A stretch of 30,397 bases of DNA from a virus: the IMG/VR virus record IMGVR_UViG_3300025543_000135, positions 1 to 30,397 of that record. The stretch is one strand, 5' to 3'. Positions 1 through 30,397 of the stretch are shown piece after piece (positions within the stretch are counted from its first letter, which is position 1; every line of letters begins with the position of its first letter). Made by a program: the position numbers and the translations under genes. The notes below the pieces were generated by a model, which saw nothing but the letters and a program-made list of their open reading frames with translations, searched no databases and had not been told where the DNA came from.

Positions 1-3000
1 GTTATAAATTATAGGATCCATATTAGTAACTCTAAAGTTATTAAATACAAAATCTCTAGATATAACAGTACCTTCACTGTCAGGGCAAGTTGCAGTTAAT
101 GTAAAAGTAAATAAACAGTCTCCATCGTAAGAACCTTCTGTGAAAACATATTTTTTATTATTTTTTATTTGAAACGTAGGAGAGGTACCAGAACTACCAG
201 CAGTTGCCTGAACTATGCTCCAATCGCTAGTAACATTAGTTCCATTACCATTAAATACTTTTTTAATTTTTATAACAGAAAGAGGGTTATTTATTTTAGC
301 ACTACCTGACATTACTTCAAAAGTATTAGTGCACGTTGTAGATATTGCATCTCCTTCTTGCAAAGCAAAAACAATTGGAGATATATCTGACAACACTCCT
401 GTTGGTTCTGCTGTTCTTATACTATTGTTTAGGTCTGATATTAAGCCAGAAGTACTGGTTTCATAAAATATTTCTATACTGCTTTCAACCGGCGATGTTT
501 CAAAAACATGAAGCCTTTTTGAAAATTCCCAATTTGTTTTTTGTTCACTACCAAGATAACCTAACCTACTATTTGTAGCTAATTTTAACACATAAGGGTT
601 TTTATTACCATCTAAATAGAGTGGATCAGCCTTACCTGCTGAACCTGGATATATATAAGTATCACTAGTAAATTGACCAGCTGAAGAGCCAGTGCCATCT
701 AAATGCTTTAAATTTATGCCTTTATACATTGTCCAGTCACCTAGATCTCTAAACTTTTTAAACTCTTCTACTTTTATTCTTTTAGGATCTAGTAGCTGCT
801 GTGATGTTCTTATTACTTGAGCGCTAGTTTGAATACTGTTACCAGTATGTCCAGTTGCTATTAAAGGTTCACCAACCACACAAAACAAATCTGTAGTAGA
901 ACCAAATTGAGTATCTTGACTTCCTACTTCCTTAAGCTCCCTAGGTACTTTATTTATGTTATCTCCGTAAAGAACTATATGAGAGTTGCCTCCATCATCT
1001 TCAAAATCTAAATTATTGGTATTAGCACCTAGGCCTTTAAATACTATACTTCCACTCATACTTCCAGGGACATAGACGTTGTAGTAATCTTGTTGCTTTT
1101 GTTTAACTACAATTTGGTAACTATGCCAGCCGAGTGGGTTGTCTTTATCATGATACAAGCCAGGCCATTGACCTGAAGCTTCTTTTGGTATTTCTCTATT
1201 CCATTTTATTTTCAAAGATCTTCCAAAAAATTCTAAAGGATCAGATCCGCCAGCTGTATATGGCACGTATATAGTACTAGATTTATCACTTGTATCGTCA
1301 TTTATTATAACGTTGCTAGTCCTACCGTATCTATCTCTAAGAACTACACCAACTTGATAAGTTCTACCTTGCTTAACAGTGTGATTAGGATGTTCTTTTA
1401 TTTGTTGGTCATTATTAGATAAAACTTTTTTATCAGATATTTCTATATCATAATCTAACTTATCTAAGTTGCCATATTTTTGTAGAAAATTACCATATAC
1501 TACTCTATTACCAACCACTGCTTGGGCTAAAGCTTTTATAGGAACTATATCTGATACTCTAGTTATCTCTTTACTAGGTAAAACTTTTATAGGTTGCTGT
1601 GAGTTGTAGTTATACTCAACATAATTTGTTAAAGATGCTACAGTTATTGTAGCTTTGCTTGCTCCGTTATCTAAAGCAACAGGATCATGAAAGTCTAAAT
1701 CTAAAGTTAATACATCACCTACAGTGTACCCAACACCTGGTGAAACTATTTGTATAAAGTTACTGTCTAGAGGTCCATAGTCTGGATAATTCAAAGTGTT
1801 ACCAGTAGATGTTGATGATCTTCTTACTTTAACTAACATTCCAGATCCACTTCCACCAGTAGCACCTACAGTATAAATACCAGGTGAAAAAGGAGTTATA
1901 GAACTATTACTTCCAGTGTTGGTGACAGTTGCAGTTGATATTCCACCAACTATTGATTCTAACTCTAAGTCAGTTACAACTTTTATATTCTGATCATCAG
2001 AAGCCTTACTTAGTATTTGTACTTCTTTTACTTTAAATTTATCTCTTAATTCAACGTTTCCAAGTGTACTAGTAGCAATAGGCATTGGTATATTTAAAGT
2101 AACATTAGTTACTTCGTTTTCCATAAAAGGCACTATACCTTTCTGTCCTGCTCTTTTAGCATCTTGACCTACAAAATATCCTTTCTGCTTTGGAATAAAT
2201 GCAGCTTGAGTAAATGGAGCCATTAAAGAATATTCATCATCATCAAACTTAAATCTATAACTAAACTTTAAAAACTTATCTTCCATATATTTAGAAGCAC
2301 CACTATACGCAAAACTAGTATCGTAATCTGGATTTGGCCAACTAAAACCTAGCTGATCCATAGTATCCCAACTAGATAGCACGGTAGCAGCATCATTAAC
2401 TATATCTGAGCCATCTTTGTTTTCAATTTTTATTTCGCAGTCGCCATTAGCTTTTATGTCTATTCTTCTTACGTAACACTCGTTTGAACCTTCTTTTGAT
2501 AAGTTTGAAATTTTTATTCTTTTTTGAACGCCATTTATTACTGATTGACTTGTTAAACTTATGTTGTGATTATTTAAAGAATTAACAGTCTGCATATGTG
2601 CTATTAAGTCAACAAGAGAGTCGTCTGTTACGTTTTTTAAAATGACTAAGTCATCACCAGATCCAGCTGTGTAAACAGATCCAAAAGCAACTAGCGAAGG
2701 AGGCAGGTACTCGTCTTGCTTGTTCACAAGACCTAGCTTTTTAATACCACTAGAATTGTCTAAAAAAGATATAGGTTGATAAGGATAATATTTAGCTACT
2801 GAAATTTGATCTTCGTTAGTATAATAGCTAGAGCTAGATTGTGCTGACTTTATGTTAATTTTTCTAGGTTGGTTGAAGTTATCAGTAAAAAACATTAAGT
2901 CTTCGACTATATTAGCTACAACTCTAAAAAGTTTTGAAAAATTTAAAAAAGATCCTTCAACAAGTATACCCGTAAAACCTGGAGAATACATACATATATA

Positions 3001-3363
3001 GTTGTCACCTGTTGATTTAGTTACATTATTGATAGTAGTACCATTAGGAAGAGTAACACTACCGGTTTTATCCACAGTAGATAACCTTTGATCTGTAGAT
3101 GAATTTGTTAAGAAAACAACAATAACGTCTTTAGATGCGTCTATTGCATGTCCAACAACTTCTAATCCAACCACTGTAGAAGGTATGCCAAATTCTGTAA
3201 GCTCAAAGTTACCTAACACAGTTTGAAGCGTACCTACATCATCTGATTCTGAATTACCAACTTGAATGTTTGTTGCGCTTCTATAAGTACCGTTAGGAAT
3301 TAAACGATCATCTAAGTCTCGGTTCATTTTAGAACCTTGAAAAGTGTTTTTAATCTCTGCCAT
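1..3363 (-). CDS. Tail nozzle / P22 gp10-like stabilisation protein, partial (C-terminus off window)
   Basis: The reading frame is open from an ATG at 3363 to the left edge, 1121 codons with no stop. The N-terminus carries a pattern I associate with P22 gp10-like tail stabilisation (nozzle) proteins of podoviruses and crAss-like phages: an N-R-D-L-D-D-R-L-I-P-N-G-T-Y-R core (residues 14-28), then a segment ending L-Q-T-V-L-G-N. Further family-like stretches are A-V-V-G-N-R-V-V-Y-G-N-F near residue 615 and L-R-D-R-Y-G-R near 670. A Gly-rich segment near residues 510-555 with G-V-G-Y-T-V-G-D looks like an inserted beta module. It starts 2 bases after the stop of the preceding structural gene and is the last gene of the visible block. 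The role (closing the short tail tube) is inferred from family and position; the length exceeds P22 gp10 (about 470 aa) but suits crAss-like relatives. Confidence 0.65.
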   Translation of the reverse strand, partial: MAEIKNTFQGSKMNRDLDDRLIPNGTYRSATNIQVGNSESDDVGTLQTVLGNFELTEFGIPSTVVGLEVVGHAIDASKDVIVVFLTNSSTDQRLSTVDKTGSVTLPNGTTINNVTKSTGDNYICMYSPGFTGILVEGSFLNFSKLFRVVANIVEDLMFFTDNFNQPRKINIKSAQSSSSYYTNEDQISVAKYYPYQPISFLDNSSGIKKLGLVNKQDEYLPPSLVAFGSVYTAGSGDDLVILKNVTDDSLVDLIAHMQTVNSLNNHNISLTSQSVINGVQKRIKISNLSKEGSNECYVRRIDIKANGDCEIKIENKDGSDIVNDAATVLSSWDTMDQLGFSWPNPDYDTSFAYSGASKYMEDKFLKFSYRFKFDDDEYSLMAPFTQAAFIPKQKGYFVGQDAKRAGQKGIVPFMENEVTNVTLNIPMPIATSTLGNVELRDKFKVKEVQILSKASDDQNIKVVTDLELESIVGGISTATVTNTGSNSSITPFSPGIYTVGATGGSGSGMLVKVRRSSTSTGNTLNYPDYGPLDSNFIQIVSPGVGYTVGDVLTLDLDFHDPVALDNGASKATITVASLTNYVEYNYNSQQPIKVLPSKEITRVSDIVPIKALAQAVVGNRVVYGNFLQKYGNLDKLDYDIEISDKKVLSNNDQQIKEHPNHTVKQGRTYQVGVVLRDRYGRTSNVIINDDTSDKSSTIYVPYTAGGSDPLEFFGRSLKIKWNREIPKEASGQWPGLYHDKDNPLGWHSYQIVVKQKQQDYYNVYVPGSMSGSIVFKGLGANTNNLDFEDDGGNSHIVLYGDNINKVPRELKEVGSQDTQFGSTTDLFCVVGEPLIATGHTGNSIQTSAQVIRTSQQLLDPKRIKVEEFKKFRDLGDWTMYKGINLKHLDGTGSSAGQFTSDTYIYPGSAGKADPLYLDGNKNPYVLKLATNSRLGYLGSEQKTNWEFSKRLHVFETSPVESSIEIFYETSTSGLISDLNNSIRTAEPTGVLSDISPIVFALQEGDAISTTCTNTFEVMSGSAKINNPLSVIKIKKVFNGNGTNVTSDWSIVQATAGSSGTSPTFQIKNNKKYVFTEGSYDGDCLFTFTLTATCPDSEGTVISRDFVFNNFRVTNMDPIIYN

Positions 3364-3365
3364 AT

Positions 3366-4568
3366 TTAATGTTTAATCCACTTGCTTCTGTTTCTAAATA
3401 CTTGTGATATTTCCTCTATCTTAATATTGCTTAATCTTATTTTAGCGTTTCTTAATGCTGCTCTTTTATCTAGCTTAAATCTATTTACTATATATTCAGG
3501 AACTCTAGACCTCGATGAAAGTATAGCATGAGCTATAGACATATACATTGCTTGCTCAGCTAGTTTTGGAACTCTCATGTCTTCAGTTATTGCAAGTCCG
3601 TCCGATACGTATTCAACTAAAATTAATTTATTAACTAATCCAGAAGAAAAACTAAAACAACCTTCTCTGTCATTTATAGTAAACTTGCCATTAACTTGAG
3701 CTTCTTCAGGTAGTAAACCAATTCTAGCACCTAAAGCTCTAGAATCTTTTGAGTATCTATAATCATCAGGAGAAGTTCTAGTAATATCTATATCGGTTTC
3801 AGAATACCTTTTTTCAATTACAGAACTTAGTTGAAGATTTTTACTAAAATCATCTTGAACAGCTTCTCCATCACTGTCTTGCGTATACATTTCAGATGGG
3901 TTACTAGTAATTCTTGTAGGGTAAATAACGTGTTTAGCTCCAACTTCATCTATCCAAGACACTTTAACGTAGTTTACATAGTCTTTTGGAAAAGGAACTT
4001 TTAAACTAGCAGGAATACTTAGTTCTTGAGCTTTTATAACCTTAAGAGTATCGTAACTAAATTCTTGCATTGATCTTCTAGCGTGAAAAACTATATCAGA
4101 TCTCTTGCAAGAAGCTATTAACTTGTCAGCACCTACATAAGCTACTATAAAGTTATTTATAATATCATCTAACTTTATATATTGATATTCCCCATAATTA
4201 TAAGCTTTAGCAGAAGACTTTAATTGAACATAATAATCTCCAGTTGGTATTACACTACTTGATAATACAGTAGTTCCATCTTCATATATTAAACCTGAAT
4301 GAAATATTGTAATAATATTATTTGCTACACTTAAGTTATTTTCTTTTAATTTTTTATAAGCATTATTACCTGTTCTAAAATAAACTTCAAAGTTGCTAGC
4401 AGAGCCTGTTTGAATAGCGCTAGAGTTGAAAGCTGAAACTAAGTCTGTATTAAATGTAGTTACTGGAAGGGCTTTACCAGAACCTGACCCAGCAGCTTCA
4501 CTATTAAAGTATTGCTGGCCAGTGTAATACTGTCCGTCGTTTTCGTTTAGTAAGAAGTTAGTGGCCAT
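3366..4568 (-). CDS. Putative head-tail connector / tail structural protein (400 aa)
   Basis: This lies between a 256-aa putative connector and the nozzle, the place where crAss-like and marine podoviruses encode ring or tail-tube proteins. The N-terminal third (1-150) is Ser/Thr/Gly-rich, with segments resembling a beta domain (describing ligand-like text such as Y-Y-V-Q-L-K). The central part has F-H-A-R-R-S-M-Q-E-F-S-Y-D (about residues 161-173) and P-F-P-K-D-Y-V-N-Y-V-K-V near 193-204, a block I associate with conserved structural proteins of marine podoviruses. The C-terminus is helical and basic (R-N-R-S-K-W-I-K-H). ATG start, 3 bases after the upstream stop. The exact virion role is not readable from sequence; a T7 gp11-like tail tube protein or a portal ring are the alternatives. 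Confidence 0.6.
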   Translation of the reverse strand: MATNFLLNENDGQYYTGQQYFNSEAAGSGSGKALPVTTFNTDLVSAFNSSAIQTGSASNFEVYFRTGNNAYKKLKENNLSVANNIITIFHSGLIYEDGTTVLSSSVIPTGDYYVQLKSSAKAYNYGEYQYIKLDDIINNFIVAYVGADKLIASCKRSDIVFHARRSMQEFSYDTLKVIKAQELSIPASLKVPFPKDYVNYVKVSWIDEVGAKHVIYPTRITSNPSEMYTQDSDGEAVQDDFSKNLQLSSVIEKRYSETDIDITRTSPDDYRYSKDSRALGARIGLLPEEAQVNGKFTINDREGCFSFSSGLVNKLILVEYVSDGLAITEDMRVPKLAEQAMYMSIAHAILSSRSRVPEYIVNRFKLDKRAALRNAKIRLSNIKIEEISQVFRNRSKWIKH

Positions 4569-4571
4569 ATT

Positions 4572-5342
4572 TTATGATTTTTCTAATTGTTTGTCTTTAG
4601 CTAGTTCAGAAGACATAGTTTGAAGCACTACAGGATCTTTTACTATAACCCCAGCATATAGTAATATTCTTTTTATTACTTCTGTTTTTTCAGCTATATG
4701 AAGATCAAAGTTTTTAGCACCTGTGCTAGGTGTTACTGTAGTTCCAGTTGTAGTACCAGCAAATATATAACCACTAGTATCTTCATCAACTGTGTAAGCC
4801 CACGTTGGATCATCAACGTTGTCTGTGCCTCCTCCGGGTTTTCTTAAATATTGAACTTTAATAGAATCTGATGCGATTGTGGTAGGATATACTAGTATCT
4901 TAGTGTGTGTATCTCTGGTGTTGTCTTCCTGTAAGAAAACAGGATATGATAAAGATGGTGCTGTTAGTTTTGAATTAATTATATTGTAGAACTCTCTTCT
5001 TCCTAGTTTTTGTAGTTCTACTTCTTGACTCCCACTTGTGTAAGTAACAGAGCCTAGCCTATATAAGTCTGTGGGTACTGTAAATATACCACTTGAACCA
5101 GATACGGTTCCTTCCTTTTTAAACTGTGCTATTTTCTCATCTATGTATTCTGCTCTATCAGAATAATCAAAGTCAGTTTGAGGCTGTCTTAAATATTGAT
5201 TAATGTCGTTAAAGTAATTTTCAAATATTTCATTTTGAACTTGTGCACCTATTTTATTAAATTCAGCAGGGGTTATATATCCTCTTTGCTCTTTATTTAA
5301 AATAAGTAATACAGTTTTGTATACATCATCAACATTTATCAT
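4572..5342 (-). CDS. Putative head-tail adaptor / ring protein (256 aa)
   Basis: Begins with a helical segment containing N-K-E-Q-R-G-Y-I-T-P-A-E-F-N (residues 17-30) followed by Q-N-E-I-F-E-N-Y-F, a start I associate with connector-region proteins of marine podoviruses. The middle is beta-rich (Y-R-L-G-S-V-T-Y and L-V-Y-P-T), and the C-terminus returns to helix (K-R-I-L-L-Y-A-G-V-I-V-K-D-P). A helical bundle with a beta insert would fit a tail-tube or gp4/gp11-type adaptor, but this is inference. It sits directly upstream of the 400-aa structural gene with a 3-base gap. Its ATG lies only about 15 bases downstream of a strong hairpin with a U tract, so its expression probably depends on read-through of that element. 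Confidence 0.6.
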   Translation of the reverse strand: MINVDDVYKTVLLILNKEQRGYITPAEFNKIGAQVQNEIFENYFNDINQYLRQPQTDFDYSDRAEYIDEKIAQFKKEGTVSGSSGIFTVPTDLYRLGSVTYTSGSQEVELQKLGRREFYNIINSKLTAPSLSYPVFLQEDNTRDTHTKILVYPTTIASDSIKVQYLRKPGGGTDNVDDPTWAYTVDEDTSGYIFAGTTTGTTVTPSTGAKNFDLHIAEKTEVIKRILLYAGVIVKDPVVLQTMSSELAKDKQLEKS

Positions 5343-5354
5343 CTTAAATATTTT

Positions 5355-5381
5355 AAAAAGAGGCTACAATAGTAACCTCTT
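5355..5381 (-). terminator. Hairpin with U tract after the 259-aa gene
   Basis: On the minus strand the RNA reads AAGAGGUUAC, loop UAUU, GUAGCCUCUU, then UUU and AAAA. The stem is 10 bp with one U-G wobble, which becomes an A-C mismatch in the plus-strand RNA, so the structure favours minus-strand transcription. It sits 18 bases after the stop at 5399 and about 15 bases before the next ATG at 5342. An intrinsic terminator or attenuator is the likely role; an mRNA-stabilising hairpin is the alternative. Confidence 0.7.
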
Positions 5382-5398
5382 ATAATTATAATCACTTG

Positions 5399-6178
5399 TT
5401 ATTTTAACTTTTTAGTGATAGTTTTGTAAACTTCTACACCTTCATCTGTCTTAAACCACGCAGCCATTGCTGAGTATGGGTTTTCTTCAAAAGGTATTGT
5501 CATTAATTTTCTACCGTTAGAACCCCAATTAAAAGTTCTTTGATCTTGAGATATAACTATTATTCCATTTTCTTGGGCTTTTATAGCTACGTTTCTTAAG
5601 TCAACGTTTTCATCTTCTAACAACTCTAAGAACATAAAAGGGTTTTTCTTAGCCATTAATAGTAAGTCTCTTTTTATCTCTTTAGAGCTCATTCTACTAA
5701 CTTCAGATCCAATTTCTACTCTCAACATAGCCTCTGCTTTATCTATATCTACAGATCTAGCAGCTACTAAAGCATCTATTTCTGCATTTATATAATCTAC
5801 GTCTTCAGCAGCTTCTTCTGCTTTGTTTTGTTCAGAATATGTTTTGTTAAGACCAGGGTGATATAAACTTAGTAGCTTTTGTAATGCAACTTTTTCTTTT
5901 GGAACCATCAATAGGCCATCTTCAAAAAGTATTTGCTCTAATCTAGCTGTTCCTTTTTGCTCATCCATAAATGGAGAAGGCATATTTACAGCGTATCTCA
6001 GCTCTCTTTGTTCGCCTCTTTCCTCGTCAAACCATAACATGTTTTTACTTGGTAATCTAAACGACAATGGAGTGTAACTCGTGTTTAACATATAGAGCCT
6101 ATCTTTAATCTCCCAAGTATTTTTTTTAATTTCTTTTGCTACAGATTTAACTGGAGCCTTTTTTTCTTTTGTTTCCAT
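5399..6178 (-). CDS. Conserved capsid-adjacent phage protein (259 aa), function unknown
   Basis: The frame extends upstream to 6226, but that start lies inside the terminator hairpin; the ATG at 6178 (M-E-T-K-E-K-K) follows the hairpin and an AT-rich leader and is preferred. The N-terminus is Lys-rich. The core includes W-F-D-E-E-R-G (about residues 48-54), F-E-D-G-L-L-M-V-P-K-E-K (83-94) and Y-H-P-G-L-N-K. A long acidic helical part includes D-A-L-V-A-A-R-S-V-D-I-D-K-A-E-A, and the end reads N-P-Y-S-A-M-A-A-W-F-K-T-D-E-G-V. I recognise this pattern as a conserved protein next to the capsid gene in marine podoviruses, but no function is known to me. It could be a head accessory or completion protein. 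Flanked on both sides by hairpins, it may be expressed at a level separate from the capsid gene. Confidence 0.7.
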   Translation of the reverse strand: METKEKKAPVKSVAKEIKKNTWEIKDRLYMLNTSYTPLSFRLPSKNMLWFDEERGEQRELRYAVNMPSPFMDEQKGTARLEQILFEDGLLMVPKEKVALQKLLSLYHPGLNKTYSEQNKAEEAAEDVDYINAEIDALVAARSVDIDKAEAMLRVEIGSEVSRMSSKEIKRDLLLMAKKNPFMFLELLEDENVDLRNVAIKAQENGIIVISQDQRTFNWGSNGRKLMTIPFEENPYSAMAAWFKTDEGVEVYKTITKKLK

Positions 6179-6202
6179 AATATAATATAATATAATAATT
6201 AA
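6176..6202 (-). repeat. AT-rich leader repeat, copy 1
   Basis: The leader directly before the ATG at 6178 is built of ATATT/ATTAT units. It matches the leader of the scaffold gene (8791-8812) exactly except for one extra 5-base unit. It contains no purine-rich Shine-Dalgarno sequence. Confidence 0.6.
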
Positions 6203-6230
6203 AAATAAAGGTGGCCTTTCGACCACCTTT
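6201..6230 (-). terminator. Hairpin with GAAA tetraloop after the capsid gene
   Basis: On the minus strand the RNA reads AAAGGUGGUC, GAAA loop, GGCCACCUUU, then AUUUUUAA. The stem is 10 bp including one U-G wobble, closed by a C-G pair on a GNRA tetraloop. The wobble becomes a mismatch on the opposite strand, so the element is strand-specific. It begins 9 bases after the capsid stop codon. A terminator, or a 3' stabiliser of capsid mRNA with partial read-through, is likely. Confidence 0.75.
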
Positions 6231-6239
6231 TAATTAGGA

Positions 6240-7688
6240 TTATGATCCTGCTTTTAACAATACAAAGTTATTTGCACCTTGCACAACTAAACATCTTTCT
6301 GATAAGAAGTGAACTTCCATGTTATCAGTAGAAGTAGTAGCTGCTCCACCAACAGATCCTAAGACCCATGATTTCATTCTACGATCTTCAGTCTCAGAAG
6401 CTCTATATCTTACGTGTAAGAAAGGACGTCTGATGTTAGATCCTAATGACTGATCATAAACAGTCGAAGTTCCAGCAGGAACCACAACACCATCTAAATC
6501 ACTCATCATACCTCTTGTAGTAGCATCATTTAAGTATCTCCAATCAGTTTTGTAGAAGTCATAAGAACCTCTTCTAAAACCTGAAAAACCTAAGTTAAGA
6601 GCCATATTCTCATCGTTATCAAATAAACCATAAGAAGTACCACCTGAACCATAAGAGTTAAGACCAGCTAATAGATCATCAATCTCTAAAGTTTTAGCTC
6701 TATTTAAGAAAAGCATATTTTCTTCAATAGCTCCTTGCTTATCAAGAGTTGAAAGTATAGAATCAAAATCATCTAAATCTAACTTTTCATTCGCAGATCC
6801 TTGGAACACGTGACCACCTTTTTCAATTTGATCAAGCATACCTGATGTGCCTTTTAAACCAGCAGCATTTGTTCCAGGTACAGCTTCAACCATAGTCATT
6901 TCTAAGTAATCTTCAAATCTAAGTCTTGTTTCAGACTCAGCTTTTAGATACCATAAATAACCAGATGTTCCGTCTTCAGTAGCAACTTCAACCCAACCAA
7001 TCTGTGCAGCATCAGAACCATTAACTTCGTAATAGTCTTTAATGATTACAGGATTGTTTGTTTTAGTAGCAAATTCAGGCTGTAAAGCTTCTGTTCTACC
7101 AGCTGAACCTTTTGCATATTCAGAACCAAAAACAAACAAGTTAACAGCATCCGCAGCAGCTAAGCTAGCATTAGTTAATGCAGCATAGTTGTAAGGATCA
7201 ACTGTGATAGTTGTTACTAAGTTACTAGAAGATGTAGCTCCAGTAACTGTAGAATTAGCTGTAACAATAGCTACAACTCTCTTGTCTGAATCAGTCTTTA
7301 GTATAGTTAATAAGTCACCAACTCTAATAGCGCAATTCTCAGCACCAGAGTGAATCTCTATTTTATTAGCCGTGTGACCATCAGATGCTTTTAACTTAGC
7401 TCCAGCGCCAGCTGCGAAAGCTTTGTACCCGATGTGTAGTCTATTTTGTTCAGACCAAATTACTTGATCCGATGTCATTGGCATCTCTGCGCCAACCATT
7501 CTTAAGAACCCGTTTAAAGTTCTGTTTCCGTATCGCTCTACTTCCTCTTCGTATAACTCAGGTAAGTATTGCTTTGACCAACCCTCTCCATTAGCTTGAA
7601 AGTCCAAATAATTACCATTGGTAAGATTTTGTGCTTTCTCAGGCATAATAGCGGTAGAGTCGTGTGTGCTTGAAAATGTATAAGCCAT
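6240..7688 (-). CDS. Major capsid protein, HK97-fold type (482 aa)
   Basis: Position decides the call: it follows TerL, portal and scaffold and is followed by connector proteins. Length (482 aa) fits the capsid proteins of crAss-like and marine podoviruses. The N-terminus has Y-L-P-E-L-Y-E-E-E-V and G-N-R-T-L-N-G-F-L (about residues 41-62), consistent with an N-arm and spine helix; a beta-rich middle and the segment R-R-P-F-L-H-V-R-Y-R-A-S near 417-428 follow. No cleavage site or separate prohead protease was recognised. The leader before the ATG is A-rich with no Shine-Dalgarno. A strong hairpin directly after the stop may boost or isolate its message. This protein is the obvious candidate client of the phage chaperonin. 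Confidence 0.82.
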   Translation of the reverse strand: MAYTFSSTHDSTAIMPEKAQNLTNGNYLDFQANGEGWSKQYLPELYEEEVERYGNRTLNGFLRMVGAEMPMTSDQVIWSEQNRLHIGYKAFAAGAGAKLKASDGHTANKIEIHSGAENCAIRVGDLLTILKTDSDKRVVAIVTANSTVTGATSSSNLVTTITVDPYNYAALTNASLAAADAVNLFVFGSEYAKGSAGRTEALQPEFATKTNNPVIIKDYYEVNGSDAAQIGWVEVATEDGTSGYLWYLKAESETRLRFEDYLEMTMVEAVPGTNAAGLKGTSGMLDQIEKGGHVFQGSANEKLDLDDFDSILSTLDKQGAIEENMLFLNRAKTLEIDDLLAGLNSYGSGGTSYGLFDNDENMALNLGFSGFRRGSYDFYKTDWRYLNDATTRGMMSDLDGVVVPAGTSTVYDQSLGSNIRRPFLHVRYRASETEDRRMKSWVLGSVGGAATTSTDNMEVHFLSERCLVVQGANNFVLLKAGS

Positions 7689-7710
7689 GTCTCTATTTTT
7701 TTATTAATTG

Positions 7711-8793
7711 TTATCGTTTTATTTTTAATCTAGAACTAGTTACACCTCCGACTGCTCTTACTTTTAAGCCTCCAATATCCATTGTAGAAGCACTATTTCT
7801 AGGCTCAGATGATATATTTTTAGACTTAGCCATAACGTTTTTTACAGCGTCAGCTTTACCTTGTTCATAAAAATGCTTAGCAATTGCATCAGCATTTTCT
7901 CCTGCAAAAATAGCTTTATGATAACCATTGAAATCTTTAACATTACCTTCACCGTCCAGAAACTTCTGAACAAAATTAGTTAAATTCGATTGTTTATCAG
8001 CAACATCGTCAGCGTTGTTAACGCCATATCTAAACTGTTTCTCACCTAAGTTAAATTCAAAACCTTTGAAATTATTAAAGTAATCTTTGGTTTGTGACTT
8101 AAACGTATCGTGTTGTTGTTCAGCTTTTTCTTGCTCTTTGTTGTATCTGTTGAAAAACTCAGTAGCTTTTTGTTGGTCTTGAGTTACGCCGGGTCTCAAC
8201 TTGATTTCGTCGTAGTATTTACTCTTTGTTTCCTCTAAAAAGCTTTTAGCTTTTGCAACTTCTTCTTTGTACTCTAGTTTTTTCTTTTTAATCTCTCTAT
8301 CTTCAGCAGTGTCCTTGTCATAAGAAAACTTATCCTCTAATAAAAAGCTTATTTCTTCAGAGTCCAAATGCGGTTTAGTAGTTTTATAATACTCTAGTAA
8401 TAGAGCATCACTATCTACGTTAGAATAATCTCTATTTAATCTAACATAATCTTCTACTGTTCCACCTGTTTCTTTCATAAAATCAACTAACTTTTCTACG
8501 TTTTCAGGTAAGTTAGCTTTAGCTACTTCAGGTTCAGGTGTTTTAATCTCTTCTTTTTGTTTTTCTTCTTGCTCTGTTATTTCCATTATAGGAGAGTCTG
8601 GCGTTTTTTCTACTTGCTCTACTACAGGTTTTTCTTCAGCAACAGGTTCTTCTTTTATAACTTCCTCTATTTTAGCTTCTTCAACTTGTTCTTTTGTTTT
8701 AGCTTTTACTATTGTTGCTTTTTCTTGAGAAAGTTTTTTAGGGGTTTTTTTAATTTTAAAAGAACCTTCTTCTTTTGTTTTTTCTTCTGACAT
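7711..8793 (-). CDS. Capsid scaffolding protein (360 aa)
   Basis: Encoded between portal and capsid genes, the usual scaffold position. The first 95 residues are low-complexity Lys/Glu/Pro/Val (many E-E-K-P-V type runs), probably disordered. A conserved-looking block then reads D-Y-V-R-L-N-R-D-Y-S (about 116-125) and Y-Y-K-T-T-K-P-H-L-D-S-E-E (134-146). A long charged helical region (about 165-240) likely forms a coiled coil, and the C-terminus turns basic (R-L-K-I-K-R), as in scaffolds that bind the capsid protein through a basic tail. No protease motif is visible. Its A/T-only leader (8791-8812) duplicates that of the gene at 6178. Confidence 0.7.
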   Translation of the reverse strand: MSEEKTKEEGSFKIKKTPKKLSQEKATIVKAKTKEQVEEAKIEEVIKEEPVAEEKPVVEQVEKTPDSPIMEITEQEEKQKEEIKTPEPEVAKANLPENVEKLVDFMKETGGTVEDYVRLNRDYSNVDSDALLLEYYKTTKPHLDSEEISFLLEDKFSYDKDTAEDREIKKKKLEYKEEVAKAKSFLEETKSKYYDEIKLRPGVTQDQQKATEFFNRYNKEQEKAEQQHDTFKSQTKDYFNNFKGFEFNLGEKQFRYGVNNADDVADKQSNLTNFVQKFLDGEGNVKDFNGYHKAIFAGENADAIAKHFYEQGKADAVKNVMAKSKNISSEPRNSASTMDIGGLKVRAVGGVTSSRLKIKR

Positions 8794-8812
8794 AATATAA
8801 TATAATAATTAA
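8791..8812 (-). repeat. AT-rich leader repeat, copy 2
   Basis: Leader directly upstream of the scaffold ATG, identical to the leader at 6176-6202 apart from one missing 5-base unit. No Shine-Dalgarno is present. Confidence 0.6.
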
Positions 8813-8818
8813 TAATTG

Positions 8819-11215
8819 CTACCCCATTAATTGGCTAAGGTTTAAACCTTGGTCCGCTTGTGGTGTAGGCATAGCATTTTCAGGTGCTATTTTTTCTTGC
8901 TGGGTTTGTCTTTGTTCTTGACCCTGCATTGAAACTCTTTTATCTTTACGATCTTCTCTTGACGAATCTGAATCAGTTCTTGCTTTAGCTTTAAGCTCTT
9001 CTAATTGCATGTCATACTCAAACTGAGACTGCATTAGTTGTTGTTTTACTTGTGCTTCTTGTTGAAGTTTTTGTATTTCAAATTGAGACTTAGCTTGTTC
9101 AAGTTGTATTTTTTGCTCATTAAGAACTTGTTGCTTTTGTGTTTCAGCTAAAGAAGTTTGCTCTGCTGCTTGCGCTTGAGCTTGTGACTGAGCCTGCATA
9201 TTTTGTTGTTGCATAGCTTGCTCTTTAGCCATTTTTTCTTCACGCTTCTTTTTTAACATTCTATTAGCTAGCTTTAAGTTTTTAACTTCTCTAAGCTCTA
9301 TAGCATCTTCTAAATATATTTGCCCGCCTTGTAGTGCTACTTGTATATTTTGCTCTAATAATTGATTTTCTGCTTCGTCAGGTTCTAGATTTAAAGATAT
9401 TCCAAAATCTAATAGGCTACTGTTTTCCAACTCTTTTAATGTTTTAGAGTTATATAAAGAAACACTTTGTATTAAAGCTTGATAAGTTGTAGGAAAAGCT
9501 ATTGCATCTGCTATTCTCATGCTTATATTCTCACAAGTTCTTAGTGTAACATACAAGCTAGATTGTAATATGTGTCTAGTTGCTACGTTAGAATTTGCTG
9601 CAGCAAGTTTTTGTAAACCTACTAAAGCATACTTATCTGGATTACTACCATCTCTAGCTTCGTTAAGCCCGGTAACGTCTCTTATCATTTGTAAGTAATA
9701 TTGATAAGTTTGTATAAGTCCTTGTATTTTACCCATACCATTATTAGTATTTAACTCTTGTATAGGAACTCTACCAGGATTACCAGTACCATCTTGAGTC
9801 ATTGACCTACCTACAATACTACCAGTTTGAAAATACATATTCAAAGCTTCTGCTGGATTATAGCTAGTTCCGTTTCCTAAGTCTACTTCTGACAATCCGT
9901 CTATGTCCATATAAACACCATCAGGTATTATTCTAGACATTACCTGTTGTAGCTTTAAATGTGTAATTTGTATCATATCAGCAAATGCTGTAATTCTACT
10001 AACTAAACTTTCTATTCTACCCTTGTACATTCTAGGTGCTACTAAAGAATAATTCATATTAACCTTAGTAATATCAGCTTCAGGTCTAGTCATGTTTTTT
10101 GACATACCCCATTTTAGCATTTTATTAGTTCCTAAAACTTTAGCACCAGAATATAATACTTCTATAGATCTATGAGCTTTTTTAAAGTTGTCAGTTTCTT
10201 CAGCTTCTAAAAAAGTATCTTGTTTTTCTAAAGCTTTTTCAAAGCCATTGTCTTTTTTCTTTATTTTAAAAACTTGATTAGTATAGGTTTTGTAATCAAA
10301 GTATAAAACTTGAACAGTTTGATTATCATACTTAGCGCCTAAAGACCTAGTGTTCTGAGCACTTCCGCGGTATTTTTGTAAATCTTTTATATCTTCAGGA
10401 GACAAGTCAGGAAACTGTTTTACTAACTCAGCTAAGCTTATTGATTTAACTTCACCAATATAATACAAATCATCAAAATAAGGATCTTCAGTAAATGAAT
10501 ATACTAAAGAAGATGGATCTACGTATTCTACTTTTATACCTTCACTTTCATTAAAGTTTGTTTTAGTGCAAGCTATACCTAATACTGTTAGGTCATAGTT
10601 TAATCTTCTTCTAATTAAATCATATTTATTTTTATCTAATATATAATTTATAGCTTCTTCTTGAGCAACCTCTATAGATTGTTTGTAATCAAACTGCATG
10701 TGAGCTTCTATATCTTCGACTTGCTTAGGTATGTTTTTTCCTTTAGGACCTCTTGAAACATCTTTACCAGTTGTTCTTTTAACAGCTTCTATATACTTAG
10801 CTGCATTAATATCTTCAAGTATGCTTGTTGCGTATTCAGTTCTTTTCTGAACAGATGTAGGATCTTGTGAGTAAGCTTTTAGCTCGTAATTTCTTTGTGA
10901 TATACCGTTAACTAATATATCTACAAACTTAGGTACAACTGGCACAGGTTTCCAGTCTAAGTTTAAATAAGATAAATCACCATTAATAGATAGTTCGTCT
11001 TTGTATTTTTGAACAGATTGCTCTCCTCTTGCATATAGTCTAAGTCTGTGGAAGTTGTTATAGTTGGTGTTAAACCTATCGTAAACTCCTCTATCGTTTC
11101 TAAACCACTCATTTTCTATAGCTCTACCTACAGCTAGCCCGTACTCTAGTGTAGCTTTTTCTGATTCAGGTACTACCTGATCTGGAAATGAACTATTATA
11201 ATTAGTATTTATCAT
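8819..11215 (-). CDS. Portal protein (798 aa)
   Basis: Immediately follows TerL (stop TAA directly abutting the ATG) and precedes scaffold and capsid. The N-terminal part has R-L-Y-A-R-G-E-Q (about 59-66), a W-K-P-V-P-V-V-P-K-F-V-D-I segment (88-100) typical of portal wing strands, and E-Y-V-D-P-S-S-L-V-Y (229-238). The region 470-560 is helical with Gly-Asn loops and could hold the clip and stem. From about residue 640 on, the protein is a Gln/Ala-rich coiled coil with a low-complexity tail, resembling the long barrel extensions of podovirus portals. Its length is large for a portal (P22 is 725 aa) but normal for crAss-like relatives. The ring would form the DNA channel and dock TerL. Confidence 0.85.
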   Translation of the reverse strand: MINTNYNSSFPDQVVPESEKATLEYGLAVGRAIENEWFRNDRGVYDRFNTNYNNFHRLRLYARGEQSVQKYKDELSINGDLSYLNLDWKPVPVVPKFVDILVNGISQRNYELKAYSQDPTSVQKRTEYATSILEDINAAKYIEAVKRTTGKDVSRGPKGKNIPKQVEDIEAHMQFDYKQSIEVAQEEAINYILDKNKYDLIRRRLNYDLTVLGIACTKTNFNESEGIKVEYVDPSSLVYSFTEDPYFDDLYYIGEVKSISLAELVKQFPDLSPEDIKDLQKYRGSAQNTRSLGAKYDNQTVQVLYFDYKTYTNQVFKIKKKDNGFEKALEKQDTFLEAEETDNFKKAHRSIEVLYSGAKVLGTNKMLKWGMSKNMTRPEADITKVNMNYSLVAPRMYKGRIESLVSRITAFADMIQITHLKLQQVMSRIIPDGVYMDIDGLSEVDLGNGTSYNPAEALNMYFQTGSIVGRSMTQDGTGNPGRVPIQELNTNNGMGKIQGLIQTYQYYLQMIRDVTGLNEARDGSNPDKYALVGLQKLAAANSNVATRHILQSSLYVTLRTCENISMRIADAIAFPTTYQALIQSVSLYNSKTLKELENSSLLDFGISLNLEPDEAENQLLEQNIQVALQGGQIYLEDAIELREVKNLKLANRMLKKKREEKMAKEQAMQQQNMQAQSQAQAQAAEQTSLAETQKQQVLNEQKIQLEQAKSQFEIQKLQQEAQVKQQLMQSQFEYDMQLEELKAKARTDSDSSREDRKDKRVSMQGQEQRQTQQEKIAPENAMPTPQADQGLNLSQLMG

Positions 11216-13441
11216 TTATATTAATTTTGAATTATACCCTGTATTGTCATATTTTTTAATACTCAAACTAACTCCGTTACTTTTTCGTAAAGCTGTAGGC
11301 TTGTATTTATTTTGATTTACTGCCATTATAGCCAAACCAGAACTAATTGAAGCATCATGTTTAGTTCTATTGTTAATGTTGAACTTAGCCCAATCTTCTA
11401 ATGTATTTTGAAAATATATATTGCCATATTGGTTATTTTCACCAATACCAACGTGGTTTTCTATATAGCTTTCAATAGCAGCAGCATGCGCTTGCTTAAT
11501 ATCTTCACTGGTATTAGGTATACCACCAATTTCTTTTTCAGTTGTAGAAAGCTTGTTCCAAACTTTATCAGGTCTGTTTATGCTAAAACCTCTATAGCCT
11601 CTTCTTTTTAAATAATACAATAAACGAGGTTTGTTGTTCTCTGCTAGTATAGGCATCCCATAAAAGTGAAGCGCCATTAGAACGTCCTCAAAGAACACCT
11701 CGGCGGTTTGTGGTCTACATATATACTCTAAAAAGAAATGGTTTGGTGGAGAGTCAAATAAGCTAAACTTAGTTAATCCATGAAGTGCTCCTTTACTGCC
11801 GCGACCATCAACAGTACCGCTAATATCGTAAGAGTCACAGCCGAAAGCTCCAACATCTTTATTACCTGGATGCTTAATACCATTTTTAATTATTATATTG
11901 TTTTGCATTTCTAAATTAGGAACCCAAGATACTAGAAATCTTCCATTTTTATTAGGAACAAACTCTACTTTAGTATCTTTTATACCTTTTTGCCAATAAA
12001 AACTTCCTTGAGTAACTAGCTTGTTGTTTTCAAAATCAGAGTTGTAATCAATTTGTTCGTATATCTTAGTTAAGTTAAACAAACTATCTTTAGTTTCGTC
12101 TCTAAAAGCGTGAGCCTCAGTTCTTGGAAACTGTCTATAGTATTCGTTTAAACTATCACTATCTTCTTTTAATCCTGCAACTTCATTTTCCCAGTGTTCA
12201 ATAACTCCTGTTGTAATTTCATAACCATCTGCTCCTTTGATATTATCTTGTCCTCTAACGAATACAGGCAATCCGTAAGTATCGATGAATCCCTCGTAGT
12301 TCCACTCCATAGGTATGAACAAGCTATAGAGTCCAGAAGCAGTTTGTCCGTTTCTATTTCTTTTTGTAACGTTTGAACTTTCGTATAGTTTTTTAAAATT
12401 GTCTCCACCTTTATCTAAAGCATTTGAAGTTGAGCCCATCATACATTTGCCTACAATCCTTGATCCTAGCCTTAATGTGGTTTTTGTAACTCTCCAGTTG
12501 TTTAATATATTGTCAGGTCTCTCCCATTTACCACTTTCATCGTGAGCTAATAGTTTTAGCTTTTCACCATCGTAAGAGTTATCACCAGTGTTCTTCCAGT
12601 CAATAGTTGTATCAAGACCGTCTAATTCTCTTAATTGTTCATTGCTCTCCAGCTTTTTTCTAGTAAGTTTGGATGCTGGAACCCTATATGCCAACTCAGT
12701 CTTTGGCCGATCCATACCGTCTTGAATTGGCTTGAAGAAAAACGGATAGTTAACGGATATTGGTACAACTTTATCTGTAAACATTTTTTTAGCATCTGAA
12801 CCCGACTTGCTGAGTATTCCAAATCTTGAGTCACTAGATATTGTCGCTTGGTTAACAAGTTCGGCTGAAGACATAAATGAAAATCCAGATCGTCTGTTTT
12901 TGAGGTAGCACATTCCGTAACACCTTGCATCTGCCTTGCATGCTTCCCAAAATATAAAGAAAAGTCTGTTTGCTTCTCTAAAATCAGGGGCTCCAACGTC
13001 GATCTTTGACCATTGGAGGTACATGTAATGTGTACCAGTAATATAAGTAGGAACATTGTTATTATAAAACCAGTAACCTTGTTCTCTTCTTTTGAACTCT
13101 TCGTCGATATAATCATACCAATTTTCTTTAAACTCGGCTGGATATTCTTCCCAGTCAAACCTACTTTTAATTCTTTTTAATTCTTTTGGATACTCTTGTC
13201 TTTCCCAGTGTTGTTCCGCTTTTTCTTTACTTCGTTTAAACGGTTCATCTGTTGCTGGTAAAGCAATCCTGAGATTCTGTATTTCAATGATCTGTCCAAT
13301 TTTACCTGTTTTACTTATTACTATAAAATCATAATCAGAGTTATAGCCATACTCCCATTTTTTAAATCTATTGTTTTTAGCTAATATCTTAGGATTTACA
13401 ACGTCCTTAACTTCTTCCCATAGAGCTTGCTTGTAACTCAC
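11216..13441 (-). CDS. terL: Terminase large subunit (741 aa), GTG start, atypical Walker A
   Basis: Two-domain packaging motor. The ATPase part shows Walker B L-K-L-L-A-H-D-E (295-302, D301/E302) and a coupling motif G-S-T-S-N (336-340). The position of Walker A holds K-N-R-R-S-G-F-S-F (181-189), with Phe where the P-loop Lys would be; the paired Arg may substitute. The nuclease domain shows a plausible RNase-H-fold acidic triad: D536 in F-G-C-D-S-Y-D, E601 in I-L-A-E-N-N, D697 in K-H-D-A-S-I-S. The start is GTG, overlapping the upstream stop as GTGA (13438-13441), so translation is probably coupled to the 91-aa gene. Longer than most terminases (500-600 aa), as in crAss-like phages. Confidence 0.9.
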   Translation of the reverse strand: MSYKQALWEEVKDVVNPKILAKNNRFKKWEYGYNSDYDFIVISKTGKIGQIIEIQNLRIALPATDEPFKRSKEKAEQHWERQEYPKELKRIKSRFDWEEYPAEFKENWYDYIDEEFKRREQGYWFYNNNVPTYITGTHYMYLQWSKIDVGAPDFREANRLFFIFWEACKADARCYGMCYLKNRRSGFSFMSSAELVNQATISSDSRFGILSKSGSDAKKMFTDKVVPISVNYPFFFKPIQDGMDRPKTELAYRVPASKLTRKKLESNEQLRELDGLDTTIDWKNTGDNSYDGEKLKLLAHDESGKWERPDNILNNWRVTKTTLRLGSRIVGKCMMGSTSNALDKGGDNFKKLYESSNVTKRNRNGQTASGLYSLFIPMEWNYEGFIDTYGLPVFVRGQDNIKGADGYEITTGVIEHWENEVAGLKEDSDSLNEYYRQFPRTEAHAFRDETKDSLFNLTKIYEQIDYNSDFENNKLVTQGSFYWQKGIKDTKVEFVPNKNGRFLVSWVPNLEMQNNIIIKNGIKHPGNKDVGAFGCDSYDISGTVDGRGSKGALHGLTKFSLFDSPPNHFFLEYICRPQTAEVFFEDVLMALHFYGMPILAENNKPRLLYYLKRRGYRGFSINRPDKVWNKLSTTEKEIGGIPNTSEDIKQAHAAAIESYIENHVGIGENNQYGNIYFQNTLEDWAKFNINNRTKHDASISSGLAIMAVNQNKYKPTALRKSNGVSLSIKKYDNTGYNSKLI

Positions 13442-13713
13442 TTACTTCTCCCTTCTGCAAAACCCTTAAAAGTTTTTTGTTCTTTAACTTCCTTAGGTTT
13501 TTCATTTAGCATATCTTCTTCTTGTTGTATACGATTAAGTATTTCAAAAGCATCGAATATAGCTAGTTTTTTAGTAGCGGCAGCATTCTTTAATCTGTCA
13601 GCGCTTACATCGTCGTCTGAGTCAACAATCTTTTCTTTTGCTACCTTTATTAATTCTTCTACAGCTTTTTGCCCAGCTTCTATAATTTTTATTTTAGTTT
13701 CTTTGGTTTTCAT
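13438..13713 (-). CDS. Candidate terminase small subunit (91 aa)
   Basis: A short, mostly helical and charged protein directly upstream of terL and coupled to it by a GTGA overlap. The central stretch A-A-A-T-K-K-L-A-I-F-D-A-F-E-I-L-N-R-I-Q (about 44-63) would form a helical hairpin, and the C-terminus is basic (G-R-S-K). Small terminases sit in this position, recognise DNA and load TerL, but they diverge strongly in sequence; there is no obvious helix-turn-helix here. The call rests on position, size and helix content. Its start overlaps the end of the tandem GroES-like gene by 20 bases. It could instead be an unrelated small head protein. Confidence 0.45.
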   Translation of the reverse strand: MKTKETKIKIIEAGQKAVEELIKVAKEKIVDSDDDVSADRLKNAAATKKLAIFDAFEILNRIQQEEDMLNEKPKEVKEQKTFKGFAEGRSK

Positions 13714-14242
13714 AATTTAATACAATTTTATTTAATCTCATACAGTAGAGCTTTTCTTTGTTAATTAAAAACTCAAATTCAGATTCTGGTTTAAAAATTA
13801 TATGGTCACCAACTTTTACATATTGGTTTTGTGGGCAAGTATGAACTACACCTTCATTTGGCTGCTCTTTTCTAGTATGTAAATAGCTAGAGTTGTCAAC
13901 AGGTTTAATAAAACAATAATCTAAATGAGATTTATCGTTATACATATACAACTGATCAGGTCCACAAAAATAAAGATCGTCTTTAAAATACCTAGCACTA
14001 TTTCTTTCTCTACCTTTTTGGTCGTACCATCTTCTAAATATATTGTGATGAACATATACTTCATCACCTATTTTAACTGGAGAAGAGTAAGCAGTCGGTG
14101 TCGAAACAACAACTGCTTTTTTACTCACAAATTTGTGGTCTTCTATTATGGTATTTATAATAAGAGATTTATCTCCTACTTTTGTCTCATTATCATACCT
14201 TTTGTGTAAAGGTTTAATAATAAAGTCGTACAAGCTATTCAC
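13694..14242 (-). CDS. Protein with two tandem GroES-like domains (182 aa), GTG start
   Basis: Both halves resemble chaperonin-10. Domain 1 (about 5-105) starts F-I-I-K-P-L, has a long loop (16-40) where the GroES mobile loop would be, then A-V-V-V-S-T-P, V-K-I-G-D-E-V-Y-V (56-64) and a terminal D-D-L-Y-F...D-Q-L-Y-M. Domain 2 (about 108-177) starts C-F-I-K-P-V, then G-V-V-H-T, V-K-V-G-D-H-I-I-F (142-150) and K-E-K-L-Y-C-M...N-K-I-V-L. These match the GroES order of IKP-type first strand, G-E-V strand, V-K-V-G-D-x-V-x-F and closing strand. The start is GTG, overlapping the upstream stop by 8 bases. A co-chaperonin-like or structural role is inferred; a canonical GroES is encoded separately at 24762-25022. 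Confidence 0.55.
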   Translation of the reverse strand: MNSLYDFIIKPLHKRYDNETKVGDKSLIINTIIEDHKFVSKKAVVVSTPTAYSSPVKIGDEVYVHHNIFRRWYDQKGRERNSARYFKDDLYFCGPDQLYMYNDKSHLDYCFIKPVDNSSYLHTRKEQPNEGVVHTCPQNQYVKVGDHIIFKPESEFEFLINKEKLYCMRLNKIVLNYENQRN

Positions 14243-14474
14243 CGTAATTCAAATCGTATTCTACAGATATAGCCATATTTCTATTAAACTTTTTCCAAGG
14301 AACAATCTCTTTATTCTTAGTTATAAAAATATCATAAGAGTTGTCCTCGTTATTATGTATTATATTAGAAATAACGTGATCGCCCCAAACTTTCTGTCCA
14401 ATAGAATAGTGCATTGCTTTATCTTTGTAGTCAGAGCCTATACTTATTTTTCTTACAGTGCTACTCTGCTTCAT
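14235..14474 (-). CDS. Small conserved phage protein (79 aa), function unknown
   Basis: Overlaps the 82-aa gene upstream by 14 bases and the tandem GroES-like gene downstream by 8, so it belongs to a coupled set. The sequence has R-K-I-S-I-G-S-D-Y-K-D-K-A-M-H-Y (8-23) and alternating hydrophobic strands ending V-P-W-K-K-F-N-R-N-M, suggesting a small beta domain. I associate this start with small proteins of marine phages but know no function. No signal peptide, membrane segment or catalytic motif is visible. Confidence 0.6.
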   Translation of the reverse strand: MKQSSTVRKISIGSDYKDKAMHYSIGQKVWGDHVISNIIHNNEDNSYDIFITKNKEIVPWKKFNRNMAISVEYDLNYGE

Positions 14475-14709
14475 CTTGTTCTATTTCTCCTATCTTTCCG
14501 TCTTTCAAGTCAATGCTCACTTTACCGTACTTTTCTTCTAGCACTTTTTGTAGTTCACTAAGCTCAATTCTACTTTCTTGTAAAAGTTGAATGTGATCTG
14601 TTTTTCTCATTTCTAATAAACCTAAATTATTAATCTCAATATTGATTTTATTATTTACTTCAACTATTGATTTTAACTCTTCTTTTGTTACTTTTTTTGC
14701 TTTTGCCAT
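14461..14709 (-). CDS. Small coiled-coil protein (82 aa), function unknown
   Basis: A short protein with a Lys-rich start (M-A-K-A-K-K-V-T-K-E-E-L) and a heptad-like helix running from about residue 9 to 60, then an acidic C-terminus (E-I-E-Q-D-E-A-E). It is the first gene after a short intergenic gap that holds a hairpin and a TATATAAT box, so it may open a transcript leading to terL. It has no recognised domain. A structural or regulatory helper role is possible. Confidence 0.55.
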   Translation of the reverse strand: MAKAKKVTKEELKSIVEVNNKINIEINNLGLLEMRKTDHIQLLQESRIELSELQKVLEEKYGKVSIDLKDGKIGEIEQDEAE

Positions 14710-14736
14710 TTTGTTTTATTTTATTTAATTTAACTT

Positions 14737-14770
14737 AATTATATAATCACCTGTAAGTTAGCACACTTAC
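14737..14770 (-). promoter_or_regulatory. Inverted repeat and TATATAAT box before the packaging genes
   Basis: On the minus strand, GTAAGT and ACTTAC (14770-14753) form a 6-bp stem with a 6-base loop overlapping the stop of the 157-aa gene. GTGATTATATAATT follows (14750-14737), about 30 bases before the ATG at 14709. The box resembles one upstream of the 96-aa/GroEL operon (26914-26923). There is no T tract, so a promoter or operator is more likely than a terminator. No -35 or Bacteroidota -33 box is clear. Confidence 0.35.
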
Positions 14771-15240
14771 CTACAATTACCGCTATTATTAACTACACCA
14801 CTTGAGCTAGTATTTACATATACTCTAGCTTCTGAAGCGTTAAAAAATGCTATACTAGAACTATTTAATGTAGTTGTACCAGCGTCGCTATACACAATAT
14901 CGTTCAGGCCTGGGAAAGTTCCACTTCCATTATGATAAATTGTTTCTTCAAACTCTTCTATAGAGCAAGCTTGATTAGGACCATCACCACTTACTCCACC
15001 TGTAAAAGAAGTTACAGAAACAAAATCATGATCATAGGCATAGAACTCTGACATATTATGTGGTGCATTTCCATCGGGACGATCACTAGAAGCATTGTTT
15101 AAGTTTATATTATCTACAGTACCATCGCTGCAGTCTTTCAAACTTATATTGCTATGAGCGTTTTCAGCACTGTAGTTATCATTACTAAGTTCTCTTTTAA
15201 TACCTAGTAAACTAAGAGCACCACTACTTGGAACTGCCAT
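14767..15240 (-). CDS. Small fibre-associated protein (157 aa)
   Basis: Encoded directly after the S74 fibre gene with a TAATG overlap. The start P-S-S-G-A-L-S-L-L-G-I-K-R-E-L and the segment A-P-H-N-M-S-E-F-Y-A-Y-D-H-D (about 59-72) match a pattern I know from small phage tail-fibre proteins ending a fibre block. The C-terminal half is Ser/Asn/Gly-rich with Cys at 92 and 156, likely beta-structured. It may be a fibre tip, an adhesin or a fibre chaperone. There is no membrane segment. Confidence 0.55.
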   Translation of the reverse strand: MAVPSSGALSLLGIKRELSNDNYSAENAHSNISLKDCSDGTVDNINLNNASSDRPDGNAPHNMSEFYAYDHDFVSVTSFTGGVSGDGPNQACSIEEFEETIYHNGSGTFPGLNDIVYSDAGTTTLNSSSIAFFNASEARVYVNTSSSGVVNNSGNCR

Positions 15241-17105
15241 TATATTAATCTTTTTAATCCATCAACTTGTTTTGATAGGTCTTTTATAGCTTCTATTAGT
15301 AGTGGTACAATTTTTTCATACTTAACAGCTTTGTAGCCATTTTCTCTAGTAGTAACCACATCTGGTAGTACTTTTTCTATTTCTTGAGCTATAACACCTA
15401 TGTCGTGTCCACTATTACCATGAACTTCTTCTTTTTCTATCCAGTCAAACTCTACACCTTGTATTTTTTTTACTTTGTCTAAAGCTTTATCAATAGTTTT
15501 AATATTATCTTTTAATCTAATATCAGATGTAGAAAAAGCTACAATATCATTTGAAGCATCTATTCTACCTTGTGTAGCAGATGGATTTACAGTTCCTAAA
15601 CCTATAGAATGATTAATCTTTAACTTACCTTGCATGTTTAAAGACATTGCACCTGTAGATTTACTTTGTCCATCATAACCCCACCAAAAACCTCTATCTG
15701 AATCACTGTTCATGCAGAAAGTCATAGCGTAGTCATTGTTTAAAGCACCATATGTAAACCCGTTTGTCATACCAATACCGTAAGTGCTTGCGCTACTCCA
15801 AACTCCTAGCTTAACATAGTATTGATTAGAATTAGCTATTAAACGTTGGCTAAAAACCATGTTGCCTGCTACATCTAATTTCTGTGCAGGAGCAGTATTT
15901 CCAATACCAACGTTGCCAGCATTGTCAATACGCATTCTTGAAGTACCATCATCTCTAATATCTAAAAGACCACCGCTTGTTCCTACGCCATCAAAAACCG
16001 CAAAACCTGTGCCACTACCAAAAGTAAAATAAGGAGTTTGTCCGCTTTGTTGTATCCTTATTTGTGGATATGAAGAAACCACTGATAGTGGTTGTGAAGG
16101 ACTAGTTGTTCCAATACCAACTTTGCCTTTCCAATAAAACTCTTCATCTCTTATTTTAAAATGACCTATTTTAGTTCCGCTAGTAGTAGTAGGAGTAGTG
16201 TTATCAAAATCTACAATATCCAAACTTAAACTCGAATCCCATCTAAATCCTACACCATAAGCATTTGACTCACCTACAAAAAGCATTGGCTTACCACTTG
16301 TAGATGCTCCATTAATAGCTGCTATTGCTGTATCACCATTTACTTCTAGTTTGTGTAAAGGACTAGCAGTTCCTATACCTACATTTCCTCTATCAAGAAC
16401 TAAAACGTCGTTATAAGATGTGCCTCCATTAACCATTGAAAAGTTATACCTAACAACGCCGGATGTTACTGTTTGTTTTAGTGATAACGTATAAGACTCA
16501 TTGTTTGCTGCGTAATACCACTTTTGATACAAGCCATTTGTGCTTGTGGTAGATGCCGCTATGTCAAGCGGCGAATCTATTGATGTAGCCCCATTTATAC
16601 CTACATTATCAGAAAATTTTACATCATCACTAAAAGTTTTAATACCAGCTACTGTTTGAGCTCCAGTAGTTAATACCGCATTTGTAGGTATTCCCATCTG
16701 AGATTGAAACTCAGACTTTGTAGCTTTTCTAATATAACCATCATTAGTGTTAATGTATACATCGGTAATAGTAGCAGTTGTATTACCTGAGGTTGTATTT
16801 ATCCAGCCAAACTCTGTATAACCATTACCTTGTGTTCTTACAATTTGATTTGCTGAATTGTTTCTACCTGTACCTACAGCTAAACCACCGGCCAGTGTTG
16901 AGTTAGCTGCTGTTCCTGTTGCAGCTAAGTAACTTGTACTAGTAAAAGCATTTGAACCTAGCTCTCTAGTTCCAACAACATTAGACCCATTAACAACTAA
17001 AGCCGTTGCTTCACTATTTTGTGCTGATAAACCTGATAACGTCAGACCGGCACTGCTACTGACAGAGCCGGTTACGTTAATGCTGTTAAGGAATTTTATC
17101 GCCAT
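15240..17105 (-). CDS. Tail fibre with C-terminal S74 intramolecular chaperone (621 aa)
   Basis: The N-terminus M-A-I-K-F-L-N is shared with the next fibre upstream, suggesting a common attachment module. The shaft carries repeated V-G-I-G-T-x-S-P-type units (for example G-N-V-G-I-G-T-A-S-P, G-K-V-G-I-G-T-T-S-P and G-N-V-G-I-G-N-T-A-P), typical of trimeric beta fibres. The C-terminal ~95 residues form a peptidase S74 / endosialidase chaperone: S-D-I-R-L-K-D-N-I beginning at the predicted catalytic Ser527 with Lys532, then G-V-I-A-Q-E-I-E-K-V-L-P-D-V and a terminal helix. In this family the chaperone trimerises the fibre and is released by cleavage just before the Ser. It probably forms a receptor-binding fibre on the virion. 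Confidence 0.88.
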   Translation of the reverse strand: MAIKFLNSINVTGSVSSSAGLTLSGLSAQNSEATALVVNGSNVVGTRELGSNAFTSTSYLAATGTAANSTLAGGLAVGTGRNNSANQIVRTQGNGYTEFGWINTTSGNTTATITDVYINTNDGYIRKATKSEFQSQMGIPTNAVLTTGAQTVAGIKTFSDDVKFSDNVGINGATSIDSPLDIAASTTSTNGLYQKWYYAANNESYTLSLKQTVTSGVVRYNFSMVNGGTSYNDVLVLDRGNVGIGTASPLHKLEVNGDTAIAAINGASTSGKPMLFVGESNAYGVGFRWDSSLSLDIVDFDNTTPTTTSGTKIGHFKIRDEEFYWKGKVGIGTTSPSQPLSVVSSYPQIRIQQSGQTPYFTFGSGTGFAVFDGVGTSGGLLDIRDDGTSRMRIDNAGNVGIGNTAPAQKLDVAGNMVFSQRLIANSNQYYVKLGVWSSASTYGIGMTNGFTYGALNNDYAMTFCMNSDSDRGFWWGYDGQSKSTGAMSLNMQGKLKINHSIGLGTVNPSATQGRIDASNDIVAFSTSDIRLKDNIKTIDKALDKVKKIQGVEFDWIEKEEVHGNSGHDIGVIAQEIEKVLPDVVTTRENGYKAVKYEKIVPLLIEAIKDLSKQVDGLKRLI

Positions 17106-17140
17106 TTAACTTAATTTTATTATATTTATTTAGATATTTT

Positions 17141-18271
17141 TTACGTTACTAAAGTAATAACATATCTATATTGATTCTGACTTGCTCCGTTATTAAATTT
17201 AAGAGTTATTGTTCCACCGTTAGTAGTAGTTGATTGTACTTCTGGAAAAACTTGTTGTGAAACAGTGTTGGATTCTAAAGTTGTATCGTACACAGCTACC
17301 ATTACGTGATGACCCATGCCATGTGCTATAACTTGATCAAAAGCACTACTTCCTCCAACTTCTGGAAATTGACCCATTGAAAATCTACTTTGCAGTGCAG
17401 CTGGTGTAACAGCTCTACCAGTATCTGTACCAGTTCTAGCCTCTGCATTTGTTGCTAGTTCAACAACACCTCTTTGAGTCGAGCTAGCATTTGATTCGTC
17501 ACCAGTATTTGAACCACTTAGTGCTAAAATACCATCTAATAAGTTTAGTTCAGATGTTGATGCAGTAACACCGTCTAATATATTTAACTCAGCTGCGGTG
17601 GCTGTTACTATTGCGTTATTTATAGCTAAACCGTTATTTTGTACATAGATTCTTCCAATATCAAGGTGTGCTTTAGTTCCACTAAATACTTCTGAAGTAT
17701 TAGTTGCAGAAGTAAGCATAGTGAATCTAGAAGCAGAAATGTCGTAACCAAAGAAACCTAATGCTGCTGCTTCTTCATTATGATACCTGAATTCTATACC
17801 TTTATCTTTTCCATCGTTTGATGAAGGTGCGGTATCACCGCCTAACGTAAATATAGGGTCATCAACTGTTACAGTTGTTGAATTCACAGTTGTAGTAGTA
17901 CCATTAACAGTAAGATTACCAGCTATAGTAACATTGTTAGGTAAACCAAAAGTAATTTTGTCTGATGAAGGGAGAGTAGTTATTTCTATCTCACCCGTAG
18001 TCCCAGCCAAAGTAAGCGTATCAGTACTTGAATCGGCTACTACATTGCTTTGCCCTGTTACACTTATAGTTTTAAATGTTTCTTGAGTTGACTGAGTTGC
18101 GCTAATCCAAGCCGATCCATTATAAACATATAAATTGTTATCTCCATTAGTATTATCGAAATACAGTTGACCTTTTTCTGGACTCGAAGGTGCTGTTCCT
18201 AAGTTTTGTATTACAGCATTTTCAAGTGAATTTTGAACAAAGTCAACGTCGTTTAAAAATTTAATTGCCAT
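17141..18271 (-). CDS. Tail fibre protein (376 aa)
   Basis: Starts M-A-I-K-F-L-N like the 621-aa fibre, then A-V-I-Q-N-L-G-T-A-P-S-S-P-E-K-G-Q-L-Y-F, a phage fibre N-terminal module. The middle has G-N-L-T-V-N-G-T-T-T-T-V-N-S-T and two A/S-E-L-N-x-L-D-G units (about 229-248), common in fibre shafts. The C-terminus (about 300-376) is a compact beta domain with H-G-M-G-H-H-V-M-V, possibly the tip. It has no S74 chaperone of its own and precedes the S74 fibre by 35 bases, so the two may assemble together. Receptor binding is the likely role. Confidence 0.75.
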   Translation of the reverse strand: MAIKFLNDVDFVQNSLENAVIQNLGTAPSSPEKGQLYFDNTNGDNNLYVYNGSAWISATQSTQETFKTISVTGQSNVVADSSTDTLTLAGTTGEIEITTLPSSDKITFGLPNNVTIAGNLTVNGTTTTVNSTTVTVDDPIFTLGGDTAPSSNDGKDKGIEFRYHNEEAAALGFFGYDISASRFTMLTSATNTSEVFSGTKAHLDIGRIYVQNNGLAINNAIVTATAAELNILDGVTASTSELNLLDGILALSGSNTGDESNASSTQRGVVELATNAEARTGTDTGRAVTPAALQSRFSMGQFPEVGGSSAFDQVIAHGMGHHVMVAVYDTTLESNTVSQQVFPEVQSTTTNGGTITLKFNNGASQNQYRYVITLVT

Positions 18272-18292
18272 TTTTTTGTTTTTTTGTTTTTG

Positions 18293-18976
18293 TTAGTTTA
18301 TGTAAGCAGTACCGCTAAATTTTGAAGTAAATTCTACTTGTATGCTGTTTAGTGTATTATTTTTTATAGCTCCTACGACTTCTTGATTGCTAGAGTTAAA
18401 AATGTCTATCGTTGCGTTCTTGTCTAAATTGTGTGTTATAGTTAAAGTATAAGGACCAACTCCAGACCACAAAGATGCATTGTTAGAAAAACTTACATTA
18501 AAGTTTTTGTCATCTTCTACTAACATCAAACCATAGTAGCTTTCCTCCATAAAAGTGCTACTAGAGCCACTTAGTGGAGAAACTGTTAACTCTACACGAT
18601 CTAGTTGACTGTTAGAGTTTGTAATTCTATATCTTTGAAACTGCCCTGTATGAGGTATTCCAAATAGCTTAATTCTTTTTCCTATTGTAAATTCATTTAA
18701 CACATCCACAACGCTGTGTCCTGCTATATTGTTTTTACTTACTAGTAGAGAACTTATAGCATTTAAAGCTCCATTAGCTTTTATATTTCCTGAAGCAAAT
18801 TGTGGTGTTTGAAAAACGGATTTAAATATGTTAGCTCCTGACACACCTTGAGAGTGCATAAAATCTACTACATCAGTAAGAGATATGTTAACAGTGCTAC
18901 CATCGAAATCTGATCCAAGTAATGTTTCTGATCCTGATACGACCGTGTCTAACTTATAGCTAGATATTCTGCCCAT
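18293..18976 (-). CDS. Tail fibre-associated protein (227 aa)
   Basis: First gene of the second fibre block, coupled by TAATG to the membrane protein upstream. The N-terminus (I-S-S-Y...E-T-L-L-G-S-D-F-D-G-S-T) matches the N-terminus of the 112-aa fibre protein at 28796-29134 (I-R-E-Y...D-T-L-L-I-S-D-S-Q-D-G-E-K-T), pointing to a shared docking module. The C-terminal 70 residues form a beta domain (G-P-Y-T-L-T-I-T-H-N-L), similar in style to carbohydrate-binding fibre tips. A receptor-binding or fibre adaptor role is inferred. Confidence 0.6.
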   Translation of the reverse strand: MGRISSYKLDTVVSGSETLLGSDFDGSTVNISLTDVVDFMHSQGVSGANIFKSVFQTPQFASGNIKANGALNAISSLLVSKNNIAGHSVVDVLNEFTIGKRIKLFGIPHTGQFQRYRITNSNSQLDRVELTVSPLSGSSSTFMEESYYGLMLVEDDKNFNVSFSNNASLWSGVGPYTLTITHNLDKNATIDIFNSSNQEVVGAIKNNTLNSIQVEFTSKFSGTAYIN

Positions 18977-19425
18977 TACTTTTTTATTTTTGTAATCTTT
19001 TCAGCACCTCTTGATCCAAAGTACGCTACATATACTGTAATTAGTAAAGTTTTTAATAGCTCAACCCAAGCTGTATCAACATCGAAAAGTGTGTGAAATG
19101 AATCTATTATTATTAATATTGTTGAAGCTAATGTTAAGTATATTAAGGTAAGTGGTCTAGTATTTTTACTTAACCAAGAATCAGACTTCATATCTGAATC
19201 CCAGCGTTTAGAAACATTTTCCATTTCTATAAGATCCTGCTCTATAAGCTTCATAGCAGTTTCTTTGTCTTGCGGCTCTATCTTAGAATCACTTGTTATA
19301 AGGTTTTTTACTATACCAAAAGTACCTTGGTCAGGTAAAATGTCTCCTATAGAGCTTAAAACAGCAGGTGCTTTTTCTTTTAAAAACTTACCAACTTTTG
19401 TTTCTGCAAATTTCTTTTTAGCCAT
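18976..19425 (-). CDS. Holin-like membrane protein, 3TM / GTA holin type (149 aa)
   Basis: A Lys-rich amphipathic N-terminus, a charged central helix (about 48-80) with K-R-W-D-S-D, then R-P-L-T-L-I-Y-L-T and a strongly hydrophobic segment (92-110), a second one at 121-137, and a closing Y-F-G-S-R-G-A-E-K. This layout fits the Holin_3TMs family found in gene-transfer agents and many marine phages. Holins open the inner membrane to let the endolysin reach the wall, but the amidase lies about 3 kb upstream in the same run. A structural role has also been suggested for such proteins. TAATG overlaps on both sides. Confidence 0.65.
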   Translation of the reverse strand: MAKKKFAETKVGKFLKEKAPAVLSSIGDILPDQGTFGIVKNLITSDSKIEPQDKETAMKLIEQDLIEMENVSKRWDSDMKSDSWLSKNTRPLTLIYLTLASTILIIIDSFHTLFDVDTAWVELLKTLLITVYVAYFGSRGAEKITKIKK

Positions 19426-19964
19426 TACTTTTTCCTCTTAGAATTATAAGAACACTTCCTAGTTATTGAACTACCATCAGGCATCTGTGTATAACCAAAT
19501 CTTTCTTTAACTACATCCTTACCTTTTTCACTTTTGACCATATTTAATAATCCTTTAGCATCTACTGATATTTGTTTTTTAATAGGCCCAGTTCTTTTAG
19601 GTCCATCTAAACCTGCTCTTTTAATATTTCTAGCTTCTATTCTTATGTCTTTTTTAGTGTAAGAAGCTTCTGCTTTTGTAAAATCGTTATTAGAACCTTT
19701 TGCTACTTTTTTCTTAGCTTCTTCAGTACGCTTTGTTAGCTTGTCTTTTATTTCTTTTTTACTAGCTGTTCTTAAATTTGAACTACCATCAGGCATAATA
19801 TTTTCATGGGTTGAAGATAGTTGTTGCATTTTTGGTCTTGTTTCCATGAACATAGACGCCCCAGACGTATTTGCAAGTTTTGAAACATAATCTGGTGCTT
19901 TTTTCATTATTTTTTTAGCAGCTCTTTTCGTTGCTATTTTCGCTATAAATTTTGGTATTTCCAT
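19425..19964 (-). CDS. Very basic small protein with duplicated MPDGSS motif (179 aa)
   Basis: Rich in Lys and Arg throughout, with an amphipathic basic N-terminus (I-A-K-I-A-T-K-R-A-A-K-K-I-M-K-K). The hexapeptide M-P-D-G-S-S occurs at residues 57-62 and 161-166, encoded by an exact 19-base direct repeat (19466-19484 and 19778-19796). There is no known domain. Its neighbours are a metalloprotease-like protein (upstream) and the holin-like protein (downstream), all joined by TAATG. DNA- or capsid-interior binding is possible given the charge, but not shown. Confidence 0.6.
   Translation of the reverse strand: MEIPKFIAKIATKRAAKKIMKKAPDYVSKLANTSGASMFMETRPKMQQLSSTHENIMPDGSSNLRTASKKEIKDKLTKRTEEAKKKVAKGSNNDFTKAEASYTKKDIRIEARNIKRAGLDGPKRTGPIKKQISVDAKGLLNMVKSEKGKDVVKERFGYTQMPDGSSITRKCSYNSKRKK
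19466..19484. repeat. 19-base direct repeat, copy 1
   Basis: Exact match to 19778-19796 in the same orientation and reading frame of the 179-aa gene; encodes M-P-D-G-S-S. The flanks differ on both sides. Confidence 0.8.
19778..19796. repeat. 19-base direct repeat, copy 2
   Basis: Exact match to 19466-19484, about 310 bases away, in the same reading frame of the 179-aa gene. Confidence 0.8.
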
Positions 19965-20275
19965 TATTTCTTTTCTTTTTTATATGCTTCTTTTTCCCAA
20001 GGATAAGACTTACTACCATCCTTAACTCCTCGTTTATATTTTTTACCTTTCCAGTAAATGTATTGACCATCGTAAGATAAGTCACCTCTTTTCATTTGAT
20101 CAAGATGTACTTTTTCATGGCTAATAACTGTGTCTTCCATTTTGGTTCCTTTAACCTTAATATTCACATTTATGCTTCCACAATCATTAGCTCTACCTAA
20201 AACGTTGGGATCATCATTCTGATAATGTATATGAGTATTATCTATTATGTATGGGGATTTAAGTTTGAAAGCCAT
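19964..20275 (-). CDS. Mini HExxH metallopeptidase-like protein (103 aa)
   Basis: Contains H-E-K-V-H at 53-57 (His53, Glu54, His57), the zinc-binding and catalytic motif of zincin proteases, followed by a beta segment (Y-D-G-Q-Y-I-Y-W-K-G-K-K-Y) and P-W-E-K-E-A-Y (92-98), whose Glu could be the third zinc ligand as in gluzincins. At 103 aa it is near the minimum for such a fold. The substrate is unknown: head maturation, wall entry or internal virion processing are possible. It has no signal peptide. Coupled by TAATG to the small membrane protein upstream and to the 179-aa gene downstream. No other protease candidate apart from the S74 domain is visible. Confidence 0.55.
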   Translation of the reverse strand: MAFKLKSPYIIDNTHIHYQNDDPNVLGRANDCGSINVNIKVKGTKMEDTVISHEKVHLDQMKRGDLSYDGQYIYWKGKKYKRGVKDGSKSYPWEKEAYKKEKK

Positions 20276-20430
20276 TACTTTTTAAATGCTAATAAAAATT
20301 CTCTAATAGCTACACCTACTGCAATTCCAGAATATAAAGGCATTTTTTCAAATATCATTAAGCTAGCTACGGCTAAGCATAAAGCTATTTTAAATAACGG
20401 ATTGTTTACAATTTTTTTAATCTTTTTCAT
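20275..20430 (-). CDS. Small two-helix membrane protein (51 aa), holin-like
   Basis: Short frame starting at an ATG (20430) and ending TAA. Lys-rich start (M-K-K-I-K-K-I), then a hydrophobic helix (about 12-28, F-K-I-A-L-C-L-A-V-A-S-L-M-I-F), a short turn, and a second hydrophobic helix (about 33-49) with a Lys end. Two short membrane helices with basic ends suit a class II-type holin or antiholin, but no family is recognised. It fits exactly between two genes (2-base gap upstream, TAATG overlap downstream), which supports it being real. Confidence 0.6.
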   Translation of the reverse strand: MKKIKKIVNNPLFKIALCLAVASLMIFEKMPLYSGIAVGVAIREFLLAFKK

Positions 20431-20432
20431 AA

Positions 20433-20702
20433 TTACCATTTTACTTTATCTGCCCAGTAAGCAGCTGACATTTTACCTTTAGCTATGTTCTTAGCGTGTC
20501 TAGCTTTAAAAGATTTTCTTCTTGCTTTTTGCTTAGCTGACTCGTTTTTCTTTGGTTTACCAGCAGTAGTAACACCTTGCTGACCAAACCTAATAATCTT
20601 TTCTTTACCACCAGAACAAGCTTTTACAATATGTGACTTAGTTTTATGGCCACTAGTTCTTTTAGGTTTGTTACATTTTAAAGTCTTTTTATCTACAGCC
20701 AT
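20433..20702 (-). CDS. Very basic conserved marine-phage protein (89 aa)
   Basis: Highly basic, with R-F-G-Q-Q-G-V (38-44), then K-A-R-R-K-S-F-K-A-R-H-A-K-N-I-A-K-G-K (59-77) and an aromatic end S-A-A-Y-W-A-D-K-V-K-W. I recognise this as a small protein recurrent in marine phages, often annotated only as a domain of unknown function. Two Cys (9 and 29) are present. The charge suggests binding to DNA or to a capsid interior. Coupled by TAATG to the equally basic 90-aa gene. Confidence 0.65.
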   Translation of the reverse strand: MAVDKKTLKCNKPKRTSGHKTKSHIVKACSGGKEKIIRFGQQGVTTAGKPKKNESAKQKARRKSFKARHAKNIAKGKMSAAYWADKVKW

Positions 20703-20974
20703 TACTTCTCTTTCTTTTTAGTTGATTCGCCACAAGGTCTACCTGTAGCTACATTAATCCAATTTTCTTTTTGAAACCAGTCTCTAAGTGTAGCTCCTTT
20801 TTTACGAGCTCCTTTAACATTTGATTTACTTGATCTTTTATATTTACCTGACGAAGCAGCTTTACGCTTAGCTCTAACAACTTTATTGCGTTCAGCCTTA
20901 CTCATGGATCTTACCTTTGCTGCAGGTAGGCAAACTTTTTTGGTGCCTCCACCTTTAACTTTAGACTTTGCCAT
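20702..20974 (-). CDS. Very basic DUF5872-like protein (90 aa)
   Basis: A Lys/Arg-rich first two-thirds (for example K-A-E-R-N-K-V-V-R-A-K-R-K-A-A) leads to G-A-T-L-R-D-W-F-Q-K-E-N-W-I-N-V (60-75) and G-R-P-C-G-E. The L-R-D-W-F...W-x-x-V and P-C-G end matches what I remember of the DUF5872 family, common in marine viruses; the number should be checked. Starts inside the end of the PAP2-like gene (14-base overlap). The role is unknown; histone-like DNA condensation or virion packing is a guess from charge. Confidence 0.6.
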   Translation of the reverse strand: MAKSKVKGGGTKKVCLPAAKVRSMSKAERNKVVRAKRKAASSGKYKRSSKSNVKGARKKGATLRDWFQKENWINVATGRPCGESTKKKEK

Positions 20975-21503
20975 TGTTCTTAATAAATTTATACATTGAA
21001 TCTCCTAACCTTTCACCAGCTCTAGAATCTGAAGCATAGTGACATTTAGCTACGTTTCTAGAAAAACTTATATCGTTAGCTAGCTTGATAAAATCATTGT
21101 CTTTGTACCTGTCAGCATATAGTTTACCTAACATGCGGCTTTGAGCACTATGACCACTAGGATAACTAGGTGTTTTCATAGTTTTTAATTCTACAACAAC
21201 TAAAGGTATTCCATATTCTTTAGCTAATACTTTTGGTCTAGGTCTGTTAAAATGTCTTTTTAGCTTCATCACTATACTAGCACTCTGGCCTATTAGCTCA
21301 TTTAATTCTTTTTGATCTAGCTCTATACCTTTAGATTTAGCTAACTCTACAAAGCATTTATATTGATCATCGCATTTTTTTACAAAATTTGGATCATGCT
21401 TTACTTTGGTAAGCTCTTGTATTTCTTTTAAAGTTTTTAACGATTTGCTTTTAGGTGGCTTGCTATTTTTAAAGATAGATATATCAAAACCTTTTAGACT
21501 CAT
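20961..21503 (-). CDS. Soluble PAP2 / acid phosphatase-like protein (180 aa)
   Basis: All three signature motifs of the PAP2 (phosphatidic acid phosphatase 2 / haloperoxidase) superfamily are present: K-x6-R-P (K82 to R89-P90, in K-R-H-F-N-R-P-R-P), P-S-G-H (115-118), and S-R-x5-H-x3-D (S148-R149, nucleophile H155, D159). The fold is helical. No signal peptide or membrane segment is visible, unlike most lipid phosphatases, so the enzyme is probably cytoplasmic or virion-associated, like class A acid phosphatases without export signals. Its substrate is unknown. It starts within an ATGA overlap with the 48-aa gene, in the lysis neighbourhood, so it may act late. Confidence 0.8.
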   Translation of the reverse strand: MSLKGFDISIFKNSKPPKSKSLKTLKEIQELTKVKHDPNFVKKCDDQYKCFVELAKSKGIELDQKELNELIGQSASIVMKLKRHFNRPRPKVLAKEYGIPLVVVELKTMKTPSYPSGHSAQSRMLGKLYADRYKDNDFIKLANDISFSRNVAKCHYASDSRAGERLGDSMYKFIKNNGKV

Positions 21504-21646
21504 TTTTTCTTTTTCTTTTTTCTACCAAATCTACCAGGGCCACCAGCCTTAGTACACCTTACACCCCAGCCACTAGCATAAGCACTTGGCCATACTTTGA
21601 ATTTTCTCTTTGCGGCTGCTTTACATGCTGCACTAATTTTACCCAT
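21500..21646 (-). CDS. Small basic YPSAYA-type protein (48 aa)
   Basis: Short frame from an ATG at 21646, ending with TGA that overlaps the next start (ATGA). Contains K-F-K-V-W-P-S-A-Y-A-S-G-W (15-27), a variant of the Y-P-S-A-Y-A-N pattern seen in many small proteins of marine phages, two Cys (8 and 31), and a poly-Lys tail (K-K-K-K-K-K). The function is unknown. Its tight fit between two genes supports it. Confidence 0.65.
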   Translation of the reverse strand: MGKISAACKAAAKRKFKVWPSAYASGWGVRCTKAGGPGRFGRKKKKKK

Positions 21647-21648
21647 AA

Positions 21649-21882
21649 TTATTTTTTATAAGATTTTAAAAACTCTACTAACACTTTTAAATCAGACTTT
21701 ACCTCAGCTAAACTTACTTTAACTTCCTCCATATTCTTAGCCATAGTCTCATGCCTTTTTTCAAACGTTGCTTTGACTTCTCTAATGCTGAAAAAGAAAA
21801 ACTTATATAAAGCATATGATGCGGCTACTGCTACTACTAGTGATAATCCAAATTCTCTTATTAAATCTAATACTTCTTTCAT
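21649..21882 (-). CDS. Holin-like protein (77 aa)
   Basis: One hydrophobic helix (about 12-31, G-L-S-L-V-V-A-V-A-A-S-Y-A-L-Y-K-F-F-F-F), then a charged amphipathic helix (33-75) with Lys-rich end. This resembles BhlA/UviB-type holins, which have an N-terminal membrane helix and a cytoplasmic coiled coil. Coupled by TAATG to the spanin-like gene and two genes after the amidase, which is the expected lysis context. Exact family not certain. Confidence 0.6.
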   Translation of the reverse strand: MKEVLDLIREFGLSLVVAVAASYALYKFFFFSIREVKATFEKRHETMAKNMEEVKVSLAEVKSDLKVLVEFLKSYKK

Positions 21883-22295
21883 TACAGTTTTCTACCTTTT
21901 TTATCTACTTTAACTTCCTTTACTATAACTCTAGTACTAGGCTTTTTGTTTCTTAATTCTTCTAGCTGTTTATTTAACTCATCTAACTTGCTATCAGCTT
22001 CACTTCCGTCTTGTATCATAGTTGAAGTTATTTTAACTTCTTCGCTAAGTATATCGACCTCTTGCTGTACTACTTCTAAAGATTCTTTCAACGAAAGTAT
22101 CATATCTTCATTCCACTTTTCTTTCAATTCGTATTCTAAACGTGTAACTTCAGTTGGCGGTAATGTTTTAGCTTCTTCAATATCTGCTTGAAGCGTATAA
22201 TACATACCAACAAAAGATGCTGTTATTGATATTATAGCTATTACAGTTTTTAAGTCAAGTTGTATATTTGTGTTCTCAGAGATTTTTGTACTCAT
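21882..22295 (-). CDS. Membrane-anchored coiled-coil protein, spanin/holin-like (137 aa)
   Basis: The frame extends to 22337, but the ATG at 22295 gives a 20-base rather than 62-base overlap with the amidase and a clean start. There is a single membrane helix (about 17-34, T-V-I-A-I-I-S-I-T-A-S-F-V-G), then a long charged coiled coil (38-117) and a basic tail (K-V-D-K-K-G-R-K-L). An inner-membrane spanin has this layout (N-terminal helix and periplasmic coiled coil), and the position after the amidase fits. No o-spanin lipoprotein was recognised. A holin accessory is the alternative. Confidence 0.5.
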   Translation of the reverse strand: MSTKISENTNIQLDLKTVIAIISITASFVGMYYTLQADIEEAKTLPPTEVTRLEYELKEKWNEDMILSLKESLEVVQQEVDILSEEVKITSTMIQDGSEADSKLDELNKQLEELRNKKPSTRVIVKEVKVDKKGRKL

Positions 22296-22689
22296 TAGTT
22301 GCGTCAAATGATGGGCATGCTTTATTAGCAAACTCATTGTGTGAATAAATAATAGCTTTAGGGTACATAGCTTTTAAAGTTAAAAGCACTGATAATAAAG
22401 CATCTTTTTGTTCTTCTGTTCTAGTATCTTTCGGGGTCTTACCGTCTTCTTCAACTCCGCCCGCATAGCACAAACCGATAGAATTACGATTATGCCCTTT
22501 GCAATGAGCCCCGATTTTAGCTATATCTCTACCACCGTGTATTTCACCATTTATATCAACGTATAGATGATAGCCTATGTCTGACCAGCCACGACCTTCA
22601 ACGTGCCACTTTCTTATAGTGTCAACACTTATATCTTGGCCTTCTCTTGTAGCTGAGCAGTGTATTATTATTTCTGTAATTTGTCTCAT
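22276..22689 (-). CDS. Endolysin: N-acetylmuramoyl-L-alanine amidase, T7 lysozyme type (137 aa)
   Basis: Amidase_2 / PGRP fold of T7 lysozyme. Predicted zinc ligands are His10 (I-I-I-H-C-S-A-T), His117 (Y-S-H-N-E-F) and Cys125 (K-A-C-P-S-F-D), with Tyr40 (I-G-Y-H-L) and Lys123 as likely catalytic residues, and a conserved S-I-G-L-C-Y-A-G-G strand. It would cut the amide bond between muramic acid and L-alanine in peptidoglycan. No signal peptide is present, so release depends on a holin. Length fits T7 lysozyme (151 aa). The extra T7 role of RNA polymerase inhibition cannot be judged. ATGA overlap with the 69-aa gene upstream. Confidence 0.92.
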   Translation of the reverse strand: MRQITEIIIHCSATREGQDISVDTIRKWHVEGRGWSDIGYHLYVDINGEIHGGRDIAKIGAHCKGHNRNSIGLCYAGGVEEDGKTPKDTRTEEQKDALLSVLLTLKAMYPKAIIYSHNEFANKACPSFDATNEYKNL

Positions 22690-22895
22690 ACCATTTTATT
22701 ATTAGGGTTTTCACATGTTCCATCTGCAAGATCAAAACACTTTTTAAACCTGTTCCAAACACCAGGGTTTGTTTTGGTTTTTTGGTGCTTATCTTTGTTT
22801 TTAATAGTTATATTAAAAGTGCCTTTACCAGAACTACCGTACTGCTTTTTATTTTTTCTTTTTCTTTTCCTGTTTGTTAAAAGTGAGCTTTTCAT
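22686..22895 (-). CDS. Small basic protein (69 aa), function unknown
   Basis: Begins with a strongly basic stretch (N-R-K-R-K-R-K-N-K-K) followed by a short beta segment (G-T-F-N-I-T-I-K-N-K) and a Cys pair (C53, C61 in K-C-F-D-L-A-D-G-T-C). ATG directly after the stop of the 110-aa gene and ATGA overlap with the amidase. No family is recognised. The charge could mean nucleic acid binding. Confidence 0.5.
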   Translation of the reverse strand: MKSSLLTNRKRKRKNKKQYGSSGKGTFNITIKNKDKHQKTKTNPGVWNRFKKCFDLADGTCENPNNKMV

Positions 22896-23228
22896 TTAAA
22901 CAGTATCTTGCCAAGTAAAGTTCAAATCTTTACTGACTGGTTCTTTTTGTCTTTGAATATCTGCAGATATATTAGCTTTCATAGAGTCAACATCTAAAGC
23001 TGATTCTAACCAACCTGTAACTATGGTTTCAAAAGCTTCAGAATCTTCGTAAGTAACGAAAGAATCACCAGATTTATAAGTAAAGCTATGAGCGCCTATA
23101 TCTGAAGATGTATATTCACCTTCTGTTCCGGAGTAAATCCAATGAACAGTATGTATTACATCACTCTTACCTTCAGACGAAACATGAGCATTCATCTGGT
23201 TTATTTTAAACTTATAAGCAATTGCCAT
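22896..23228 (-). CDS. Conserved small marine-phage protein (110 aa)
   Basis: Contains V-I-H-T-V-H-W-I-Y-S-G (24-34), F-V-T-Y-E-D (57-62), V-T-G-W-L-E-S-A-L (70-78) and a Q-R-Q-K-E-P-V segment. The pattern of an early V-H-W strand, a central Y-E, a W-x-E helix and a Q-x-x-P end is one I know from small proteins of cyanophages and other marine phages, whose role is unknown. It has no signal or membrane segment. A virion accessory is possible. Confidence 0.65.
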   Translation of the reverse strand: MAIAYKFKINQMNAHVSSEGKSDVIHTVHWIYSGTEGEYTSSDIGAHSFTYKSGDSFVTYEDSEAFETIVTGWLESALDVDSMKANISADIQRQKEPVSKDLNFTWQDTV

Positions 23229-23230
23229 AG

Positions 23231-23380
23231 TTATTTGTTTTTAAGTTTCCACCATTTATGTATAGTGTAACCTATAGTTACAGCTAATAGTGTTATTTTT
23301 AATACTGGTTCTAGAACCTCCATCATAGTTATACTGAATGCTCCAGCATTTAAAATGTATAGTTTTAAATCTTGATTCAT
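23231..23380 (-). CDS. Small single-helix membrane protein (49 aa)
   Basis: Starts at an ATG at 23380, with a TAA stop at 23231. An N-terminal polar segment (M-N-Q-D-L-K-L-Y-I-L-N) is followed by A-F-S-I-T-M-M-E-V-L-E and a membrane helix (about 26-40, P-V-L-K-I-T-L-L-A-V-T-I-G-Y-T-I) and a basic end H-K-W-W-K-L-K-N-K. I recognise this as a small membrane protein seen in marine phages. It starts in an ATGA overlap with the 45-aa gene, which supports it. Holin or envelope-associated roles are possible. Confidence 0.65.
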   Translation of the reverse strand: MNQDLKLYILNAGAFSITMMEVLEPVLKITLLAVTIGYTIHKWWKLKNK

Positions 23381-23514
23381 TTCTTTTTCATATTAAGTAC
23401 AACATTCCCTTTGTACTCAGGTCTATCTAATCTCATTTTTTTAGATATACATCCGCAAGATCCTTTAGTGTAAGGAGAGATTCTTCCTTTACCGCTTAAC
23501 ATTGCCTCTTTCAT
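23377..23514 (-). CDS. Small basic Cys-containing protein (45 aa)
   Basis: ATG at 23514, TGA overlapping the next start (ATGA at 23377-23380). Lys/Arg-rich, with C-G-C at residues 20-22 (T-K-G-S-C-G-C-I-S-K-K-M) and a K-K-K end. It lies 2 bases after the glycine-zipper gene's stop. No family is recognised. Exact packing between genes is the main support. Confidence 0.5.
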   Translation of the reverse strand: MKEAMLSGKGRISPYTKGSCGCISKKMRLDRPEYKGNVVLNMKKK

Positions 23515-23516
23515 AG

Positions 23517-24356
23517 TTATTTGTTTTCTGCTATTTCAGTATTTGAATTTTGTCGAGCGCTTCTATAATTTTGAATTATTTTTTTCTTTTCTTCTTCTGA
23601 TTTACCTTTTAAATTTTCAGCACTAACAGTTGAGGCTAATTCAGGATTGTTTTTAGCAAACTCTTGTTTATCTTTATTGTCAGCATCTTTATCCTGCTTG
23701 TACTTAGCTTTTTTGTATTGAGCTAGAAATTGTTCTTTGTTATTTGATTGTGACATGAAGTAATCTTGGCCTTCTTTTGTTATAACTTTATCACCTTTTT
23801 CAGTTACTCTAGTCGTCTTTAAAGATGAAGCTCCTGATACAGTTCTCATCATTTCGGATTTATTATACTCCATTGATGATTGTTTATTAACACTAGAGCT
23901 ATAGCCTAAGCTAGATAGTGTTCTTTTAATTCCTGGTTTACTATTTGCCATTTGTTCGTTATTTGCTTGATTTTGCGAGTTTACATTTGCAGCTAGCTGA
24001 GCCTGTGCATTTCCAGCTGCTCTTTGATTAGCTTGCTCTGTTTGTTGTTCTTTGTAAGCTTCTTTAGCTTTTTTATTTTTTACTAATCCTACAGTTAATC
24101 CAACTAAAGCTCCAACACCTGCACCTATAGGACCAGCAGCTGCGCCCATAGCAGCATACTTAGCTGTGTCACCAAGTATTCTTGCTCCTTCACCCTTAGC
24201 AGATTGAGCCTGTACGTTGCCGCTGGCTATATCACCAACGTCTGTAGCTAGAGCATCAACTGCTCCAGCAGCCGCTGGCATTCTTAAAGGAGAACCTACA
24301 TTGTATCCTGTTATGGATCTTAATGCGTTAGTATTTGGACCTGCTATTGTTCGCAT
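23517..24356 (-). CDS. Glycine-zipper protein, possible internal virion/ejection protein (279 aa)
   Basis: A Gly/Ala-rich hydrophobic segment (about 69-92) with G-x3-G spacing (G-P-I-G-A-G-V-G-A-L-V-G-L-T-V-G) suggests a membrane-inserting glycine zipper. It is followed by a Gln/Ala/Asn-rich helical stretch (95-140) and a charged, low-complexity C-terminus. Such a layout occurs in podovirus internal (ejection) proteins that cross the host envelope, but the call is inference. The start overlaps the winged-helix gene by 29 bases; M26 is an alternative start that would avoid the overlap. Late-operon position agrees with a virion role. Confidence 0.55.
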   Translation of the reverse strand: MRTIAGPNTNALRSITGYNVGSPLRMPAAAGAVDALATDVGDIASGNVQAQSAKGEGARILGDTAKYAAMGAAAGPIGAGVGALVGLTVGLVKNKKAKEAYKEQQTEQANQRAAGNAQAQLAANVNSQNQANNEQMANSKPGIKRTLSSLGYSSSVNKQSSMEYNKSEMMRTVSGASSLKTTRVTEKGDKVITKEGQDYFMSQSNNKEQFLAQYKKAKYKQDKDADNKDKQEFAKNNPELASTVSAENLKGKSEEEKKKIIQNYRSARQNSNTEIAENK

Positions 24357-24762
24357 ATGTTATTGCTTTAGTAATTACTTTAGTTGAGTAACTATTTTTA
24401 TTTTTAAGCTTGGCAATTGGTATTTCTTCATCACCAAGCATCATACGGTAGATTCTACTTATTAGCTGTTTGCACTTATAGGAAACTTTATATATATGAT
24501 ATTTTTGGGTTGTGCGATTTCTTTCTCTCCACACTATAATCCACCCTTGTTTCAATAATCTGTTCCAGCGCCTGTTATCCCAGCTATAAGAGTACGTACC
24601 TTTTTTATAATCTTCTTTATTAAATATTTCTATAGCATCTAAATAGATTAGTAGCTCTAAGTCTGCATCGTTAAGATCGTTAGTTCTACAAGCCCATTTT
24701 CTTATTATTCTATAATGTTGTAATAGACCTATACTTTTTAAATCACTAGATTCTATTCTCAT
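24328..24762 (-). CDS. Winged-helix (MarR-like) DNA-binding protein (144 aa)
   Basis: Arrangement of helices and a beta wing: helices at about 12-25 and 33-50, a recognition-like helix (S-W-D-N-R-R-W-N-R-L-L-K-Q-G, 60-73), then a wing W-I-I-V-W-R-E-R-N-R-T-T-Q-K-Y-H-I-Y (74-91) and a further helix (95-108). This order fits a MarR-type winged helix. It lies between GroES and a virion-like gene, coupled by TAATG to GroES. It could regulate late transcription or serve a structural DNA-binding role; no target site is known. Palindromes at 26923-26938 and 29669-29712 are possible operators, untested. Confidence 0.55.
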   Translation of the reverse strand: MRIESSDLKSIGLLQHYRIIRKWACRTNDLNDADLELLIYLDAIEIFNKEDYKKGTYSYSWDNRRWNRLLKQGWIIVWRERNRTTQKYHIYKVSYKCKQLISRIYRMMLGDEEIPIAKLKNKNSYSTKVITKAITYANNSRSKY

Positions 24763-25022
24763 TATAAAACAACAACAATACTTGAGTCTGTTATGACTCT
24801 ATATTCTTTTTCTTCTAATTCTAATTTAAAACCTGCATGCTTATCAAAGTATATAATGTCTCCATCTTTAACTCCAACTACTTCATTGCCTGTTTTATAA
24901 ACTTCTCCTTTTAAATATCTAATATCTTCCCTGTCTTTTTGATGAAGGATAAAGCCACTTTCCGTAGCTTTATCTCTTTCAATTATAGGATTTATTAGTA
25001 AATTCTTTCCTATTGCTTTCAT
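24762..25022 (-). CDS. groES: Phage co-chaperonin GroES (86 aa), shortened roof loop
   Basis: Chaperonin-10 fold: first strand N-L-L-I-N-P-I-I-E (7-15), mobile loop with the hydrophobic tripeptide F-I-L (24-26, in E-S-G-F-I-L-H-Q) matching I-V-L of E. coli GroES, then K-G-E-V (38-41), V-K-D-G-D-I-I-Y-F-D (51-60) and closing strands. Between G-E-V and G-D the spacing is about 9 residues shorter than in E. coli GroES, removing most of the roof loop; T4 gp31 is also short there. It would cap GroEL during folding of virion proteins. ATGA overlap with groEL, TAATG to the next gene. Confidence 0.88.
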   Translation of the reverse strand: MKAIGKNLLINPIIERDKATESGFILHQKDREDIRYLKGEVYKTGNEVVGVKDGDIIYFDKHAGFKLELEEKEYRVITDSSIVVVL

Positions 25023-26563
25023 GCCCTGATATTATTTATTATACAATCAGTAGACATTATAGTTGTAGCTACAGAAGCAGCGTTTTTTAATGCGCTTTTA
25101 GTAACCAGCAAAGGATCTATAATTCCGGCTTTAACCATATTAACCGTTTTTCCTGTAACCACATCTAAGCCTTGGCCTTCAACCTTTGGCTTTTCAAAAT
25201 CTTTAATACCAGCATTACTTAGTATTATTTCGTAAGGTTTTCTTATTGCTTGGTATAATACTTCTTCTCCTATACAAGTTGGTTTTAAATTAAAGCTAGC
25301 ATTTAATAAAGCTATACCTCCACCTGATACTATACCTTCTTTTATAGCTGCTTTTGTGGCACAAATAGCATCTTCAACCCTATCTAACTTTTCTTTAAAT
25401 TCTATTTCTGAACTTGCTCCAACTTTTACTATAGCTATTTTACTTTTTAAATTACCTATACGCTTTTCTATTTTTTCTATAGTGTTAGGATTTGTCAAAT
25501 CTTTTATTTGATTTTTTAAATCTTTTATTGTTGACTCTACTTTTTCGCTAGAGTTTTCAAATTTAAGTATAGTATCTTTTTGAGATGTTATAGCTTTTGA
25601 GCAAGTGCCTAGCATGTCAGGAGTAATTAAGTCCATATGATCTCCTAAGTCTTCATTTATTAAAGTTGCTCCTGTTACCAAGCATAGGTCACTTAGTACA
25701 TCTGCTTTTGAAACTCCATATATAGGAGCTTCTAATATATTTACTTTAATGTTACCTTTTAAAGAGTTCATAGCTAGAGAAGACTCAACCTGTTTGTCTA
25801 CGTCTGCAATTATTAAAAGTGGTTTTCCTTTTTTTATAACGTGTTCTAGTACCCCTTGTATTTTTCTAATATTTTCTATTTTGTTTTCAACTATTAAAAC
25901 TAGTGGATTTTCAAGCTCACAAATATTTTTAATTTTGTCCGTTAAAAAATGTTTACTTCTTAGTCCTCTATTAAATTGAAAACCTTCAACTACTTCTACA
26001 TATGTAGTTTCATCTTCTGACTTCTCCATTAACACTACGCCAGTTTCATCTACTTTTCTAAATGCATCACCTATTAAAGTACCTACTTCTTTATCATTGT
26101 TGGCAGATATAGTAGCTACTTGATCAATTTTTTTACCAGTAATTTTTTTAGAGTTTTTGTCTAAATATTTAATTACTTTTTTAACAGCTGAATCAATGCC
26201 TTCTTTCATTTTTCTACTGTCATCTAGCAAAGAGTGAGAGTTTATCTCATCTAATATAGACTTAGCTAATATTGTAGCTGTTGTAGTTCCGTCACCTGCG
26301 TCTTCTACTGTTTTTTGAGCCGCTTGTTTAATTAGCGTAGCTCCGATGTTTTCCAATGGATCTTGTAGCGTAATTGAATTAGCTACCGTTACTCCATCTT
26401 TTGTTATCTGTGGTGTACCATTACCATCTTCTATGATAACACATTTACCACTTGCGCCTAGCGTCGAACCTACAGCATTAGTAAGTTTTTCAACGCCAGT
26501 TGAAACCTGACCTCTAGCTGTATCGCCAAAGGTCAAGTTTTTAACTAACTTTAAATCTTGCAT
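25019..26563 (-). CDS. groEL: Phage chaperonin GroEL (514 aa)
   Basis: Group I chaperonin over its full length. Nucleotide-site features: I-T-K-D-G-V (53-58), D-G-T-T-T (91-95), catalytic-type Asp398 in R-V-E-D-A (395-399), and G-G-G (414-416). Two oddities: the usual L-G-P-K-G is L-G-A-S-G (35-39), and the protein ends at N-N-I-R-A just after the last equatorial strand, lacking the Gly-Gly-Met tail of E. coli GroEL (548 aa). In the apical domain the GroES/substrate-binding face reads L-R-S-K-H-F (201-206), versus Y-L-S-P-Y-F in E. coli. These point to a phage-adapted cage, perhaps for the capsid or fibre proteins. Leader is A-rich, no Shine-Dalgarno; ATGA-coupled to groES. Confidence 0.95.
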   Translation of the reverse strand: MQDLKLVKNLTFGDTARGQVSTGVEKLTNAVGSTLGASGKCVIIEDGNGTPQITKDGVTVANSITLQDPLENIGATLIKQAAQKTVEDAGDGTTTATILAKSILDEINSHSLLDDSRKMKEGIDSAVKKVIKYLDKNSKKITGKKIDQVATISANNDKEVGTLIGDAFRKVDETGVVLMEKSEDETTYVEVVEGFQFNRGLRSKHFLTDKIKNICELENPLVLIVENKIENIRKIQGVLEHVIKKGKPLLIIADVDKQVESSLAMNSLKGNIKVNILEAPIYGVSKADVLSDLCLVTGATLINEDLGDHMDLITPDMLGTCSKAITSQKDTILKFENSSEKVESTIKDLKNQIKDLTNPNTIEKIEKRIGNLKSKIAIVKVGASSEIEFKEKLDRVEDAICATKAAIKEGIVSGGGIALLNASFNLKPTCIGEEVLYQAIRKPYEIILSNAGIKDFEKPKVEGQGLDVVTGKTVNMVKAGIIDPLLVTKSALKNAASVATTIMSTDCIINNIRA

Positions 26564-26595
26564 TTTATTTAATTAAATTATATTGTTTGAATACT

Positions 26596-26886
26596 TTACT
26601 TAAAGGTTTTAATTACTTTAGGTCCTTTGGTAAACTCTAGTTTCTTGTTATAATGTTCTATTGAAGCATCAATGGCTTTCTCAGCGCCATCTATTGTTTC
26701 TCTCCTAGTAACATCAGTCCAATCATCAGAGTCTATGTGTTTGTATTCGGTTTGTAAAAATCCATTAGGTAATTGAACTATTCTCCAGTTTTTCTTCTGT
26801 GAGATATGTTCCCATAGTTTAATGGTTTCTTCGTTTGGTTGTGGTGCACTAGACCACGTATTGGTGCGGGTATATAAAAACGTCAT
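26596..26886 (-). CDS. Small conserved marine-phage protein (96 aa)
   Basis: First gene of the chaperonin operon, 32 bases before groEL. Core K-K-N-W-R-I-V-Q-L-P-N-G-F (31-43), Q-T-E-Y, then W-T-D-V-T-R-R-E-T-I-D-G-A-E-K-A-I-D (55-72) and a Lys-rich end G-P-K-V-I-K-T-F-K. I associate this pattern with a small protein of unknown role in cyanophages and other marine phages. It has no signal or membrane segment. Co-expression with GroEL/GroES is likely; whether it is a client or an adaptor is unknown. Confidence 0.65.
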   Translation of the reverse strand: MTFLYTRTNTWSSAPQPNEETIKLWEHISQKKNWRIVQLPNGFLQTEYKHIDSDDWTDVTRRETIDGAEKAIDASIEHYNKKLEFTKGPKVIKTFK

Positions 26887-26913
26887 TGTATTTGGTTTTA
26901 AGTTAAACGTTGG

Positions 26914-26938
26914 TTATTATATACTATCACTTGATAGT
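26914..26938 (-). promoter_or_regulatory. Perfect palindrome and TATATAAT box before the chaperonin operon
   Basis: On the minus strand ACTATCA-AG-TGATAGT (26938-26923) is a 7-bp inverted repeat with a 2-base centre, directly followed by TATATAATAA (26923-26914), 27 bases before the ATG at 26886. The box next to an operator-like palindrome suggests a regulated promoter. A terminator is less likely since no T tract follows. No -35 element is evident. Confidence 0.4.
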
Positions 26939-26949
26939 TCGGTTGTTTA

Positions 26950-28767
26950 CTAGACTTTATAGAATGTTAAAGCAATAACTTTTGCATCGTTGACTATTTC
27001 AAAATTACTTAAGAAACTAGAGCTTAAGCTATCTCCTTTAGTAGGAGTTGTACTAAGAGTGGTAGCTGCTTTTCCTAAGTTTGTGTCTGCGAGCGCCGCT
27101 GCTCCAGCTACACTAAGAGTACCACTTTCTTTAAATAGTTTTACATACACTGCTATTGTATCACCAGCGCTAAAAGTGTAAGAATCTGCACTTCCTTCAT
27201 CTTGAAAATCTATTGTATTTAATCCTGTAGCAACACTTTCTTCTGTTCCATGAAGTACGAGTGTTCCTGAGCTATTTTTTAAACTTGCTTCCCGGTAAAG
27301 AGCTACATCGACTGTTGCGTTGTTTCCATTTGAAATACAGAAGAATTGGCAACGATTTATAGTACAGTCGATAGGAACTACCATTTGTCTTACATATTGA
27401 TAATTACCAGTAACAGAGCTTGTAGACTCATACATGTTTAAAGCATGAAAACCTAAATCATATGAAGTACCACTTCCACCAGATGGTGTTCCCCAAGTAC
27501 CGTCTTTCTTAAGATATGTGGTTCCACTTCCACCGCCTAAGTTAGCTAATGCAGCGCCAGAAGATAAAGAAAAACTAGTACCATTTAGTGTTAATCCTGT
27601 ACCAGCTGAATAAGTAGTATTGGGTGGTTGCACCCAAGTACCATCTTTTCTAAGCCATGTAGTAGTTCCAACACCGCCACCTAAATTAGTTAAAGCAGCA
27701 CTTGTTGCTAATGAAAATGCAGTACCATTTAAAGCTAAACCTGTACTGGCAGAGTATGTAGTTCCTCCTGTTGGAACGTTTACCCAAGATAGCTCTCCTG
27801 AATTATTTGATTGTAATATTTTATTATCACCTGATGGTCCAGCATCTGGAAAAGTTATAGTGTAATCACTGGTTACGCCAGTTTGTACAGTTAATATAAC
27901 CCCTCTTGTTGCTGTCGTTCCTTCTAATTTAACATAGGCTGAAGCTGCTTCGCTACCTTCAATTCTAAGTATACCTCTATCTCCGACAGCGTCACCTATT
28001 AATACTTCATCAGTTCCTAGTGAAAGTAAACTAGAACTAGCTACACTTCCGCTATTGTTATATAAAAACTTTTTATCATCTTGACCACTTAAACCAACTC
28101 CAGGTATTGTAATTGTTTTAGTAGCTCCAGTTCCTGATGCTGTTACACCGTTTCCTACAAAGTTTATTGATGTTGCATTTGTGGCTAAAGCACTTCCATT
28201 GTTAGCGATTGATAATGAAGATCCACCAGAAGGAGTATTTATCCAAGCTAATTGGCCTGAATCATCTGATTGTAGTATTTGAGAAGATCCTGGTCCAGAA
28301 CCTGGTAGTTTTAATCCATATGAAGAAGCACCTGAATGTGCTGGTCCTTCTATTGTTATAGCATGTGGTGAACTTGTACTTTCACAATATAGCTTTAATT
28401 TCCCAGCATTAGTGCCATCTCCTCTAGCCTCTATTATGCTTGTTACTTTTAGTATTCCAGAAGTATATAGCACGTCGTTTGCTCCTGCTACAGCTCCACC
28501 GTTATTGTATTGAAGAGCTCCACTGTTACCTTGGCCAGCACTAGTATTTATTGTAAATGTATTTCCTGATTGGCTAACTGCACTACCTGTTAGTGTTATA
28601 GCGCCGCCTACGGCAGTGTCTTTACCTATTGTTATCACATTCACATTGTTAGTGCCTCCTTCGTAAAGGTCAGTGAAATTATCATTTACTTTGTCAAAGG
28701 CTGTTCTTAAAGCATCTCCTTGCCCGTCATTAGCAGAACTTCCTATGTTTATTGATTGTTTGGCCAT
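26950..28767 (-). CDS. Tail fibre protein (605 aa)
   Basis: The N-terminus S-I-N-I-G-S-S-A-N-D-G-Q-G-D and A-L-R-T-A-F-D-K-V-N-D-N-F-T-D-L-Y (3-36) is a module common at the start of phage fibre and baseplate proteins. The shaft holds two related repeat types: I-L-Q-S-D/N-x-S-G-x-L-x-W (near 162 and 317) and a ~50-residue tandem repeat (about 330-432) with T-Y-S-A-x-T-G-L-x-L-N-G-T and L-G-G-G-x-G-T-T. The C-terminal ~170 residues resemble a beta-sandwich tip. No S74 chaperone is present, so folding may rely on another factor. With the 112-aa and 154-aa genes it forms a fibre set apart from the one at 14767-18976. Confidence 0.78.
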   Translation of the reverse strand: MAKQSINIGSSANDGQGDALRTAFDKVNDNFTDLYEGGTNNVNVITIGKDTAVGGAITLTGSAVSQSGNTFTINTSAGQGNSGALQYNNGGAVAGANDVLYTSGILKVTSIIEARGDGTNAGKLKLYCESTSSPHAITIEGPAHSGASSYGLKLPGSGPGSSQILQSDDSGQLAWINTPSGGSSLSIANNGSALATNATSINFVGNGVTASGTGATKTITIPGVGLSGQDDKKFLYNNSGSVASSSLLSLGTDEVLIGDAVGDRGILRIEGSEAASAYVKLEGTTATRGVILTVQTGVTSDYTITFPDAGPSGDNKILQSNNSGELSWVNVPTGGTTYSASTGLALNGTAFSLATSAALTNLGGGVGTTTWLRKDGTWVQPPNTTYSAGTGLTLNGTSFSLSSGAALANLGGGSGTTYLKKDGTWGTPSGGSGTSYDLGFHALNMYESTSSVTGNYQYVRQMVVPIDCTINRCQFFCISNGNNATVDVALYREASLKNSSGTLVLHGTEESVATGLNTIDFQDEGSADSYTFSAGDTIAVYVKLFKESGTLSVAGAAALADTNLGKAATTLSTTPTKGDSLSSSFLSNFEIVNDAKVIALTFYKV

Positions 28768-28795
28768 TTTTTAGTTTTTAGTTTTTTATAATATT

Positions 28796-29134
28796 TTAAG
28801 CTGCGTCTGCTGTAACTGTTGACGAGTCTGCTGTTATTGTAGTTGAATCTACTGTATTAGATGAGGATGATGAAGACCCACCTGAACTATTTGCCCATAC
28901 TAATTGATATGGTGAAGTTCCAATAGGAGTTGGTAGTGCTAATACTTGGCCTGCAGAACCAACTGTCGTTGGCATTAATACTTTATAGCCGGCAGGCTGT
29001 GCGATATTTCCTGTAGTAGATATTGTAGAAAACTTAATTAGTTTTGTTTTTTCTCCATCTTGCGAATCTGATATTAGTAATGTATCATCAGCATGAGGGT
29101 TTAACAATATTGGATATTCGCGTATCTTTGCCAT
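28796..29134 (-). CDS. Short fibre-associated protein (112 aa)
   Basis: The N-terminal 40 residues (I-R-E-Y-P...D-D-T-L-L-I-S-D-S-Q-D-G-E-K-T) match the start of the 227-aa fibre protein, suggesting a shared docking module. The C-terminus is low-complexity Ser/Thr/Asp (G-G-S-S-S-S-S-S-N-T-V-D-S-T-T). The protein may be a fibre adaptor or a truncated fibre left by tip exchange; the frame is intact. It precedes the 605-aa fibre by 28 bases with an A-rich leader. Confidence 0.6.
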   Translation of the reverse strand: MAKIREYPILLNPHADDTLLISDSQDGEKTKLIKFSTISTTGNIAQPAGYKVLMPTTVGSAGQVLALPTPIGTSPYQLVWANSSGGSSSSSSNTVDSTTITADSSTVTADAA

Positions 29135-29137
29135 TTA

Positions 29138-29602
29138 TTATCTTTTGTTTCCAATTACATCTTTTATTCCTCCTACTATTTGAGATCCCGCCATTGCTGC
29201 TGCAAGCATTCCTGCTCCAGCTTTTGTCATTCTATCTCTTCTTCTTGCTTTCTTAAAACCTTTAGCTGTTGACTGTGCGTTTGGGTTTAAAGACTTATAG
29301 TATGTCTTGCCTTTTCTCTCTACAGTCTCGTAATCAGTATCAAACAGCTTTGATCTTTCTTCCCACATGTCTGCTTTAGAAACTTTTATAGTGACTTTAC
29401 CTTTTTTATTAGTCTTAGTAACGTGGTCTTTTGCAAATTTAGATAAATCACCTTCCTTACTAGGGTCTATTTTTACTTTCATAGTCTTGCTAGCGTACTT
29501 CTCAAACTTATCTATGCCTTTGTCTATTTTGTCGGCAGCTTTCTCCTCTTGAGTTCTTTTTTTCTTGCCCTGAAACAGTAGTAATCCTGATTTATTTGCC
29601 AT
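29138..29602 (-). CDS. Basic protein with hydrophobic Gly/Ala C-terminus (154 aa)
   Basis: First gene of the minus-strand block, 3 bases before the 112-aa gene. Lys-rich helical N-terminus (about 1-50), a charged middle with W-E-E-R-S-K-L-F, and a C-terminal Ala/Gly stretch (about 127-147, A-G-A-G-M-L-A-A-A-M-A-G-S-Q-I-V-G-G-I) that could insert in a membrane. I recognise no family. Its position before the fibre genes and a weakly zipper-like end suggest a virion or ejection-related protein, but this is a guess. Confidence 0.5.
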   Translation of the reverse strand: MANKSGLLLFQGKKKRTQEEKAADKIDKGIDKFEKYASKTMKVKIDPSKEGDLSKFAKDHVTKTNKKGKVTIKVSKADMWEERSKLFDTDYETVERKGKTYYKSLNPNAQSTAKGFKKARRRDRMTKAGAGMLAAAMAGSQIVGGIKDVIGNKR

Positions 29603-29931
29603 AATATTTAGTTTTTTGTCTTAATATAGTATATTACACGTAATAAGTGAATTTTACTTGCGTTGATAGTGACAATTGCCCCTTATTATACTACTTATAA
29701 GGCTAATGTCACACTGTTTGTTAGTTATATTGAAGTAAAGTATTATACCCCTATCCTACTGACTGCCAGCCAGTTACAAAATAGAATTAAATAAAGGGCC
29801 CTACGACCATTATTTTAAATAATATTTTAGATTTTAAAATTTTTCTATGTACATTGTATATTGTTTTAAAAACTTACATAGTATTTACGAGTGAAAATGG
29901 ATAATATTAATATAAATAAAAAATAAACAAT
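29603..29931. other. Strand-switch intergenic region with palindromes
   Basis: About 330 bases without a supported gene, between the minus-strand block and the plus-strand genes. It holds a long imperfect inverted repeat (29669-29712), GGGCCC in an 8-bp palindrome (29795-29802), and AT palindromes at 29809-29823 and 29831-29840. Divergent promoters for both gene sets must lie here or nearby. Candidate -10-like boxes are present but none is decisive. It could also hold an origin of replication. Confidence 0.5.
29669..29712. repeat. Imperfect inverted repeat at the strand switch
   Basis: Arms GTGACAATTGCCCCTTAT (29669-29686) and, read on the other strand, GTGACATTAGCCTTAT (29712-29697), with a 10-base centre. 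The outer (GTGACA/TGTCAC) and inner (CCTTAT/ATAAGG) parts pair perfectly. A protein-binding operator, a cruciform or a bidirectional terminator is possible. Confidence 0.7.
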
Positions 29932-30180
29932 ATGACTATTAATTTAAAATACAATCAACTAAATAAAATTCTAAATAATCAATCTGAATTACATTATATA
30001 ATTGACTCAGATAATTTCTTTGAAGAAAATAATATTAACATGTCTAAATTTAAAAACAATACTTTCATTCTATTTGAATATACAACAAACTGGCCTGAAA
30101 CTATTAAACTATTAAATCAAAACAATGTAAACTATTCAATTCATACTGATGAATTAGATTTAAACTATATTATAATTTAA
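29932..30180 (+). CDS. Small plus-strand protein (82 aa), function unknown
   Basis: Complete frame from ATG to TAA, with an A-rich leader and no Shine-Dalgarno. The sequence is Asn/Ile/Leu-rich, with a helix-like start (L-K-Y-N-Q-L-N-K-I-L-N-N) and strand-like segments F-I-L-F-E-Y-T-T-N-W and L-D-L-N-Y-I-I-I. An acidic start region alternates with hydrophobic residues, so a small alpha/beta domain is plausible. No family is recognised. It is the first gene on the opposite strand, so it probably belongs to an early or middle transcript. Confidence 0.6.
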   Translation: MTINLKYNQLNKILNNQSELHYIIDSDNFFEENNINMSKFKNNTFILFEYTTNWPETIKLLNQNNVNYSIHTDELDLNYIII

Positions 30181-30310
30181 TTAAATAAATAGAAACATAG
30201 TATAAAACCTACTAACTAAAATTAATAAATAAACAAACATACACTTTTTACAAACTAATTACTAACCAAACTGGATAATATATATAACTAACTAAAATAA
30301 TAAAATAAAT
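30181..30310 (+). other. G-poor leader with ACTAAC repeats
   Basis: Spacer between the two plus-strand genes. It has very few G bases and carries ACTAAC three times (30211, 30261, 30287), twice as TACTAAC. It may be an unstructured 5' leader. No clear promoter or terminator is visible. Confidence 0.4.
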
Positions 30311-30397
30311 ATGAAAACTATATTACTAAAAATAGATGAAGATAATGACATATTTGAAATGTCAATTGACAATAAAGTATACACTCTTGACAATGTA
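30311..30397 (+). CDS. Plus-strand protein, partial (first 29 residues)
   Basis: ATG at 30311 with an A-rich leader; open to the right edge. The visible part begins M-K-T-I-L-L-K-I-D-E-D-N-D and is acidic with alternating hydrophobic residues. Too short for a family call. Supported by open frame, leader type and the upstream plus-strand gene. Confidence 0.5.
   Translation, partial: MKTILLKIDEDNDIFEMSIDNKVYTLDNV

Follow-up and report, generated by a model that had tools for sequence, protein, structure and literature searches.

Why a phage encodes its own GroEL and GroES, and which lid and which client such a ring would serve, are the questions raised by a 30.4-kb virus fragment from IMG/VR (record IMGVR_UViG_3300025543_000135; "the window" below means this whole stretch of 30,397 nucleotides). 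A preliminary description proposed that the pair forms a folding cage enlarged by a short GroES roof and an altered, tail-less GroEL, and that this cage is tailored to a large virion protein.

The window holds the late region of a podovirus-like phage. Its terminase large subunit (TerL) is 63% identical to that of MW202828, an uncultured podovirus from Manatee Spring, and shares 45% identity with TerL of Flavobacterium elemo phages, 42% with Maribacter phage Panino and 37-39% with Cellulophaga phages. As the cultured relatives all have Flavobacteriia hosts, we infer that this marine phage also infects flavobacteria. The chaperonin and main structural genes are as follows.

25019..26563, minus strand: groEL, 514 aa (Pfam PF00118, Cpn60_TCP1, E 5.6e-55; phrog_5725, E 7e-141; residue map)
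24762..25022, minus strand: groES, 86 aa, single domain (Pfam PF00166, Cpn10, E 5.8e-9, above the cut-off; alignment with 53 host GroES)
24328..24762, minus strand: 144-aa ORF of unknown function (phrog_17028, unknown function, E 1.9e-9; its start overlaps the groES stop by 1 base)
11216..13441, minus strand: TerL, 741 aa (phrog_6681, E 1.5e-165; 63% identical to MW202828)
8819..11215, minus strand: portal protein, 798 aa, 91 kDa (phrog_6547, E 1.2e-131)
6240..7688, minus strand: major capsid protein candidate, 482 aa, 52.5 kDa, the proposed client (phrog_13704, E 1e-93; position matches the VirFam MCP of Calle_1)

Pfam confirmed groEL and groES where they had been placed before. The groEL stop and groES overlap by 4 bases (25019-25022). 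The groEL gene comes first, whereas bacterial operons usually have groES ahead of groEL. This phage order is common to the window, elemo and MW202828, and is not that of Cellulophaga phi38:1 or Flavobacterium immuto. The 144-aa ORF is likely co-translated with groES. The pair had been assigned to the late operon; this holds in the window, where both genes share the strand of the structural genes, but not as a general rule, since the pair and the late genes are on opposite strands in elemo and the pair adjoins replication genes in phi38:1. The 52-kDa capsid protein named as a possible client corresponds to the 482-aa, 52.5-kDa product of 6240-7688, the positional counterpart of the annotated MCP of Cellulophaga phage Calle_1.

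Residue changes in the phage GroEL

The window GroEL retains the catalytic and nucleotide-site residues of a Group I chaperonin: D52, D87 and D398 are present in it and in 44/44 phage relatives, and G415 in it and in 43/44. As noted before, its LGPKG motif reads LGASG (P33A, K34S), a change that runs through the phage clade and is common to phi38:1 and Panino. This motif had been counted among the contributors to cavity volume. However, P33 and K34 lie near the nucleotide site and not in the cavity wall, so that part of the proposal is not supported.

The apical groove of GroEL binds both the clients and the mobile loop of the lid. Four groove positions that are invariant in the hosts compared are changed in most of the phage clade, namely L234Q (35/44), V264M (35/44), A241I (37/44) and Y203H (28/44). 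A second set of changes concerns the contact between rings. The classic single-ring GroEL, SR1, carries mutations at R452, E461, S463 and V464; the window GroEL has R452E, E461K, S463F and V464E, while the hosts compared keep R, E, S and V, and it has deletions at 429-435 and 468-472, near the ring-ring interface. These substitutions suggest a set of lid and clients distinct from that of the host, and the ring-ring contact may be weaker or absent. The groove and ring-ring changes, which had escaped the preliminary description, are stronger than those in roof and tail.

One possible explanation is that this GroEL naturally works as a single ring, or as a double ring that splits easily, and that the larger cavity of one ring, not the roof, serves large clients, as in Pseudomonas phages EL and OBP. 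Single-ring states have been reported for the EL and OBP chaperonins (PMC5934643, PMC7185714), and a single-ring GroEL-GroES complex was reported with an 80% larger cavity (PMC5934643). The loss of all four SR1 contacts in the window fits this explanation, but the loss is variable across the clade, with R452 kept in seven phage sequences (elemo type) and E461 in 14/44, and other contacts may substitute. EL and OBP resemble the window in having phage GroEL homologues, with altered ring-ring contacts also suggested here, but they are very distant, far more divergent, and neither need a co-chaperonin nor use GroES (PMC7185714, PMC5934643). We therefore regard a single ring as a tentative and somewhat unlikely reading. 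It concerns the state of the ring and is compatible with the two-lid explanation that we prefer below.

The two-domain GroES-like protein and its neighbourhood

The preliminary description counted one GroES lid. A second, two-domain GroES gene had been missed; it lies upstream of TerL, with a small ORF between them.

13694..14242, minus strand: two-domain (Cpn20-like) GroES protein, 182 aa (phrog_13932; hhalign; AlphaFold2; Foldseek)
13438..13713, minus strand: 91-aa ORF between the two-domain GroES gene and TerL (gene order and alignment)

The 182-aa product matches phrog_13932, "co-chaperonin GroES". Its first domain (D1) spans about residues 1-101, with the mobile-loop tripeptide LII at 27-29, and its second (D2) about residues 109-177, with a loop that lacks the hydrophobic triad. 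D2 matches Cpn10 by hhalign at 95.7% (E 1e-8), with column-shuffled controls at most at 1.7%. Pfam Cpn10 is matched by 20/35 members of the two-domain family, and the D2 half of the family profile matches the phages' own GroES at E values down to 2.5e-7. D1 resembles GroES weakly by sequence (hhalign 24.5%), and its putative identity as a GroES domain rests on the predicted fold.

A sequence search of the PDB with the family reached GroES only at an E of about 0.75, and a fold comparison was therefore needed. AlphaFold2 modelled the protein from 80 sequences with a pLDDT of 87.5 and a pTM of 0.79. The top PDB match of the model in Foldseek was chloroplast Cpn20 (7ekq_R), aligned over the full length with E 9.4e-5 and TM 0.57/0.54; the next matches were single GroES chains aligning one domain. 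Since TM exceeds 0.5 over both domains, against 0.30-0.35 for one, both superpose together, and this joint superposition speaks for domains placed side by side, as in Cpn20, rather than stacked.

Our results thus support two GroES domains per chain, through profile and Pfam matches for D2 and through the predicted fold and the full-length Cpn20 match for D1, which is weak by sequence when taken alone. However, a GroEL-binding mobile loop is not found in both domains: the hydrophobic triad is present in D1 of 72/80 members and in D2 of 7/80 (73/80 without). We therefore describe the protein as Cpn20-like, not as Cpn20. The D2 of phi13:2 gp96 contains SLIYIPED, like the mobile loop of host-type GroES. 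D1 also has a conserved, nearly invariant insertion with HHN (75/80 relatives); in the window protein, HHN and a basic insertion (RRWYDQKGRER) lie at residues 65-80. No description of a phage tandem GroES was found in the mainly open-access literature searched.

Two-domain relatives in IMG/VR number in the hundreds, and probably more than a thousand: at least 588 contigs were found by one query and at least 540 by another, which possibly overlap. Wherever the sequence reached far enough (216/216 two-domain loci), the gene had TerL downstream of it and on its own strand. Among the contigs over 40 kb, 18/21 have the two-domain gene, GroES and GroEL together; in the remaining 3/21 the two-domain gene is 2-9 kb from the contig end, and the groEL/groES pair may therefore be cut off. 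The complete genomes of elemo, MW202828, Panino and phi38:1 also contain all three genes. Phage phi13:2 has both lids, with GroEL absent from its genome, while Tenacibaculum phage Gundel_1 has neither lid nor GroEL and keeps TerL and the small gene before it. In these few genomes, the presence of the two-domain gene follows that of a phage GroES and not that of TerL alone.

Small ORFs are found on both sides of the two-domain gene. An ORF like 13438-13713 precedes TerL in MW202828, phi13:2 and Gundel_1, and the TerLs of elemo, phi38:1 and Panino have a long N-terminal extension where this ORF would be. On an alignment that is only suggestive, the 91-aa ORF is possibly a small-terminase-like partner that is fused to the N-terminus of TerL in the latter three phages. 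Upstream of the two-domain gene, 14235-14474 (minus strand) encodes a 79-aa protein of a family with the pattern RKIS...MHY...WK, which is conserved in this position in elemo, phi38:1, Panino and MW202828 and for which a PHROG match was not found. The two GroES-type genes of phi13:2 (Pachyviridae) are at 10709-11311 and 88-336, one of them double, as in a T4-like lid-only strategy.

The fixed place of the two-domain gene beside TerL could indicate a packaging role. On that view the protein would serve in packaging or assembly, either as a small-terminase-like part or as a head factor, and not as a lid. Consistent with this, TerL follows it in every one of the 216 loci, the HHN and basic insertion in D1 is nearly invariant, and a small-terminase gene was not recognised. 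However, the gene is present in every cultured relative of the group that has a phage GroES and absent from Gundel_1, and because Gundel_1 keeps TerL and the small gene without it, a small-terminase role is disfavoured. Moreover, D1 has kept its loop triad, as lids that bind GroEL do, and the protein is absent from the products annotated as structural in phi38:1. A packaging part thus seems rather improbable to us, but the tie of the double lid to the terminase region is the main point that the two-lid model leaves unexplained.

GroEL homologues are found in 285/50,697 phage records and are diverse, so the genes might simply be an ordinary accessory GroEL/GroES set whose only effect is extra general folding capacity in late infection, roof, tail and groove having changed by neutral drift. 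This explanation is unlikely, since the three genes are retained together and the clade conserves the groove changes to a degree not expected from drift alone.

Roof, tail and cage volume

The 24762-25022 product has a Cpn10 domain and the hydrophobic mobile-loop tripeptide FIL, as expected of GroES; phage GroES keep this triad as FIL or LIL. The stretch from its G-E-V strand to G-D, which forms the roof, is 12 residues long; E. coli has 21 residues here and Flavobacteriia have 16. The roof loop is therefore not full, and the loss of about nine residues claimed earlier is exactly nine relative to E. coli. However, E. coli is the wrong yardstick because the flavobacterial roof is already at 16, and we preferred as baseline the GroES of the presumed hosts over E. 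coli GroES as sole reference. All 53 distinct Flavobacteriia GroES have the 16-residue stretch, so the loss relative to them is four residues, and more than half of the loss is already present in Flavobacteriia GroES (21 to 16 to 12). The 12-residue roof is found in 53/54 phage GroES from related IMG/VR contigs and in elemo and phi13:2, and an ORF upstream of Bacteroides SJC03 groEL reads as a GroES with the same roof.

The absence of the C-terminal Gly-Gly-Met tail from GroEL was likewise borne out: the protein ends in ...CIINNIRA, while 77/77 host GroELs end in GMPGMM or GMGGMM. The tail is found in 0/44 related phage GroELs and is also absent from 7/7 other phage GroELs checked (four Vibrio phages, Halocynthia phage JM-2012, Bacteroides SJC03 and Flavobacterium immuto). 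We estimated the gain in cage space as the summed volumes of the missing residues, which is an upper bound because some of the tail and roof lies outside the cavity. By this measure the cage has at most 12-14% more space than that of E. coli and 8-9% more than that of the host, the roof giving about 2% relative to the host.

The explanation first proposed is a gp31-like cage, enlarged mainly through loss of roof and tail and tailored to a large capsid protein or to fibres. T4 gp23 is 56 kDa, and the capsid candidate of the window, at 52.5 kDa, is smaller. T4 gp31 is roofless, and the GroEL-gp31 cage was measured as 8% larger, at 210,000 instead of 194,000 cubic angstroms (PMC6318259). The ceiling of 8-9% over the host is similar to this value, and the window GroES does have a roof reduced relative to other GroES (12 versus 21 or 16), together with a GroEL that has lost its tail. 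However, the roof share is small, and relatives with the same 12-residue roof have still smaller capsid candidates (452 aa in elemo, 443 aa in phi13:2). Tail loss, common to the seven further phage GroELs listed above, also affects more than cage volume: E. coli GroEL shortened by 13 residues at its C-terminus could not substitute for GroEL, and the Gly-Met tail has been proposed to act in encapsulation (PMC11978752). TerL (86 kDa) and the portal (91 kDa) are too large for full enclosure in any such cage.

What stands of this proposal is the phage pair, the short roof, the missing tail and the position among late genes here; the tailoring is not supported. Roof, tail and LGASG are clade-wide and partly general to phage GroELs, and are therefore not tailored to the client of this phage. 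As judged from sequence, the short roof and missing tail are traits of phage chaperonins and not a special adaptation here. The data argue only weakly for a cage specially enlarged for the capsid protein, and we consider the gp31-like explanation distinctly unlikely. We rejected a cage tailored to fibres because the fibre-like proteins have masses of 40-66 kDa and show no link to the pair. At the C-terminus of one product (15240-17105, minus strand), ~100 residues match the corresponding ends of many tail-fibre and baseplate PHROGs of different kinds, a pattern as expected for a shared fibre-tip or intramolecular-chaperone domain.

A model with two lids

We then propose, as a fairly probable explanation, a phage chaperonin with two lids that serves virion assembly in the flavobacterial host. 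The phage would bring its own Group I chaperonin, made up of a GroEL ATPase ring, a single-domain GroES lid and a two-domain Cpn20-like lid. Since its groove (L234Q, V264M, A241I, Y203H) and ring-ring contacts have diverged from those of the host, this GroEL probably pairs with the phage lids rather than with the host lid, and it is perhaps loosely joined or a single ring. Late proteins (most likely the capsid protein) would bind the groove while unfolded, become enclosed under a lid and fold; the portal and TerL could not be fully enclosed. In the lid ring, the two domains of the double lid would be neighbours, as they are in chloroplast Cpn20, and the protein would bind GroEL through the D1 loop. 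It may act alone or mixed with GroES, for example as 3 x 2 + 1 = 7 domains; chloroplast Cpn20 and Cpn10 form seven-domain hetero-oligomers (PMC5780408). With its shorter roof and missing tail, the cage would be at most slightly roomier.

Counting against the two-lid reading are the weak likeness of D1 to GroES by sequence and, unlike in Cpn20, the lack of the triad in D2 of 73/80 members. The case of phi13:2 shows that a phage can retain both lids while having no ring of its own, as T4 does with gp31, and such lids presumably act on host GroEL, as gp31 does. A more far-reaching version is an independently evolved, chloroplast-like three-part chaperonin, with a single-ring GroEL and a mixed GroES/Cpn20-like lid in which only some domains grip, asymmetric and adapted to virion proteins; we think this version doubtful.

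Among known systems, Cpn20 of chloroplasts and apicoplasts (PDB 7ekq) is the closest: it has two head-to-tail GroES domains, is the best full-length structural match, and occurs alongside a Group I chaperonin and a single-domain Cpn10/GroES. Unlike Cpn20, the window protein is phage-encoded, shares 14% identity with it, lacks the hydrophobic triad in D2, has the HHN insertion in D1 and lies beside TerL. T4 gp31 and other roofless phage co-chaperonins are likewise phage-made lids of GroES fold with a shortened roof. In contrast to T4, the window phage also brings its own GroEL, 12 roof residues remain, and the mobile-loop region is ~3 residues longer than that of E. coli GroES instead of 6 as in gp31 (PMC6318259). 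Phages elemo, immuto, phi38:1 and Panino have a homologous GroEL (38-42% identity) and GroES. In elemo, phi38:1 and Panino a two-domain GroES gene is also found upstream of TerL. Relative to these phages, the window clade is marked by the groEL-groES order with its 4-base overlap (the order as in elemo), LGASG (as in phi38:1 and Panino) and a distinct apical groove. The groEL/groES pair itself thus belongs to a known class, the phage Group I chaperonins, and the double lid is what is new.

In the literature searched, double GroES lids are described as plastid-type (Cpn20), and the phage group represents a second arrangement of the Cpn10/Cpn20 type. The group is large and widespread, and its double lid, single lid and own GroEL make a system small enough for reconstitution. 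With it one could address why two kinds of lid are needed by some chaperonins, how a sevenfold ring accommodates lids whose number of domains is even, and whether phages fold their capsid proteins through ring splitting and lid composition rather than through roof trimming.
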